Assembly: GCA_019752535.1 (NCBI GenBank)
Contig: JAIEMA010000050.1
Location: 1-61,979, forward strand
DNA: 61,979 bases
From: Bacteriovoracaceae bacterium
GTDB taxonomy: Bacteria > Bdellovibrionota > Bacteriovoracia > Bacteriovoracales > Bacteriovoracaceae
Direction of reading: 5' to 3'
Part shown: positions 1 through 61,979 of the stretch, in pieces
How positions within the stretch are numbered: position 1 is the first letter of the stretch
How the letters are laid out: the number at the start of each line of letters is the position of its first letter
The notes under the pieces: generated by a model
Seen by the model: the letters and a program-made list of their open reading frames with translations, nothing else
The model's database searches: none
What the model was told of the DNA's origin: nothing
Translations under genes and position numbers: made by a program

Positions 1-111
1 AGGAGAAACCAGTTTATAAAGCTTCAATCTCCTGTAGGGAAAATTTTACTACCATCAACTTATCCATCTTAATTGTATACAAATGTTTTGCTTCGAGAAA
101 TAATTGCAGCT

Positions 112-714
112 TTAAATGTTTTTTAATTTAATTTTTAAAAACTTAGAATTTACAGCCTCCGGAATTAGACTAGAAGTCCCGCGATTCATTTCGGACTGAG
201 GCATGACATAGAAATCAAACTCCCCTTCAATATCACTTAAAGCAATGGACTGAGTGAAAACTCTATTTTGAAAGTCATTTAGTCTAATATTTCGATCTAA
301 TTCATTTTTAATCTCTGGATTAGGTTCAAAACAATAAGCTTCTGCTGATGGTTCATGTGCAAGAACATTTAAAGAGTGAAAACCAATATTTGCACCTACA
401 TCAAGAAAAACAGTATCAGGCTTTATGAATTGAGGCATGATTTGAGTAATGTGATTTTCAAATTTGCCTAAAGCAATAATCTGATCTTCAATTTTTCCAG
501 GGGTACGAAGAAACATTTTGAACGTTTTTAAGCTTTGACACTTAAATGAATGAAGCCTAAAAAATTCCTTTTTACCAAAAAGATTTCCCCTCTCTAGTTC
601 ATATTTATAAAGTCGTAGCCGGTCCCAATATTTTGGAAATTTTTTTGTAATTCGAATTGTAGGCGAATAAAAAATTAAGAGTAACAAACGACATACGTTG
701 TAGAGCATTCTCAT
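112..714 (-). pseudogene. FkbM-family methyltransferase, probably frameshifted near its 3' end
   Basis: The 200-residue reading frame carries the SAM-binding signature of FkbM methyltransferases: FLDVGANIGFHSL at about residues 103-115 and CFEPNP at about 128-133. Family members usually run to 240-280 residues and end with a TLD segment and an IKIDVEG motif, both missing here. Past the stop, another frame of the same strand stays open from about 118 down to a stop at 14-16 and encodes TIKMDKL, which resembles the missing TLD segment. I infer a frameshift, a sequencing error, or gene decay. The natural role is O-methylation, often of surface glycans, which fits the acyltransferase next door. 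Confidence 0.6.
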
Positions 715-839
715 GAGGTTTCCCTTTTAAGCTATTACTGTAAGAACCCTCACAAGCAATGTCTAGAGAGGAGCGCCGCAACATTGTTACAAAAAAATTG
801 CCAAGAGCATTTGAAAATTAAAGACTGAATTTTCTTTTA

Positions 840-1952
840 TTAGTTTGTATGGCTTCCGGGCACCATTTTTTTCCTCAACTCCATAAATGGAGACTCAACA
901 AAAATAAAACTTAATAAAGCGCAAACATAAATTCCAACAATTCTTAGAACCAGATTGGCCATGCCAAGCTCTTTCCAAACAAAAGGCATTTGCCACAAAT
1001 AGATGCTGTAACTCAACACACCCAAATGAATAACGATCGGATTGTTAAACCATTTAAATAATATATTTTCTTTATTCGTTAAAAACACAATCAAAACGCA
1101 CATACTCAACTCATCAAGAGTAAATCCTAATGTTAAATTATATGCACCTTTGAAGAGAGTGTTAAATATTCGAGAGAAGAAAAAAATCTGCAAGAAAGCC
1201 AGAAAGTGCAATTTGTATTTTTTTATAAAATTATAAAAAACCAAAAAGTGATTAGCCTGATAGAGGTAAGCCAATGCACATCCTATTAATAACGAATCCA
1301 TTCGAGTATGGGTCATTATTGATATTCGCCCCCTTAGATCTGGAAACAAGAAATAGGTCATCACTCTTAACAAAGGTGAAATCAAGACAATTAGAATTGG
1401 TAGTTTGATTCCCATCTTACGATAACTTAACAAAAAAACGATTGGCCAAAAAATATAAAACTGCTCCTCGACAGCAAGTGACCAGAAATGTCCTAGATGC
1501 CAAGGGTTTTTATCTGAAAAATAATTATGAGTATAAGTTAATATCGACCAAACATCCTGGCTTGAATAAGTTGTCCATTGATTGAATTGATAAAACAATA
1601 CAATCGCAAAAAAATAAAAATAGTAAGCTGGAAATATTCTAAAAACTCGTTTCAAAAAAAATGTTCTAAAATCAATAACACCAGTTCTCTTTATTTCAGT
1701 CAAAAGAATGTTCGTAATGAGAAAACCACTTAAAACAAAAAAGAAAGTGACTCCGGCATATTGATTTCCTATGGCAAAAGCTAATGAAGTTCCCCAGGTA
1801 TGACCAAGGTGTTTCGTGAAAAAATCAACATAAAGATAGCTCAGATGTCCCAAAATAACCAAAACACAACTCAAAGCTCTTATGCCATCAAGGCTTGGGA
1901 TAGATTTTTGCTCGAAAGTCTTAAGGAAACTTTTTGTAATAAATTTGAACAT
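840..1952 (-). CDS. Acyltransferase 3 (OafA/NodX-like) membrane protein
   Basis: A 370-residue protein with about ten hydrophobic segments. The N-terminal motif SIPSLDGIRALS, followed by LGHLSYL, is the hallmark of acyltransferase family 3, where the His after the first helix is catalytic. The later FFVLSGFLITNIL and WSLAVEEQFYIFWP segments are also typical. Such proteins move acetyl or other acyl groups across the inner membrane onto surface polysaccharides or lipids. The gene is transcribed toward the methyltransferase gene on its left, so both may modify the same glycan. Length and motif order are normal for the family. The substrate cannot be read from the sequence. Confidence 0.88.
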   Translation of the reverse strand: MFKFITKSFLKTFEQKSIPSLDGIRALSCVLVILGHLSYLYVDFFTKHLGHTWGTSLAFAIGNQYAGVTFFFVLSGFLITNILLTEIKRTGVIDFRTFFLKRVFRIFPAYYFYFFAIVLFYQFNQWTTYSSQDVWSILTYTHNYFSDKNPWHLGHFWSLAVEEQFYIFWPIVFLLSYRKMGIKLPILIVLISPLLRVMTYFLFPDLRGRISIMTHTRMDSLLIGCALAYLYQANHFLVFYNFIKKYKLHFLAFLQIFFFSRIFNTLFKGAYNLTLGFTLDELSMCVLIVFLTNKENILFKWFNNPIVIHLGVLSYSIYLWQMPFVWKELGMANLVLRIVGIYVCALLSFIFVESPFMELRKKMVPGSHTN

Positions 1953-1974
1953 GCTTCACTATACAATTAAAATA

Positions 1975-2001
1975 AAAAGCCAGCTACTAAAGCTGGCTTT
2001 T
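1975..2001 (-). terminator. Rho-independent terminator of the secreted 773-residue protein gene
   Basis: AAAAGCCAGCT pairs perfectly over 11 bp with AGCTGGCTTTT around a 5-nt loop, and on the minus strand it is followed by a U-rich run. It lies 24 nt past the stop codon at 2025. Confidence 0.88.
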
Positions 2002-2024
2002 ATTTTAAGGCATCACTAAGTCCA

Positions 2025-4346
2025 CTATTGCTGTGAGGCTGATGAAGGAACTGTAGGCTGAGCACCAACCGGAATCGCTCCAGGAGTCTTTGCGACCTCA
2101 CTCGAACTGCAGGCCACAGCTGGAGTATCTTGTTGACCTAAAGAAGCGGCGAACTCCTGCGGGAAATTCTTTTTAAAATACTCATCCACGACATTGCCTT
2201 GCTCTTCAGGGGAGCTTAGATCCCAAGTCGGATGGTATTTCTTCAAATCATGAAGCGTAACATTCTTATTATTTTTAATTTTTAGAGTGCCGCCCCAATT
2301 AACATAATTTCTTACAAATTCCTTGGTATCGCCCCAAGCTCTTGATCTGCCGCTTTTTGAGAGATCGAGCATAGTGAGGTTACCAAGCTGCAGTATTGGA
2401 GGCGTACTTCCTGGATCCCCACAACCTTTACAGAGCAAACTCCAGGTCGTCGTAAAAGGCATCGCAGCGGACGCGGCCACAGCTCCACCAGCTGCAACAA
2501 CTGGAAGTGTAGCTATCGTCACGACTTTAAGAGCGCCTTTAAGAACTCCCTCAATACTTGCCTTATGAGTTTCAATCGCATTGAGCTGACATGAGTAAGT
2601 TTGAAGCTTGAGTGCAGCATTGAGGGATTTTTTCACATCAGCATCAAATTCTGCGGCTACTGGAGGAAGCTCTTCATCTTCTTGATCCTCTTCCCCTTTG
2701 ATGCGAACCATTTTAAATTCTTCGAAAACGGCTTTATCCCCTTGAGCAGGGTTTTGATAATAGCCCTTGAGAGCCGCTACTTTGCTGTTAGATTTCTGAT
2801 CATGCTCTGAAATCTTTTTCTCCAAGACTTGAATTTTTGTTTCTAGATCAGAAGCTTTCTGCTGAAGAAAATGTTTTTTATTATAATTAGCGAGGGCTTG
2901 ATTCCCCAATTCAGTTAACTGCTGAGACATTGGGTCAACCAGACTTGGATTATTTTTTTGTACATTAGGAAGATCCGCTTTGATTTTAGCGTACATCGCT
3001 TCCATACCATTATTAGATCCAGATCCTTTAATCTCTTTCACAAGTCCAGCGATCTCATCTTTGACCGTTTTTAACTCAAGCTTCTTTGCATCTCTTTGTG
3101 TAATGAGATCTGCTTTTTCACGGGCCATATTTTTTTGATATTTCAAAATTTCTGTCTCAGACTCACCTGGAGTTGCTGCATAGGGTGATGGCCCATAGTC
3201 GCCTTCTTTCCAGCCATCGAAGTTGTTTGCTGTTTCTCCATACACAGGGGATTGAACTTTAATATTTTCAGCAAACTCATTTTGATCTTCGATCCAAGAA
3301 GGAATTTCTCCATCGATTTTACAATTTTTCTTCAAATGATATTGCAAATATTTTTGAATAAATTGGCCTCGTTTAAGTGCAAGTTGTGGAGTTTTGTCAT
3401 TAAAAAGGTTTCTAGCCGTTTCTATTGTTAAGCTTGGCTCTTTACCTTCTTTGGCCTTGTCACAAAGTTTACCGGCCAATTTATTAATCTCAGATAGATC
3501 ATTCTTAGCCTTTGCCATATCTTCTGGTTGGCAAAATTCTTTTTGGTTTGAAGAGTTAATCCCCATAATTTCATGAGCCACACTTTCTGTTAGCCCTTGA
3601 GAGGGGTTGACCATATAGGAGCAATCACTTGTAAAGCTTGACTGAATATCGATAGGCTCACAGAGCAAACACTCCTTAGGAGCAAAGGGTTCTTCTTTAG
3701 GAAAATCATTCGCAGAAATCTTACAAAGTTTTCCATTTTTAGCTTTGATCATCATATTGAATGGTGTCGTATTCGATTGAGCTATCGTTCGGCCTTTCTT
3801 ATCTACTTTGTCTGCATCAGGATACTTCTTCTTCATCTCATCCATAATGAAAGCTTTAATTTGAGCTGGAGTCATTTGAGCAATATCTGCATCTAATTTC
3901 AGGTCACCATTTTGACCAGAACCTCTCATGATTTTACGCTTTCTTTTGAAAACAACTTGCAGCGCTTGCCCCAGTTTTCCATCTTTCATCAAACTATTCA
4001 AAACAGCTTTTTTGTAAGCCTTCGCTTCTTTCTTACATTGCTTAGCTAGTTCTTTAAGTTTTTTCTCTTTGGCTTTTTCATCTAGGGCTTCACCTTTTTT
4101 CCCCCAAACAGTTTCATCACACATCACCGGTGCATCTGATTGCGCATATTCATTGGCTATTTCATCGGCCGTGCTTGTTTGCTCTCCTGAAGGGGAAGAG
4201 CAACCGTTGGCCGAGGGGACATCGTCACCAGGAACAGGAGCGCATGTCGCTAAACCTGCTTCCGAATCAGTAGGTACACACTCCATCGCTGCAAACGAGA
4301 GTGATGAGAGTAAGCTGAGTAAAATAGTAGTGATAATAAAACGCAT
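2025..4346 (-). CDS. Large secreted Lys-rich protein of unknown function
   Basis: I place the start at the ATG at 4346, preceded by GGGAG, because it opens a clean signal peptide (MRFIITTILLSLLSSLSFAA). A longer in-frame reading up to 4409 would put 21 extra residues before it. The mature part of about 750 residues is Lys/Glu rich and has several Cys residues, including CLLCEP and LCKGCG. Two stretches in the middle (rough residues 410-440 and 490-525), one with LETKIQVLEKKISEHDQ, look like coiled coils. A hydrophobic Ala/Val segment follows near residue 625. A patch with ALKRGQFIQKYLQ vaguely recalls OmpA-like domains, but I cannot assign a family. It probably acts in the periplasm or at the cell surface. 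It is a single-gene unit with its own terminator. Confidence 0.75.
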   Translation of the reverse strand: MRFIITTILLSLLSSLSFAAMECVPTDSEAGLATCAPVPGDDVPSANGCSSPSGEQTSTADEIANEYAQSDAPVMCDETVWGKKGEALDEKAKEKKLKELAKQCKKEAKAYKKAVLNSLMKDGKLGQALQVVFKRKRKIMRGSGQNGDLKLDADIAQMTPAQIKAFIMDEMKKKYPDADKVDKKGRTIAQSNTTPFNMMIKAKNGKLCKISANDFPKEEPFAPKECLLCEPIDIQSSFTSDCSYMVNPSQGLTESVAHEIMGINSSNQKEFCQPEDMAKAKNDLSEINKLAGKLCDKAKEGKEPSLTIETARNLFNDKTPQLALKRGQFIQKYLQYHLKKNCKIDGEIPSWIEDQNEFAENIKVQSPVYGETANNFDGWKEGDYGPSPYAATPGESETEILKYQKNMAREKADLITQRDAKKLELKTVKDEIAGLVKEIKGSGSNNGMEAMYAKIKADLPNVQKNNPSLVDPMSQQLTELGNQALANYNKKHFLQQKASDLETKIQVLEKKISEHDQKSNSKVAALKGYYQNPAQGDKAVFEEFKMVRIKGEEDQEDEELPPVAAEFDADVKKSLNAALKLQTYSCQLNAIETHKASIEGVLKGALKVVTIATLPVVAAGGAVAASAAMPFTTTWSLLCKGCGDPGSTPPILQLGNLTMLDLSKSGRSRAWGDTKEFVRNYVNWGGTLKIKNNKNVTLHDLKKYHPTWDLSSPEEQGNVVDEYFKKNFPQEFAASLGQQDTPAVACSSSEVAKTPGAIPVGAQPTVPSSASQQ

Positions 4347-4500
4347 AGGCTCTCCCGAGTCAGTTTTTACCCTTCCAATCATAACCTCTCTCAATAAAAT
4401 TCCAATCACAGTAAATTTAGCCGCGAGCTAAGTCCTTGCTTTTATAGAGCCAAATTGGTGTGAGCTTTTGATTTCATTGAGTTTCGATTAGAAAATGCCA

Positions 4501-5529
4501 CTAAGAAGAGGCATTAAGGGCCATCGTCCAGCCAGGATTGTTCTTTCGATTCCAGTAAAACATATCAATGTAGAAATGGAGTGCCGTGAAAATAATGGCA
4601 ACTGGATAGAATGCGGAGGGCTCTAGGTATCCATAATCGATCGTTGTGCTAAACCAATTAAGTACAACGAACTCCTTTGAAATTCTGTAAATGACAAAAA
4701 CAAGATATAAACCGAGACACAATTTAAAGGCAGATATTTGTTTTAAAAATTTGTAGTTATTTATTTTTTTCTGAGAATTTAAATATCGATAGATCAAGAA
4801 TAGATAGGGAACTGAATGGGGAATGATTTGAAATACAATTCCCGAATAGGGTGAACCAAAGGCTCGAGCACTCCCCCAAATTATCACTGCACACAACCAC
4901 ACATTATGTTGAGCAAGATTAACTTTGTTTTCTTTAAAAGCCTTGAAAAGATAAAACAAAAAATAAATCACTATGCTCAAAAGAAAAACACCTTTCAAAT
5001 AGACATGCCATGCCCAAGGAAGAATGATCAGATCGTTGGGCATATACCAACCAAAGGCGGATTTGTGGCAAAGGCTCATCAATAATGGCGCCCAGGTCAC
5101 ACCATTAATTGAAATTTTACCAATCCACTTTTCTATGCTCGTAATACGATCACCTCTACCCTGAGCAATATAAAACCAAGCCTGTTGCTGTTTCATAAAA
5201 TGCCAAGCCGCGAGATGGGCAATCACAATATGAGCGAGATACCAATACTCAGTTTGATAAACTCCAAAGAAAAACAAGACGAGGGCCAATGATCCAAATT
5301 TTAGCCAATTTTTGGACTCAGTAGGAACAGAGGTCGATGCCGCAAATAGTGTGAACAGAATATGGGGAGTATCGAGTAAAAAAAGAAGCGGTAAGAAATA
5401 AATCGAAGGAGGAATCAATTCATTAAAAAGCCTCTGCCCAATGAAACTATACAGAGCACAAATAATAACAGGGAGCGAAAATACTAAGAGATCTGCCGAC
5501 TTCCCAAAAATCCATCCCTGCTTACCCAC
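4501..5529 (-). CDS. Polytopic membrane protein of unknown function
   Basis: About 342 residues with roughly ten hydrophobic segments. The start is taken as GTG at 5529 because GAGGGG lies 7 nt upstream; a TTG at 5544 is the alternative. Noticeable features are LLDTPHILFTLF near residue 60 and several His residues inside or beside membrane segments (AHIVIAHLAAWHFMKQQQ). These could bind metal or heme, but no family is recognised. The gene stands alone, divergent from the metalloprotease-like gene to its right. Confidence 0.75.
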   Translation of the reverse strand: MGKQGWIFGKSADLLVFSLPVIICALYSFIGQRLFNELIPPSIYFLPLLFLLDTPHILFTLFAASTSVPTESKNWLKFGSLALVLFFFGVYQTEYWYLAHIVIAHLAAWHFMKQQQAWFYIAQGRGDRITSIEKWIGKISINGVTWAPLLMSLCHKSAFGWYMPNDLIILPWAWHVYLKGVFLLSIVIYFLFYLFKAFKENKVNLAQHNVWLCAVIIWGSARAFGSPYSGIVFQIIPHSVPYLFLIYRYLNSQKKINNYKFLKQISAFKLCLGLYLVFVIYRISKEFVVLNWFSTTIDYGYLEPSAFYPVAIIFTALHFYIDMFYWNRKNNPGWTMALNASS

Positions 5530-5681
5530 TGTTTCACCCCTCAAACAAGCACTTCACAGCCTGTTATTTCTTATTCTTTCTGACATCCATAACCTAACCC
5601 TAACTTCTTGATGACGATCCACTTTCATTCATCATTCAATAATTCCACAAAAGATTAAGGATAATCTTAACAGGAGAAAGA

Positions 5682-6554
5682 ATGAAATTTTTATCAATCG
5701 TTTTATCAGCTCTCTTCATCGTACCAGCTTTTGCTTGTACAGAAGATGGTTCTACAGGTTTTCTTCCAGAAAACGACATGTACATCGCTGCAGACTCTAA
5801 AGATGCAGGCGGTCTCTCTGAAGCTCAATTCAATGACGTTATTGATAAGCTAGAAGCCATGTACACTCCAATCGTTTCAGCTATGGGCGGCAAACTAAGC
5901 ATTGCTCGCAAGTGGGATGATGGGACTGTTAATGCTAACGCATCACGTTCTGGCTCAACTTGGTTAGTGAATATGTATGGCGGTCTTGCTCGTCACTCAA
6001 CAATTACTGAAGACGGATTTGCCCTCGTTCTTTGTCACGAAATTGGTCACCAACTCGGTGGAGCTCCAAAAGTGGCTGGAATCTTCGGATTCAACCGTTG
6101 GGCTTCGAACGAAGGCCAAGCTGATTACTACGCGACACTTAAGTGTCTTCGTATGCGCTTTCTTAACGACAACAATGCAGCGATCGTTGCGAAGTTAAAT
6201 GCTCCAACTCTTCTCTCTGAGAAGTGTGCTGCTCAATTTAACGAAGAAAACGAGCGCAACATTTGTATCCGCGGCGGTATGGCCGGTGTTTCAGTAGCAG
6301 GCTTATTTGCTGCTCTTCGTAACCAGCCAGAAGCTCAATTCGACACTCCAGACACAAACGTAGTGAGCAAGACTGATGACGCTCACCCTGCTCACCAGTG
6401 CCGTCTTGATACATACTTCCAAGGTGCTCTTTGCGAAAAGACAACTGGCGAAGAAGTTGATCAAAAAGATGAAGTCAAAGGCACTTGCCATCCATCAACT
6501 GGCCACAAAATGGGAACTCGTCCACTTTGCTGGTTCAAGCCTTCAGTTCAGTAA
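5682..6554 (+). CDS. Secreted zinc metalloprotease-like protein with HEIGH motif
   Basis: The 290-residue product starts with a signal peptide (cleavage likely after AFA, residue 18) and has a good ribosome site (AGGAGA). HEIGHQLGG at about residues 119-127 matches the zincin HExxH motif with its following Gly. NEGQADYYAT about 25 residues later could supply the third, Glu, zinc ligand, as in gluzincins. Eight or more Cys residues suggest disulfides in a periplasmic or exported enzyme. I do not recognise a named peptidase family. The gene is monocistronic, with a strong terminator just downstream. Confidence 0.75.
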   Translation: MKFLSIVLSALFIVPAFACTEDGSTGFLPENDMYIAADSKDAGGLSEAQFNDVIDKLEAMYTPIVSAMGGKLSIARKWDDGTVNANASRSGSTWLVNMYGGLARHSTITEDGFALVLCHEIGHQLGGAPKVAGIFGFNRWASNEGQADYYATLKCLRMRFLNDNNAAIVAKLNAPTLLSEKCAAQFNEENERNICIRGGMAGVSVAGLFAALRNQPEAQFDTPDTNVVSKTDDAHPAHQCRLDTYFQGALCEKTTGEEVDQKDEVKGTCHPSTGHKMGTRPLCWFKPSVQ

Positions 6555-6573
6555 TTTTTAAATACAGAACTCT

Positions 6574-6601
6574 AAAGGGCCCGAAAGGGCCCTTTTTTTT
6601 T
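6574..6601 (+). terminator. Rho-independent terminator of the metalloprotease-like gene
   Basis: AAGGGCCC, loop GAAA, GGGCCCTT, then a run of T. It is a GC-rich perfect stem with a tetraloop, placed 20 nt after the stop codon at 6554. Confidence 0.93.
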
Positions 6602-6633
6602 GCCTGAAATTCAAATCAAGATAGAATCTTTAA

Positions 6634-8559
6634 ATGAAATATTTATCTTTATTGATTCTTTTGATCTCATTCAACTCTTTTGCCCTTGTTATTAAAGGTG
6701 AAGTGAATCGTAAGTACGACAATACTTCCTATAGAGCCGTTGAACCCTGGACAATTGAGGAGTCTAAACATTTTCATTCTCTGATTTCTCCAGAAAATGA
6801 TCTCAAAATGTATTTTTTGATTTTACCTGCACTTGGTAAGCCAAATGACATTTTCCTCAAGGCGTGGAGAAAGATTGATCCTACATTTAAATTAAAGATT
6901 GATCAGCTCGTCTCTCCACCTGCGACTAAAGGGTGGGAAGCCATCCATAAAATCTCCTACGAGGTCCCAATCAAAGAATCCCGCCTTATTGCAGCCGACT
7001 ACGGTCTTTATAAGGGAAAGGCTTACGTCACATTAATTGATGGCAAGTATTCCACTCTCCAAAAAAGAGGAGCCCAACTTCAATTAATGGCACAAAGCTG
7101 GAAGCCTGATGACTTAAAAGAAGAAATTTTAAGTGATAAAGAGGCGAAGCTTATTACTGATAAAGAAATAAGAATTTTAGATCAATTCCTGCAATCAAGC
7201 ATGAGAGACTTAAAAATTCCAGGACTCCAAATCGCCATGGTTCAAAATGGTAAGATGGTTTGGGAGAAATCATTTGGCGTTGTAAAACTTGGCAGCAAAG
7301 AGAAGATCTCCTCAAATACGCTCTTTATGATTGGTTCCACAACAAAACCTCTCACGACTCTACTGGAAGCAAGACTTGTTGATAAAAAGATTCTCTCCTG
7401 GGATGAGCCTTTGTATAAAATTCTTCCTTCTTTCACTCTTAAAGATAAAGACGTTTCTCAAAAGCTTCAACTCAAGCACACAGCTTGTGCTTGTACGGGG
7501 ATGCCAAGAAGGGATTTAGATTTTATTTTTGAGTACAGTGGAATTTCAGCAGAAGAGAGATTGGCTCAACTCAAATCAATGTCCCCAACAACAGATTTCG
7601 GAGAAACGTTTCAATACTCAAATCTCCTCGTCGCAGCTGGGGGATATGCCGCAGCCCATGCACTCTTTCCCTCACTCACACTGGATGCAGCCTACGATAA
7701 AGCAATGAATCAGGAAGTTTTCATACCACTTTCAATGAAAAACACTCGAATTCATCCTTTAAAAGATGACTCCACAGCTTCTCCTCACGCACTTAATATA
7801 AACAATCGAATCGATCCAATCCCACAAGAGATGGATGATATGGTTTATGCTGTGGCTCCAGCTGGTGCCATCTGGTCTACGGCCACAGATTTGATTCAGT
7901 ATATTTTGTTTGAATTAAATAATGGAAAAATAAATGAGGAAAGAATTCTTACAGTAGAGAATTTAGAGAAGCGCCGAACTCCAGGAGTTAAGGTGGATGA
8001 GAAAGCGCATTATGGACTTGGTTTGTTTATCGATGATTTCAAAGGCATTAAAACGATTGGCCATGGAGGCAATACCCTTGGCTTCACCTCTGAGATGATT
8101 TTCTTACCAAACCAAAATATTGGCTGGGCTCTTTTGAGTAATGCGGGAAGCTCCCCTCTTCGAAGCTTATTTAAGCAAAAAGTTTTTGAAGTTCTCTTTG
8201 AGGCAAAGCGTGAGTCTCATAAAAATCTTCAATTTAGACTTAATCTCATTCAACAAAGCTTCTCAAAAATGCGAGCAGAAATCAGTGATTCAACTTCGAA
8301 GACGAAATGGCTTGAACCCCTTATTGGGGATTGGAAGTCGAATGAATTAGGTATAATGAAAATTGAAAAGAATAATAAAGACTACGTTGCAGATTTTGGT
8401 GAATGGAAAAGTGGTTTGGCTTCAATGACCAAACAAGAAAATACATTTGTTCTCATCTCAGCTCCTTGGTCTGGAAGTTTTCATTTTCAACTTCAAAAAG
8501 ACGGCACCCTTCTTTTAGATGCGGGCCAAACAAAATATGAATTCAAGAGGATTAAATGA
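6634..8559 (+). CDS. Serine beta-lactamase-family hydrolase (class C / esterase type), secreted
   Basis: A 641-residue protein with a signal peptide (to about residue 18). An extra N-terminal domain of about 170 residues precedes a beta-lactamase/transpeptidase-like domain (PF00144). Catalytic motifs are visible: S-T-T-K at residues 235-238 (inside FMIGSTTKPLT), Y-S-N near 330 (FQYSNLL), and GHGG near 480 in the place of the KTG/HxG box. A C-terminal region of about 100 residues resembles the lipocalin-like tail of such esterases. The substrate may be peptidoglycan peptides, D-amino-acid peptides or esters; resistance to antibiotics cannot be inferred. It overlaps the next gene by ATGA, so the two are probably cotranscribed. 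Confidence 0.85.
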   Translation: MKYLSLLILLISFNSFALVIKGEVNRKYDNTSYRAVEPWTIEESKHFHSLISPENDLKMYFLILPALGKPNDIFLKAWRKIDPTFKLKIDQLVSPPATKGWEAIHKISYEVPIKESRLIAADYGLYKGKAYVTLIDGKYSTLQKRGAQLQLMAQSWKPDDLKEEILSDKEAKLITDKEIRILDQFLQSSMRDLKIPGLQIAMVQNGKMVWEKSFGVVKLGSKEKISSNTLFMIGSTTKPLTTLLEARLVDKKILSWDEPLYKILPSFTLKDKDVSQKLQLKHTACACTGMPRRDLDFIFEYSGISAEERLAQLKSMSPTTDFGETFQYSNLLVAAGGYAAAHALFPSLTLDAAYDKAMNQEVFIPLSMKNTRIHPLKDDSTASPHALNINNRIDPIPQEMDDMVYAVAPAGAIWSTATDLIQYILFELNNGKINEERILTVENLEKRRTPGVKVDEKAHYGLGLFIDDFKGIKTIGHGGNTLGFTSEMIFLPNQNIGWALLSNAGSSPLRSLFKQKVFEVLFEAKRESHKNLQFRLNLIQQSFSKMRAEISDSTSKTKWLEPLIGDWKSNELGIMKIEKNNKDYVADFGEWKSGLASMTKQENTFVLISAPWSGSFHFQLQKDGTLLLDAGQTKYEFKRIK

Positions 8560-8927
8560 TTATTCTTAGTAAAATTGTTGTTGGTTTTGTTGTACTTCAA
8601 CATATCGGTTTTCTAGTTTTAGAGATGTTTCTTTGGACTCATCCTTATGGACTTAAAATATTTCGACAAACTCTAGAGCAAGCTGAGCAATCAAAGGTTC
8701 TAGCGGCCAATCAAGGTTTGTATAATGGATTTCTGGCTGCAGGTTTATTTTGGTCACTCATCCACTCACAGCCTGAGGCCAGTCGACAAATATCTATGTT
8801 TTTTTTAGGATGCGTCTTTGTTGCTGGTGTGTTTGGAGGATTTAGTGTGTCGCCAAGAATATTTTTAATACAAGCTGGGCCGGCCCTAGTGGGCCTTGCC
8901 CTATTGTATTTTGGAAGAACAACTTAG
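8556..8927 (+). CDS. DUF1304-family small membrane protein
   Basis: A 123-residue protein with four hydrophobic segments. The pattern H-I-G-F-L-V-L-E-M-F-L-W followed by ANQGLYNGFLAAGL is typical of the DUF1304 family, whose function is unknown. The start ATG overlaps the stop of the beta-lactamase-family gene (ATGA), which suggests translational coupling. Its 3' end overlaps the convergent secreted-protein gene by 4 bases. Confidence 0.85.
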   Translation: MIILSKIVVGFVVLQHIGFLVLEMFLWTHPYGLKIFRQTLEQAEQSKVLAANQGLYNGFLAAGLFWSLIHSQPEASRQISMFFLGCVFVAGVFGGFSVSPRIFLIQAGPALVGLALLYFGRTT

Positions 8928-9253
8928 TATTTTTTGCAATTGTCACTGTAATCAAAGCGGCTGGCTGAATCCTTCGAGACGGCCGCAAATTTCTTTTTGC
9001 ATGTTTTCTTATCTAAAATAACAATAAACTCTGAAGGCTCTACTTCATCAGAAATTCCTACGATGTAGGTCTCGATAAAGTCACCATTATCTAAAAGTGT
9101 TGCGCCACAAACAGAGCGAGATTCCTCGGACTCCATTCCAAAAGTTTGATTAGCGGCTTGGTAGCCGAATTTTTTTGCTTCTTTTTCACATTTGCCTTGG
9201 GCAAAAGCACTTAGAGCGACAAAAAGACAGACTAAAGCGATAATGGCTTTCAT
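8924..9253 (-). CDS. Small secreted protein of unknown function
   Basis: 109 residues. The start is set at 9253, where GAGGAG precedes the ATG and the product opens with a signal peptide (MKAIIALVCLFVALSAFAQ). A longer frame to 9316 lacks such support. The mature protein has four Cys residues and ends in CKKY. No family is recognised; a periplasmic, disulfide-bonded protein is likely. Confidence 0.7.
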   Translation of the reverse strand: MKAIIALVCLFVALSAFAQGKCEKEAKKFGYQAANQTFGMESEESRSVCGATLLDNGDFIETYIVGISDEVEPSEFIVILDKKTCKKKFAAVSKDSASRFDYSDNCKKY

Positions 9254-9342
9254 GGGGAGACTCCTCAGGTTTGAATAAGGTCTTTTACGCCTATCAGCGC
9301 TGAGCGTGTAATACAAAAATTAGATAGTGATCGTCTTATGAT

Positions 9343-9642
9343 CTAGCGACAATTCTTAAGCTGTGCAACTGTGCCAAAACTCGCGTAAACCAATCCAGAC
9401 TTACCGTTTATACCAAAATACATGGCATCTTCAGTCGAGCCGCAACGGACGAGGGGTGAATATTTTACACTACTTATGCGAACGCAATCCTCAACAGGCT
9501 CCTCACCAAGAAGGACGCTTGTCGAGTTGATTCCCTGAATGATTTGAACCTGCGTGGTGTTTCCGTTGGAACTCATATCGCAAGTGATTGCAGAAGCCGC
9601 AAACGAAACCAAAGTAATCAGCAATGCTAGACATATCTTCAT
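9343..9642 (-). CDS. Small secreted Cys-containing protein of unknown function
   Basis: 99 residues with a signal peptide (MKICLALLITLVSFAASA) and four Cys residues in the mature part (CDM, DCV, RCG, NCR), compatible with two disulfides. AAGG lies upstream of the ATG. No family is recognised. It is on the same strand as the 109-residue secreted protein gene and 89 bp upstream of that start, so the two may form a transcription unit. Confidence 0.68.
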   Translation of the reverse strand: MKICLALLITLVSFAASAITCDMSSNGNTTQVQIIQGINSTSVLLGEEPVEDCVRISSVKYSPLVRCGSTEDAMYFGINGKSGLVYASFGTVAQLKNCR

Positions 9643-9680
9643 GAAAGTAACCTTTTTTAAATTATAGCGTAATCAATGGC

Positions 9681-10082
9681 ATGAAGAGAACAATAGGTAA
9701 AATTGCCATCCCAAAAATAGATTTAAAACTGATTTCTAAAGCTATCCTGGCCATATTTTATATCATGGCCGGCTTAAATCATTTTATAAACCCAGAATTC
9801 TACATGAAGGCCATGCCTCCTCTTCTACCCTATCCCCATTTTTTGCACCTTTTCTCAGGTATTTTAGAAATCATTGCAGGAATAGGTCTTTTCACAAGTT
9901 ATTCTCGCCAATCTTCCTTCCTGATCATTGCTATATTGGTTATTGTTTTTCCTGCTAATATTTATGTCGCTCTTAACGATGGGATCCCGATGGGTATACC
10001 ATCTTCTGTGGCCTGGATTCGCCTGCCCTTTCAATTGGTATTTATTCTCTGGGCTTGGTGGCATACAAAAAAGGATAATTAA
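9681..10082 (+). CDS. DoxX-like small membrane protein
   Basis: 133 residues with four hydrophobic segments. ILAIFYIMAGLNHFINPEFY and FLHLFSGILEIIAGIGLF match the DoxX/DoxD-like family of small redox-associated membrane proteins. The stop TAA overlaps the ATG of the next gene by one base, so the two are coupled. The function of this branch is not established. Confidence 0.8.
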   Translation: MKRTIGKIAIPKIDLKLISKAILAIFYIMAGLNHFINPEFYMKAMPPLLPYPHFLHLFSGILEIIAGIGLFTSYSRQSSFLIIAILVIVFPANIYVALNDGIPMGIPSSVAWIRLPFQLVFILWAWWHTKKDN

Positions 10083-10753
10083 TGATTTTACTTTTTTTTA
10101 TCAGCACTTTATATGCTGCCGCTGTCACAGAAAACTATCAAGGTGTTGCCACCCTAGATGGGAAAGTCGTCTACACTGAATTTCATGAAGTAGTTTTTGA
10201 TAATAACAAACCCCTTTCAGCGAAAACTTTATATAAGAAAACTGACGGAACCCTCATCGCCTCTCTTACCTCCGATTTTACCAAAAGTATCACCAATGCA
10301 GAGAATGAATTCATTGACATGAGAAGCGGCAGAAAATACGGAGTCAAATGGGATAATCAAGTCCCCATGATGTGGGACCAAGAGAAGGGCGAGAAAATAA
10401 GAACTGAAATCCTAGATAAAGATTATGCTCAAGGTAAACTCATCATGGGGGGACAAGGTCTTCACTATTACATGCGAGACCACTTAGATGAATTTGAAAA
10501 GAAAGAAATTCCAATCGCAATCCTAATCCCAGGGAAACTTGATTATTACAGCTTTCTGGTTAATTTCTCTGGCCGTGAAAATGGATTGCGTAAATACAAC
10601 ATCAAAGCACAAAGTGCTCTTCTGAGACTTTTTGCCCCACTACTTGAAGTTTGGTACAGCGATGATGGAAAGCTCGTAAAATACAGAGGCCTCTCTAACA
10701 TTCCCGACGATAAAGGTGGCAACCAAACCGTCGAGATCAATTATCAGTATTAG
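10082..10753 (+). CDS. Probable exported protein of unknown function
   Basis: 223 residues starting with a short hydrophobic stretch (MILLFFISTLYAAAV) that could be a signal peptide. The rest is soluble and rich in beta-type sequence, with pairs such as YEFHEVVFDNN-like and IRTEILDK segments. I do not recognise the family. It is coupled to the DoxX-like gene by a one-base overlap. Its last 17 bases overlap the convergent TerC gene. Confidence 0.7.
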   Translation: MILLFFISTLYAAAVTENYQGVATLDGKVVYTEFHEVVFDNNKPLSAKTLYKKTDGTLIASLTSDFTKSITNAENEFIDMRSGRKYGVKWDNQVPMMWDQEKGEKIRTEILDKDYAQGKLIMGGQGLHYYMRDHLDEFEKKEIPIAILIPGKLDYYSFLVNFSGRENGLRKYNIKAQSALLRLFAPLLEVWYSDDGKLVKYRGLSNIPDDKGGNQTVEINYQY

Positions 10754-11666
10754 CTTTCTCTTTGAAATACAGACTTGCTAGCATCGACAAAATTAAAACT
10801 GAGAAGATCACAGTCATGGTGACCCATACTGGAACATGGTACCAATAAGAAGCACACATCTTCGCACCAATAAATATCAAAATTAAAGAGAGCCCGTATT
10901 TCAAATAGTGAAAAATGTCTGCGAAGCCTTTTAAGGCAAAATAGAGGGATCTAAGACCTAGAATAGCAAAGACGTTAGATGAGAAAACTAAAAAAGGGTC
11001 ATCTGTTATGCCGATAATGGCGGGAATAGAATCCACAGCAAACAGGACATCCGATATCTCCACAAAAATCAGGGTAATAAAAAGTGGGGTCACCATTCTC
11101 TTCCCATTTTCTATTGTAAAAAATTTGTCACCATCAAGATTGTAGCTCGTCGGAAAAATCTTTTTAGTCCATCTTATGATTTTATTGTTCTCTAAATGGG
11201 GCTCGTCTTCTCCAGGAATGAGCATTTTAATTCCTGTGAAAACAAGGAAACCACCAAACACATATATGGCCCAAGAGAATTGTCTAATAATGGCAATTCC
11301 GGCTCCGATGAAGAGAGCTCTCATGATAAGGGCTCCAAGAATTCCGTAGAAAAGAATTTTATGCTGGTACTGATTGGGAATTTTGAAATAGGTAAAGATG
11401 AGAAGGAATACGAAGAGATTATCCACAGATAAGGACTTCTCTATCACATAACCTGTGATGAATAGTTTGAAACTTTCCTCTCCATGCCAACGCAGAATGA
11501 CTAAACTAAATACGAGTGCCAGAGAGACCCAGACGACCGACCAAAGAATAGCTTCTTTAAAATTTACGGCATGACTTTTTTTGTGAAAAACACCTAAATC
11601 TAATGCAAGTACGCAAAGGATAAAGGATATAAATGAAACCCACACAGTTAATGACGTCGCTTCCAT
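10737..11666 (-). CDS. TerC/Alx-family membrane protein
   Basis: 309 residues with about nine membrane helices. Family signatures are VLALDLGVFHKKSH near the start, YVIEKSLSVDNLFVF, and FVEISDVLFAVDSIPAI, whose acidic membrane residues are thought to handle manganese or other cations. Members export Mn2+ or act in metal loading of secreted proteins. Length is normal for the Alx type. No yybP-ykoY type leader was seen in the 105 bases upstream, which also serve as promoter region for the divergent ExoD gene. Confidence 0.92.
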   Translation of the reverse strand: MEATSLTVWVSFISFILCVLALDLGVFHKKSHAVNFKEAILWSVVWVSLALVFSLVILRWHGEESFKLFITGYVIEKSLSVDNLFVFLLIFTYFKIPNQYQHKILFYGILGALIMRALFIGAGIAIIRQFSWAIYVFGGFLVFTGIKMLIPGEDEPHLENNKIIRWTKKIFPTSYNLDGDKFFTIENGKRMVTPLFITLIFVEISDVLFAVDSIPAIIGITDDPFLVFSSNVFAILGLRSLYFALKGFADIFHYLKYGLSLILIFIGAKMCASYWYHVPVWVTMTVIFSVLILSMLASLYFKEKANTDN

Positions 11667-11771
11667 AAGTCCTCACATTGGCAAAACAGTTTGGATCAGT
11701 TTAAATGATCTCAGGATAAAAAGCCCTGTGAAAAAGATGAAGGATCTCTTTATATTTTCTGAAGGATTGCG

Positions 11772-12386
11772 GTGAATAAAGAAAGTCGATTTTTAAGCGA
11801 AATGAACCACCTTTTAGAGGATGGCGTCATAACACTTGGAGAAATAGCCGACAAACTTAAAGGTAAAGGCTTGGTCTTTCTCTCTCTTGTCTGTGTTCTC
11901 CCTTTTATGCAACCTATTCCAATCCCAGGTCTTTCGACCGTACTAGGTTTTGTCATAATTCTTCAAGGCATTGGTCTGGCCGTTAGCGGCAAACCCTTAC
12001 TTACAAAGAAAATGCGTGAAATTGAATTATCACCTGAGAAAGTCGCGACATTTGTCAGAGGGGCAAAAAAAATATTTCCTTGGATTGGCTGGTTGGTAAA
12101 AGTTCGTGGGGAGGAATTCCTTCAGCATAAGATTTTAAAAATTTTGGCCGGCCTCTCTCTTGTCTTTTTAGCTGCCTTCCTCTCGCTTCCCCTTCCTCTT
12201 CCAAGTAGCAATTTTCTTCCGGCCATAGGCATATTTTTTATCTGTCTTGGAATGCTTGAAGATGACTTTTTACTTGTCACACTTGGTGTGAGCTACGCCA
12301 TTCTGTTTGCTTGGCTTCTCTCCATTACTGGAAATTTACTCTGGAGTGAGATGATCAACTCTGCTTGGTGGGGTCGCTATTTCTGA
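11772..12386 (+). CDS. ExoD-family exopolysaccharide synthesis membrane protein
   Basis: 204 residues starting at GTG with AAGGA seven bases upstream. The motif GLVFLSLVCVLPFMQPIPIPG followed by STVLGFVIILQGIGLA is characteristic of ExoD proteins. Four or five hydrophobic segments follow. In rhizobia ExoD affects exopolysaccharide production and alkali tolerance; the biochemical activity is unknown. It is divergent from terC and overlaps the convergent lipoprotein gene by ten bases. Confidence 0.88.
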   Translation: MNKESRFLSEMNHLLEDGVITLGEIADKLKGKGLVFLSLVCVLPFMQPIPIPGLSTVLGFVIILQGIGLAVSGKPLLTKKMREIELSPEKVATFVRGAKKIFPWIGWLVKVRGEEFLQHKILKILAGLSLVFLAAFLSLPLPLPSSNFLPAIGIFFICLGMLEDDFLLVTLGVSYAILFAWLLSITGNLLWSEMINSAWWGRYF

Positions 12387-12586
12387 GCCTCATCAAGAGT
12401 GCACCCGGTATTTCCTTCAGATAAAGAAATGCCTTCTTCTTTAATTTCTACTTTCTGAGCTTCTTTGGCTTTTTGATCGCAATCTTCTTCGACCTTAACC
12501 ATTGAGGTATTTGATTGAGGTGTAGAAGCTTCTTGCTTTTGACAAGCAACCATAACTAAAAGTGATAAAAGAAATAAAAATTTCAT
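12377..12586 (-). CDS. Small lipoprotein of unknown function
   Basis: 69 residues with a clear type II signal peptide: MKFLFLLSLLVMVAC, with the lipobox VMVAC placing the lipidated Cys at residue 15. The short mature part is acidic and has two more Cys residues. Its start overlaps the stop of the SDR gene (ATGA), so it is cotranscribed with it. The function is unknown. Confidence 0.75.
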   Translation of the reverse strand: MKFLFLLSLLVMVACQKQEASTPQSNTSMVKVEEDCDQKAKEAQKVEIKEEGISLSEGNTGCTLDEAQK

Positions 12587-13356
12587 TTTGAAATCTCCTT
12601 CTGATTCTCTTTACTATAATTAATGGCTTTGGTTCCCATCACTCTTCTATAAATAAAACGAGGAAGTATCGCCAAAACACGAACAAGCACACCAAAGAAG
12701 AAGGGGAATACTGTTAAGTGTTTTTTTCTTTCAATAGAGCGATAAATAATCATCCCAGCTTTATGGGCACTCATTAAAAACGGCATAGGGTGATGATTGT
12801 TTTTTGTCAGAGGGGTATCAATAAAGCCCGGACAAACACAACCCACATGAATGCCAAGTGGCTTCAGATCCATCGATAAGGTTTCGCAAAACTTGATAAC
12901 TCCTGATTTAGTAGCACTATAGCCAGATATCCCAGGAAATCCGTTAAATCCTGCGAGAGAGGAGATCCCTACGAGCTGGCCCGAGCCTTGAGGAATCATA
13001 ATTTCTAATGCGGCTTCAAAGGCATACATTAAACCAAGAAGATTAACGTGAACCATTCTGTAGGTGCGCTCAAAATCTGGAATTTTTGACTTATGTGGAT
13101 ACGACATCCCTGCACTGGCCACCAAGAGAGAGAGACCGGTTGGTTTAGAGAAATTTAGAATAGCCGCTTTCAGGGCTTCACGATCGGCCACATCGACAGG
13201 ATAAAAGTGAATGTTATCTCTCTTGGCTTCAAAATTTTGGTGAAATTTTTCTTTATCGCGTCCACATACGCCGACTTTCCAGCCTTTAGACAGATAGATC
13301 TTGGCGAGCTCAAGGCCGATCCCGGATGTTCCGCCAGTGATAAATACGCTATTCAT
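12583..13356 (-). CDS. Short-chain dehydrogenase/reductase
   Basis: 257 residues with the classical SDR layout: the NAD(P)-binding TGGTSGIG at residues 7-14, the NxAG-like element ASAGMSY near 88, catalytic Ser near 140 (GISSLAG) and YSATK near 155. The tail extends past the usual 240 residues with a hydrophobic stretch (FFFGVLVRVLAILP), suggesting membrane association as in lipid-acting SDRs. AGAGG precedes the ATG. The substrate is not known. It is cotranscribed with the small lipoprotein gene. Confidence 0.88.
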   Translation of the reverse strand: MNSVFITGGTSGIGLELAKIYLSKGWKVGVCGRDKEKFHQNFEAKRDNIHFYPVDVADREALKAAILNFSKPTGLSLLVASAGMSYPHKSKIPDFERTYRMVHVNLLGLMYAFEAALEIMIPQGSGQLVGISSLAGFNGFPGISGYSATKSGVIKFCETLSMDLKPLGIHVGCVCPGFIDTPLTKNNHHPMPFLMSAHKAGMIIYRSIERKKHLTVFPFFFGVLVRVLAILPRFIYRRVMGTKAINYSKENQKEISK

Positions 13357-13423
13357 TCAACCTCTTCTCTTTAAGAGCTCTAAATTTAACATGGACCTAA
13401 ATCCGTGCCTAGAGATTGAAGCG

Positions 13424-13438
13424 TTGACGCAGCGTCAA
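13424..13438. promoter_or_regulatory. Perfect 15-nt palindrome upstream of the SDR gene
   Basis: TTGACGC, one central base, GCGTCAA (7-1-7). It lies 68 bp upstream of the SDR start and 38 bp before the -10 element of the tRNA promoter. Form and position suggest a dimeric regulator's operator. No matching regulator is visible nearby. Confidence 0.5.
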
Positions 13439-13452
13439 ACAGGGATTTTTGC

Positions 13453-13481
13453 TTGACGGTTTTTTAGTGGCTCCCTATATT
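13453..13481 (+). promoter_or_regulatory. Sigma-70-type promoter of tRNA-Asp
   Basis: TTGACG at 13453-13458 and TATATT at 13476-13481 with a 17-nt spacer; the transcript would begin about eight bases before the tRNA. Confidence 0.82.
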
Positions 13482-13495
13482 CAATGCTCAGGTTC

Positions 13496-13572
13496 GGGGG
13501 AGTAGTTAAGTTGGTTATAACGTCTGCCTGTCACGCAGAAGGCCGCGGGTTCGAGTCCCGTCTCTCCCGCCA
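13496..13572 (+). tRNA. tRNA-Asp (anticodon GTC)
   Basis: The full cloverleaf can be drawn. The acceptor GGGGGAG pairs with CTCTCCC (one G-T pair). The D arm is GTTA/TAAC. The anticodon stem TCTGC/GCAGA holds loop CTGTCAC, with GTC at 13530-13532. The T arm carries TTCGAGT. The discriminator is G and CCA is encoded at 13570-13572. It is a single-gene unit with its own promoter and terminator. Confidence 0.97.
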
Positions 13573-13585
13573 TCTAAAATAAATC

Positions 13586-13611
13586 AAGGATCGCTTCGGC
13601 GGTCCTTTTTT
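13586..13611. terminator. Terminator of tRNA-Asp, possibly bidirectional
   Basis: AAGGATCGC, loop TTCG, GCGGTCCTT (nine pairs, one T-G), then TTTTT. It ends at the stop codon of the convergent hydrolase gene and could also stop that transcript. Confidence 0.9.
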
Positions 13612-14608
13612 ATTTCAAAAACCTCAAGACCTCAGACATGAAAAGATCCCTAATCGAGTCTGACTCCATCGCGATTTCATGACGAGCATTTTGAAAAAAA
13701 ACATTCTTACATGAAGCAGCTTCTTGGCAAAACTTAATCATCTCTTGTGCATTTGAATACTGCTCATCACCAGCGGTAAACAATAGTGTTGGAATAATCA
13801 CTTCACTATAAGCGTTGCGAATTTTTTTTGTCCCATTCATTGTTTCATGAATCCATCGATTCGAAGCTCCGCCCAATTTAGTTTTAGGATTTTGAGCAAA
13901 TATTTCAAGTGATTGCTTGAAGCGAACTTCTGAGTGAGTGACATTATTAGATGCGAAACTCTGATTTTCTTCAAACGGACCTTGTCCAACTGAATACTTA
14001 TTGCCCTTTCCTGCAAGCATAAATCCTTCTATAAGAATTCTCGCTACAGGGTAAGAGTAGGGCTTCGTCAGAATTTTAAGCATAGGCGATGTGAGAAGAA
14101 GACGATCAACCAGGTGTGGATTTTTTTGGACAAAATCAACTGCAATTCCTCCGCCCATCGAATGAGCAAAGAGAATTTTCTCATGGCATTCATACTTACT
14201 TAAAATGTTATTAAATAAACTTTCAACATCCAGAGAGTAATTCTTAAACTGATCGACATATCCAATCTGAGAATCCTCGAGCATTCTTCCCGATAGTCCC
14301 TGTCCACGATGATCCATGAGGAAATAGTGAAATTGCCCAGATAATTTTTGCTCAATTGAATGCATAAACTCAGCATATTTTTCAATCGGCTCACTTCGCC
14401 CAGGTAGTATCACTAAACAGCGTCTGGCCGCTTGTGATGAAGACCAATGAGCAAAATGAATTTCAATATTCTTTTCACCTTTAAAGTCATTATTTTCAAA
14501 CTGAGCCCAAAATGGGCGAATAATTTTTTGATAATCCTGAGCATAATTGGATTCTGGAATGGCATACGCCAACAAAGAAGAAAGTAGAGCAAAAAGAATA
14601 GACATCAT
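13610..14608 (-). CDS. Exported alpha/beta hydrolase (lysophospholipase / monoacylglycerol lipase-like)
   Basis: 332 residues with an N-terminal signal-like segment. RRCLVILPGRSEPIEKYAEF and DHRGQGLSGR are typical of serine-aminopeptidase/lysophospholipase-type hydrolases. The nucleophile elbow is AHSMGG near residue 150; Asp (TAGDEQ) and His (ARHEIA) near the C-terminus complete the triad. The predicted action is on lipids or lysophospholipids in the envelope. The start lies one base from the stop of the histidine kinase gene, so it closes the long minus-strand run. Confidence 0.85.
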   Translation of the reverse strand: MMSILFALLSSLLAYAIPESNYAQDYQKIIRPFWAQFENNDFKGEKNIEIHFAHWSSSQAARRCLVILPGRSEPIEKYAEFMHSIEQKLSGQFHYFLMDHRGQGLSGRMLEDSQIGYVDQFKNYSLDVESLFNNILSKYECHEKILFAHSMGGGIAVDFVQKNPHLVDRLLLTSPMLKILTKPYSYPVARILIEGFMLAGKGNKYSVGQGPFEENQSFASNNVTHSEVRFKQSLEIFAQNPKTKLGGASNRWIHETMNGTKKIRNAYSEVIIPTLLFTAGDEQYSNAQEMIKFCQEAASCKNVFFQNARHEIAMESDSIRDLFMSEVLRFLK

Positions 14609-14609
14609 A

Positions 14610-16238
14610 TTAAACCTTTAAAGGTAATTGAAACTCCACATGAGTATCAATTTCTGAACATGAAATCGAGAAACTTCCTTGATGAGCTTCAATAATCGAG
14701 CGGGAAATTGAAAGACCTAGCCCAGTTCCCTTGCCCACGGGCTTAGTCGTGAAAAAAGGCTGACCTAATTTTGAGAGGATATCCGGGGCAATCACGCCCT
14801 TGTTCGTGATGATAACTTTTACATGGCCCTCAATTTGCTCAAATTTTATTCTTAAATACGGATCTTGAGTTTCACTTAAGGCATCAATCGCATTTTGAAT
14901 AAAATTCAACATCACTTGAGAGATCTGACCAAAATGGCCATTGACGAGAATGGGTGAGATTCCTTCCAGATCAAGAGTGATATTTTTTTCTCTAATCAGT
15001 TGGCGAGAGATATTCATGACATCTTTTAGAACAATTTCTAAATTCACGTCCGTGAATTTTTGATTATTATTTCCTCTAGATATTGAGCGCATGGATTGCA
15101 CAATATCAGTAATTCTAAATATCACATCTTCCATTTGATCCGTTAATTGGAGCGCCTTTGGATTATCAGAGATATAATCTTTCATTTGCATTAAGCGCCC
15201 CTGCAAAATGGCGAGAGGATTATTGATTTCATGGGCAATTCCAGCGGCCATCTCTCCCAGTGCACTTAATTTAGCAGAATTGATTAGTAAGGCCTTCTGA
15301 TCATTTAACTTCTGAGTTGCAAGTTCTCTTTCCGTGTTATCTTGTATGGTCACTAATACTTTGGGCTGATGTGGATTTATGGCCTTCTCTAAAACAGGAA
15401 TAGCCGTGACAGATATCAACGCGAACTCTCCATTTCCTTTTCTAAGCTTAAGGGGAAAATTATAAATAGGCTTTTGGGTTTTATAAGCCACATACGAGGG
15501 ATGCTCAGTAGGTTTGAGTTCGGTATTATCTAAATTCAAGGTTTTCCATTGGGGATCAAAATTTGTCTTTCCACGTATTTGATCCGGTGTCAGGGCCAAG
15601 ATCTTACAAACGGCGGGATTCAAAAGTTGAATTGAGAGATCGGTATCGTGCAGAATAACACCCTCAGACATCGCTTGTAGTATCGTAACTGATAACTCTT
15701 TTGATTCAGCAATCTTTTGAACCGACTCCACATAGCCCACATAGGCATTGACTCCCACAAATATGGCCGTGGAATAAGAAATAAAAAAAGCCAAAGGATG
15801 GATAGGCATGGGGACAAAAAAAGTGAGCAAAGGGATAGCAATGAGCCATAACACAATAATGCTAATAACACCTTTTACCTCTCTGACGAGGCTTAGACCT
15901 GCCGTAAGGACCAATAGGCACCCAAGTAAAATGAAAATATTTCCATTCGTTACATAAATTGAAAAAGCTGCCTGAAGATTCGCTATAAAGATAAGGACAG
16001 CAATAATCTTCTCTCGCTTCTCCAGAGTAGGTTTATTAATTTTAAAATGGAAAAAAGCCAAAAAACTCAAAAGAGAAACGAGAGCTCTTGTGTAGGGTTC
16101 ATCGGGCTCATCAAGAAAAAACTTGAGAGCAATCCCCCAAAAGGCAAAGGCAATCCCTTGTGTGCAAATGAGAACATTTGTTCTTGTTTGCTCACTCATT
16201 TCAAATTTTATTGAATCAATCCAATCGGAGCGGACCAT
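14610..16238 (-). CDS. Membrane PAS-domain sensor histidine kinase
   Basis: 542 residues. Six or so N-terminal membrane helices (about 20-170) precede a PAS domain (about 185-300, with VLVTIQDNTERELATQ at its end). The HisKA domain contains AAGIAHEINNPLAIL (phospho-His near residue 340). The HATPase_c domain has NFIQNAIDAL, a G box TNKG and GTGLGLSIS. No receiver domain or response-regulator gene lies beside it. It sits nine bases after paaZ, so it is probably cotranscribed with the paa genes and may sense aromatic compounds or membrane state; that link is inference. Confidence 0.9.
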   Translation of the reverse strand: MVRSDWIDSIKFEMSEQTRTNVLICTQGIAFAFWGIALKFFLDEPDEPYTRALVSLLSFLAFFHFKINKPTLEKREKIIAVLIFIANLQAAFSIYVTNGNIFILLGCLLVLTAGLSLVREVKGVISIIVLWLIAIPLLTFFVPMPIHPLAFFISYSTAIFVGVNAYVGYVESVQKIAESKELSVTILQAMSEGVILHDTDLSIQLLNPAVCKILALTPDQIRGKTNFDPQWKTLNLDNTELKPTEHPSYVAYKTQKPIYNFPLKLRKGNGEFALISVTAIPVLEKAINPHQPKVLVTIQDNTERELATQKLNDQKALLINSAKLSALGEMAAGIAHEINNPLAILQGRLMQMKDYISDNPKALQLTDQMEDVIFRITDIVQSMRSISRGNNNQKFTDVNLEIVLKDVMNISRQLIREKNITLDLEGISPILVNGHFGQISQVMLNFIQNAIDALSETQDPYLRIKFEQIEGHVKVIITNKGVIAPDILSKLGQPFFTTKPVGKGTGLGLSISRSIIEAHQGSFSISCSEIDTHVEFQLPLKV

Positions 16239-16246
16239 GAAAATTC

Positions 16247-18295
16247 CTATTTTTGATTTTTCTTTTTTACCATCGTTAATATTGTGGCCACAGCAACAGA
16301 CTCACCAGTCTCATCATAAACATCGACAAGCCACTTCACGATTCCCTTAGAGATGTCTTCAGGGGTCTTTTTTTCTTGATCAATCTTTTCTTTGCAGGTG
16401 AATTTCACACCGATAATGGCACCGGGATAAACAGGTTTTATGAATCGACATTCATCAAGACCATAATTCAGTAAGACGGGACCCTTGGGTGGATCAACAA
16501 ACAGCCCTGCAGCTCGAGAGAGGACAAAATAGCCGTGGGCGACTCGTCCTGTGAAAATTGTTCCCTCAAGAGAATTCTCATCCATATGAGCATAGAATCG
16601 ATCTCCTGAAAGGTCGGCGAAATCTTCAATGTCCTTCATGGTGACAGTATGTTTTTCTGTAATGAGCGTATCGCCCACCTCTAGTTCTTCAAAATATTTT
16701 CTAAAGGGGTGAACTTCTAGAATTTTTTGTTTACCACCATACTGGTATTGATTCGTAATTTTTGTAAGCGTTGTAGGACTTCCCTGAATAGCCGTCCGTT
16801 GAAGATAGTGCATCACTCCTCTCTTCCCTCCCATCTCTTCACCTCCGCCGGCACGACCAGGGCCACCATGGACGAGAAGGGGCATCGGACTTCCGTGGCC
16901 CGTACTCTCTTTTGCGCATTCACTATTGAGAACAAGAATGCGGCCGTGCATAGTTGCGGCACCGACGACGAATTCGGTGGCGATATCATCATCGGCCGTC
17001 ACAATTGAACAAACTAACGATCCCAATCCCATACGAGAGAGATCAATCGCCTGCTGAGTCGTTTTATATGGCATCACCGTTGAGACAGGGCCAAACGCTT
17101 CAATATGATGACAGCTCGTATTCTCAAAGGGGCGATCATTGAGAAAAAGAATCGGAGGCATAAAAGCCCCTTTTGTGGCATCGGCCCCGATGACATTGAA
17201 TTGATCGAGGTTACCAAAAATGATTTTTTGTGTTTGAGCGAGCTCATTTACTTTTTCACGCACTTCCATCCTTTGCGTCAGACCTGCAAGGGACCCCATG
17301 CGCACACCTTCGGCCTGAGGATCACCAATTGTTGTCGAGGCAAGCCTTTTCGATAGGGACTGCTGAACAGCTTCAATTAAATTCTCTGGGACAATAAGTC
17401 GCCGAACGGCCGTGCATTTTTGACCGGCCTTTATCGTAATCTCTTTTGAAGCTTCTTTAATAAATAGATCAAACTCAGCAGAGCCAAGTTTCACGTCTAA
17501 ACCCAAAACCATGGCGTTGAGTGAATCGGCTTCAAGATTAAAAGGAACAGACTCTTGAATCAGACGTGGATGAGACTTGAGCATTTTACCTGTATGTGCC
17601 GATCCCGTAAAAGTCACTACATCTTGAGTTTGAACATGATCTAAAATACCATTGGCCGATCCACAGATTAACTGAAGAGATCCTTCTGGCAAAATTTTAG
17701 AAGCGATGATTTCTTTAGCGACCATTTCAGTGAGATAACTTGTCACAGTCGCGGGCTTTACAATGGCAGGAACGCCAGCAAACAAATTCACGGCGATTTT
17801 TTCAAGCATGCCCCATACAGGAAAATTAAATGCGTTAATATGGATCGCGACACCTTGCTTAGGCACACAGATATGGTGACCGACAAAGCTGCCTAACTTT
17901 GAGAGCTTCGCCATATCCCCATCGACATAGTAGGGAAGATCAGGAAATTGACGACGAAGACTGGCGTAAGCAAATAAATTTCCAATACCACCTTCAATAT
18001 CAATCCAGGAGTCAACTTTCGTTGCTCCAGTGGCGTAACTTAATTGATAAAACGAATCCTTCTTTTCCATCAAATGCATGGCAAGCGCTTTGAGCATTCT
18101 GCCACGCTCTTGGAAAGTCATTTTTCTAAGAGTGCCTCCACCCGTTTTGCGAGCATAGTCCATCATATCTGAAAAATTTAAACCTTTAGAGCTTGCTGTA
18201 AAAAGAGTGGCTCCAGTCACAGCATTAAACAAGGGTTGCCCCTCACCTTCTCCCTTGGTCCATTTTCCTAAGGCATAATTTTCTAAATGGCGCAT
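16247..18295 (-). CDS. paaZ: PaaZ: bifunctional oxepin-CoA hydrolase / semialdehyde dehydrogenase
   Basis: 682 residues, the normal fused length. The N-terminal 520 residues are an aldehyde dehydrogenase with the catalytic Glu in NLEADSLNAMV and the catalytic Cys in AGQKCTAVRR. The PaaZ-specific SPMPLLVHGGPGRAGGGEE segment is present. The C-terminal 150 residues form a MaoC-like (R)-hydratase with FADLSGDRFYAHMDE supplying the Asp/His pair. The enzyme opens the oxepin-CoA ring in aerobic phenylacetate breakdown and oxidises the resulting semialdehyde. AAAGGA precedes the start. It lies nine bases after the thiolase gene. Confidence 0.95.
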   Translation of the reverse strand: MRHLENYALGKWTKGEGEGQPLFNAVTGATLFTASSKGLNFSDMMDYARKTGGGTLRKMTFQERGRMLKALAMHLMEKKDSFYQLSYATGATKVDSWIDIEGGIGNLFAYASLRRQFPDLPYYVDGDMAKLSKLGSFVGHHICVPKQGVAIHINAFNFPVWGMLEKIAVNLFAGVPAIVKPATVTSYLTEMVAKEIIASKILPEGSLQLICGSANGILDHVQTQDVVTFTGSAHTGKMLKSHPRLIQESVPFNLEADSLNAMVLGLDVKLGSAEFDLFIKEASKEITIKAGQKCTAVRRLIVPENLIEAVQQSLSKRLASTTIGDPQAEGVRMGSLAGLTQRMEVREKVNELAQTQKIIFGNLDQFNVIGADATKGAFMPPILFLNDRPFENTSCHHIEAFGPVSTVMPYKTTQQAIDLSRMGLGSLVCSIVTADDDIATEFVVGAATMHGRILVLNSECAKESTGHGSPMPLLVHGGPGRAGGGEEMGGKRGVMHYLQRTAIQGSPTTLTKITNQYQYGGKQKILEVHPFRKYFEELEVGDTLITEKHTVTMKDIEDFADLSGDRFYAHMDENSLEGTIFTGRVAHGYFVLSRAAGLFVDPPKGPVLLNYGLDECRFIKPVYPGAIIGVKFTCKEKIDQEKKTPEDISKGIVKWLVDVYDETGESVAVATILTMVKKKNQK

Positions 18296-18304
18296 AGATA
18301 TCCT

Positions 18305-19507
18305 TTAAACTTTCTCAATGATGACAGCAAAACCTTGCCCGACACCAATACACATCGTGACTAGAGCATAGCGCTTACCAGTCAATTGCAATTCAAGGGC
18401 AGCAGAATTTAAAATTCTTGCTCCGGACATCCCGAGTGGATGCCCAAGAGCGATGGCCCCGCCATTTGGATTAATTCTGGAATCATCATCTTTAAGTCCC
18501 CAAGTTCTTATGACAGCTAAACTTTGTGCCGCAAAAGCTTCATTGAGTTCGATCACGTCCATATCTTTAAGCGTGAGTCCAGCCTTCTTTAGAGCTTTCT
18601 CAGCGGCTGCAACAGGGCCGATTCCCATAATTCTTGGCTCAACCCCAGCTACTCCCATGCTCACAATTTTAGCGCGGGCTTTAAGATTAAATTTTTTAAG
18701 ACCGGTCTCACTCGCCATTAAAAGTGCAGCCGCACCATCGTTGAGTCCGGATGAATTTCCAGCAGTGACGGATCCCTCTTTTTTAAAGGCCGGCTTAAGT
18801 TTTGATAAAGCCTCAAATGTGGTTTGAGGTTTAATAAATTCATCTTGAGAGAAAATTAATGAATCACCTTTTCTTTGAGGTATCTCAACTGGTGTAATCT
18901 CTTTTGAAAACCTTCCATTCTTCTGAGCTTTTACAGCTTTCATTTGTGAGTGATAGGCAAAGTAATCTTGATCCGCTCGAGAAATATTATCGCGTGCCAC
19001 TAAGTTTTCAGCCGTTTCCCCCATCGCCTCCACACCATACATTTCCTTCATCCTAGGATTTGTAAAACGCCAGCCAAAAGTTGTATCAAACAACTCACTA
19101 TCTCCGCCAAACGCCGTTGTCCCTTTTGACATCACCATTGGAGCACGAGTCATACTCTCTACTCCACCAGCGATCACGAGATCAGCATCTGAAGTCATAA
19201 TCATTCGTGCCGCACTCATCGCTGCCGATAAACCTGAAGCACAAAGACGATTGACCGTTTCACCTGGAACAACGTGAGGCAGTCCAGCAAGAAGCAAGGC
19301 CATGCGAGCGACATTGCGGTTATCCTCGCCGGCCTGATTGGCGCATCCGAAAATCACATCATTGATGGCAGAATAATCAAGATTATCTTGGCGCTCTAGA
19401 AGTCTTTTGATCACATGAGCGGCCATGTCATCAGGACGCACTTGTGAGAGTCCTCCTTTAAGATTTCCAATCGCTGTTCTTACTCCATCCACTATATAGG
19501 CTGTCAT
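18305..19507 (-). CDS. paaJ: PaaJ: 3-oxoadipyl-CoA / 3-oxo-5,6-dehydrosuberyl-CoA thiolase
   Basis: A 400-residue type II thiolase. Active-site Cys is in VNRLCASGLSA near residue 90, His in GGAIALGHPLGMSGAR near 355, and the second Cys in MCIGVGQG near 385. DGVRTAIGNLKGGLSQVRPDD at the N-terminus is close to PaaJ/PcaF proteins. In this gene cluster it should catalyse both thiolytic steps of the phenylacetate pathway. The start overlaps the paaI stop (ATGA). Confidence 0.92.
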   Translation of the reverse strand: MTAYIVDGVRTAIGNLKGGLSQVRPDDMAAHVIKRLLERQDNLDYSAINDVIFGCANQAGEDNRNVARMALLLAGLPHVVPGETVNRLCASGLSAAMSAARMIMTSDADLVIAGGVESMTRAPMVMSKGTTAFGGDSELFDTTFGWRFTNPRMKEMYGVEAMGETAENLVARDNISRADQDYFAYHSQMKAVKAQKNGRFSKEITPVEIPQRKGDSLIFSQDEFIKPQTTFEALSKLKPAFKKEGSVTAGNSSGLNDGAAALLMASETGLKKFNLKARAKIVSMGVAGVEPRIMGIGPVAAAEKALKKAGLTLKDMDVIELNEAFAAQSLAVIRTWGLKDDDSRINPNGGAIALGHPLGMSGARILNSAALELQLTGKRYALVTMCIGVGQGFAVIIEKV

Positions 19508-19914
19508 ACTAATTCCTTACCTGTTCTATAAGCAGTACCCCTAAAGGCAGCTACTGTTTCATTTTTTTGATTTGTAATTTTAACTTCGTAGACGCCTGTG
19601 GATTTACCATTGTGCAGCTCTTCAACCGAAGCAGTGAGTACATCACCTGTCACCACTTTCTTCATGAAAGAGATTTGAGCATCCAGGGCCAATGTGAGGT
19701 TGTTTCTTGAGTTACAAGCAAAGGCAAAGGCACTGTCGGCCAGCGCAAAAGTCACTCCACCGTGAAGCACATCAAAGCCATTGAGCATATCTTCACGAAC
19801 AATCATCTCCACAAGAGATTTACCTTCCTCAATGGATTTCACATCAAGTTTCAGCCAATCACTGAAGCGATCTTTTTTCATCATTCGATTAAGAACGTCT
19901 TGGGGTGTTTTCAT
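19504..19914 (-). CDS. paaI: PaaI: hotdog-fold acyl-CoA thioesterase
   Basis: 136 residues from the ATG at 19914, chosen because it overlaps the paaD stop as ATGA, the coupling seen elsewhere in this operon. A GTG at 19923 is the alternative. LNGFDVLHGGVTFALADSAF is the hotdog core, where Asn/Gly and the Asp of the helix form the active site. PaaI clears dead-end phenylacetate CoA esters. Length is normal. Confidence 0.9.
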   Translation of the reverse strand: MKTPQDVLNRMMKKDRFSDWLKLDVKSIEEGKSLVEMIVREDMLNGFDVLHGGVTFALADSAFAFACNSRNNLTLALDAQISFMKKVVTGDVLTASVEELHNGKSTGVYEVKITNQKNETVAAFRGTAYRTGKELV

Positions 19915-20381
19915 CGGTGGCACTTAAAATGATCGAATGGCTCGAAACAATCATTGCATTGGTAAAAAGATTTACAAGCCGTTGACCCAAATTGAGAGAC
20001 GAGTTTGGTGTTGCTAGAATCACAGCGAGGACAGGGAACTTTAACTTCACTAAACATTCCTCCCGGGCCGTCGACTGGTGGGGCAATCCCATAAGCCTTA
20101 AGCTTCTCTTTTCCGGCCTCACTCATCCAATCTGTGGTCCAAGCAGGACTCAGCTGCGTTGAGAGGTCGAGCTTAATAAAAGGGGTCAGTTTAGATTGAA
20201 TTTCTTCTTCAATCACATTCATGGCAGGACATCCCGAATAGGTAGGCGTGATGACCACATGGGCAACACCTTCTTTCACATCAACAACTCTTACAATACC
20301 AAGGTCAACAATACTCAAGACCGGAATCTCCGGGTCACTTATTTCTTCAAGCTTCTGCCAGATCTCGTCGATTGTTACCAC
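19911..20381 (-). CDS. paaD: PaaD: phenylacetyl-CoA epoxidase Fe-S/assembly subunit
   Basis: 156 residues from a GTG that overlaps the paaC stop. The N-terminal half is a DUF59/MIP18-like domain (IWQKLEEISDPEIPVLSIVDLG; TPTYSGCPAM). The C-terminal zinc-ribbon-like part has CPRC, FGSTACK and CNDC...EPFDHFKCH. PaaD is thought to help mature the epoxidase metal centre. The position between paaC and paaI is canonical. Confidence 0.93.
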   Translation of the reverse strand: MVTIDEIWQKLEEISDPEIPVLSIVDLGIVRVVDVKEGVAHVVITPTYSGCPAMNVIEEEIQSKLTPFIKLDLSTQLSPAWTTDWMSEAGKEKLKAYGIAPPVDGPGGMFSEVKVPCPRCDSSNTKLVSQFGSTACKSFYQCNDCFEPFDHFKCHR

Positions 20382-21127
20382 TTGAGTCCTGGATAGCTTC
20401 GTTGGATGTGTTGAAGATCAGCGAGGATATAGCCAAGGAACTCAGTATGTGTTCCTACTTTGCCGCCAGATTGTTTGGTTTCATCAGCCGGAAGAGTCAA
20501 AGTCGCTTCTTTTAAAATTTCTTTTACTTTATTCATCCATGGGATTTTAAAACTTGAAGAATCTGGAGCAATCCCTTTTTCAATCAACTCTTTCTCGTAG
20601 GGAGCAGTGGACATCAATTCTTCAGTCCACATCCAAACTTCATTGATAGATTTCTGGATACGATCGTGACTCTCTTGAGTCCCATCACCCAGGCGAATGA
20701 CCCACTCTGCGCTCCAAGTGACATGATAGCGAACTTCTTTGAGAGATTTTTCAGCAATAGCCTTAAGCCTTTCATCTTTTGAATTTAGAAGAGCTTGGCA
20801 TTGAAGCTCATGATACACATCGAAATAAAATTGACGAGCAAGAGTCTGTGCAAAGTCGCCATTAGGGATTTCTACCAAGAGTAGGTTTTTAAACTCTCTC
20901 TCATTTCTCATCATGCAAAGTGCATCTTCATCTCTTCCATCATTAAGCAGCTCGGCAGCGTACTGGTAGAGAGATCGACTCTGGCCGATAAGATCAAGAG
21001 AAATATTGGTAATCGCAATGTCTTGTTCTAAAACAAAGGCATGTCCACACCACTCACCAAGTCGCTGCCCCAAGATAAGGCTGGTATCAGCTAAATGCAG
21101 AACATAATCGATTAATTCATTTTTCAT
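20375..21127 (-). CDS. paaC: PaaC: phenylacetyl-CoA epoxidase structural subunit
   Basis: 250 residues of ferritin-like fold. LADTSLILGQRLGEWCGHAF and TNISLDLIGQSRSLYQYAAEL are typical of PaaC, which partners PaaA but lacks the catalytic metal site. Its ATG overlaps the paaB stop as TAATG. Normal length. Confidence 0.94.
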   Translation of the reverse strand: MKNELIDYVLHLADTSLILGQRLGEWCGHAFVLEQDIAITNISLDLIGQSRSLYQYAAELLNDGRDEDALCMMRNEREFKNLLLVEIPNGDFAQTLARQFYFDVYHELQCQALLNSKDERLKAIAEKSLKEVRYHVTWSAEWVIRLGDGTQESHDRIQKSINEVWMWTEELMSTAPYEKELIEKGIAPDSSSFKIPWMNKVKEILKEATLTLPADETKQSGGKVGTHTEFLGYILADLQHIQRSYPGLKW

Positions 21128-21414
21128 TACATATGCTCGATGTCGTCAGGAACATTATAAAAAGTTGGATGGCGATAAACTTTATCTTCCGCTGGATCAA
21201 AGAATTGGGCGGCCTCGTCTGGATTTGAAGCATGAATATTCTTTGATTCAACAACCCAGATACTCACACCTTCTTGTCTACGTGTATAAACATCTCGAGC
21301 ATTCTCCATCGCCATTCGAGCATCAGAGGCATGAAGACTTCCCACATGCTTATGATCTAAACCCTGACGAGAACGAATGAATACTTCCCATAAAGGCCAA
21401 TCTTTCTGACTCAT
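21127..21414 (-). CDS. paaB: PaaB: phenylacetyl-CoA epoxidase small subunit
   Basis: 95 residues starting MSQKDWPLWEVFIRSRQGLD, the typical PaaB N-terminus. AAGGGAG precedes the ATG at 21414, while a longer frame up to 21468 would only add residues overlapping paaA. PaaB bridges two PaaAC modules. The gene starts one base after the paaA stop. Confidence 0.95.
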   Translation of the reverse strand: MSQKDWPLWEVFIRSRQGLDHKHVGSLHASDARMAMENARDVYTRRQEGVSIWVVESKNIHASNPDEAAQFFDPAEDKVYRHPTFYNVPDDIEHM

Positions 21415-21415
21415 A

Positions 21416-22357
21416 CTATGCTCCCTTCTTTTTTTCTTCGCGCGCCAATCTTTTTTCTGCATAGGCACTCGCAGCCTCTCTCACCCAAGCGCCCTCATCG
21501 TGAGCTTTTTGGCGGGCGGCTAATCTTTGCTTGTTACAAGGCCCATGACCTTTCACAACTGTCCAAAATTCATTCCAATCAATTTCACCGAAGTCATAAC
21601 CATTTTTCTCTTTGTTCCACTTAAGCTTGTCATCTGGAACCTTAAGGCCAATGAACTCAGCCTGAGGCACCATCATGTCGACAAACTTTTGGCGAAGCTC
21701 ATCATTGGTAAATCGTTTAATTCTCCAGCGCATTGAGTTCTCTGTATGGCCAGACTCACTATCACGTGGACCAAACATCATCATGGCAGGCCACCACCAA
21801 CGATTGATTGAATCCTGGGCTAAGTCTTTTTGCTCCTTTGAGCCGTTACAAAGAGTCATCATGATTTCGTAACCCTGACGTTGATGAAAACTTTCTTCCT
21901 TACAAATTCGCACCATCGCACGAGCATAAGGCCCATAAGAAGTTCGACACAAAGGAACTTGGTTTAAAATGGCGGCACCATCCACTAACCAGCCAATGGC
22001 TCCCATATCTGCCCAAGTCAAAGTGGGGTAATTAAAGATACTTGAATATTTTGCCTTCCCGCTCAAGAGATCATTGATGGATTGCTCACGACTGGTTCCT
22101 AATGTCTCCATCGCACTATAAAGATAGAGACCGTGGCCTGCTTCATCTTGAACCTTCGCTAGAAGAGTAGCTTTTCTTCTTAAAGTGGGAGCACGAGTGA
22201 TCCAATTGCCTTCTGGCAACATCCCCACGACTTCAGAGTGTGCGTGCTGAGAAATCTGGCGCACCAAAGTTTTTCTGTAATCTTCCGGCATCCAATCTTT
22301 GGGCTCAATCCGAATTTCTTTCGCAATTTTTTGATCAAAAATTTCTTGCTCAGTCAT
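21416..22357 (-). CDS. paaA: PaaA: phenylacetyl-CoA epoxidase catalytic subunit
   Basis: 313 residues. Di-iron ligands are visible as two E-x-x-H motifs: [13 protein letters not shown] near residue 73 and [13 protein letters not shown] near 155. The RMWMPEDYR-like N-terminus (here [17 protein letters not shown]) is family-specific. It inserts oxygen into phenylacetyl-CoA to form the ring 1,2-epoxide. AAGGAC precedes the ATG. A Lys/Glu-rich tail overlaps nothing important. Confidence 0.96.
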
Positions 22358-22365
22358 ATTAGTCC

Positions 22366-23445
22366 TTATTTGATATCAAAATTTACTTTTACTTCACTTG
22401 AACGCGGATGCGACTGACAAGTCAGAACGAATCCTTGCGCCACTTCATCCGGCGCCAATGAGTAGTTTACGTCCATCTCGACAGTTCCAGACTCAACTTT
22501 TGCTCGACAAGTGGCACACACTCCCCCCTTGCAGGCAAAGGGCAAATCAACGCCATTCTTTAAAGCAGCGTCTAAGATATTTTCACCTTCGTAAGAGAGA
22601 TTAAATACAGTTTCAACACCATCAAGCTTTAATGAAATTTTACTTTTTTGACTGAGATCAGTTTCAGCACTTTTAACCAAAGCCTTTTTGGCTTGGGATT
22701 TCTGACTGAAGAATAATTCAAAATGAATTTTGCTGGCGGGAAGTCCATTGGCTTCTAGAATTTCTTTTGAAGAAAGAATCATCTCCTCGGGGCCACAAAG
22801 CAGAACATCATCAATCTCATTGACTGGCATGACTTTCGCTAAAAAATATTCCATCTTCTTGGCATCTATTCTTCCGGCCAAAAATTCAGCCTCAGCTCTC
22901 TCACGTGAGAGCACATGGTAGACACTTAATCTTTGAACAAATTTATTTTTCAGCCCTTCGATTTCATTTTTAAAAATGATTGAGCCTTTATTTTTATTTC
23001 CATAGATAAGAGTCACTTGAGAGAGAGGCTCTTGAAGTAAAATACTTTTAAGGATGGAAAGAATCGGGGTGATGCCTGATCCAGCGGCAATCAATAAATA
23101 ATTTTTCTTATTCTTTGAATTTAGGGCAATTGAAAATCTGCCCTCTGGAGTCATGGTGGAGAGCATCTCACCCACTTTAAGATCTCTATTGGCCCAAGTT
23201 GAAAAGACTCCACCTTCAAGCTTCTTAATCGCTACACGCAATTCATTGTCCATAGGCGACGTACAAATGGAATAGGATCTTCTTACTTCTTCCCCACTCA
23301 TCACTTTTTTAAAGGTTAAATATTGACCATGCGTGAACTGAAACTTTTCTTTCAATTCTTTAGGCACATCAAGAAGAACGGAAACACAATCATGAGTCTC
23401 CGGTTTTACTTCTTTCACTTTTAGATCATAAAACTGTGCTGACAT
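22366..23445 (-). CDS. paaE: PaaE: NAD(P)H-dependent reductase of the phenylacetyl-CoA epoxidase
   Basis: 359 residues. The start at 23445 ([13 protein letters not shown]) overlaps the stop of the upstream glucoamylase-family gene as TAATG. An FAD/NAD(P)-binding reductase module ([27 protein letters not shown]) is followed by a C-terminal plant-type 2Fe-2S ferredoxin with [13 protein letters not shown] and a later Cys (LTCQSH). It passes electrons to PaaA. Normal length and domain order. Confidence 0.94.
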
Positions 23446-24674
23446 TAGTTTTCCTGAATTTTTTGTAGGGCCCTCTTCATGGCCTCTGTATTCATAAAAT
23501 CGATCCAAACAGAATCATTATCATTCATATTGGCTAAACTTAAATAAGCTGGGCCGACGGTGATTCCTAGAACCAAAGGAGAGAACCAATTTTTTTCTAA
23601 ATTGAGGCTATCAATGAATCCATAGGCACCCCAAATTTGGTTTTTAAATTTCCCACTTTTCCACATTGAAGCATCTTGAATGATATTTTTGTCATACATG
23701 ACTGAAGCGATGGCACAACCGACACAAACAGTCCCCCCATAAGAGCTTGGATTATAAACTTTGTATCCAAGAGGATCTTCTCCAGCACTGAGTCCCCAAA
23801 AACCTTCTTTAAAAGTTTTCGTTTTTTGGCTTCCCTTCAATTGACGATGAATCGCAGTGGCTTTGATGCCATTGGAAAAATAATTGGGATAGCCATCCTT
23901 AAACTTTCTGAAATCAACATAGACGGCAGAGTACTGATGAATAAAGAGCGGCATATCATATCCCATGATGCCACTAAAAATAGATGCGGGAGAATGAAAG
24001 CGAGAATACGACTTCCAGGCATCAAGCGAGAGAGGTCGAGTGGGATGCCCAAGTCCGAGAAGCAAGAGCAATTGCTGTTCGGCATAGATATTCCACTGAT
24101 AAGGCGCAAATCCCCTCTCTGGTGTCCAAGAGAGGCTTAAAGTTTTTTTAAAAGGTTTTGTTCCTGCATCAGTGAGATATTCAGAAAAATCTAAGTCGCG
24201 ATACAAATCGAAGGCCAAAGATTCAATTTGTCCGTGAGGAAAAATCTGGGCGGCATACAAAGCTCCTGCAATAAAGAAGCTTGTATCAATCGGCGAATAC
24301 TCACTCTCCCAAATTCGTGCACCCGTTGACCAATCTACAAAATGCAGCAACCAGCCTCTGCGGCGAGGAACATGATCATGAACAAAGCGCAAAGTTTTTA
24401 AAATATTTTCTTCGGCTAGTGAAGATTCTATTAATCCTCGTTTCGCCGCATTCGCCAGCACAGTTATTCCAAAACCAGTGGCGGCCAATGAAGCCACTTT
24501 ATTTTTATCTGACGTGGATGAAAAATTGTTCGCCTTATCTCTCACCAAACCAGTTTGCGGATGAGCGTGATCAACAAAGTAGCGAAGTGTACTGAGTTCA
24601 AGCTCTTGCTGAATTGAATTTTGGGCTATGGCAAAAAGGGGAAGCCAAAGCACAAAAAAAAGAGTGAATTTCAT
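23445..24674 (-). CDS. Exported glucoamylase-family (PF10091-like) protein
   Basis: 409 residues from the ATG at 24674, which opens a signal peptide (MKFTLFFVLWLPLFAIAQ). GWLLHFVDWSTGARIWESEYS followed by PIDTSFFIAGALYAAQ matches the periplasmic glycoamylase/cyclic-glucan-processing family with an (alpha/alpha)6 fold. Such enzymes cut glucans, often cyclic beta-glucans. It is the first gene before paaE and coupled to it by TAATG, although no functional link to phenylacetate is known. No good ribosome site was seen. Confidence 0.78.
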   Translation of the reverse strand: MKFTLFFVLWLPLFAIAQNSIQQELELSTLRYFVDHAHPQTGLVRDKANNFSSTSDKNKVASLAATGFGITVLANAAKRGLIESSLAEENILKTLRFVHDHVPRRRGWLLHFVDWSTGARIWESEYSPIDTSFFIAGALYAAQIFPHGQIESLAFDLYRDLDFSEYLTDAGTKPFKKTLSLSWTPERGFAPYQWNIYAEQQLLLLLGLGHPTRPLSLDAWKSYSRFHSPASIFSGIMGYDMPLFIHQYSAVYVDFRKFKDGYPNYFSNGIKATAIHRQLKGSQKTKTFKEGFWGLSAGEDPLGYKVYNPSSYGGTVCVGCAIASVMYDKNIIQDASMWKSGKFKNQIWGAYGFIDSLNLEKNWFSPLVLGITVGPAYLSLANMNDNDSVWIDFMNTEAMKRALQKIQEN

Positions 24675-24742
24675 AGGAGGATAGCATGGCAAATTGCATG
24701 CATTAAGCCTAGATGAACTTGGTCATAATGCTGCGAGGCAAA

Positions 24743-25735
24743 CTACCTCAAAAGGCCTGAAATCTTATAGACGTTTTCAAGTGTTTTGGCGGCACGCTCT
24801 TGGGCCCTTATGGCGCCCTGTTTCATGAGCTGATCGAGATGATCTTTGTTCTTCATTAAGTCATCATATTTGGCTTTCACAGGTGCAAGAGTAGCCACAG
24901 TGAGCTCTGCCAGGTCGACTTTAAGATGACCATACATTTTGCCTGCGTATTCATTTTCAATTTGAGCCAAGGTTTTTCCACCCAGAACAGAATAAATCGT
25001 CATCAAATTTGAAAGCCCCGGCTTATTTTCAGCATCAAACTTAATCACTGTATCTGAATCTGTGGCAGCTGATTTAATTTTTTTCTCAATTTTTTTAGCG
25101 TCATCAATGATTGAGACAAAGTTTTTTTCATTCTCATCTGACTTAGACATTTTCTTCGTAGGGTCTTGAAGCGACATGATTCTCGCTCCCATTTTGGGAA
25201 CATAGGCTTCAGGCATTTTAAGTGCGCCTTCACCATAACGGTTCTGCCAAAAACCTACGATGTCTCGACACAATTCTAAGTGCTGACGTTGATCTTCACC
25301 TACAGGAACAAGATCAGCTTGATAAAGTAAAATATCAGCTGCCATCAAAATAGGATAAGTGAAAAGTCCGGCATTAATATTTTTTACGTGCTTTTCCGCT
25401 TTCTCTTTAAACTGTGTCATCCGATTTAAATATCCCATTGGTGTGAGACAAGTCAGAATCCACATCAGTTGGGCATGCTCTGGCACTTGTGACTGAACAA
25501 AAATAATATTTTTGTGTGGATCAAGTCCCAAAGCCAAGTATTGAGCGAAGAAGCTATAAGTACGGTCACGCAAGACTTTGGGGTCTTGCTCAACAGTCAA
25601 AGCATGAAGATCGGCCAAAAAATAGAGACAGTCATATTCGTCTTGAAGCTGTTTCCAATTATTGATGGCCCCTATGTAATTGCCTAGGGTGAGATCTCCC
25701 GTCACAGTGCTGCCGCTAAGAATGGTTTTCTTCAT
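24743..25735 (-). CDS. trpS: Tryptophan--tRNA ligase
   Basis: 330 residues from the ATG at 25735, matching the usual TrpS N-terminus (KKTILSGSTVTGDLTLGNYIG). The TLGN segment is the HIGH-type signature and KKMSKSDENEKN near residue 195 is the KMSKS loop. GEDQRQHLELCRDI is family-typical. A longer frame to 25771 exists, but its extra 12 residues are unlikely. An AAGGAG lies about 14 bases upstream, a rather long spacing. Confidence 0.96.
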   Translation of the reverse strand: MKKTILSGSTVTGDLTLGNYIGAINNWKQLQDEYDCLYFLADLHALTVEQDPKVLRDRTYSFFAQYLALGLDPHKNIIFVQSQVPEHAQLMWILTCLTPMGYLNRMTQFKEKAEKHVKNINAGLFTYPILMAADILLYQADLVPVGEDQRQHLELCRDIVGFWQNRYGEGALKMPEAYVPKMGARIMSLQDPTKKMSKSDENEKNFVSIIDDAKKIEKKIKSAATDSDTVIKFDAENKPGLSNLMTIYSVLGGKTLAQIENEYAGKMYGHLKVDLAELTVATLAPVKAKYDDLMKNKDHLDQLMKQGAIRAQERAAKTLENVYKISGLLR

Positions 25736-25863
25736 GTGAGGCAGTATATCTCCTTGAAATTTTGAATACAAACAGAATGTAAATTAGAGTCTGAAATATC
25801 TACCCGGCTTCATCTCTTTTGATTACTGGGATGATATATCTCACCGCAAATATTGGAGCTTCT

Positions 25864-26802
25864 ATGAAATTCACCCTCTTTGTGACAACCCTGCTATTGG
25901 CATTTTCAGCGCAAGCGCAAATTTCGCTATGGCCCACAATCCCTTTTGTAAGAGGCGCGGACCTTTGTCAATTCTCTGAATCCTATGGGCAATCACGTCA
26001 ACAAACTCTGCAGGCAGCCGCAGGAATCGCTCGTCAATTTCTACAATTCGGTGCCTCAGGTCGCGAAGCCCTCCAAATGCTCATGAAGCTTGATGAGCTG
26101 GTAGATAAAAATCGTCAACTTGCCACTCAAGGTTTTGGATTAGATGTCACATTGGAATCCACGCTTCGCGGCTATACAGATGATCTTTACAGACGCTTGA
26201 ATCCTCGCCAGAAGAAAATTCTTTTTACTCAATCCGCTCCCTTGGCCGAATTGGTTCAAACTTATCGTGATGGCCAGCGTCCGGGATGGATCAATAATGA
26301 AATGCTAGATCTTCTCAGTGGATTTGCTTATGGAACATATTCCTATGCTCCCGGTTGTCGTGGAGAGCTCGTAGTGACACTCACAGTGATTACGAAGGGT
26401 GGAAAGACTGAAACATTCATGGCGACCAATAAACCTGAATACGTTATGGGTGATATCGCTTCAAGAATGTTTGAAGCTTATCAGCGCACAACTTTCCCAA
26501 CCACACTAAGATATCGTGACTCAAAGATCACACTTCTTGGTGGGCTTAATGGGTCAGTTGACCGTGCTCGAACGACAGAACAGGCCGAAATGGCTTGTGA
26601 AACTTTGGATGCCCGCTTGCCGACGAAAGAAGAGTACGAAGGCATCTCGATGTACGGAGATTGGTCAGGAGGCGTGTCTCTCAATGATGGAACATGGGCT
26701 CTTGCCGGTGGACTTGTCTACCACGCTCCTTTTCATGACTACCCAGTGAGAAAGCCGTGGGAAGTAAATGAAACTGAATATCTTTATTACTGCGTGAAAT
26801 AG
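25864..26802 (+). CDS. Exported protein of unknown function with LPT-type C-terminal motif
   Basis: 312 residues from the ATG at 25864 (GGAG six bases upstream), beginning with a signal peptide (MKFTLFVTTLLLAFSAQAQ). The central part is helical. The C-terminal 70 residues contain CETLDARLPTKEEYEG and end in a Cys-containing strand, like the C-terminal modules of DUF1566 or formylglycine-enzyme-like domains. No activity can be assigned. One base separates it from the following hydrolase gene, so they form an operon. Confidence 0.72.
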   Translation: MKFTLFVTTLLLAFSAQAQISLWPTIPFVRGADLCQFSESYGQSRQQTLQAAAGIARQFLQFGASGREALQMLMKLDELVDKNRQLATQGFGLDVTLESTLRGYTDDLYRRLNPRQKKILFTQSAPLAELVQTYRDGQRPGWINNEMLDLLSGFAYGTYSYAPGCRGELVVTLTVITKGGKTETFMATNKPEYVMGDIASRMFEAYQRTTFPTTLRYRDSKITLLGGLNGSVDRARTTEQAEMACETLDARLPTKEEYEGISMYGDWSGGVSLNDGTWALAGGLVYHAPFHDYPVRKPWEVNETEYLYYCVK

Positions 26803-26803
26803 T

Positions 26804-27712
26804 ATGAAATTTCTTATCGCTTTAATACTTTTCAATATCTCTGCTGCATTTGCATGCCCCAAGCCTTGGGTTTGTGAAACTGTTGCAATGACTGTTCCCT
26901 ACACAACAGCTTCACCATATTTGAAATTCACGACTGAGAACATTCGCGCGGGCTACATCAAAGAGAGAGGCATATTTAAAGGCAATATTCTCTATTTTCA
27001 GGGCCTCGCTGATTCAATTGTTAATCATCTCCCACTTTTTGAAACACTCTCCTTGAATGGCTACAGAGTCATTGCCTTTGATTACATGGGACAAGGCGGA
27101 TCGAGTGGCTCAATGAATCGCACCCGAATAGAGACGATTCCTTTGATGGGAGAAATCATTTGGAAAAAGATGGCCCGCATAGAAAATGGAAAAAACAAGA
27201 AAACGATTTTGGGTTGGTCTACCGGTGGACTTGCCGCTTATATGTATGCAGCAAAGAAGAAAGTCGATCAGGTCATTCTCATTGCTCCAGGTATTGTCCC
27301 AAAAGCTATTATGGGAGAGGGTCTAACTCAATGGCCTCTCAACCGCATTTCACTTGAAAGCCTCACTTCAGCTTCTCGATACTATTCACAAGCCGAAGAT
27401 CCACATTTAGATCCCATTAAGCCTGAATCACCTCTAATGGTTCCTGCCTTTGCTATTGATCTGCTATCTGTCGCTCATCAATCAAAATATACAAAAATCT
27501 CAAACGAGATTCCTGGTTTTGTATTGTTATCAGGGCGCGATGATTCTTATGTTGATGGCGAAAAAACACTCTATGCTCTAAAAAAGAATGCGCCTCATTT
27601 TAAATCTAAAATCTATGAAGGGGCCCTGCACGAGATTGATAATGAGATCGATCTTATTAGATTTCGCGCCTATTCAGACATCTTAAGATTTCTCAAATCA
27701 AATGCAAAATGA
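26804..27712 (+). CDS. Exported alpha/beta hydrolase
   Basis: 302 residues with a signal peptide (MKFLIALILFNISAAFA). ILYFQGLADSIVNHLPLF and FDYMGQGGSSG are alpha/beta-hydrolase landmarks. The nucleophile elbow is GWSTGG near residue 142, with Asp (SGRDDSYV) and His (GALHEID) near the C-terminus. A lipase/lysophospholipase-like activity is plausible. It overlaps the acetyltransferase gene by ATGA. Confidence 0.84.
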   Translation: MKFLIALILFNISAAFACPKPWVCETVAMTVPYTTASPYLKFTTENIRAGYIKERGIFKGNILYFQGLADSIVNHLPLFETLSLNGYRVIAFDYMGQGGSSGSMNRTRIETIPLMGEIIWKKMARIENGKNKKTILGWSTGGLAAYMYAAKKKVDQVILIAPGIVPKAIMGEGLTQWPLNRISLESLTSASRYYSQAEDPHLDPIKPESPLMVPAFAIDLLSVAHQSKYTKISNEIPGFVLLSGRDDSYVDGEKTLYALKKNAPHFKSKIYEGALHEIDNEIDLIRFRAYSDILRFLKSNAK

Positions 27713-28239
27713 GCCAAACACCTTCAATAGAATCGTCTCGACTTAAGCTCACCCCCTTTGAGATTCATCATTTTAATGAATCTCATAAAATGTGGAATGA
27801 ACCCAAGGTTTATGAATTCATCTCAGGTGAACCTAGCAGTGTTCAAAAAAGCTGGAGCCGTCTTCTCATGCAAAAAGGCATGTGGGAACTAAAGGGCTAT
27901 GGCTACTGGGCCCTTATTGATAAGGCGACAGGTGCTTACGCCGGTGAAGTGGGTTTTGGAGATTTTAAAAGAGAGATGACTCCCCCACTTTTTGGAATTC
28001 CAGAGATGGGTTGGATCATTAATCCTAATTTCCATAGTAAAGGTTATGCGACTGAAGCCACCCAAGCAGTCCTTAATTGGGCGATAGAAAACAAAATTGG
28101 AAACGAGTTTTTCTGTATCATTGATCCAAGAAATTTAGCCTCAATACGAATCTCGGAAAAACTAGGTTTCAAGAAAAGTCACTCTGCGAAATTTATGGGT
28201 CAGGATATTAATGTCTATCAAAAGACTCTAGTACCTTAA
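27709..28239 (+). CDS. GNAT-family N-acetyltransferase (RimJ/RimL type)
   Basis: 176 residues. SSRLKLTPFEIHHFN opens the fold. GWIINPNFHSKGYATEATQA is the acetyl-CoA-binding motif A, followed by DPRNLASIRISEKLGFKKS, typical of the RimJ/RimL branch acting on protein N-termini or small amines. It is coupled to the upstream hydrolase gene. The substrate is unknown. Confidence 0.88.
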   Translation: MSQTPSIESSRLKLTPFEIHHFNESHKMWNEPKVYEFISGEPSSVQKSWSRLLMQKGMWELKGYGYWALIDKATGAYAGEVGFGDFKREMTPPLFGIPEMGWIINPNFHSKGYATEATQAVLNWAIENKIGNEFFCIIDPRNLASIRISEKLGFKKSHSAKFMGQDINVYQKTLVP

Positions 28240-28333
28240 TTTTTATCAGACAGAATCTATTCTCAATTGAAAATGAAAGCCATTCACCTCAAAATCATGT
28301 TCACTCATTGAAACATTGAAGCGAGGTTTTAAG

Positions 28334-29110
28334 ATGAAAAAATTGATTCTTTTCCCGATCCTTACTCTTATCCTTTTCTCTTGTTCGCACATGGAAAAGA
28401 AAACGGCTCCTATGATTAGTTTCACTGAAGGTGATGCCACTTATTCTGCTGAACTCAAGCTGCCGAAAAAATTCAAAGAGCCAGTACCTCTCGTTGTGAT
28501 TGTTCATGAATGGTGGGGCAGAACATCTTTTATGAGTGAGCAATCAGAGAAAATTACAAAAGAAGGTTATGCCACTCTAGCCGTTGATCTCTATGGAAAT
28601 TCAAAAGTGGTAGAGTCTCCTCAAGAGGCACAAGAATTGGCGACTCCATTTTATAAAAACCCAGAAATGGGAATCTCACTTCTTAAAAAATATATCGAGC
28701 TCGCTAAAAATGACCCACACATCGATAAGTCAAAAATTTATGTGATTGGCTTTTGCTTCGGCGGCACTCAAGCACTCAATCTTGCGCGCACAGGTTACGA
28801 TTTCCAAGGAGTCGTCAGTTTCCACGGAGGTCTTGCTTCAAGCCTTCCCCAAAAAGCTATCAAAGCTCGCATCCTTGCCCTTAACGGTCTGGCGGACCCC
28901 TTCGTTCCCGCCAAAGAACGTGAAGCTTTTGAGAAAGAGATGAAGACCGTAAAGGCAGACTATAAAGTCGTGAACTACAAGGATTCAACTCACGCTTTTA
29001 CAAACCCGCACTCAACAGCTGTTGGCCTAAAGTTCAAAATACCAGTGGCCTACAATCAAGAAGCAGCTGAAGCCTCTTTCAAAGAATTTTTAGCCTTTAT
29101 TCAAAAATAG
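28334..29110 (+). CDS. Dienelactone hydrolase-family lipoprotein
   Basis: 258 residues from the ATG at 28334, preceded by GAGG. The N-terminus has a lipobox (LILFSC), so this hydrolase is predicted to be a lipoprotein. The fold landmarks are VIVHEWWG (Glu), the Cys nucleophile in GFCFGGTQA, an Asp in NGLADPFVP and a His in DSTHAFTNP, as in dienelactone hydrolases. A lipid-anchored form is less common than the cytoplasmic type. The substrate is unknown. Confidence 0.85.
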   Translation: MKKLILFPILTLILFSCSHMEKKTAPMISFTEGDATYSAELKLPKKFKEPVPLVVIVHEWWGRTSFMSEQSEKITKEGYATLAVDLYGNSKVVESPQEAQELATPFYKNPEMGISLLKKYIELAKNDPHIDKSKIYVIGFCFGGTQALNLARTGYDFQGVVSFHGGLASSLPQKAIKARILALNGLADPFVPAKEREAFEKEMKTVKADYKVVNYKDSTHAFTNPHSTAVGLKFKIPVAYNQEAAEASFKEFLAFIQK

Positions 29111-29128
29111 ATAATTCCAAAACATCAC

Positions 29129-29164
29129 CCTACAAATAGCCTTTTAAAAGAGGCTATTTGTAGG
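29129..29164. terminator. Bidirectional terminator between dienelactone hydrolase and LysR genes
   Basis: CCTACAAATAGCC and GGCTATTTGTAGG pair over 13 bp around a TTTTAAAA-containing loop between two convergent genes. Confidence 0.82.
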
Positions 29165-29177
29165 TGGTGCTTAATTT

Positions 29178-30071
29178 TTAAAATTCTGAAATTCTCTTCA
29201 CCAATAAATCCAACAACCTTTCAGTCAAAGCATTTACATGGTGCCCTTTCTTTTTAATGAAAGATATTTTAATAGGAGCCTTAAGTTCTTTTGAAAATGT
29301 GATTTTTTGTATTTTTTGATATTTTGAAATTACTTTATCTGGCAAAAAAGCCCAACCCTGTGTCGAATTTAAAAGTTGAAGGGCCGTTTGGGTATCCTCA
29401 TAGAAATAAGTATGCTTAGGTTTAATACCAACATCATTAAACGCAGGGTGACTCTCCCAGAAGTTTGGCCCAATTGAGGTCCGAAAAGTGATCGCAGGCA
29501 ATTCATTGAGTTGAATTGAAAGTTGTTTTCCATTTTTTTTCAAAATGGGATGATTCTTTTTTACAACAATTTGAAACTGTCCCTCATATAAAACTATTTC
29601 ATCCAATTCATGATAGTTAGATGATTTAAAAACTAATGCAGCATCAAGCTCGCCTTTGAGCAATCTTGATATAGCTAACCCCGTATCGAGTGAAACAAAC
29701 TCCACAGTTATTCCAGGATGAGACTTTTGAATCTCAAGAAAAGCAGGAACTAAGTATTCCTGCATAAGAAAATGACTAGCACCAATTCTGTAATGCCCCC
29801 TTAACTTGAAGTCTCCAGTACTGACTTGATCGTGCAGTTGTTGAGTTTCATTTAAAATGCCCCTGGCTTTTTCTAATAAAATTTCACCACGCTCAGACAA
29901 ACGTATGCGCTGTTTTACTCTCTCAAAAAGCTGACAATTAAATTCTTCTTCTAAATCTTTTATGGCGGCGCTCACCACACTCGGGCTAACACCCAAAATC
30001 TTCGCAGCCTCTCCGACATGCTCAGTGAGTGCCACTTCAACAAAGTATCTTAGTCTATCGAGGGTGATCAT
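29178..30071 (-). CDS. LysR-family transcriptional regulator
   Basis: 297 residues. The N-terminal winged HTH (LDRLRYFVEVALTEHVGEAA; SPSVVSAAIKDLEEEF) is followed by a periplasmic-binding-like effector domain starting near residue 90. It is divergent from the monooxygenase-like gene across a 93-bp gap holding a dyad. By the usual LysR arrangement it should control that gene and itself. Confidence 0.93.
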   Translation of the reverse strand: MITLDRLRYFVEVALTEHVGEAAKILGVSPSVVSAAIKDLEEEFNCQLFERVKQRIRLSERGEILLEKARGILNETQQLHDQVSTGDFKLRGHYRIGASHFLMQEYLVPAFLEIQKSHPGITVEFVSLDTGLAISRLLKGELDAALVFKSSNYHELDEIVLYEGQFQIVVKKNHPILKKNGKQLSIQLNELPAITFRTSIGPNFWESHPAFNDVGIKPKHTYFYEDTQTALQLLNSTQGWAFLPDKVISKYQKIQKITFSKELKAPIKISFIKKKGHHVNALTERLLDLLVKRISEF

Positions 30072-30094
30072 ATTCTAAAATCCCACACAACATT

Positions 30095-30120
30095 GTTCTA
30101 GTTATACAGATATACAGAAC
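30095..30120. promoter_or_regulatory. Dyad in the LysR/monooxygenase divergent promoter region
   Basis: GTTCT (30095-30099) and AGAAC (30116-30120) flank an AT-rich centre with two TATAC elements. The spacing and place fit a LysR binding site, but this is inference from position. Confidence 0.45.
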
Positions 30121-30164
30121 TACCCTTTCCTTGTAAATCTGGCTCAGTCTCAAGAGGAATAAAC

Positions 30165-30557
30165 ATGAAAATGCTAAAAATGGCGTTCTTTACAATAGGA
30201 GTCACGATGATAAAGCAAGGTTATGCAGAAACTGTATGGCAGGGCTCTGCGATTTTAGTTATTAAACCAGCAAAGATGAGCGAGTTTAAAAGGGCTGTCG
30301 CCAAAATAATTGAACCGACTCGAAAAGAAGCTGGATCTATTACCTATTACGGTTATCAAGTAGTCGATGAAATGGGTAACGAAACCAATCGCTTTGAATT
30401 TCATGAGATCTGGAGAAGCAAAGAGGCGATGTTGATTGATCACAAAGAAAAATCCCCACATATGCGTGTCTTTTTTGACGAAATTAAGGCCAATACTTCT
30501 GATTCATATTTAGAGTCCTTTGAAGTTAGAGGTCAGCACATAAAAATTGTAAATTAA
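30165..30557 (+). CDS. Antibiotic-biosynthesis-monooxygenase (ABM) fold protein, exported
   Basis: 130 residues with a hydrophobic N-terminus (MKMLKMAFFTIGVTMI) that may be a signal. The rest matches the dimeric ABM ferredoxin-like fold: SAILVIKPAKMSEFKRAV, EAGSITYYGYQ, FEFHEIWRSKEAM and HMRVFFDEI. Members are quinol monooxygenases or small-molecule oxygenases without cofactor. Its position next to a divergent LysR gene suggests induction by a small molecule. It is followed nine bases later by a small secreted-protein gene. Confidence 0.8.
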   Translation: MKMLKMAFFTIGVTMIKQGYAETVWQGSAILVIKPAKMSEFKRAVAKIIEPTRKEAGSITYYGYQVVDEMGNETNRFEFHEIWRSKEAMLIDHKEKSPHMRVFFDEIKANTSDSYLESFEVRGQHIKIVN

Positions 30558-30566
30558 GGAGAAATC

Positions 30567-30827
30567 ATGAAAATTTTATTATTCGCTCTTTTGTATATTG
30601 GAAGCTTCCCACTTTTCGCCGCGACTAGAGTCGAAACACAAACTCAGGGATATGGCGGAAACGAATATCTCGCTTGTTTGAGTGCTCAGTCTGAAGCCAT
30701 GCGGAAACTTCAGGACCTTTGTCCTTATCAAAATTTAGAAAATTTAAATTATTCAGAGTGTTCTTTTGAAAGCGAGGGGGATTATTTTGTCATCGTTTCC
30801 ATTAAAGTCTCTGCGGAGTGTATTTAA
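30567..30827 (+). CDS. Small secreted Cys protein, 86 residues
   Basis: It has a signal peptide (MKILLFALLYIGSFPLFA) and AAGGAG before the ATG. The mature part of about 68 residues has four Cys residues and ends in SAEC plus one residue. It loosely resembles another 86-residue secreted protein at 37848-38108, which has the same length, an Ala-rich helix before a Cys, and a C-terminal hydrophobic strand ending in Cys. The function is unknown. Confidence 0.7.
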   Translation: MKILLFALLYIGSFPLFAATRVETQTQGYGGNEYLACLSAQSEAMRKLQDLCPYQNLENLNYSECSFESEGDYFVIVSIKVSAECI

Positions 30828-30860
30828 ACTTAATCTCAAAAAATAATCAAAATACGGAAT

Positions 30861-30887
30861 AAAAAAAGCCTCCCATAGGGAGGCTTT
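30861..30887. terminator. Bidirectional terminator
   Basis: AAAGCCTCCC (30865-30874), loop ATA, GGGAGGCTTT (30878-30887). On the minus strand it is followed by a U run (seven A on the plus strand, 30861-30867), which would end the structured RNA. On the plus strand a downstream T run would end the small secreted-protein transcript. Confidence 0.88.
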
Positions 30888-31025
30888 AGAATTTTTTTGG
30901 TTGCCTCTGTACTGAGGTAAGGATTACATATACTTACCTTACCTCAGGAGTACAAAGGTAGTAACCCTCTTGTTACCTCCCGAAACTTGGAATTCTTCGG
31001 GAAGCCAGAGGTATAATCTCGGCTA
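30861..31025 (-). ncRNA. Predicted ECF-controlled structured small RNA
   Basis: About 165 nt from a predicted start near 31025 to the terminator at 30861. Four helices form a cloverleaf-like four-way junction. The closing stem is CCTCTG/CAGAGG (30904-30909 with 31006-31011). There are hairpins at 30909-30953 (long arms GTACTGAGGTAAGG and CCTTACCTCA...GTAC, one small bulge), 30956-30978 (GGTA...TAAC with GTTACC) and 30978-31002 (TCCCGAA/TTCGGGA). No open reading frame, tRNA anticodon loop or known riboswitch pattern was recognised. The promoter in front matches five others in the window that precede protein genes. Expression is not proven. Confidence 0.6.
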
Positions 31026-31031
31026 ATTGTA

Positions 31032-31060
31032 TATAACGTCCCAGTTAAGACATTTGTGAC
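31032..31060 (-). promoter_or_regulatory. ECF-type promoter (site 1) in front of the structured RNA
   Basis: On the minus strand, GTCACA (plus-strand TGTGAC at 31055-31060), 16 nt, then CGTTATA (TATAACG at 31032-31038). It has the same elements and spacing as the sites at 37748, 38963, 41842, 43445 and 52817. Confidence 0.72.
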
Positions 31061-31097
31061 AAGAACGAAAAATATTTTTTTTCCTTGAACAAGCCTT

Positions 31098-31112
31098 TTG
31101 TAAATTTTACAA
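31098..31112. promoter_or_regulatory. Perfect palindrome in the multicopper oxidase promoter region
   Basis: TTGTAAA, one base, TTTACAA (7-1-7). It overlaps either the -10 of a TTGAAC (31085) promoter or the -35 of a TTGTAA...TATTTA promoter (31098-31126, 17-nt spacer). A repressor operator is the likely reading. Confidence 0.5.
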
Positions 31113-31122
31113 GTCTCATCTA

Positions 31123-31167
31123 TTTAGGTCCTAAAAATGTTACTTTTTAGAACCAAACAGACCTAAA
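31123..31167 (+). promoter_or_regulatory. Nested leader hairpin that covers the multicopper oxidase ribosome site
   Basis: Outer stem TTTAGGTC/GACCTAAA (31123-31130 with 31160-31167) encloses inner stem CTAAAAA/TTTTTAG (31131-31137 with 31144-31150). The right arm shares bases with the AAAGG ribosome site (31165-31169), so folding could limit translation of the gene starting at 31176. Confidence 0.5.
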
Positions 31168-31175
31168 GGTATTCT

Positions 31176-33845
31176 ATGAAAAAGTACTTGCTAACGATGC
31201 TGTTTCTTTCAATCTCAAACGCTCTTCTAGCGAATGTTTATATCGATCCATCCATACGTCCCTGTGACCCGGATGTTGAATCTCAGTGGCTTTACACTCC
31301 TACTCCTGTTGAGGCTCCTGGGAGTCCTAAAATGCTCCACCGCTGTGATGGGAAGGTTAAAGTTTTCGAGGTAACCGCAGGAATAGTAATGTCCACTTTT
31401 GACAACAGCTATGAACCGGGTCCTGTCTACACATGGGGATACAACGGCAGCAATCCTGGCCCCGTCATGGAATTCCTTGAAGGAGAAACTATTCGGATTA
31501 TTTTTAAGAATGAACTTCCCGAGCCAACTGTGCTCCACTATCACGGCCTTGAAGTTCCATTTAATCAGGACGGTGCCGAAGGCCACAGCCAGATCTCTGT
31601 AAAGCCCGGAGAGACTTTTGTCTATGAATTTCAAGTAAACCAGCACGGTACATTCATGTATCACTCAGGCCAAAACCTTGCGAAGCAACTCTCTATGGGA
31701 CTAGTGGGATTCCTGATTGTCCACCCTAGGGCCGTTCCGGAAACTTTAGTTGATCATGATTTCCTTTATTTTCTTCAAATGTACTCAATCCCTCCGCACA
31801 GCATTTTCCCTGACGTAATGGAAATGATGATGTTTAACTACTTCACTTTTAACGGTAAAGTCTCTCCTTATACGCCATCTCCACTCACTTACGTCGGGCA
31901 GAAGGCAAGAATTAGATTTGCAAATATGTCCATGATGGAACACCCCGTTCACTTACATGGCCACACCTGGCGAGTTGTTGCCACAGGCGCTGGAGACAAT
32001 CCTAGGAGTACTCATACTTATGGAAACACGATTCTTGTGCCAACATCTCAAACAATGGATGTGATCATTGATGAAATCGATACTCCAGGGGAATGGATGT
32101 TCCATTGCCATCTTCCACACCACGTTACTAACAATATGGATGTCGATATTATCCCCGGCGAACCGATGTACATGGGCAATGGAGGGATGCATGCTGTTTT
32201 CAAAGTCTACAAAGGACCTAATGATCCTGGTTATGTAAATCCTAACGTAGGTCATGAAGGTGAGACTGGTGGATCACATGGTGGAAGTCACGGAGGCGGG
32301 CACGACGGTATGTCGGCTCCCAAAATTACTACTTATGATGGCCAGCTTAAGCTTTCGAATGGTGCACGATTCGATATCTCGCTCGAACTCTACAAAGCTC
32401 AAGAGGATAAAGAGTGGCGAAAGGCAAAAGCGTTTTTAAAGCTATACCTCAACCGCGATGAATTCGTTGTCTTCCACTATGATCAGGTCAAATACAACTT
32501 TGAAACAAGTCTTTTAAGCCTTGAAGGAGATGAAAAGGCCCTCACTCTGGCGAATCTTATGTTCATGGAAAATGATGACATGGGAATGTTAACAGGCGAA
32601 GCAAGTGTGGACTTTGGGGCCATCTCTGGCGAGGTATCTCTCACAATCCGTGATGAAGAAATGACTGAGATGCGCTTGAAGAATGATCTTAGTATTTCGG
32701 GAGAATTCGAAGGGACATGTAATTCTAAAAAACAGAGCTTGCAAATCATATCTGCTCGAAGCATGAATAACACTGAGGCTCAAGGTAACAATCCACTTGC
32801 TAGTTTTGCCCTTTATGGAACGCTCGGAAACGAAGAGAGACTAGGCATCCAAGTCTCATCTGCCATCACAGAAGGCCTATACAATCCATTTAAGCAGAGC
32901 TTACGTCTTCAATTGAACACAGCAGGTAACAGGTCAACTCTTCTGTGTGACACCATATTAAAGAGCAATAAGATTACTGACCTCAAATGCAACAATGGCT
33001 GTCAGTATTCAAAGAAATCCAGCATTGTGACAAATAATCTTAGACCGGCCATCAAACCTATCTTTGTTTCCGACGAGGCACCAATCATTACGCAGCTTAC
33101 TGAAGATAAAGACGTTTCCGGTCTGTTCCAGGGAGCTTTGAGACTTGCAAGAAACAACGAAATCATTCCGATGAACTTAAAAATTGTGGCAAAGAGATAT
33201 GCTACGAACTCAATGGTGATTACTCAAAACCATATCTCCGGAACTGTTGAACTCATGCTTTCCGAGAAGATGCCAATGACTTTCAAGCTAAAAGAGAGAA
33301 CTTTTCTTGATTCCTCCTCAGTAGTGAATAAAGGGAAAAACCTCCTTGAATTCTTAACAACTCAGAAGCTATCCCTTGTGATCACAAGATGGTCAAAGGA
33401 TATGATCTTCGGCGAGGCCTACCACGAGGACTTTGGTTTCCTCGGTGAATTTGCGACGAAGCGAGGCTTAAAAGCTTTGTCTGAAATCATAGGAAATATC
33501 GAAGATGTCCGCATAACTGCAAAACTAGACGGTGAGTTTAATGATCCGAACTGGACAATTCAGATCAACTCCGCCGAAGTAGAAGAGGGTGCCGGGCCAG
33601 GAATTTACTCTCCCCTTCATTTGAAGGGACGACTTGTGAACTCTTCTGGTGCGATGACAGTAAACTTCGTTTCAGGCTCCTACGATTTTGCCTTGGGCAC
33701 ATTCTATCTTCGTACAGATGACGACCGAATTCTCAAGGGTAGTATAAGCGGAAATGAGTTAGAGCTCTTACTCGTTTCTCGAACAGAAAGACGATCAAGC
33801 TATCTCAATCTTGCAACCTCTAAACTTAAAATGAAGAGAAAATAG
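31176..33845 (+). CDS. Multicopper oxidase with a large C-terminal region of unknown fold
   Basis: 889 residues with a signal peptide (MKKYLLTMLFLSISNALLA). Residues about 40-340 form a cupredoxin multicopper oxidase: HYHG, then YHSG, HPVHLHGH and HCHLPHHVTNNM, the last two giving the type 1 and trinuclear-site ligands. In the second motif the usual HxH appears as HSG, so one type 3 copper ligand seems missing. A His/Gly-rich linker (HGGSHGGGHDGM, near residue 370) leads into about 500 residues of repeated beta-type segments that I cannot assign. Copper oxidation or detoxification in the periplasm is likely. It lies three bases before an outer-membrane channel gene. Confidence 0.83.
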   Translation: MKKYLLTMLFLSISNALLANVYIDPSIRPCDPDVESQWLYTPTPVEAPGSPKMLHRCDGKVKVFEVTAGIVMSTFDNSYEPGPVYTWGYNGSNPGPVMEFLEGETIRIIFKNELPEPTVLHYHGLEVPFNQDGAEGHSQISVKPGETFVYEFQVNQHGTFMYHSGQNLAKQLSMGLVGFLIVHPRAVPETLVDHDFLYFLQMYSIPPHSIFPDVMEMMMFNYFTFNGKVSPYTPSPLTYVGQKARIRFANMSMMEHPVHLHGHTWRVVATGAGDNPRSTHTYGNTILVPTSQTMDVIIDEIDTPGEWMFHCHLPHHVTNNMDVDIIPGEPMYMGNGGMHAVFKVYKGPNDPGYVNPNVGHEGETGGSHGGSHGGGHDGMSAPKITTYDGQLKLSNGARFDISLELYKAQEDKEWRKAKAFLKLYLNRDEFVVFHYDQVKYNFETSLLSLEGDEKALTLANLMFMENDDMGMLTGEASVDFGAISGEVSLTIRDEEMTEMRLKNDLSISGEFEGTCNSKKQSLQIISARSMNNTEAQGNNPLASFALYGTLGNEERLGIQVSSAITEGLYNPFKQSLRLQLNTAGNRSTLLCDTILKSNKITDLKCNNGCQYSKKSSIVTNNLRPAIKPIFVSDEAPIITQLTEDKDVSGLFQGALRLARNNEIIPMNLKIVAKRYATNSMVITQNHISGTVELMLSEKMPMTFKLKERTFLDSSSVVNKGKNLLEFLTTQKLSLVITRWSKDMIFGEAYHEDFGFLGEFATKRGLKALSEIIGNIEDVRITAKLDGEFNDPNWTIQINSAEVEEGAGPGIYSPLHLKGRLVNSSGAMTVNFVSGSYDFALGTFYLRTDDDRILKGSISGNELELLLVSRTERRSSYLNLATSKLKMKRK

Positions 33846-33848
33846 GAT

Positions 33849-35213
33849 ATGAAAACAACTATTGCAATCCTGTTATGTATAACAACACTTGAAGCCTTCG
33901 CACAGTCGGTAGATCTCTCTGTACTGACAAGGACATTACCTGTTGGTTCATGCAACTTCGAAAAGTGTTTTACTATTGAAGAAGCTACTGAAAGAGCCGG
34001 AAAGTTTTCTTTCGAAACTCAAGAAGGACTCCTTGACCTCTTTAAGGCTCGTCAAAACGTAAAAATCAGGACTGGTCAACTCCTACCATCTTTCAATCTT
34101 CGTATCTCAAGTCCAATTGATATTTTTGAATACATTCCAAACCTCGTGGGATTTATATTCCCTAGTAACTGGTTTCGCCTGAAAGAATCCAAACTTCATT
34201 CTAAAGCGCAAGAGCACAGCTTTATTGCATTGGTGGCCAATCAGAAAAGTATGGCCCAGGATATGTTCTATGGAACTCATCAGGAATCTAATGCTCGCAG
34301 TATACTTTCCAATCACGTTAATTTTTCTGAACAGCTTTCAGCACTGGCCAAGAAAAAATATGAACTCGGCGAAGCAGTTGCAGAAGATATGGAAGAAATA
34401 CTTGCTATGACTGAGTCCTTAAAAGCTGAGCTTGTAGTGCAAGACAATCAGGTAAATGTGTCATCCTCGGAGCTTTCATATCTCATAAATCAAATCGAGG
34501 CCGGTGAGCTTCCTGGTCCAATTCAAATCGAATTTCCAGACTTCACCTCTATTAAAAAGATCGATGCAAAAAAATTCATCCAACAGGTTCTGGAAAACTC
34601 TCCTGAGCTTAAAAGTTTGGATTATTTGATCGCAGCCTCGACTTATGGACGCAAGGCCAGATACTTCGAGTTCTTAACTCCAGATTCAGGAACAGAAAAC
34701 GCGTTCGGTTTTGGATATCTTGCTAATGTTCGCATAGGCGTTGCAGAGACAGAGTCGCTTAAAATATCAAAGAAATCTTTCGAATCTAATTTGAAAAAAG
34801 CAGCGACGACTGTCGCCTCTAAGTATAATACAGCCCTAGAGCTTCACCAACACGCGATTTCAATAGAAAAATCCTTAGATTATATCCTTGAAAGCTTGAT
34901 TTCTGATTTCGAACTAAGTTCAAAAATCGACATAAATCGAGTCGCTTCATTGATTAAGGAAAGCCTTTCGACACAACAGATGAAAAACAATGCCATTCAT
35001 GGTTTTCTTCAGGCCAAAGCGCAACTAGACAGACTATTACTTAGCTCTTCAACATATTCTGCGATTGCGTCAACTGTTCCAAAGAACACCAAGAATCTCG
35101 ATTGCTATTTACGGAAAGAAAATAGACAAATCAAGGCCGCAATTGAATCTGGGACACTAAAAACAAGGGAAGAAATTTCATTTGAGAGTGATGAAACAAA
35201 ATTCTGCCTATAA
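33849..35213 (+). CDS. TolC-like outer-membrane efflux protein
   Basis: 454 residues with a signal peptide. The long amphipathic helices (SFETQEGLLDLFKARQNVKI; QLSALAKKKYELGEAVAEDM; a second matching half near residue 260-400) fit the OMF/TolC fold, but similarity is weak by eye. A single Cys pair sits near the mature N-terminus (SCNFEKC). It starts three bases after the multicopper oxidase stop with AGGAT upstream, so both are one operon. No inner-membrane pump is in this operon, which is unusual for export. Confidence 0.65.
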   Translation: MKTTIAILLCITTLEAFAQSVDLSVLTRTLPVGSCNFEKCFTIEEATERAGKFSFETQEGLLDLFKARQNVKIRTGQLLPSFNLRISSPIDIFEYIPNLVGFIFPSNWFRLKESKLHSKAQEHSFIALVANQKSMAQDMFYGTHQESNARSILSNHVNFSEQLSALAKKKYELGEAVAEDMEEILAMTESLKAELVVQDNQVNVSSSELSYLINQIEAGELPGPIQIEFPDFTSIKKIDAKKFIQQVLENSPELKSLDYLIAASTYGRKARYFEFLTPDSGTENAFGFGYLANVRIGVAETESLKISKKSFESNLKKAATTVASKYNTALELHQHAISIEKSLDYILESLISDFELSSKIDINRVASLIKESLSTQQMKNNAIHGFLQAKAQLDRLLLSSSTYSAIASTVPKNTKNLDCYLRKENRQIKAAIESGTLKTREEISFESDETKFCL

Positions 35214-35287
35214 CCACCTGAAATTACAATTACCAATCTAGCAACTACGTTCAATCTCTTCATGGCTCAATATTTTATAATTGGGTC

Positions 35288-36166
35288 ATGAAGAAATATT
35301 TTGAATTTATCATTTATCCAATTTTTTGTCTTTTACCCATCGCCATGATGACCAAAATTATGGCGACTAATATCGATCTTTATTTCATCCCTGGGCTCTT
35401 TTATATTTCTGCTATGTTGATCGTCATCGTCCTTGAAAAGCTTTCTCCTTGGGAGAGGCTGTGGACAAAATCCCAGGGTGATCTTGGTCTCGATATTTTT
35501 CATATTTTTGGAAATTTATCAGTCAGTACAATAGCCTTTACTTTATATACCTTGGCTTTCAGTTATCGCAACGAACTCGAATTGCCAAAATTGTCTATGC
35601 TCAGTTGGATCGCCCAGTATTTTATAGGGCTTTTTATTTTTGATTTCGGTCTTTATTTCATTCATCGAATTAGCCATACGACAAAATGGCTTTGGTTTCT
35701 ACATGCAATTCATCACAGTTCTGAAAGAATCTATTTTTTAAATAGTCAACGACGACATCTTTTGCATGAAGTTCTTGAAGGAACACCTGGTTTTGTCATG
35801 CTTATGATTCTTGGAGTTTCTCCAATCGTTGTTCTAATGATCATATATACCGTGAATATCCATTTATTATTTCAACACGCCAACATCTCTTACAAAATGG
35901 GGCCATTCACAAATATATTTTCTGTTGCAGAAACTCATCGCTGGCATCACCAAAGAGACTGGAAAGAAGTTCAAGGCAATTATGGAGCAATTTTCTCTCT
36001 CTGGGATTTTCTTTTAGGAACATGTCTCCCACACAAAGCAGAACCAAGTAAAAGTGTTGGTCTTGATGAACCTTCTGATCTTTATCGCATGAGTTATCTT
36101 AAACAGCATCGATGGCCGTTCGAGACTATGAAAACATATAAATCAATTTTAAGAATGAAGGATTAA
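35288..36166 (+). CDS. Sterol desaturase / fatty acid hydroxylase-family membrane protein
   Basis: 292 residues with four to five membrane segments and the di-iron His clusters of the family: HRISH near 133, HAIHH near 147, and HRWHH near 226. These bind two irons and hydroxylate or desaturate lipids. The exact lipid is unknown. Its 3' end overlaps the convergent AraC gene by 41 bases. Confidence 0.9.
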   Translation: MKKYFEFIIYPIFCLLPIAMMTKIMATNIDLYFIPGLFYISAMLIVIVLEKLSPWERLWTKSQGDLGLDIFHIFGNLSVSTIAFTLYTLAFSYRNELELPKLSMLSWIAQYFIGLFIFDFGLYFIHRISHTTKWLWFLHAIHHSSERIYFLNSQRRHLLHEVLEGTPGFVMLMILGVSPIVVLMIIYTVNIHLLFQHANISYKMGPFTNIFSVAETHRWHHQRDWKEVQGNYGAIFSLWDFLLGTCLPHKAEPSKSVGLDEPSDLYRMSYLKQHRWPFETMKTYKSILRMKD

Positions 36167-36887
36167 AACCGAAGGTTGATTTAAAAGTACGACTAAAATG
36201 GGAGGAGTCTGTAAACCCAGACTCATGGGCTGCCGTAGTTAAATCTTTTCCTTCTTTGATTAAAGCTAAGGCCTTCCGAATTTTTAACCACTTATAATAA
36301 GACTTAAAAGGCATCTTCATCTCATCAGAAAAAAGGTGAACCAGTCGACTCTCAGAAATCTTCATTTCAGTTGCAATATCAACAAGCTTAATCATTGACT
36401 CATCCAAAGATTCCATTATTCGAATGATATTTTCAATTCTTGAGTCTTTACATGTTGGTCTTTTAAAATCTTCAATACGGATGTCTAATAAGAGATGACC
36501 AAGAGAAGCAACGTCCTTACTACTTTCTTCAAAATTTTCCACGTATTCCTTACACCGTTTCATATCCTTCAGGGGCAGGCTTTTGCTTACGAATGTAGTA
36601 TTGGGGAATCTTTTTGAGATTATCGTATTAGGCTCATAAAACAATACCAAACATGGTTCAAGCTTGCCCCTTACGTAATGTCGGGCAAAGGGTGGAATGA
36701 TTACGACATTCGATACAACTGACATGCTACTGCTTCCATCATCAACATGAATCGGTCCATAAGGTGATATAATAATTTGAAGGGCACGATGGAGATGTAA
36801 TCTATTTACGGGAATTGGTCCTTTATATATTATGACCTCTTTTGATAACCACAACTCCGGGCGAATCGCTCCAATTTTTCGCCTCAT
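36126..36887 (-). CDS. AraC-family transcriptional regulator
   Basis: 253 residues. An N-terminal cupin-like sensor part is followed by two helix-turn-helix motifs: IKLVDIATEMKISESRLVHL, and TTAAHESGFTDSSHFSRTFK ending in FGFNPS. The ATG overlaps the stop of the peptidase C26 gene (ATGA), so it is cotranscribed and probably under the same ECF-type promoter. Confidence 0.9.
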   Translation of the reverse strand: MRRKIGAIRPELWLSKEVIIYKGPIPVNRLHLHRALQIIISPYGPIHVDDGSSSMSVVSNVVIIPPFARHYVRGKLEPCLVLFYEPNTIISKRFPNTTFVSKSLPLKDMKRCKEYVENFEESSKDVASLGHLLLDIRIEDFKRPTCKDSRIENIIRIMESLDESMIKLVDIATEMKISESRLVHLFSDEMKMPFKSYYKWLKIRKALALIKEGKDLTTAAHESGFTDSSHFSRTFKSTFGFNPSFLKLIYMFS

Positions 36888-37696
36888 TGATCTAAAAGTT
36901 TCTTTCGTCTTAAAGCTGAATCAATCAACCACCCAAAAATTCTATTCCTCTCATAACCGAAGTCATTTTCAGGGTGAAATTGAACACCAAGAACCGGGCG
37001 ATTAGAAAACTCCAGACTCTCTGCGATTCTTCCTTTGTTTGAAAAGGAAGTTATTTTAAGGTGAGGCCATCTTTCTATGTGGTCATTAAAGTAAGATACA
37101 CGAATTCCTTGGTGATGCCGCTCGAACCCTTTAAATGGAGCATTAAATAACTGATTTATGATCGTATCCCCTTGTTCAGGTATTATTCGGTCATAAAGAT
37201 AGCGACGATTTCGGATAGCAAGCTCAGCCTTTATATCAACATAGAGAGGAATCCCCTGGGACACAGCCAACATTTGCATTCCTCTACAAACACCTAGTAC
37301 AGGTAAGTTAGACAGCTCAGGCCTAGAGAAATAATCCTTAAGCAGATTGAACTCTATAGGATCTCTTCTTTTTCCTTCGGAAGAGTAATTAACGAGGTGA
37401 TCCAATGATAGAGTGTATTTTTGTAGATCCGTTTCAACGGCAGAAAGATAGTATTTTGGGTCAATATCAGCTCCCCCTGGAAAAATCACACCATCGTAAT
37501 CCTCCCATTTAATACTAGTTCCTCGAGAAGATATATCCACCATTGAGACAGAAACACCTTTTATTTTTCCAACTTTTTTCAAAGCATATTTAAAGAAAAA
37601 ATCGCATTTTGTTGCGCAACCAATTGTTACGGTTTCAGAAAAAGCAAAAGTTGGAAATAAAAGGAGAAAAGCTAGAAGAAATAAAAAACGAATCAT
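36884..37696 (-). CDS. Exported class I glutamine amidotransferase-like hydrolase (peptidase C26)
   Basis: 270 residues with an N-terminal signal peptide (MIRFLFLLAFLLLFPTFAFS). FPGGADIDPKYY, the nucleophile in GVCRGMQM (Cys 137) and GVQFHPE near residue 242 match gamma-glutamyl-GABA hydrolase-like C26 proteins. A secreted version is uncommon; it could process gamma-glutamyl peptides, for example in peptidoglycan or glutathione-like thiols. AAGGA precedes the ATG, and an ECF-type promoter lies 50 bp upstream. Confidence 0.82.
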   Translation of the reverse strand: MIRFLFLLAFLLLFPTFAFSETVTIGCATKCDFFFKYALKKVGKIKGVSVSMVDISSRGTSIKWEDYDGVIFPGGADIDPKYYLSAVETDLQKYTLSLDHLVNYSSEGKRRDPIEFNLLKDYFSRPELSNLPVLGVCRGMQMLAVSQGIPLYVDIKAELAIRNRRYLYDRIIPEQGDTIINQLFNAPFKGFERHHQGIRVSYFNDHIERWPHLKITSFSNKGRIAESLEFSNRPVLGVQFHPENDFGYERNRIFGWLIDSALRRKKLLDQ

Positions 37697-37747
37697 GCGC
37701 TGCCATCCTTAGCAAATTTAAACATTCTGATAATGCTATTTAAATTA

Positions 37748-37776
37748 TATAACGGTTTTGATACCCAATTTGTGAC
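37748..37776 (-). promoter_or_regulatory. ECF-type promoter (site 2) of the C26/AraC operon
   Basis: Minus-strand GTCACA, 16 nt, CGTTATA (plus TATAACG at 37748-37754, TGTGAC at 37771-37776). The predicted start lies about 45 bases before the ATG at 37696. Confidence 0.72.
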
Positions 37777-37847
37777 TGGGTTTAAAACTTGCTCTTAACC
37801 GTCCATGGCCATCAACTATTTACTCCCCACTAGCTAAATTGTGCTAC

Positions 37848-38108
37848 TCACAAACAATTAAAACCAGCTTTCACCTCTACCCCACAACCTCTAATGGCTT
37901 TAATGTAATACCTCGTAACGCGCCTAGGTAGATCATTACCACACTCATTCTTTGCCTTTTCCTCTAAGTCAACCTTTGCTCCTTCTATTGCATCATATGG
38001 AGTTTGATAACAGTGATATGCGACAGTTCTAAGAAATAAATCAGGAGTATCCTGAGCATAAGCATCTATTTTCATGAATAAAATTGAAAGACCTAGTAAA
38101 AACCACAT
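37848..38108 (-). CDS. Small secreted Cys protein, 86 residues (second)
   Basis: AAGGAG precedes the ATG. A signal peptide (to about AYAQ, residue 19) is followed by about 67 residues with four Cys and a closing VEVKAGFNCL. Same size and general layout as the protein at 30567-30827, so they may be distant paralogs. The function is unknown. Confidence 0.68.
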   Translation of the reverse strand: MWFLLGLSILFMKIDAYAQDTPDLFLRTVAYHCYQTPYDAIEGAKVDLEEKAKNECGNDLPRRVTRYYIKAIRGCGVEVKAGFNCL

Positions 38109-38292
38109 ATCTACTCCTTTGTGTTTTTTGTAAAGCTATCAAACGCCAGCAGTTATTTAAAATAAGAATTGCCTATAGCTATAATTGAAGAAATTTATAG
38201 ATATGTTTTTTAAGCTCAATGAACTCATCGAAAAATCTCTATAGACCATAGAGTGTTTTCAATGCACGAGAAGGGATATTAAAGAGATAAAG

Positions 38293-38331
38293 AAATCAGA
38301 GGCAAGAAGGAGAGAAACTCGCCTCTGATTT
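38293..38331. terminator. Stem-loop terminator after the 189-residue secreted protein gene
   Basis: AAATCAGAGGC pairs perfectly over 11 bp with GCCTCTGATTT across a 17-nt loop, seven bases past the stop codon at 38338. The trailing U run on the minus strand is broken (TTTCTTTATC). Confidence 0.7.
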
Positions 38332-38337
38332 TATGAA

Positions 38338-38907
38338 TTATTGAACAAGTGAATAGCTAATAACATCACCGTTCTGAGAAAGAACAATTTGAAGGGTTTT
38401 AGAATCAGATGTCGTCAAAAACACGACTGGTTGAAGAAAACCCTCTTCGTTTTTCTGCTGCTTTAAAGTCGCCACAACTAAATTTTTACTGATAGAAGCA
38501 AGATCGACTGTAGAGCTTGTGCCCTCCATCGCGAAATGAAGTGCTGCCTCAAGAAGTTCATTTGAGCTCAAATCAAAAGGCGAATCAGTTGAAGGCAATT
38601 GATTCACAAGATTATTTGAAAGGAACTTACCCATCATGTCAAAAATCAGCACTGTCTGACTGTCGCCAGCATTAACCGTAACCTTGAAGGCAGGGTCTGT
38701 ATGTTGGTTGTGTGGAATGTCTTGCACTTCTATTGAAGTCATATTTTTCAAAAAGACATCCTCAAGCTTACCAGTATCAACCAATCTGCCCACTCGGTGA
38801 GAGGCATCGTGAGCAATTTTAGCTTTTGTAAGAGTATGTCCATCATGCTGAGCATAGGCAAAGTTAAAAAGAGTAAGGATCAAAAAGGAAAAAAAAGCAG
38901 ATCTCAC
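38338..38907 (-). CDS. Secreted protein of unknown function, ECF-type promoter
   Basis: I take the GTG at 38907 as the start: GAGGAG lies just upstream and the product opens with a signal peptide (RSAFFSFLILTLFNFAYAQ). The longer frame to 38964 would begin inside the -10 element. The 189-residue protein starts its mature part with HDGHTLTKAKIAHDASHRVG, His-rich and possibly metal-binding. No family is recognised. It is a single-gene unit with its own promoter and terminator. Confidence 0.72.
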   Translation of the reverse strand: MRSAFFSFLILTLFNFAYAQHDGHTLTKAKIAHDASHRVGRLVDTGKLEDVFLKNMTSIEVQDIPHNQHTDPAFKVTVNAGDSQTVLIFDMMGKFLSNNLVNQLPSTDSPFDLSSNELLEAALHFAMEGTSSTVDLASISKNLVVATLKQQKNEEGFLQPVVFLTTSDSKTLQIVLSQNGDVISYSLVQ

Positions 38908-38962
38908 ATAGTCTCCTCTGTTCAAGTTGTTTATCAAGTTGTTCATCAACTTTGTTACGTTC

Positions 38963-38991
38963 AATAACGTTTAAGACCCCTCAACTGTGAC
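38963..38991 (-). promoter_or_regulatory. ECF-type promoter (site 3) of the secreted His-containing protein
   Basis: Minus-strand GTCACA, 16 nt, CGTTATT (plus AATAACG at 38963-38969, TGTGAC at 38986-38991). The -10 differs from the others at one base. The leader to the GTG is about 50 nt. Confidence 0.7.
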
Positions 38992-39135
38992 TGGTCTGTA
39001 AAAATTATAGGCAGCTAAAGCCTAGTAATAGCATTCGGTAATGATTATGAAAAAGACAAGATAGAAGAAATAAGAATTTGAAGACTAACCAGGAAGGTAT
39101 TGGCCAAATTGCCACCATTAACACTTAGCAAAAGA

Positions 39136-40227
39136 TCAAAGATAGTAGTTTAACATTAACCAGTAAAGATCAGCAAAGTAGCCATTATCAACATAATAGC
39201 GATCTTTTTGATAGCTCGCCATTAGCTCTATATGCGGCCTAGGAAAGAACTGTAGACCAGTGCCGTAAGACTGCCTTTTTGTGGCATCAGAAGTCCAATC
39301 CGTTTGGCCAGCTTCGAAGGTTAGGAAAGGAATAATACCTTTATAAACTTGATAGTTTAAACGGTTCGTTGTGACATAGCCCTTAGAGCGAAGATTACTT
39401 TGAGTATTTAATTTGTTTTGAAAAAAGAATTCTGACATTAAAAAAAGATTACGGTCATAATTTAGTATAAACCAGGGACCATATATATCTCTTTTCTGAT
39501 TTTCATCACGTCCTTTGTAATAAGTCGCTCCAACTTTTTGGGACTTTAAAAATGAATATTGCAAAGATGCAGTATGACCTTTTTCAGTCGCGTAGCTGGT
39601 TTTGTCCTTAAAAGTTCCAAAGATTGCTGTGTAAAAGAGTGTAAAATTATTTTTGAGATATGAAAGTTCAGCGTTGTAAGTCTCGGTTTCCTGACCAAAA
39701 CCGAGATCACGATAGACAAAACTTGTATGGTAGGGAGTGTTTAAACCAAAATATCGGGCAAATTTCCCAGCTCTAAACGTTATATTTTCTGACGCATTCC
39801 ACATGAGATAGAGACGACGGCTAATTGGTTGAACGACTTTTTCACCATTAACATTTTTCTCCTGACGACCAAACATTCCAACGGCAGTTACATTCTTATA
39901 TTTGTATGATCCCTCTAAATCGGCTTGCATCCATATTGTTCGAGCTTCTTCTACGTTTGGAGTGTTCCTGTGGAGTTGCAGAAGCCTTACGTACCCCTGC
40001 AGATTCACATTCTGAGGAGTTTTAACCAGGCCATAGGCGAAGTATTGTTCACCTTTAGCTCCCCATGTACTTAATATTTCCTTAGAAAGTTCTCTCCCGT
40101 AGAGGTTGAGAAGACCACCACCTGATGGGCTGGCGTGACAAGCGGTACAATTTGGATAACCGTACCGGACCAATTCCGGAAAAGCCCATGTGCTAAGTGA
40201 GGTAAGTAACAACAGGACAAAAATCAA
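39136..40227 (-). CDS. Outer-membrane beta-barrel with N-terminal CxxCH heme motif
   Basis: 363 residues starting at TTG (overlapping the YceI stop as TTGA, GAAGG upstream). A signal peptide (to TWAF) is followed at once by YPNCTACHASPSGGG, a c-type heme motif. The rest alternates polar and aromatic residues, as expected of an outer-membrane beta-barrel, and ends with LNYYL, an aromatic-rich terminus. The fused heme site suggests electron transfer at or across the outer membrane, or heme anchoring. The reaction is not known. It is last in the cytochrome operon. Confidence 0.75.
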   Translation of the reverse strand: MIFVLLLLTSLSTWAFPELVRYGYPNCTACHASPSGGGLLNLYGRELSKEILSTWGAKGEQYFAYGLVKTPQNVNLQGYVRLLQLHRNTPNVEEARTIWMQADLEGSYKYKNVTAVGMFGRQEKNVNGEKVVQPISRRLYLMWNASENITFRAGKFARYFGLNTPYHTSFVYRDLGFGQETETYNAELSYLKNNFTLFYTAIFGTFKDKTSYATEKGHTASLQYSFLKSQKVGATYYKGRDENQKRDIYGPWFILNYDRNLFLMSEFFFQNKLNTQSNLRSKGYVTTNRLNYQVYKGIIPFLTFEAGQTDWTSDATKRQSYGTGLQFFPRPHIELMASYQKDRYYVDNGYFADLYWLMLNYYL

Positions 40228-40811
40228 GGCGATACCTTCGAGTCGATGAGAACATTTGCGGTAACTTCATCTGCGACAGTAATTCCGGCGAATTCAGGAA
40301 TTTCGATATTAAAGTCCTTCAGCTTAATTTTGAAATTAACTGCACCTTTTGCTGAGCCATCTTTTATATTAATTTTAGAATTCAGCGGAATCTCTTTCGT
40401 CACCCCATGCAAGGTCAAAGAGCCTTTTAAGTTTTGAGGGTTCCATACACCGCTCTGGGGAAAAAGTGCTTCCACTTTCTGACTAATTTTTAGAATTGCC
40501 TTACCAAAATCAGATTTATGAACCTCGAGATATTTCTCTTTCATGTGCTCATCTCGCATATCCATATCAGTGGTAAAATCTTTTAAATTTACAACGAATT
40601 CCCCATCTGCAGAACCATCTTTAAAGCTTAATACGCCCGTCGCCTTGGACCCAGTACCTTTAATATTTATCATCGCCGGTTTCCCGACAGCATCGAACTC
40701 TACCTTTGCTCCTGAAGAAAGATCGATCTTCTGTGCAAAGAGGGTGGTCGAAAATGCAAACAGAAAAATGAAATTAAGGAGCACCATTTTGAATCCAAAC
40801 TTTGATCGCAT
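40224..40811 (-). CDS. YceI-family periplasmic lipid-binding protein
   Basis: 195 residues with a signal peptide. SFKDGSADGEFVVNLKDFTT, MREDHMKEKYLEV-type segments (here MDMRDEHMKEKYLEVHKS) and GSLTLHGVTKEIPL are YceI signatures, a lipocalin-like barrel binding isoprenoid lipids such as quinones. GAGGAAG precedes the ATG at 40811, which lies inside the end of the di-heme gene (38-base overlap). Its place between a cytochrome lipoprotein and a heme barrel suggests a quinone or redox role. Confidence 0.87.
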   Translation of the reverse strand: MRSKFGFKMVLLNFIFLFAFSTTLFAQKIDLSSGAKVEFDAVGKPAMINIKGTGSKATGVLSFKDGSADGEFVVNLKDFTTDMDMRDEHMKEKYLEVHKSDFGKAILKISQKVEALFPQSGVWNPQNLKGSLTLHGVTKEIPLNSKINIKDGSAKGAVNFKIKLKDFNIEIPEFAGITVADEVTANVLIDSKVSP

Positions 40812-41472
40812 TTTTTTCTTCCTCTGTTATTGGTGATATTCCTGAATCTTTGGGGGGCATAAACTTTCTTGCTCCTGGTTCTAGAACAATCATAATTCCA
40901 CTTTCATCAGGATCGCCGGGAACAACAAGGTCATAAGGAGAATTAAGCAAATCTTCCTTCGTCACTAGTGGAATTCGGCCAGCTTGTTCACCAGTCTTAT
41001 GACAAGAAATACATTTCAATTCTAAAACGTTCTTTTTTATAGATGAATAAGTAGGTTCAATAGGAACAGGATCGGGATCTGGTTCAACCGGGCCACCGCC
41101 TAAGGGTTTCTCCGGACCTCCGGCCTCAATCCATGCAGCAAGAATTTCAAGTTGTCTTTTATTGAGGCCAGAAAATGGTGGCTTAGGCATGGTCTTTGTC
41201 TTTAAGACTGTCTTTTTGATCGCTTCCAAGTGCTGAAAAGCTGCTCCATAAGATTCAAGGTTAACGCCGCCGGAGTTTCCATGACATGATATACATTTAT
41301 CCCTGAAGACTTCTGACTTTACTTGGTTATAAGACACGGACTGTCTGAGTTCTTGAGAAATCGGGCCAATATTTTCCAACTGTTTTTTTTCAATTTTATA
41401 ATTACAAGAAGCAAGCATTAGGACTGCCGAAACTGAAAGGACAAAATTCGAAATGTTTGCGACTGTCCACAT
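40774..41472 (-). CDS. Di-heme c-type cytochrome lipoprotein
   Basis: 232 residues with a lipobox (VLMLASC, Cys near 23). Two CxxCH motifs (CISCHG and CISCHK) and distal Met candidates (KTMPKPPFSG; KFMPPKDSG) mark a two-domain cytochrome c of the type found with membrane redox proteins. A Pro-rich linker (EPDPDPVPIEP) joins the domains. GGGAA precedes the ATG, ten bases after the lipoprotein gene on its upstream side. Predicted periplasmic electron carrier. Confidence 0.87.
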   Translation of the reverse strand: MWTVANISNFVLSVSAVLMLASCNYKIEKKQLENIGPISQELRQSVSYNQVKSEVFRDKCISCHGNSGGVNLESYGAAFQHLEAIKKTVLKTKTMPKPPFSGLNKRQLEILAAWIEAGGPEKPLGGGPVEPDPDPVPIEPTYSSIKKNVLELKCISCHKTGEQAGRIPLVTKEDLLNSPYDLVVPGDPDESGIMIVLEPGARKFMPPKDSGISPITEEEKNAIKVWIQNGAP

Positions 41473-41481
41473 AGTTATTCC

Positions 41482-41823
41482 CTATTTTTGAAGCGAAATC
41501 ACATAACCTTCTTCGAATGGAACATTCTGTTGAACTTCAAACTCTGCATAGTGATCATTCACAAGTTTGGTTATTGTTGCTTCACCAGACTTAACCATCT
41601 TACAACTGACCGAGTCTTCTTTCCCTTTGGTTCCTGAACAATCATTCTGAAAAAGGTCAAGCTCGTCACCAATTTTAGGAGCGTCTCCAAAAAGACAAGC
41701 AATTCCTTTTTTGTCACTTACCTTCATTGCAACAGACCCCTTCATCCCTTCATGTCTGTTGGTTGCACAACCAAAAAGGGACAGGGTCAAAAGAATGAGC
41801 AAAAATGGACTCAATTTAAACAT
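41482..41823 (-). CDS. Small lipoprotein, new three-member family (copy A)
   Basis: 113 residues with a lipobox (LSLFGC). Shared with the proteins at 55970-56302 and 56467-56799 are HEGMKGSVAMK after the lipid anchor, a Cys after about 12 residues, a GDELDLFQNDC-like turn, a third Cys, and NDHYAEF plus FEEGYVI near the end. The conserved Met and Cys residues could bind a metal or heme. It is led by an ECF-type promoter 20 bases upstream and followed by the di-heme gene. Confidence 0.72.
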   Translation of the reverse strand: MFKLSPFLLILLTLSLFGCATNRHEGMKGSVAMKVSDKKGIACLFGDAPKIGDELDLFQNDCSGTKGKEDSVSCKMVKSGEATITKLVNDHYAEFEVQQNVPFEEGYVISLQK

Positions 41824-41841
41824 AATTCACCTCACCTTTCT

Positions 41842-41870
41842 TATAACGGATAAGTAAATCAATGTGTGAC
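41842..41870 (-). promoter_or_regulatory. ECF-type promoter (site 4) of the lipoprotein/cytochrome operon
   Basis: Minus-strand GTCACA, 16 nt, CGTTATA (plus TATAACG at 41842-41848, TGTGAC at 41865-41870). The leader to the ATG at 41823 is only about 12 nt and holds AGGTGAGG. Confidence 0.73.
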
Positions 41871-41890
41871 ACTGCTGCTCCATGGCATTG

Positions 41891-42418
41891 TCATTTTATT
41901 TTATTAGCCTTCAATCTGTGCTCACCAATGCGGAGAAGTAAAACTGATAACAAAACAGCCGTAACATACCAGGCCAAATGGAACGAAACTGTGTAATGAG
42001 AAATATCTCCAGGCGCATAGTACTTGCCAATCATTCCCATGAAAAATAGGGCAGAGACCCATGGAAATGTGACTCTGTATTTATGGGCAATGATACATTT
42101 TTCTTCAAAGGCATTTAAGAAAATCATTGATGATAGATTTCCACCCGCCATAAAAACAGATGCGCAAAAAACCCCACACCAAAAAGGACCAAAATCCATA
42201 ATGTAGTGAAGTACGCCTAGCTCTCCTCCAACTGGTCCAAAACCGTACTGAGGACATATCATCATTGTAATAAGCGCCCCTAAAATATTGGTCAAATAAA
42301 ATTTAAAAATGACTTTTTTAGGATTATGACAGATCTCGATATACTTTAGCGTACTTTCGTAAAGAGAAGTTGGAACTTTCTCTTCCGAACTAAGGAAATC
42401 AGAAAAATCATCTTTCAT
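41891..42418 (-). CDS. Four-helix membrane protein, likely anti-sigma partner of ECF factor 1
   Basis: 175 residues. A soluble N-terminus (about 40 residues) is followed by four membrane segments. CPQYGFGPVGGELGVLHYI and the later LAWYVTAVLL match in place the CPQFGVGLPEGHGITHIL and HIVWITSALL segments of the protein at 45278-45817, so the two are paralogs. It overlaps the sigma gene by eleven bases, the usual coupling of anti-sigma genes. No ZAS motif was seen. The anti-sigma role is inferred from context. Confidence 0.62.
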   Translation of the reverse strand: MKDDFSDFLSSEEKVPTSLYESTLKYIEICHNPKKVIFKFYLTNILGALITMMICPQYGFGPVGGELGVLHYIMDFGPFWCGVFCASVFMAGGNLSSMIFLNAFEEKCIIAHKYRVTFPWVSALFFMGMIGKYYAPGDISHYTVSFHLAWYVTAVLLSVLLLRIGEHRLKANKIK

Positions 42419-42917
42419 GAGATTCTCCTTTTTTTAAAATGTTAATGGCCCTGCTTAACCTCTTTCTCAAAGATACCTCACTCATCTTGTAGCGGTCAGA
42501 TAGCTCCTTATAGGAAAGGCCTTCGTTAAAATATTCTTTTATCAGTTTTGAAGAATCTGGTGAGAGCTTACTTACAATTTCATCAAATCTATCGCCTGAT
42601 ATGGTTTCAAGGTTAAATGAAATTCTTTCAAGCATTCTCTTCTCGACTTTTTCATCACGATAAAAATCGATCACGATGTTTCTTAACAAAACGTACAACC
42701 AGAGCACAAAGGGTTGGTTTCCCCACATATTTTTCTTTTCCACTATTTTGACAAAACAGTCTTGAAAAAGGTCGTCCACTCTGTCCGAAGGAACTCTTTT
42801 CTTTAAATAAGACCATACTTTGTTCGCGTGTCTTTCATATAATGCCACAAGTGCAGAAGGATCTCCCTGTTGGAGGGCTTTCATGAGATCTTCATCTGAA
42901 CACTTGGTGGTCTTCAT
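42408..42917 (-). CDS. ECF sigma factor 1
   Basis: 169 residues. Region 2 has the helix DALYERHANKVWSYL-like segment (here VALYERHANKVWSYLKKR), DDLFQDCFVKI and FVLWLYVLLRNIVIDFYR. Region 4 has SYKELSDRYKMSEVSLRKRLSRA, the HTH that reads the -35. It lies six bases after a heme-binding protein gene whose promoter carries the TGTCAC/CGTTATA motif, so it may drive its own synthesis. It forms a pair with the membrane protein downstream. Confidence 0.88.
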   Translation of the reverse strand: MKTTKCSDEDLMKALQQGDPSALVALYERHANKVWSYLKKRVPSDRVDDLFQDCFVKIVEKKNMWGNQPFVLWLYVLLRNIVIDFYRDEKVEKRMLERISFNLETISGDRFDEIVSKLSPDSSKLIKEYFNEGLSYKELSDRYKMSEVSLRKRLSRAINILKKGESHER

Positions 42918-42923
42918 AGAATT

Positions 42924-43415
42924 TTATTGTCCCGCATTTTTTTTCGCTTTCAATTTCGCGAGAGATGACTTTGACCAACTCATTACATTTTGTTTTTCTA
43001 GCGCGGTTAACTTCGAATTTTTGGTAAAAAGAGAATAATACCAGGGAGGCATTTCGTCCCTTTCAGTGACTTTAATTATTGCCTCTATGTCTTTAATAGG
43101 ACCCCCATGGCCTTTGAAGGGGAAATCATTTGTCATATCGATGTGAGACCGACCATCTTTGATATGGAAATCCATGATTCGCCCCACTACGGGAACTTTG
43201 TGATACCAAGGATAATTTGTTTGTGATGAATGACAGTTAAAACATTTAGCCACAAAAATTGGTCGAATTTCCTTTTTGTAACTTTCTTTAATTTCAGTAG
43301 AGATGTCCTTCTCAGGGACCTCTAGCCTCTTCTCCTCCGCCCCATGATGTTTTTTTCCATGGGAGAACGCGGAAGAGGAAACGAAGAGGAAAGAAATTAA
43401 AATCGCAATCTTCAT
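42924..43415 (-). CDS. Secreted heme-binding-domain protein with CxxCH
   Basis: 163 residues with a signal peptide (MKIAILISFLFVSSSAFS) and a His-rich start (HGKKHHG). CFNCHSSQTNYPWY, GRIMDFHIKDGR and DEMPPWYYSLF match the heme-binding-domain family (cytochrome-like, one c-type heme). It is the first gene of the sigma/anti-sigma operon and could be a sensor or target. An ECF-type promoter lies 30 bases upstream. Confidence 0.85.
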   Translation of the reverse strand: MKIAILISFLFVSSSAFSHGKKHHGAEEKRLEVPEKDISTEIKESYKKEIRPIFVAKCFNCHSSQTNYPWYHKVPVVGRIMDFHIKDGRSHIDMTNDFPFKGHGGPIKDIEAIIKVTERDEMPPWYYSLFTKNSKLTALEKQNVMSWSKSSLAKLKAKKNAGQ

Positions 43416-43444
43416 AGTTTCTTACTTTGAGAACCTTTTCCATA

Positions 43445-43473
43445 TATAACGTTTGAACTCTGTGTTTTGTGAC
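43445..43473 (-). promoter_or_regulatory. ECF-type promoter (site 5) of the heme/sigma/anti-sigma operon
   Basis: Minus-strand GTCACA, 16 nt, CGTTATA (plus TATAACG at 43445-43451, TGTGAC at 43468-43473), with the start codon about 23 nt past the predicted start site. This is the site that would give autoregulation. Confidence 0.75.
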
Positions 43474-43484
43474 AAGGACATGCT

Positions 43485-44699
43485 TTACAGAAGGACTGAG
43501 ATCTTCTCTAAGGCCTTCAAACTCTCCCCAAATTGAATTATTGAGTCTTTATGGGAACTGAGGGCATTGTAGCGAAGATAGCGGACATGTAAATTTTTTA
43601 TCATTTGAAATGAAGGTCTAGACATTTGAGCTTGAACTTCCAGCTCTCGTTTATCAGGAGCTACAAGGAAAATTCCTTTTAAATTATCATCTATTTCAGA
43701 GTTGGCCAAATCCAGCATCCTAAGCAGGCCGGAATAAATTGAGGTGCTATGCTCGACTTCGAAAGCTGCAACAATTTTGTCCTCCTCCAACCAGAGCACA
43801 TCAATTAAAGAAATGGCATCAATGTGCTTATTGATTTTCAGCTTGTCAGGTAACTTTTCCAAACACCCTTCATAAAGTCTTCCACCATTGAAAGGACGGT
43901 TTCTGTCATTAGAAGCGATCCAAACCTTATGTCCTAAAGCTAAACCGATGTCACGCAAGAATCCTTGGACGTTTGTGTGGTCTAGGTCATCCGCCTGAAC
44001 TTTTTTCTTTGTCGGTGAATGCTTAATTTCGCTCTCAGTTATTACGTTTTCTTTGGTTGCACTCGCCTTTCCCATGTCGAAAAGAAAACCTGCGATAGCC
44101 CCTAGATCATTTGAGAAGTGTTTTGAATTTTTCTCATTGAACTTCTGAGTATTCATCCTCATTGTTAGATAGTCATTCCAGCTTCCGAGCTTAATATTGG
44201 TATTGAAGATCAAGTTATATCCCTTAAGGATTGCCGTGTTCGAAGGCAGAACGATAGTCGGGTGAAGAAAATACAACAGATTCATCAGAGCAGGTCCAAG
44301 TCCCTTTATTTTCTTTTCACTTAATTCAAGAACATGGTTCTCTAGGTCTTTCTCGTGCTTACAACATTCAAAGCAGGAGTGAAGAAATCTTCCAAATGCA
44401 ATTTGATTTTCCCTATCCTCATAGATGTCTGGAATACGGAGTTTGGGCTTCCAGATGAAAGCATGGTCCGCTCCTTTGAATATCTGCTTTTGCTCAGTGA
44501 TTGAGTGAAGTACAGTTTCCAGCGAAGAATCTCGATATGCCCGACCAAACTTATCCGATTCAATTTCATCGATGATTTTAAGCAAACCACTCCTGATGGA
44601 GCGGAAGTTTTTCAATCGTTCCTCCCAGTGAAACCAAGTGTTGTAAGTAGAACCGGGCTCTTGTTTCCAGGAAAGGATGAGACTCTCTATATCTTTCAT
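43485..44699 (-). CDS. Putative PD-(D/E)xK nuclease-like protein
   Basis: 404 residues; AAGGA precedes the ATG. The N-terminal half contains a helix-hairpin-helix-like KIKGLGPALMNLLYFL. The C-terminal half has IDVLWLEEDKIVAAFEVEHS with an ExxHSTSIYSGLLRM-like continuation, which recalls restriction-endonuclease-type folds (Asp in DVLW, Glu-x-Glu in AFEVEHS). A restriction, defence or DNA-repair role is possible, but no methyltransferase gene is beside it. It stands between the two sigma units and belongs to neither by function. Confidence 0.6.
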   Translation of the reverse strand: MKDIESLILSWKQEPGSTYNTWFHWEERLKNFRSIRSGLLKIIDEIESDKFGRAYRDSSLETVLHSITEQKQIFKGADHAFIWKPKLRIPDIYEDRENQIAFGRFLHSCFECCKHEKDLENHVLELSEKKIKGLGPALMNLLYFLHPTIVLPSNTAILKGYNLIFNTNIKLGSWNDYLTMRMNTQKFNEKNSKHFSNDLGAIAGFLFDMGKASATKENVITESEIKHSPTKKKVQADDLDHTNVQGFLRDIGLALGHKVWIASNDRNRPFNGGRLYEGCLEKLPDKLKINKHIDAISLIDVLWLEEDKIVAAFEVEHSTSIYSGLLRMLDLANSEIDDNLKGIFLVAPDKRELEVQAQMSRPSFQMIKNLHVRYLRYNALSSHKDSIIQFGESLKALEKISVLL

Positions 44700-44780
44700 T
44701 TTTTTATTCCTTCACAAACAGTTTAACTTAAATTCAATAACTTGGTAGGAGGTACCATTGACCTATGAGATACTTCTAAA

Positions 44781-45281
44781 ATGAAAGATGAATATCTAAT
44801 GACTCTTTACAAGGATGGAGATCACCATGCCTTTTCGAGAATATATGAGAAGTATGCCCCAATGGTTTATGGGTATCTAAGTAAACGCTTGTCCAAGAAT
44901 GAGGTTGAAGACGCTTATCAAAATGTTTGGAGACAGCTCCATGAGAAACGCGATCTCTATGCAAGCCAACCGTTTGCTCCTTGGTTCTTTGTTTTAATTA
45001 AGAACCTATTGATTGACCAATACAGACAGGAAGGGCGGAAGACCGCTTACTTAAAAATGCTTGAGACTAGGGATAGTGAGATCAATGAATCTGTTCCGGT
45101 AGATCTTCAAGCTCTTTTAGCAACGCTCCCTAGAGATTCAAAAGAAATGATTCAGAAGTACTATCTTGAAGGTTATAGTTACGAAGATCTAGAAAAAGAG
45201 TCAGGATTGTCACAAGTAGGCCTTCGTAAACGTTTATCTAGAGCAGTTTCTCAATTGAGAAAGCTCGGAGGTAGAGAATGA
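44781..45281 (+). CDS. ECF sigma factor 2
   Basis: 166 residues. Region 2 includes FSRIYEKYAPMVYGYLSKR, DAYQNVWRQLHEKRDLYASQ and FAPWFFVLIKNLLIDQYRQ. Region 4 has SYEDLEKESGLSQVGLRKRLSRA. It is clearly paralogous to the factor at 42408-42917 and is followed by a membrane protein paralogous to that factor's partner. Its own promoter region (44700-44780) shows no TGTCAC/CGTTATA pair. The ribosome site is weak. Confidence 0.9.
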   Translation: MKDEYLMTLYKDGDHHAFSRIYEKYAPMVYGYLSKRLSKNEVEDAYQNVWRQLHEKRDLYASQPFAPWFFVLIKNLLIDQYRQEGRKTAYLKMLETRDSEINESVPVDLQALLATLPRDSKEMIQKYYLEGYSYEDLEKESGLSQVGLRKRLSRAVSQLRKLGGRE

Positions 45282-45817
45282 AGCATGACGAACAACAAGA
45301 TTTTTTAGAATTTTTGACTACTCATGAAGTGCCACCGGCTGATCTTATAGCAGTTACTCGCAAAGATATTCTTTTCATGTTCAATAAAACTTCCCTACTT
45401 TCTAAATTTATCCTGCTTCAAACACTGGGAGCATTATTCACTCTTAGTTTCTGTCCTCAATTTGGAGTAGGACTTCCCGAGGGACATGGAATCACTCATA
45501 TCCTCAGGATCTATGGCGACGGAGCCTGTGCTGCTTTTTGTGGTTCATTGTTTCTTCTATCTGGAACTGCACTCGCCTCTTTTGTGATGAAACAAGATGA
45601 AGTATTTTGGATCTGGAAACGTTTTAAGATGCCTCTCATTATTTTACCTTCTGTTTTCTGGACGCTTCTCATGTTTTTCAACATAACATTCAAGTTTAAT
45701 CCAGAAACAGTTATCTATCACATCGTATGGATAACATCTGCGCTATTAACCGAAGAGATATTCCTATATCTGAAAAATCTTTCTTATAAAGGGGAGCTAT
45801 TAAAACTGAAACCCTAA
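45278..45817 (+). CDS. Four-helix membrane protein, likely anti-sigma partner of ECF factor 2
   Basis: 179 residues overlapping the sigma gene by ATGA. A soluble N-terminal 45 residues (acidic, EQQDFLEFLTTHEVPP) precede four membrane segments. The shared CPQFG motif after helix 1 and similar overall layout mark it as a paralog of 41891-42418. No enzyme motif is seen. It is convergent with the ATP-grasp gene, with 28 bases between. Confidence 0.62.
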   Translation: MKHDEQQDFLEFLTTHEVPPADLIAVTRKDILFMFNKTSLLSKFILLQTLGALFTLSFCPQFGVGLPEGHGITHILRIYGDGACAAFCGSLFLLSGTALASFVMKQDEVFWIWKRFKMPLIILPSVFWTLLMFFNITFKFNPETVIYHIVWITSALLTEEIFLYLKNLSYKGELLKLKP

Positions 45818-45845
45818 AAATTGCTTTGCTGCTAAACCAAATGAA

Positions 45846-47090
45846 CTAGATGACAAAGACAGGAGCAAATCCTCCCCCCTCCGTCCTAAAATTTGTTGTC
45901 TGCCCCATATACAATCGAGATGCTAGCAAAAGAATTTCACCACTGTAGGCGTAAACACGAATATCTTGTTTAAGTTCTATCTGCTTACCCTCATTCTCAA
46001 TTAAGCGAAGTCCTGGTGGTGTAAGCTCTTGAGCGATATAGGAAGAGTTGGCCATTTCTTCCCAAACCCTGAGAGTTATTTTATCGCCTCTATAAGTTGC
46101 TTTGCTTCCATAACCCTTTGTTGGTTTAAAAAAATAGTTTTTTCTCCGGGCCCAAAATTCAGAGCGGTTGGTCTCTGTGACTTTAAATGTACGAGGTATT
46201 CCTTTAAGTAGAACCTCTTGCACAGAAGTTTCAATTCCTAACGTTCTCATCTCTTCCCTAGATGTGAGAATCTCAAGATTTTCTTTATCAGCAAAAAGTG
46301 CATGATGATGAGGGTTGGGTGTGATCACGACATTTCCGGCCAAATAAGCGGCTTTAATTCCCTCATAAATTTCCGCATCAAAATAAAAGTCGGTAGATCT
46401 ATTGTAAACTAAATCAATCTTGTTATTTTGAAACCAAAGACCGTCATACCTGAGTTCGATAAGAGAAGGATCGACGATGAAAGTACTAATGCCTTTTTTC
46501 TTAAATAAATCTGCGAATAACTTAAACTCTGGGTATAAGAATTGGCCGTTAGGATTCTCGTCCATAATGGCAATGACTTTTAGCTCTTGATTCTTTTTTT
46601 GACTTCTCCATTCATCTTCAAAAATATCAAAAAATTTATCTTCAAGCCCCTCTAATTCAACTGGTGCTTTTGTGCCTTCACAACATGCCATCTGCGCTTT
46701 AGCTAAAAGTAAATTAAGAAAAGCTCCTCCAGCATTCGTGTTGATTTCAATGAGCTTCGGTCCCTCTTCCGTCAAGTGAAAGTCATATCCCATGAAGACT
46801 CCATTGGGACCAAAGCTTTCGAAAGCAGTCTTTGAACTTCTACACAAAATTTTTTGCTGAAAAGTCTGCATCGCTACTACATTTTCTATAGCGTAGATGA
46901 CGCTTTTCATTTCATTAAATTCGATAGGCGAAATGTAAATGGCCGTATCCGAGAACAAATTTGGCCTTTCCAGGAACAGTGCTCTCATCTCAGGTAAACC
47001 TTCCAAATGATCAAGAAGGAACTGCCTATCTAAAGTTTTGCACAGACAGTGCTTATTTATGCTTCTTGCAATCGAAGTGTACTGATTCAT
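45846..47090 (-). CDS. ATP-grasp-like protein in the metal-efflux operon
   Basis: 414 residues. GYDFHLTEEGPKLIEINTNA and the later FFKPTKGYGSKATYRGD and DIRVYAYSGEILLLASRLY are typical of the ATP-grasp fold: Lys for ATP, acidic Mg ligands, and a closing TNFRTEGGG loop. ATP-grasp enzymes join a carboxylate to an amine or thiol; glutathione-like or peptide ligation is one possible role. It starts 18 bases after the DUF3347 gene, so it probably belongs to the CusCBA-like operon. The substrate is unknown. Confidence 0.72.
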   Translation of the reverse strand: MNQYTSIARSINKHCLCKTLDRQFLLDHLEGLPEMRALFLERPNLFSDTAIYISPIEFNEMKSVIYAIENVVAMQTFQQKILCRSSKTAFESFGPNGVFMGYDFHLTEEGPKLIEINTNAGGAFLNLLLAKAQMACCEGTKAPVELEGLEDKFFDIFEDEWRSQKKNQELKVIAIMDENPNGQFLYPEFKLFADLFKKKGISTFIVDPSLIELRYDGLWFQNNKIDLVYNRSTDFYFDAEIYEGIKAAYLAGNVVITPNPHHHALFADKENLEILTSREEMRTLGIETSVQEVLLKGIPRTFKVTETNRSEFWARRKNYFFKPTKGYGSKATYRGDKITLRVWEEMANSSYIAQELTPPGLRLIENEGKQIELKQDIRVYAYSGEILLLASRLYMGQTTNFRTEGGGFAPVFVI

Positions 47091-47108
47091 TTGGTCATTG
47101 CTTTGTTT

Positions 47109-47501
47109 TCAAATTTTTTGCCCGCATTCAAGCATGGATTTACCATAATACGGATTTCTAATTCCACCTTTTGTCTGAATCCATTTAGCTTTTGCCATCG
47201 GACATTCAGCAACAATCAGCTGATCCATTTCTTTTTTATCAGCATGCTTGATATAAAAATCTGAGAGCCTCTTGAATGATTCGCGCAATCCTTCAATTTC
47301 CTTGAATTCCTTTCCACAGTCTTTGTATTCGGCTTTAAGTTCAACAGCATCTTTTTTACAAAGTGTCTTATGCTCACTAAGAGCTACTTTCATGTCATCA
47401 TTAGCAAGCGCCTCCTGCATCTTAACGTAATTTGTAAGTCCTTGCGATTTTGCAAGGGCCATCATGGGAAATGTGCATAAGAGAACAATAAACATCTTCA
47501 T
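47109..47501 (-). CDS. Secreted DUF3347-domain protein
   Basis: 130 residues with a signal peptide (MKMFIVLLCTFPMMALA). NYVKMQEALANDDMKVA at the start and CPMAKAKWIQTKGGIRNPYY with YGKSMLECG at the end match DUF3347, a domain more often found fused to the CusB-type membrane-fusion protein. Here it is separate. Conserved Cys, Met and His-poor positions suggest a copper-handling periplasmic protein. It overlaps the RND pump stop (ATGA). Confidence 0.85.
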   Translation of the reverse strand: MKMFIVLLCTFPMMALAKSQGLTNYVKMQEALANDDMKVALSEHKTLCKKDAVELKAEYKDCGKEFKEIEGLRESFKRLSDFYIKHADKKEMDQLIVAECPMAKAKWIQTKGGIRNPYYGKSMLECGQKI

Positions 47502-50500
47502 GTTAAACTCCTTTGTTTTTTGAATTCGCGAGATTTCCAGATATCGTAGATTACGGGGTAAATGAGAAGCTCAAGAATAAATGATGTGACAATCCCGCCC
47601 ACCATTGGCGCCGCAATCCGCTTCATGACATCAGCACCAGTACCAGACGACCACATGATCGGTATGAGCCCAATAAATAGACAAAGTACTGTCATGAGTT
47701 TCGGACGAATCCTGTGAACAGCACCTTCAATAATGGCCTCTCGCAGATCTGCCTCATTTCTCATGAGTCCTTTTTTCAACCGATCCTCATAAGAAAGATC
47801 AAGATAAAGAAGCATGAATACACCAGTTTCAGCATCAAGACCTAATAGAGCGATGATGCCTACCCATGTTGCGATCGACATATTGTATCCAAGAAGATAC
47901 AGAAACCAGGTCGCCCCAATCAGGGAAAAAGGAATTGCTAACAATACAAGGCCTGTCTTAGTCCAAGACTTGGTGTTCATATGAAGTAGAAGAAGTATAA
48001 GAAACATCGTAAGAGGTACGACGAGTTTCAGACGCTTTTCAACATTCTGCATATTCTCGTACTGGCCGCTCCATTCAAGGGTATATCCTTCAGGAAGCTT
48101 CACTTTTTCATCCACTGTTTTTTTAGCAAAATCCACATAAGAACCTATATCAGTTTTAGAAAGATCCACATCTACATAAACATAACCAACTAGTGAGGCA
48201 TTTTCGTCACGGATCATGGACGCACCTTCCGTGAATTTCACCTTTGCAAGTTCCTTTAAAGGAATCTGGGCCCCATTCATTGAAGTAATGAAAACACTCT
48301 CGATAGATTCTTTTGTTTGTCTGAAAGCCGGGGCGTACCTAACTTGAATCGGGTAGCGTTCCCTCCCCTGCAGAGCAAGTGAAATATTCTCCCCCCCGAT
48401 TGCTGTCATGGCCTGGGAGTGAGCGTCCTCAACTGTGAGTCCATAATACGCCAAGCGATCACGGTCAAAATCAATATCTAGAAAATACCCGCCGGAGATT
48501 CTTTCTGCCACGACCGTTCTCGTATTGGGTGTATCTTTCAAGGCATTCTCAACGTCAACTCCAATGGCCTGAATGGACTTTAAATCATCACCGTAGATCT
48601 TGACCCCGACGGAACTTCTGATACCAGTCGAAAGCATGTCGATGCGGTTTTTAATCGGCATGGTCCAGATATTTGGCATCCCAAGGAAATTTAGCTTCTC
48701 GTTCATTTCTGAGATCAAAGTTTCTTCATCAATACGATCTGAAGCAAAAAATCTGAATGGTTTTTGGAGAAAATCTGGCAAAAAAGAATACCAACGCTCT
48801 ATTTTTCTCCACTGGCTTTTATCCTTAAGAACAATCGTTGTCTCGATCATGGAAAGAGGAGCTGTATCTGTTGAAGTTTCGGCCCTTCCAGCTTTTCCAA
48901 ATACTGATTCCACTTCAGGAAAGGACTTAAGGATTTTATCTTGTAAAGTTAATACGCGCTGGGCTTCAGTCACAGACAATCCCGGTAATGCCGTGGGCAT
49001 ATAGAGCAAACTTCCTTCATGAAGCTTAGGCATGAACTCACGTCCAAGCAGCATCATTCCAGGAATTACAGATAGAGTTAAAAGAAACGCCGAAACTAAG
49101 ACTGCTTTTCTATTCAACAAAAAGAAATCAAGGACTGGTTTATAAATTGCAAACAGCCGTTTACTTATAGGATGCTTTTCTTCTGGGTAGTATGTACCGA
49201 CGATAAAAACATTTCCAAGCTTATTAAGAAATTTCGATTTCCCGTTAAAAAATTCTGCTCTGGCAAAGAGCATTCGAACTGCAGGATCAAGGGTCACAGC
49301 GAGAAGTCCCGCGATAGCCATCGTGAGAGTCTTTGAAATAGCAAGGGGCTTGAATAGTCTCCCCTCCTGATCTATAAGGGTAAAAATTGGAAGAAACGAA
49401 ACTGCGATAACTAGAAGTGAAAAGAATACGGAAGGCCCTACTTCCATAAGTGCTTCCAGCCTTACATGATGAAAATCTTCCTTTTTTCCTCCCGCATGCC
49501 AGTGTTCAATTTTTCGGTAAGCGTTTTCAACTTCAATAATGGCCCCATCCACTAAAACGCCGATAGAAATGGCAATCCCTGCAAGAGACATAATGTTCGA
49601 CGACTGTCCCATGAAGTAGAGAGGTATAAAGGCAAAAAGAACAGAGATAGGTATGGTGATGATAGGAACAAGTGCCGAAGGTATGTGCCAGAGAAAAATC
49701 AGGATCACAAGACTCACGACAATTAATTCTTCAATCAATGTTCCTTTAAGGGTGTGAAGGGCACGATCGATCAGATCTGAACGATCGTAAACAGACTTGA
49801 TTTTCACACCTTCTGGTAGAGTTTTTGAAAGAGTTTCAATTTTTTCTTTAACTCTTTTAATGACTGATGGAGCATCCTCTCCTTGCCTCATCACAATGAT
49901 GGCCCCAACCGTATCTCCAAGACCATTATAGTCTGTAATACCTCTTCGCATTTCCGGTCCTACTACGACATCGGCTACTTGATGCAAAAGAACCGGCACT
50001 GGTGCATTCATTCCGAATTTGACCGGAATGTTTTTAAAGTCGTCCACACTGTCTGCTAAGGCACGACTTCTTACCATTGCCTCAGCTCCGGAGAATTCAA
50101 TAACCCGTCCTCCACTTTCTTTATTCGATTTTTTGACCGCCTCCATTACATCCATCATTGATACTTGATAGAGTTGAAGCTTTCTCGGATCGACACGAAT
50201 CTGAAACTGTTTTACGAATCCACCCACCGGTGCGACTTCAGAAACTCCGGGGACTGAGTTCAGCTGAAACTTTAATTTCCAGTCCTGTATCGTCCGGAGT
50301 TGTGAGGGATTTAATTTTCCGCTTTCATCAACCAGAACATACTGATAGATCCATCCCACGCTGGTGGCATCAGGTCCAATTTGCATTTTGGCCCCGGCAG
50401 GTAAATCGGCGCTGATTCTATTAACATATTCTAGAACCCTGCTTCTCGCCCAATAAAGATCGGTTCCGTCTTCGAAGATGACGTAGACATAAGAAAATCC

Positions 50501-50761
50501 ATAATCAGAAAGACCTCGAACCGTCTTTACTTTTGGTGCTCCCAAAAGGGCAGTCACAATAGGATAGGTAACCTGGTTTTCAACAATGTCAGGAGACTGG
50601 TCCCATTTTGTATAGATGATCACTTGCGTGTCTGAGAGATCAGGAATTGCATCCAAGGGGATGTTTCTGAGAGAAATGTAACCAAGAATACAAATAACAA
50701 AAGTAATAGCAATTACAATGAACTTGTTATGGGCCGAATAAGAAATAATCTTCTGAATCAT
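47498..50761 (-). CDS. CusA-like heavy-metal RND efflux pump
   Basis: 1087 residues, normal for heavy-metal RND pumps. The start AHNKFIVIAITFVICILGY is helix 1. IPLDAIPDLSDTQVIIYTKW is the signature of CusA/CzcA pumps. The porter domains are followed by the helix 4 segment VDGAIIEVENAYRKIE with its acidic proton-path residue. WVGIIALLGLDAETGVFMLLYLD lies near residue 960. It pumps metal, probably copper or silver given the neighbours, from periplasm to outside using the proton gradient. Its ATG overlaps the membrane-fusion stop by one base. Confidence 0.92.
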   Translation of the reverse strand: MIQKIISYSAHNKFIVIAITFVICILGYISLRNIPLDAIPDLSDTQVIIYTKWDQSPDIVENQVTYPIVTALLGAPKVKTVRGLSDYGFSYVYVIFEDGTDLYWARSRVLEYVNRISADLPAGAKMQIGPDATSVGWIYQYVLVDESGKLNPSQLRTIQDWKLKFQLNSVPGVSEVAPVGGFVKQFQIRVDPRKLQLYQVSMMDVMEAVKKSNKESGGRVIEFSGAEAMVRSRALADSVDDFKNIPVKFGMNAPVPVLLHQVADVVVGPEMRRGITDYNGLGDTVGAIIVMRQGEDAPSVIKRVKEKIETLSKTLPEGVKIKSVYDRSDLIDRALHTLKGTLIEELIVVSLVILIFLWHIPSALVPIITIPISVLFAFIPLYFMGQSSNIMSLAGIAISIGVLVDGAIIEVENAYRKIEHWHAGGKKEDFHHVRLEALMEVGPSVFFSLLVIAVSFLPIFTLIDQEGRLFKPLAISKTLTMAIAGLLAVTLDPAVRMLFARAEFFNGKSKFLNKLGNVFIVGTYYPEEKHPISKRLFAIYKPVLDFFLLNRKAVLVSAFLLTLSVIPGMMLLGREFMPKLHEGSLLYMPTALPGLSVTEAQRVLTLQDKILKSFPEVESVFGKAGRAETSTDTAPLSMIETTIVLKDKSQWRKIERWYSFLPDFLQKPFRFFASDRIDEETLISEMNEKLNFLGMPNIWTMPIKNRIDMLSTGIRSSVGVKIYGDDLKSIQAIGVDVENALKDTPNTRTVVAERISGGYFLDIDFDRDRLAYYGLTVEDAHSQAMTAIGGENISLALQGRERYPIQVRYAPAFRQTKESIESVFITSMNGAQIPLKELAKVKFTEGASMIRDENASLVGYVYVDVDLSKTDIGSYVDFAKKTVDEKVKLPEGYTLEWSGQYENMQNVEKRLKLVVPLTMFLILLLLHMNTKSWTKTGLVLLAIPFSLIGATWFLYLLGYNMSIATWVGIIALLGLDAETGVFMLLYLDLSYEDRLKKGLMRNEADLREAIIEGAVHRIRPKLMTVLCLFIGLIPIMWSSGTGADVMKRIAAPMVGGIVTSFILELLIYPVIYDIWKSREFKKQRSLT

Positions 50762-51600
50762 TACATGCCTTCCATGTTCATCATGTCTGAACCTTTTAGA
50801 CGTGATTCAGAATCAATCAGAAAATTCGGTCCAAAAGAAATAAGATCTCCTTCATTGAGACCACTCGAAACTTCTATTTGGTCTCCACTTGTTAGTCCCA
50901 CACTGACACGAACAGCCTTAAGTCCTCCGTCCTCCTGAACTTTATATACAATGTTTTCCTTTCCGGTCCTGAGGACGGCATCATAGGGAACCATGAGAAC
51001 ACTAACTGGCGTAGTTTTAATTTTTCCGAAGAAACTTCCTTCCATAAGATTCATACGATGAGCTGATGTAATAGTTCCGATGACTCTCACAGACCTGCTA
51101 GAAGGATCTGCCACAGTATCAATTTGTATAATTTTTCCAGTGAGATTGATCCCAGGCATAGAAGCGCATTCTCCCTCAAACTGTTGACCGACCTTTACCC
51201 TCATCAGATCCGACTCATAGATATAAAAAGCTACTTGAGCGGCACTTAAATGCCTTCCACCCACAGCAATTTCAAATGAAACTTCTCTTCTCTCCACTCG
51301 ACCCTGAGTAAATTGTAAGACTTTTTTCTGATAGTCACTTGGAAGAAGCGCACTAGCTTCTTTCTTCTGTTCCTTTTTTTGGTCTGGACCTCCAGTCACT
51401 TTCACGAGAGGCATTCCACAAATAGGACAGTTTCCTGGTTTATGTTCATGAACCTGAGGGTGCATGGTACAGGTATAATAAGAATGTTTAGGTTGACCGT
51501 GGGCCGTTTCATCAGTGTGACTTGAGTGATCTGTACCTTTTTTGTCACACCCAAAGGAGATCACTACAAGTAGCAAGATTGAGATAATGTTGAGTTTCAT
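50761..51600 (-). CDS. Reduced CusB-like membrane-fusion lipoprotein
   Basis: 279 residues. A lipobox (VISFGC, Cys 18) precedes a heavy-metal-binding domain with CTMHPQ, CPICGMPLV (residues 44-65). The next 190 residues match the beta-barrel and membrane-proximal parts of CusB proteins (YESDLMRVKVGQQFEG; DSVADPSSRSVRV-like). The helical hairpin and lipoyl halves, about 120 residues in full-length members, are missing: the sequence goes from the GGRHLSAAQ strand straight to the barrel. It is adjacent to the TolC-like gene (abutting) and the RND gene. Confidence 0.82.
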   Translation of the reverse strand: MKLNIISILLLVVISFGCDKKGTDHSSHTDETAHGQPKHSYYTCTMHPQVHEHKPGNCPICGMPLVKVTGGPDQKKEQKKEASALLPSDYQKKVLQFTQGRVERREVSFEIAVGGRHLSAAQVAFYIYESDLMRVKVGQQFEGECASMPGINLTGKIIQIDTVADPSSRSVRVIGTITSAHRMNLMEGSFFGKIKTTPVSVLMVPYDAVLRTGKENIVYKVQEDGGLKAVRVSVGLTSGDQIEVSSGLNEGDLISFGPNFLIDSESRLKGSDMMNMEGM

Positions 51601-52782
51601 TTACTGTTCCTTAGCAAAAGCAAGAGACCAATTAGAGTAAATCTCTTCATAGGCCATCCTGAGTTCTACCAGCTGAGTTCTGAGTGAGATGTAATCTTGA
51701 AAAATACGGCGATGAGTTTCAAGACCGGACATATCTCTTGGAGCAATGTTCTTAAGATATTTCAGACTTTTCTGAGCGGCAGGAATAGACACGTCCTTCA
51801 GAGTTTTTATCTGATTTTTCAAAATATCTGATCTTTTCATCAGCGACTGTTTTAAAGCCTCACTTTCTACCTCGGCTTTGCGGTAGTTTGCCTCGGCGAT
51901 CATCTTATTTGCCACAGCTTCGGCTTTTTCCGCCCGGGGCTGCCAGAAGAAAGCGAAAGGGAGATCAATACCTAGCATGATTTCCTGATTTGCCATAAAC
52001 ATCATTGGTCGATCAAGTTTTCTTGCTCTAATTATAAGGTTGGGAAGATAGGAGGTCTTGGCCACTTCAAGCATGGAAGATGCGACCTTTAATTTGGAGA
52101 GACTTATCGAAGAAATTCGCGATGAAGAAGATGCCTCTGGAAGATTTTTTGGATCATCTATAACTGGAAGACCCGGTTCATAATTTTCGTCAAAACTTAG
52201 CTCCTTCAATTTCGATTTTTCGGCTTCTAAATCACTCTTAACAGAACTCAGATCGTTTTCAAGAACTCCTAGGTAACTTTCGATTTCAAGTGCATAAATA
52301 TTAGAACTTGCATCAGAGCGAACCACCGAGCGAGCATAACTAAGATGGTTTTTCAGCCAGTCTCTAACTTCCGTTAAATAGTTAATCTTTTCATGATCCT
52401 TCCAATAGCTCACGAAGGCCAATCGCGCCTGAAGAACTTTCTCCGTCGAGAAAAATTCGCTCTCTTTTCTTTGCAGTTCAAAAGCATTTTCACGAGACGT
52501 TTTATCACTGCTTAAACGAGATGAAAGTGGCACTTCTTGCTGAACTTCAAAGGCGTAAGCAACACCTTCCTCAAGAGTTCTCATCTGAGAAACACCAACC
52601 ATTGGCGCTTTAAGGGAAACACCCTTACTCCTCGCCTCAGAAGCAGTTAAAATCAAACTTTGTGATGCAATCTCTAGGTTTGAATTTTTAACTTTCGATA
52701 CAAAGGCATCGATTGAATCAGCGATGGCCAAATTGGACAGAAGTGAACCAAATGCTAAAAAAAGCAAAGTTAATTTTTTCAT
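51601..52782 (-). CDS. CusC/CzcC-like outer-membrane efflux channel
   Basis: 393 residues from the ATG at 52782 (AGGA upstream; a GTG just before is the alternative). Signal peptide MKKLTLLFLAFGSLLSNLAIA. Repeated long helices, including YAFEVQQEVPLSSRLSS and YALEIESYLGVLENDLSSVK, fit an outer-membrane factor. It is the first gene of the efflux operon (channel, fusion protein, RND pump, DUF3347, ATP-grasp) and is preceded by an ECF-type promoter. Confidence 0.86.
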   Translation of the reverse strand: MKKLTLLFLAFGSLLSNLAIADSIDAFVSKVKNSNLEIASQSLILTASEARSKGVSLKAPMVGVSQMRTLEEGVAYAFEVQQEVPLSSRLSSDKTSRENAFELQRKESEFFSTEKVLQARLAFVSYWKDHEKINYLTEVRDWLKNHLSYARSVVRSDASSNIYALEIESYLGVLENDLSSVKSDLEAEKSKLKELSFDENYEPGLPVIDDPKNLPEASSSSRISSISLSKLKVASSMLEVAKTSYLPNLIIRARKLDRPMMFMANQEIMLGIDLPFAFFWQPRAEKAEAVANKMIAEANYRKAEVESEALKQSLMKRSDILKNQIKTLKDVSIPAAQKSLKYLKNIAPRDMSGLETHRRIFQDYISLRTQLVELRMAYEEIYSNWSLAFAKEQ

Positions 52783-52816
52783 CACTAATCCTATGAAATG
52801 AATAAGTTACAATCAT

Positions 52817-52844
52817 TATAACGGTTGAGATTAGATTTTGTGAC
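52817..52844 (-). promoter_or_regulatory. ECF-type promoter (site 6) of the CusCBA-like operon
   Basis: Minus-strand GTCACA, 15 nt, CGTTATA (plus TATAACG at 52817-52823, TGTGAC at 52839-52844). The spacer is one base shorter than in the other five. Confidence 0.7.
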
Positions 52845-52933
52845 AGTAAGGCATAAGAAAAAGAATTTACCCGACTCTTTGGGTCGGAGTCAGCTCCAGC
52901 TGGCATAGATAAATGAAAGTACGGAGCATTCTG

Positions 52934-55126
52934 TTAAAAGTGTGAAGAACGGAGTCGCAAAGAATTAGTGATAACTGATACTGAACTCAAGCTCATGGCG
53001 AGAGCAGCAATCATTGGATTCAAAAGCAATCCGTAATGATAAAATACGCCAGCCGCGATAGGAATTCCGGCAGCGTTGTATATAAATGCAAAGAACAAAT
53101 TCTGCTTGATATTTTTCATTGTTAGCGAACTGAGTTCTCGTGCTCTTGCGATCCCATGAAGATCTCCTTTTACAAGAGTTACCCCTGCACTTTCCATAGC
53201 TACATCAGTTCCAGACCCCATAGCGATTCCAACATGCGCCTTAGCCAAAGCAGGAGCGTCATTGATCCCATCTCCCGCCATGCCTACGATGAAGCCCTCT
53301 TTTTGAAACTTCTCAACTGCCGCCATCTTCTGATCAGGAAGAACGTCAGCAACGACCTGATCTATGCCAATCTTGTTCGCTACAAAGTTCGCTGTTTTGG
53401 CGTTATCACCTGTGAGCATGACTATTTTAAGACCTTCATCGTGTAGTTCTTTGATAGCTTCGATTGAAGTTTCTTTGATCGGATCAGTGACTCCTATCAA
53501 ACCCAATGGTTTTTCCTCTAAGGCGACGAACATGACAGTTTGCCCTTCGCCTCTCAGTTCATTGGCCTTGTCCTTAAGTATACCGAAGTCGATTTTCTGA
53601 TCATTCATAAGGGCCTGATTCCCAAGAAATGCCCAACGATGCTGAACACGACCTTTCACACCTTTTCCAGTTAAGGAATTGAACTCTTCAACAGCCTCCT
53701 GATTAATTTTCATTTCTTCTGACTTCCGAATAATTGCAAGTGCCAGTGGATGCTCACTATGGGACTCCAAAGAAGATGAATATCGGATAACATCTTCTTT
53801 TGTGAAACCAGTCGCTTCAACGATAGAAACGACCTTTGGCTTTCCCTCCGTGATTGTGCCAGTTTTGTCGATAACAAGGATGTTGATCTTTCTCATGACC
53901 TCTATTGCCTCTGCGTCTTTAAAAAGAATTCCCATCCCAGCACCTCTACCCGTGGCAACCATTATTGACATTGGAGTAGCTAATCCGAGAGCACATGGAC
54001 ATGCAATGATAAGGACTCCTATGGCATTAACAATTGCATGGGCCATTCGAGGGTCCGGTCCCCAGATGGCCCAGGTTACAAAAGTTAGAATTGATACAAC
54101 AATAACAATTGGCACGAAGATCCCTGCAATTTTATCGGCTAGTTTTTGAATTGGTGCCCGACTTCTTTGAGCTTCAGAAACCATTGTTACGATTCGAGAC
54201 AGTAGTGTATCGGCACCAACTTTTTCAGCACTCATAGTGAGAGAGCCGGTTCCGTTGATGGTAGCCCCTACAACTTTTGACCCTTCTTGTTTTTCAACAG
54301 GTATCGGTTCCCCAGAGATCATCGACTCATCTACAGAACTTCTGCCACTGACGATAACACCATCGACGGGAATTTTTTCACCAGGTCTAACTTTCAGCAT
54401 ATCCCCAACCACGACTTCACTAAGGTCTACTTCCTCTTCTTTTCCTTCTTGGGTAATACGATGGGCGGTCTTTGCCGATAAACCCAGCAGCTTTTTAATC
54501 GCTGTTCCCGTCTGATTTCTCGCCCGAAGCTCGAGCACTTGCCCTAAAAGGATCAAAGCTACAATAACAGCTGAAGCTTCAAAGTATACAGCTACACCAC
54601 CGTGATGATCTCTAAACGATTCTGGAAAGATATCAGGCACCAAAACTGCAACGACACTATAAACGAATGAGACACTCACACCAAGGCCAATGAGGGTAAA
54701 CATGTTAAGGTTACGATTCTTCACTGAAGCAATTGCTCTTTCGTAAAAAGGCCAAGCTGACCAAAGGCACACAGGAGCGGCGAGCCCAAGCTGTACAAGA
54801 GAAGACATACCTTGACTTCCGAAGAAGTGAGATCCCATTTCTCCAATGAAAAGAGGGAAAGAAAAAGCAGTGGCGAACCAAAACCTTTTCGTCATATCTT
54901 TTAGTTCTGTCGAATCGATTTCACCTGTATTAACTAAAGGCTCAAGAGACATTCCGCAGATAGGACAATGGCCGGGTCCTTTTTGTCGGATCTCAGGATG
55001 CATCGGACAGGTGAAGATTGTATCTGCGGTCACCACTGCATTCATCGCAGTCTTTGGAGTATGATGATGCACCTTTTTTTCGTGGTGACAGCAATCGCCG
55101 TGATTATGTTGGTGTCCGTGGTTCAT
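52934..55126 (-). CDS. CopA-like Cu(+) P-type ATPase with HMBD instead of HMA N-terminus
   Basis: 730 residues. A His-rich head ([20 protein letters not shown]) is followed by a heavy-metal-binding domain ([19 protein letters not shown]), then eight membrane helices. SGEPIPVEK, the CPC metal site ([13 protein letters not shown]), the phosphorylation motif [15 protein letters not shown] and GDGINDAP are all present. [16 protein letters not shown] near the end is the copper-type helix 8 signature. It exports copper or silver from the cytoplasm. No HMA domain is fused; a mini-HMA gene lies 26 bases upstream. Confidence 0.93.
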
Positions 55127-55152
55127 ATAGGTCCCTTTTGCAAATTGTAACT

Positions 55153-55266
55153 CTATTTAGTGTCTTTCACCTGATAACCAGCGTCTTCAATGACGCGTTT
55201 TACTTCTTCTTCAATATGCTGAACACAACTCATACAACCCATCTGTTCAATTTTGAATTTATACAT
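55153..55266 (-). CDS. Mini-HMA metal-binding protein (37 residues)
   Basis: The product begins [20 protein letters not shown] and ends [11 protein letters not shown]. The metal site M-G-C-M-S-C is that of HMA copper chaperones, and VIEDAGYQV is their last helix and strand. The middle of a normal 65-70 residue HMA domain is absent, so it keeps the first strand, CxxC helix and last helix/strand only. AGGAG lies just before the ATG. It sits between a CueR-like operator and the copA-like gene, so it may be a compact copper chaperone or a decayed one. Confidence 0.68.
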
Positions 55267-55297
55267 AACTCCTCATTGCGGGATTTCTTTATTTTGC

Positions 55298-55318
55298 ACC
55301 TTCCCCTTAAGGGAAGGT
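55298..55318 (-). promoter_or_regulatory. CueR/MerR-type copper operator
   Basis: ACCTTCC, seven bases, GGAAGGT: a perfect dyad very close to the E. coli copA operator. Oriented toward the mini-HMA and copA-like genes it would make a promoter with a 19-20 nt spacer, as MerR-type activators need. A TTGCAC/TAAAAT pair also fits the opposite direction. No MerR-family gene is in the window. Confidence 0.8.
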
Positions 55319-55329
55319 TTAAAATAACT

Positions 55330-55348
55330 ACATAGCAAGGGGCTATGT
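55330..55348. repeat. Perfect hairpin next to the copper operator
   Basis: ACATAGC, loop AAGGG, GCTATGT (7-bp stem). No T run follows on either strand, so it is not an obvious terminator. Purpose unknown. Confidence 0.45.
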
Positions 55349-55379
55349 GTCTTCAGAACATTTGAGACAAAATTTAAAG

Positions 55380-55413
55380 ATTCAGACTTACAGATGAGAT
55401 TTGAAGTCTGAAT
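55380..55413. repeat. Inverted repeat beside the transposase remnant
   Basis: ATTCAGACTT (55380-55389) and AAGTCTGAAT (55404-55413) are perfect 10-bp arms with a 14-nt spacer. It may be a stem-loop or the end of the inserted element. Confidence 0.45.
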
Positions 55414-55474
55414 TAACTTAAGACCCCGTGCTCCTTTTCATCAAAAAATTAGAAAATAAATTAGGGAGTAAAGT

Positions 55475-55767
55475 ATGAGCGGAACAAAAAACGTCAAAGA
55501 AATCAAAGAACCAACTCGTAGGTATTATACAGCCGAGCAAAAAATCAGAATCGTGCTTGAAGGTCTGCGTGGAGAGATCACCGTCGCCACTTTTTCGCCG
55601 CCAAGGAATCAATCCCAAATGTAACCTACAACAAGTGGTCAAAAGATTTTTGGGATGCAGGAAAGAATGATCCTACTCTTGAAACCAAAAGAAATGCGAC
55701 TAGCGAAGAAGTAATACTTCTTAAAGAGCAAAATATTGATCTTCGTCGAGCTGTTTCATGGCCTTGA
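55475..55767 (+). pseudogene. IS3-family transposase OrfA remnant, frameshifted
   Basis: From the ATG at 55475 the frame reads YTAEQKIRIVLEGLRGEITV, the HTH start of IS3-type OrfA. It then runs into a stop at about 55624. The expected continuation appears in two other frames, RRQGINP followed by NVTYNKWSKDFWDAGKND, then EVILLKEQN, to a stop at 55765-55767. Two frameshifts therefore break the gene, and no OrfB was seen. The end lies against a ppsA fragment, so the element probably inserted there and decayed. Confidence 0.82.
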
Positions 55768-55939
55768 TAAAATATCTATAGGCATCCGCTGTTATCGCGA
55801 ATCCGTTAGGAACATTCACACCTTTTCCACGAAGTTCCCTCACCATCTCGCCTAAAGAGGCATTTTTGCCACCAACCCGCGGGACATCTTTCAATGAAAG
55901 GTCTTCAAACCATAATATATATTTTTGATGTAATTCCAC
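55721..55939 (-). pseudogene. ppsA: 5' fragment of phosphoenolpyruvate synthase
   Basis: 72 residues from a GTG. YILWFEDLSLKDVPRVGGKN and ASLGEMVRELRGKGVNVPNG with FAITADAYRYF are the N-terminus of PEP synthase (usual length about 790). The similarity stops near residue 60 and the frame ends in the IS remnant, so the rest of the gene is lost. The fragment overlaps the transposase remnant on the opposite strand by about 47 bases. Confidence 0.85.
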
Positions 55940-55969
55940 GATTAAAATCCTATTGAATTGAGATGGATA

Positions 55970-56302
55970 TTATTTTTCCACGAAAGTTGATTCCGAAAAT
56001 TTGACACCTGCATCGAATTTAACGACAGAATAATGTTCATTCAGAATTTTTGTGACTGTCCCATGACCAAGCTTAGTTTTTATACAAGGAGTCCCAGCCC
56101 CTCTTGAGTCACCTACATTTTTACTTTGGCAGTCGTTGTAAAAAGCAACTACCCTATCACCTACTCTTACTTCATCTTTATTCAAGCATACATGAGCCTC
56201 ATGCTCACTAGTTTTCATGGCGACGGTCCCCCTCATCGTAGAATGATGGGCACATCCATACATGGTTAACATGGAGAATAAGGCGATATAGCAAAATTTC
56301 AT
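55970..56302 (-). CDS. Small lipoprotein, new three-member family (copy B)
   Basis: 110 residues with a lipobox (LTMYGC). It has STMRGTVAMKTSEHE, HVCLNKDEVRVGD, FYNDC, TPCIKTKLGHGTVTKI and LNEHYSVVKF, each in the same place as in the copies at 41482 and 56467. The last residues (FSESTFVEK) diverge. Together with copy C it sits next to the copper ATPase and the MgtC-type gene. The function is unknown. Confidence 0.72.
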   Translation of the reverse strand: MKFCYIALFSMLTMYGCAHHSTMRGTVAMKTSEHEAHVCLNKDEVRVGDRVVAFYNDCQSKNVGDSRGAGTPCIKTKLGHGTVTKILNEHYSVVKFDAGVKFSESTFVEK

Positions 56303-56361
56303 AGAACTCCCTTTTTGAAATATCCTAACATCTAAGACAAGTATAAAAACTGCCCTAAATC

Positions 56362-56379
56362 ATAATCAAAATTGATTAT
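56362..56379. promoter_or_regulatory. AT-rich dyad upstream of lipoprotein copy B
   Basis: ATAATCA, four bases, TGATTAT (7-4-7), 60 bp before the copy B start. It looks somewhat like a Fur-type box but could be chance in AT-rich DNA. Confidence 0.35.
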
Positions 56380-56466
56380 TTTCAGATTATGTCTGAGCAT
56401 CAAATAATTATTGTCACTCAGCAGGTCCACCTTAATGAAATCCATAGAGGCGAACGTCACCTCTGT

Positions 56467-56799
56467 TTATTTTTTAATTTTGATAATATTGCCTTCTTCA
56501 AACTTAAAATTTGAAATCGTCTGGAATTTGGCATAGTGCTCATTCAACATATTAGTGAGCTTCACTTCACCAATTTTTTTAGATTCACATCCACTGCTGA
56601 TGTCTTTAAGCACATAATCCTTGTTGCATTGCGTGTTAAAAACATCAAATTCTTCACCCGCCTTCACGACGGGATCAACACAAGCCACACCATGTGACTC
56701 ATCAATTTTCATAGCAATAGTGCCTTTCATACGAGAATGGTTCTCGGTAGAGCATGAAGCGAAAAGGGCAAGTATACTTATCACGATAAATAACTTCAT
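56467..56799 (-). CDS. Small lipoprotein, new three-member family (copy C)
   Basis: 110 residues with a lipobox (LFASC). SRMKGTIAMKIDESHGVAC, GEEFDVFNTQC, ISSGCESKKIGEVKLTNMLNE, HYAKF and FEEGNIIKI are shared with copy A, which it resembles more than copy B. A stem-loop (AGAGGCGA with TCACCTCT, one mismatch) lies at 56446-56464 just past the stop but has no U run on this strand. Confidence 0.72.
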   Translation of the reverse strand: MKLFIVISILALFASCSTENHSRMKGTIAMKIDESHGVACVDPVVKAGEEFDVFNTQCNKDYVLKDISSGCESKKIGEVKLTNMLNEHYAKFQTISNFKFEEGNIIKIKK

Positions 56800-56975
56800 A
56801 CAGTTCTCCTTAAAAGTGGATTATCATCAGAGAAGTTAACAACAAACAAGTAAAGAAAATAGGACTTAGGTCATAAATTAAGGTCAAATTTTCCCCAACC
56901 GAAAAGTTGCCTTTAGTGAACCTAAGTGGTCAGAGACGATACAGATGTCAGGGATTTAATCTTTCACAAAGGGTT

Positions 56976-58226
56976 TTAAAGAAAAAAAATCAAAGAAGCG
57001 CCACTTACAATTGTAAGTAATAATGGGACTAATAATTTAAGAAACAGGTTCTTCCCTCCAAAGAGCCATGCCATTGCAGCTTTGAAAATGGTATTTGAAG
57101 ATGCAGCAATTATGAGAATTTTTGTGCCTATGACCGGTTCGATTTTCTGCGTCTCTACAAGCTTAGCTGTTGAAAGGGTTATGGCATCCATATCAGTAAT
57201 CCCTGAAAGGAAAGCAACTAAAAAGAGGGCTTGCTTACCCCAGTGCTCGTTGACATAGGCGACAACAAATATAATGACACTAAAAAGCACTCCAAATATC
57301 AAAGCCACTTTAATTTCGCTTGGATTATCTTGAGACGGCATTTCGCTCTTTTCATTATTTCCATTCACCCAAAAGTAAAGAGAACAAAGGCTGGAAATGG
57401 TAAAGAATATAAAAAGGGGCAAAAAAACGGACGTAAACCGGGATGAAACTAAGATTACTTCAAGCCCAAGTCTCAAATAAACGACAGTCCAGGCAATCAT
57501 TATTATTGTTGCACTTGATTTTTCCAAAGCAGGATTTAACATGAACCGCTTCGAGTAATTTACTGTTGAGGCAGTACTTGAAATAACCCCACCTAAAATT
57601 CCACTTAGCAAGGTACCCGCACTTCTTCCAAAAAATTTGTAAATGATATATCCTGCCAAGCCCACCCCGACGATAATTATGACCATTAACCAGACATCAT
57701 GGGGGTTGATGACATTTAAAGTATCTATCGTTTTGTTTGGTACAATTGGGAAAATAATGAGTGAAAGCAGTACGAACTGCATGATCGATTTAAGTTCTTT
57801 CGCTGTAAAACGAGTCGCAAATTCATGTAGCTCCATTTTAGATTGTAAAATGACTGCTAATGCACCTGCAGAAGAAACGGCAATCCATATTGGAAATTCA
57901 ACAATTAGTATCCCGATAACAAACATCACCAGCATTGAAACTTCCGTGCTAAGTCCCAACTTAGTTTGTCGTTGGAGTTCCGAGATCCGCGAGAAGTTCC
58001 CTATTGCAATACAAGTAATAACTCCCATGGCACCAATGACAAAGGACAAGGGGCCATACTTTTGTGACAAAAAAGCCGAAAGCGTGCCAAGAAGCGAGAT
58101 TAGAGAAAATGTCCGGACTCCTCCTGTCGGAGAATCAGCCCATTGTCTTTGAAGACCGACAAACAGCCCCAATATTATTGAAATGATGAGTTGATGAAAT
58201 GGGTGAACACTTTCAATTAAAGACAA
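56976..58226 (-). CDS. MgtC/SapB-DUF4010 membrane protein
   Basis: 416 residues starting at TTG with GGAGAG upstream. The N-terminal MgtC-like part (LIISIILGLFVGLQRQWADS, GGVRTFSLISLLGTLSAF) is followed by a DUF4010 transporter-like part with about ten more helices. MgtC proteins aid growth under low Mg and other stress. The ribosome site overlaps the end of the AAA gene, so the two are coupled. Confidence 0.88.
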   Translation of the reverse strand: MSLIESVHPFHQLIISIILGLFVGLQRQWADSPTGGVRTFSLISLLGTLSAFLSQKYGPLSFVIGAMGVITCIAIGNFSRISELQRQTKLGLSTEVSMLVMFVIGILIVEFPIWIAVSSAGALAVILQSKMELHEFATRFTAKELKSIMQFVLLSLIIFPIVPNKTIDTLNVINPHDVWLMVIIIVGVGLAGYIIYKFFGRSAGTLLSGILGGVISSTASTVNYSKRFMLNPALEKSSATIIMIAWTVVYLRLGLEVILVSSRFTSVFLPLFIFFTISSLCSLYFWVNGNNEKSEMPSQDNPSEIKVALIFGVLFSVIIFVVAYVNEHWGKQALFLVAFLSGITDMDAITLSTAKLVETQKIEPVIGTKILIIAASSNTIFKAAMAWLFGGKNLFLKLLVPLLLTIVSGASLIFFL

Positions 58227-58227
58227 A

Positions 58228-58887
58228 TTATCTCTCCCCTAGCTCTTTGACTTTGTGACTCTTACAGCATTCCGGAAGTTCTGATTTAATGAGTTCAATA
58301 GCTTTCGCCAATTTTTCAAAAAATTCACCTGAACTTTCAACAAAGTATCGTTTTGGATGCCCATCCCAAGCCTTTTCAATTTTAAGGTCGGCTACATTTG
58401 CCTCTGAAGCCGTTTCTGTTCGGATGGGATTTTGATGATTATACCCTTTCTCCAGAGGTGGAGACCGTAAATGAATAACAACTGCATATCTAGAAAGCTC
58501 TTGAACCTTAGTTGTACCGATTTCCTTCCAGAAATTTTCTTCAGAATCTGGCCAATAGGCCAATCCATCAATCGTCCCCCTATCGCATAATGTAATAGCC
58601 GATTTTTTTTCATCTTCTACCATCTGCTCAAGCTCTCGCTGAATATGAAAGATGGCCCTTTGAGAAGCTTTTCTCATTGAAAAACTTTCTCCTCTTGGAA
58701 ATCCTCCGCCAAAAAGGATGCTGGCAGCTTCAGGGAGAATGGCAATATGCTCACAAAAGTTTTTCCGGGCTATCTCGAGAACCGCAGTTTTACCTGCTCC
58801 TGGGCCACCTGTGATAACAACACGCTTTGTTTCGTGGGTAAAATTTCTACAATCACAATGAGTATGGGAAATACAATTATCGGTCAT
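58228..58887 (-). CDS. AAA/P-loop ATP-binding protein (AAA_28-like)
   Basis: 219 residues from the ATG at 58887 (GAGGA upstream; GTG at 58899 is the alternative). GGPGAGKTAVL is the Walker A motif and ITLCDRGTIDGLAYW an aspartate-bearing loop. LPEAASILFGGGFPR is typical of the NadR/thymidylate-kinase-like AAA_28 group. A Cys/His-rich start (CISHTHCDC) may bind metal. It overlaps the ATPase gene stop and is coupled to the MgtC gene. The substrate is unknown. Confidence 0.78.
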   Translation of the reverse strand: MTDNCISHTHCDCRNFTHETKRVVITGGPGAGKTAVLEIARKNFCEHIAILPEAASILFGGGFPRGESFSMRKASQRAIFHIQRELEQMVEDEKKSAITLCDRGTIDGLAYWPDSEENFWKEIGTTKVQELSRYAVVIHLRSPPLEKGYNHQNPIRTETASEANVADLKIEKAWDGHPKRYFVESSGEFFEKLAKAIELIKSELPECCKSHKVKELGER

Positions 58888-61477
58888 AAGCTTCCTCACT
58901 TCTTAAATTTGAACTTTTCTTTTTGAGCATCTTTCTCATTTCCAGGAACGTTACTGGAATGAGAGTAATTGCCACCATTCCAAGACATGAAGTCCAGCTC
59001 AGATGTGTAACCTTGAAAACTTCAAGAAAATAACCCGAATGATGTAAGAAAATTTGGAAGCTGATTGGAATGGCTACTGCAATCAAATGATAGACGTTTG
59101 ATGTCACACCCATTTCAAAAAAGGTTTTTGTTTCACTTCTGCTGGCAAAAGATCGAAACAACTCAACGAAGACCAGAAAGCTGAACGCATAAGTCCTGGC
59201 AGTTAGCTCATCAGTAGTTCTTAGCATATAGCCATATAGGGCCAGCACCAAGAGAGCAGAAATTGAACCAATCAAAATCATTTCTTGATAAAATATTTTA
59301 TCAAAGAATGTTTTTGATGAAGGTGCCATTCCTTTCAGGACGTCCTTAGGAACCGGCTCTGCAGCCAAGGCCAGAGAGGGAAAACCATCCGTCACTAAGT
59401 TAATCCACAGGAGATGAACAGGGGCCAGAGGTGCGGGCCACCCCATAAGTGCAGCACCTAACATAATAAGAATCTCTGAGAGATTTCCTGAAAGTAGGTA
59501 CTGAATAGTCCGCCGGATGTTTCCGAAAATTGCCCGTCCTTCTTCAACTGCTGAAACGATAGTAGAAAAATTGTCATCCGTTAAAATCATTGAGGATGCT
59601 TGCTTGGCCACTTCAGTGCCTCCCTTCCCCATTGCAACACCAATGGATGCCTTTTTCAGGGCGGGAGCATCGTTAACACCATCACCAGTCATGGCAACAA
59701 CATTTCCTCTTGATTGCCAGGCCTCTACAATTTTTAACTTATGCTCAGGAGTAACTCGGGCATAAACTGCAATGTTCTCAACCCTCTCTGATAATTGTTC
59801 TGAAGATAATTTATCGAGTTCAGGGCCCGTCAGGACACCGTCGAATATTCCTTCCTCCACGATCCCAAGCTCTTTACCTATGGCCTTTGCTGTAACTGGA
59901 TGATCACCTGTTATCATGACGATTTTTATCCCGGACTCCTTACAGGTTTTAATGGCAGGTATGGTCTCACTTCTTGGTGGGTCCGAGATCGCTATAATTC
60001 CCAGAAAGTTCAGATCGCGTTCAACTAAGTCTGAATCCTTAAAATCTTCCACTTTAAATCCTGTTATGCATCGATCTCCAACACCCAGAAGCCTGTAGCC
60101 TTTTGAAGATAATTCAAGAATCTGCTGTCTTATTCTACTTTTTTGCTCTCCATCTAAATTGCTAATTTCAAGAATGGATTCAGGGGCACCCTTGCAATGT
60201 ATCCTTGTAGCATCGCCGTCCTTAACGGCCACACTCATGCGTTTACGGTTGCTATCAAAGCTCCATTCATAGAGTCGAGGATATTTAGATGCCAGTGGTA
60301 TAAACTCGATCTGGTGGTCTTTGCCGAGATAAAGAAGAGCCACTTCCGTCGGATCACCAGTGCTCTGCCCATTTCCGGATAAAGAGGCATTAGAACAAAG
60401 CATGCCGGACTCAATCAGTGCACTTTCCTTTCCCTCATAAGGAAAAATGTCTCTCACACGCATCTTACCTGTCGTTAATGTGCCAGTTTTATCTGTGCAG
60501 ATGACAGATGTTGAGCCAAGAGTCTCAACTGCCGGAAGGTGTCTCACAATTGCATTCTTTTTAGACATTCTTCGCACGGCCAAGGCCAGAGCAACTGTTA
60601 CGACAGCTGGCAATCCCTCAGGAATGGCCGCAACAGCTAGACTGATTGCATTCATGAAAACATCAAGCCATGGTTCTCCGTGGATCTTTCCTAATATCGC
60701 AACTAAAATCACGACCCCTGAGCAAAGATAGAGAAGCTTCTTACTTACCAGTTCAAGTTTTGTTTGAAGAGGAGTCTTTACCATGTGTGCGGACTCTAAA
60801 AGTCCCGCAATCTTCCCAATTTCAGTTTGCATACCGATTGAAGTGACTATGGCCTTGGCGGACCCTGTGGCAACTGCGGTGCTAGCAAAAAGCATATTCT
60901 TTCTTTCCGCCAGTATTGAACTCTTTTCGAGGGCCTGAACCGTTTTATTTACTGGAAGGGATTCTCCCGTTAATACAGACTCATCGACAGAAAGCTGGTT
61001 GGCCAAAATTAATCGCGAATCTGCAGCTACATAGTCACCTGATTCTAATAGTAAAATATCACCGATTGTGACCTCAGAAGCTTCGCACTCCTTGATCAGC
61101 CCCGCTCTAATAACCCGTGCTTTGGGAGTAGACATGTTTTTCAACGCTTCTATGGCAGATTCGGCTTTCGATTCCTGAACAAAACCGATGATCGCATTAA
61201 TAACCACGATAATGATGATAGCCAGAGCATCGGTCACTTCGCCTAGGGCACCCGAAACGATAGAGGCGATGATAAGGATAACAACAACAGGACTCTCAAT
61301 CTGCTGAGAAAATCTTTTAAAATTGGAGACCTTCTTCTGCGCCTTTAATGTGTTTGAGCCATGTGTTGTATACCTTGCAGTTACTTTAGCATCGGCAAGT
61401 CCGGTTATGGCATTTGTATCTAGCAGGCGACTGACTTCATCAGCCGACAATGCCCATGGTTCTTTAACTTCTTTCAC
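58877..61477 (-). CDS. P2A-type cation-transporting ATPase
   Basis: 866 residues, GTG start with AAGGGA upstream. The N-terminal cation ATPase domain (LSADEVSRLLDTNAITGL) precedes helices with AIPEGLPAVVTVALALAVRR (calcium-type site). DKTGTLTTGKM is the phosphorylation loop, CKGAPESIL the nucleotide pocket and TGDGVNDAPALKKASIG the hinge. Ten helices in total. It probably exports Ca2+ or Mn2+. It overlaps the RND gene by 14 bases and the AAA gene by eleven. Confidence 0.92.
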   Translation of the reverse strand: MKEVKEPWALSADEVSRLLDTNAITGLADAKVTARYTTHGSNTLKAQKKVSNFKRFSQQIESPVVVILIIASIVSGALGEVTDALAIIIIVVINAIIGFVQESKAESAIEALKNMSTPKARVIRAGLIKECEASEVTIGDILLLESGDYVAADSRLILANQLSVDESVLTGESLPVNKTVQALEKSSILAERKNMLFASTAVATGSAKAIVTSIGMQTEIGKIAGLLESAHMVKTPLQTKLELVSKKLLYLCSGVVILVAILGKIHGEPWLDVFMNAISLAVAAIPEGLPAVVTVALALAVRRMSKKNAIVRHLPAVETLGSTSVICTDKTGTLTTGKMRVRDIFPYEGKESALIESGMLCSNASLSGNGQSTGDPTEVALLYLGKDHQIEFIPLASKYPRLYEWSFDSNRKRMSVAVKDGDATRIHCKGAPESILEISNLDGEQKSRIRQQILELSSKGYRLLGVGDRCITGFKVEDFKDSDLVERDLNFLGIIAISDPPRSETIPAIKTCKESGIKIVMITGDHPVTAKAIGKELGIVEEGIFDGVLTGPELDKLSSEQLSERVENIAVYARVTPEHKLKIVEAWQSRGNVVAMTGDGVNDAPALKKASIGVAMGKGGTEVAKQASSMILTDDNFSTIVSAVEEGRAIFGNIRRTIQYLLSGNLSEILIMLGAALMGWPAPLAPVHLLWINLVTDGFPSLALAAEPVPKDVLKGMAPSSKTFFDKIFYQEMILIGSISALLVLALYGYMLRTTDELTARTYAFSFLVFVELFRSFASRSETKTFFEMGVTSNVYHLIAVAIPISFQIFLHHSGYFLEVFKVTHLSWTSCLGMVAITLIPVTFLEMRKMLKKKSSNLRSEEAYDR

Positions 61478-61979
61478 TATATGTCCCTTTGATCACCATT
61501 CGCCCTTCCCATAAAAAATAAACCACAGGTATGACCAATAAAATAAAAATCATCAAAAAGAAGAGTCCTCCAAACATGGGAGCAGAAAGTCTTTTCATAA
61601 CGTCAGCCCCAAGTCCTGTTGCCATCATGACAGGAATGAAACCGATGAAGTCAGTGAAAAGATCCATTAGGATAGATCTTAAACTTTTCTGAGCGCCTTC
61701 CTTTGTTGCAGCAAAGCAGTCTTCTAGATTGTTGAGTTTTCCGTCTTTCCTTCTTTCACCCCATGCTTCGTCTAAAAAAACGATCATCACCATGGTGTCT
61801 TGAACAGATACTCCCATGAGCGCGATAACACCTACCCAGATGGCGATACTCATATTGAAACCCATTATCCATATAAATAAGATTGCTCCTATCGCAGCTA
61901 ATGGAATGGAAGACATCGTTATGAAGCTCTTGGCAGTAGACTTCATTGACATATATAAGAAACCAAAGATCAGAAGTAT
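61464..61979 (-). CDS. RND efflux pump, C-terminal part (runs off the window)
   Basis: The reading frame is open to the window edge (ILLIFGFLY precedes MSMKS), so this is the end of a larger protein. FIWIMGFNMSIAIWVGVIAL, MGVSVQDTMVMIVFLDE and LMDLFTDFIGFIPVMMATGL with GADVMKRLSAPMFGG are the last four helices of a heavy-metal or multidrug RND pump, similar to but distinct from the pump at 47498-50761. It is the second RND pump of the region. Confidence 0.88.
   Translation of the reverse strand: MLLIFGFLYMSMKSTAKSFITMSSIPLAAIGAILFIWIMGFNMSIAIWVGVIALMGVSVQDTMVMIVFLDEAWGERRKDGKLNNLEDCFAATKEGAQKSLRSILMDLFTDFIGFIPVMMATGLGADVMKRLSAPMFGGLFFLMIFILLVIPVVYFLWEGRMVIKGTYSERS

Follow-up and report, generated by a model that had tools for sequence, protein, structure and literature searches.

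The window analysed here is the whole 61,979-nucleotide stretch (62 kb) of contig JAIEMA010000050.1 from a Bacteriovoracaceae bacterium, in which genes for copper handling are found together with an ECF sigma factor gene. The segment of interest lies between a gene at 30567-30827, which is convergent to it, and a divergent multicopper oxidase gene (31176-33845, plus strand) with an NCBIfam copper_res_A/CueO-like match below the cut-off. The oxidase leader contains a nested hairpin of its own (31123-31167, plus strand; TTTAGGTC...GACCTAAA, with inner arms CTAAAAA/TTTTTAG), which adjoins the ribosome-binding site and may be an operator or a translational control element. Further along, the ECF sigma factor gene (42408-42917, minus strand; TIGR02937) is overlapped by a gene for a hydrophobic protein (41891-42418, minus strand); this protein had no match in Pfam or NCBIfam and presumably serves as anti-sigma factor. 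A pump of the CusA/CzcA family and a CusB-like adaptor are the products of the operon behind position 52844, and genes for a multicopper oxidase and a CopA-like ATPase lie close by. A small unlisted ORF adjoining the CopA-like ATPase gene (55160-55265, minus strand) looks, when read by eye, like a CopZ-type copper chaperone. Fragments found among the copper genes at 55418-55940 were judged by eye to be an old insertion scar, comprising a transposase-like short ORF (55475-55624, plus strand) and a second, truncated ORF (55721-55939, minus strand) that looks similar to the N-terminal part of a pyruvate phosphate dikinase/PEP synthase. Additionally, a family of small lipoproteins is found around the copper loci (55970-56302 and 56467-56799 in the window, and several genes on contigs C30 and C4), in which the lipobox cysteine is followed by H-S-x-M-[KR]-G-[ST]-[IV]-A-M-K, and some of these genes lie behind ECF-type sites.

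One promoter motif recurs across the regulon. Within the window, only the minus strand carries the pattern GTCACA-N15/16-CGTTAT, at exactly six sites (31060, 37776, 38991, 41870, 43473 and 52844). This confirms the original prediction of six ECF-type promoters, the first of them without a protein gene. Genome-wide, 12 perfect copies were found versus two for the reversed-pattern control. In 11 of these 12, a protein-gene start lies within a few tens of bases downstream, the six sites outside the window each preceding a protein gene, and the products are largely exported or copper-handling proteins, which often begin with a signal or lipoprotein leader. Only the site at 31060 has no protein gene downstream. 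A position weight matrix (PWM) scan of the copper loci returned 19 hits above 14 bits, while two Markov-shuffled sets gave 0 and 2, a difference that reflects the compactness of the motif rather than independent proof, given that the matrix was trained on the same promoter sites. For site 43473, the start in question belongs to a haem-binding protein gene that ends at 43415. Since the sigma factor gene follows this gene in the operon preceded by site 43473, the sigma operon is apparently autoregulated and the 42408-42917 product is the likely cognate factor of the motif. The window has another ECF gene (44781-45281), which no GTCACA-CGTTAT site precedes. From the genes of the regulon, copper is the presumptive signal.

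The promoter at 31060 (31033-31060, minus strand) is composed of a -35 GTCACA element at 31060-31055, a 16-nt spacer and a -10 CGTTAT element at 31038-31033, and with 30.0 bits in the PWM scan it ranks near the top of the set. An A/T tract upstream of the -35 element (31064-31090, minus strand) could act as an UP-like element. From the spacing, transcription is predicted to start near 31026 on the minus strand and to yield a small noncoding RNA of about 165 nt (30861-31026, minus strand), in which no ORF starting with ATG, GTG or TTG extends beyond a few codons. Two weaker ECF-like sites were considered as starts of further RNA genes and both were rejected, since the site at 4487 on contig C30b precedes a protein gene and that at 56056 in the window lies within a coding gene.

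The folding of this RNA is exceptional. The transcript from about 31026 to 30861 reached -65.5 kcal/mol with a z-score of -6.45, and none of 200 shuffled sequences folded as well. Because a terminator alone can yield such a score, the RNA body was also scored without it, and it ranked first among the 1,769 scanning windows of 140 nt that covered both strands of the whole 62-kb window (z -5.81). The same DNA folded less strongly when read on the plus strand (scan score -3.83 versus -5.81), which favours the minus strand as the RNA strand. The 3′ end is formed by an intrinsic terminator with a U-run (30861-30887, minus strand), as originally claimed, with a 10-bp stem containing six G-C pairs and a 3-nt loop, whose pairs have probabilities of about 1 apart from the outermost. 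This element is T-rich on the plus strand too and may be bidirectional, and it could serve, or belong to, the convergent gene at 30567-30827; therefore, the terminator alone is no proof of a minus-strand RNA.

The pair probabilities altered the architecture first proposed for the RNA, which was that of four helices in about 165 nt meeting in a cloverleaf-like junction. No helix closes the array, so the cloverleaf was rejected in favour of a linear array of hairpins, of which the terminator, the long hairpin 4 and the core of hairpin 2 are firm. Hairpin 4 (30904-30958, minus strand) has exact 11-nt arms and a 14-nt open loop, UAAGUAUAUGUAAU, and its pairs have probabilities of 0.98-1.0 except near a bulge. 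In hairpin 2 (30976-31004, minus strand), the core at about 31002-30978 has pair probabilities near 1, and an outer extension to 31011/30966 reaches about 0.7. The other two helices, hairpin 1 (31003-31024, minus strand) and hairpin 3 (30960-30977, minus strand), compete with this extension and are minor alternatives with pair probabilities of only about 0.3. Between hairpin 4 and the terminator lies an open A-rich linker (30888-30903, minus strand) with unpaired probabilities of about 0.7-1.

The RNA matched no Rfam family at the gathering threshold, 6S RNA and riboswitches included, and nothing convincing appeared at a relaxed threshold, where the best sub-threshold matches rest on the terminator. 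In the same way, blastn over 98 relatives with the terminator included matched only generic terminators. When the terminator was left out, blastn over 129 genomes of the family found the RNA only in its own genome, where it is single copy, which rejects a dispersed repeat. A covariance model built on this one sequence likewise found nothing elsewhere in these 129 genomes beyond matches that were weak and of poor structure. Searches of plasmids and phages for the RNA, and of viral contigs for its hairpin pattern, gave no match. No homologue by which covariation could prove the predicted structure was found in these searches. Of four same-genus genomes, one gave a distant match to the oxidase and the other three gave none, so the absence of the RNA there says little. 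The closest relatives of the oxidase are found in a Bacteriovoracaceae MAG (56%), a Halobacteriovorax MAG (51-53%) and an Oligoflexia MAG (38%); the RNA is absent beside all three, and the promoter motif is not enriched in the genomes of the first two. Overall, no such RNA was found in the regions beside the oxidase relatives examined (the C30 paralogue, G053, G049, G071, L137 and L139).

A second, paralogous copper/ECF region is present in the same genome (G000) on contig C30, at about 15900-42000 (L121, L122), with a multicopper oxidase 73% identical and an ECF sigma factor 52% identical to those of the window, and with several GTCACA-CGTTAT sites. At its oxidase locus the flank aligns, an A/T tract lies at the matching place and a weakened promoter is kept (CGTTAA, 11.1 bits versus 30.0 at 31060), but at the position of the RNA body the similarity does not exceed that of shuffled sequence. 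The pattern of lost stems beside kept flanks, which the original prediction had named as refuting it, is thus found in this paralogue of the same genome; no orthologous locus was found. From this comparison, the RNA does not belong to the old, fixed elements of the oxidase region, although a paralogue such as C30, unlike an orthologue, does not allow the stems to be judged. At the corresponding place C30 carries a second ECF-type promoter and the gene of a small Cys/His-rich protein, and this arrangement, together with the lack of any homologue of the RNA, is compatible with the 31060 site being an ECF promoter that has lost the gene once downstream of it, with the terminated transcript as a by-product without a function of its own. 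However, a random leftover would hardly outrank every other stretch of the 62 kb in folding significance, and its promoter is one of the strongest of its set while the C30 counterpart has decayed; this explanation, the best surviving of the alternatives, is considered unlikely.

The genome (97.5% complete) and 58 relatives were also searched for the RNA chaperone Hfq, which was found in none of these 59 Bdellovibrionota genomes, while control genomes were positive. Therefore, no standard chaperone route is available to the RNA, and an Hfq-dependent sRNA was rejected as a description of it. CsrA is encoded in the genome, which, with the great stability and mostly paired state of the RNA and the failure to find Hfq, is compatible with a structured RNA whose partner is a protein or ligand, bound for titration or storage, instead of an mRNA. 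A precedent is known from a related predator group, since merRNA of Bdellovibrio bacteriovorus, an attack-phase RNA with a c-di-GMP riboswitch that has been proposed to hold c-di-GMP, is likewise a lineage-restricted, intergenic, structured RNA without a downstream gene, and lineage-specific sRNAs have been reported in Bdellovibrio (PMC3627812). Unlike merRNA, the RNA described here matches no riboswitch or other Rfam family, and both of its GGA triplets lie inside helices, which rejects a CsrA sponge of the CsrB/RsmY type, in which several GGA motifs would be open in loops. Protein or ligand binding is accordingly rated somewhat below the by-product explanation and is regarded as improbable, and the protein titration first suggested as a possible role has lost its CsrA form.

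The other suggested role, action in trans on mRNAs, stayed plausible, but no target emerged when five open segments of the RNA were scanned against 123 start regions of the copper loci, in which nothing exceeded the range of shuffled controls. The best predicted pairing with the oxidase leader reached -11.2 kcal/mol, and several unrelated genes gave stronger values. This result also weighs against a local role, in which the RNA or its transcription would affect the promoter or leader of the divergent oxidase gene. The divergent layout, with 116 nt from the -35 element to the oxidase start codon, and the hairpin beside the ribosome-binding site of the leader could accommodate such control, yet the RNA and the oxidase gene do not overlap and the C30 oxidase paralogue does without the RNA, so that local regulation appears quite unlikely. 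Less probable still, and very unlikely, is that the structured RNA itself binds copper or a copper-related ligand or protein, as a lineage-specific sponge or sensor arm of an Hfq-less copper ECF regulon.

The preferred reading is that of a stand-alone sRNA gene of the copper ECF regulon, copper-induced and acting by pairing in trans without Hfq, to which we assign a probability of about 0.55 on the basis of anatomy and precedent rather than of an identified target. Weighing against it are the missing homologues, the C30 locus that lacks the RNA, the possible ownership of the terminator by the convergent gene, the empty target scan and the failure to find Hfq. That the RNA gene is real, as a predicted new small regulatory RNA, is the more secure part and is held to be probable. 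In this sRNA reading, copper would cause the presumed anti-sigma factor in the membrane to release the ECF sigma factor, and the freed sigma would activate the promoters of the Cus-type pump, lipoprotein and haem/cytochrome genes as well as the minus-strand site at 31060. RNA polymerase would then transcribe the noncoding RNA of about 165 nt and stop at the hairpin and U-run of 30887-30861. The hairpins would protect the RNA, leaving the 5′ end, the 14-nt loop of the long hairpin and the A-rich linker open, and the RNA would most likely pair in trans with mRNAs, free of Hfq, and lower products unwanted in copper stress. The promoter motif with its recurrence in the regulon, the lack of an ORF, the exceptional folding, the terminator and the copper-handling neighbours are shown by the analysis, and from them we infer its transcription, the copper signal, its base-pairing action and its targets. 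The original proposal of an undescribed sRNA serving as the RNA arm of the ECF regulon thus survives as the best reading of a noncoding, folded and terminated RNA that has a regulon promoter and no Rfam match, with the cloverleaf removed from it.

Pairing in trans is favoured because the RNA anatomy is joined by a close precedent of design, the copper-responsive ECF sigma factor SigAb of Acinetobacter baumannii. SigAb recognizes a -35 GTCAAC and a -10 CGTT element with a 17-bp spacer, 16 bp being tolerated; it is autoregulated, is accompanied by linked anti-sigma genes and directly activates transcription of the sRNA SabS, and cells become copper sensitive when SabS is knocked down (PMC12153292). 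Both systems have a noncoding RNA behind a metal-stress ECF promoter, the two promoters being much alike in sequence and each preceded by an A/T tract, and share an autoregulated sigma operon, a linked anti-sigma gene (presumed here) and Cus-type pumps in the response (PMC12153292). However, the pumps are mostly regulated indirectly by SigAb, and SabS was shown experimentally (PMC12153292), whereas here the pump operon carries the motif itself, the RNA is predicted and Hfq was not found. The likeness is one of design. The copper-dependent CorE factors of Myxococcus also govern an ECF copper-homeostasis regulon with a multicopper oxidase and a P-type ATPase, but they carry a Cys-rich domain at the C-terminus and lack a linked anti-sigma factor, and the portion of that publication drawn on here reports no sRNA in the regulon (PMC3107203). 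A CorE-type factor was rejected for the window, as the 42408-42917 protein ends soon after region 4, without a Cys-rich domain, and a presumed anti-sigma gene is adjacent. An sRNA arm of an ECF regulon is also known from the RpoE-dependent RybB, MicA and MicL of E. coli, although the RpoE -35 element, GGAACTT, differs and no Rfam sequence match links them to the RNA described here. RybB, MicA and MicL act with Hfq.

The predicted RNA is a new case of an already known class, that of ECF-regulon sRNAs, and a lineage-specific one. If this is true, it would represent, after SigAb/SabS, the second lineage with its own sRNA in a copper-responsive ECF regulon, in a group in which Hfq was not found, and it could be used to test the independent gain of sRNA arms by ECF regulons and the action of sRNAs without Hfq in Bdellovibrionota. 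The analysis also supplies a list of roughly twelve promoters that a single copper ECF sigma factor would use, and the failure to find Hfq in the 59 Bdellovibrionota genomes bears on sRNA action across the phylum.
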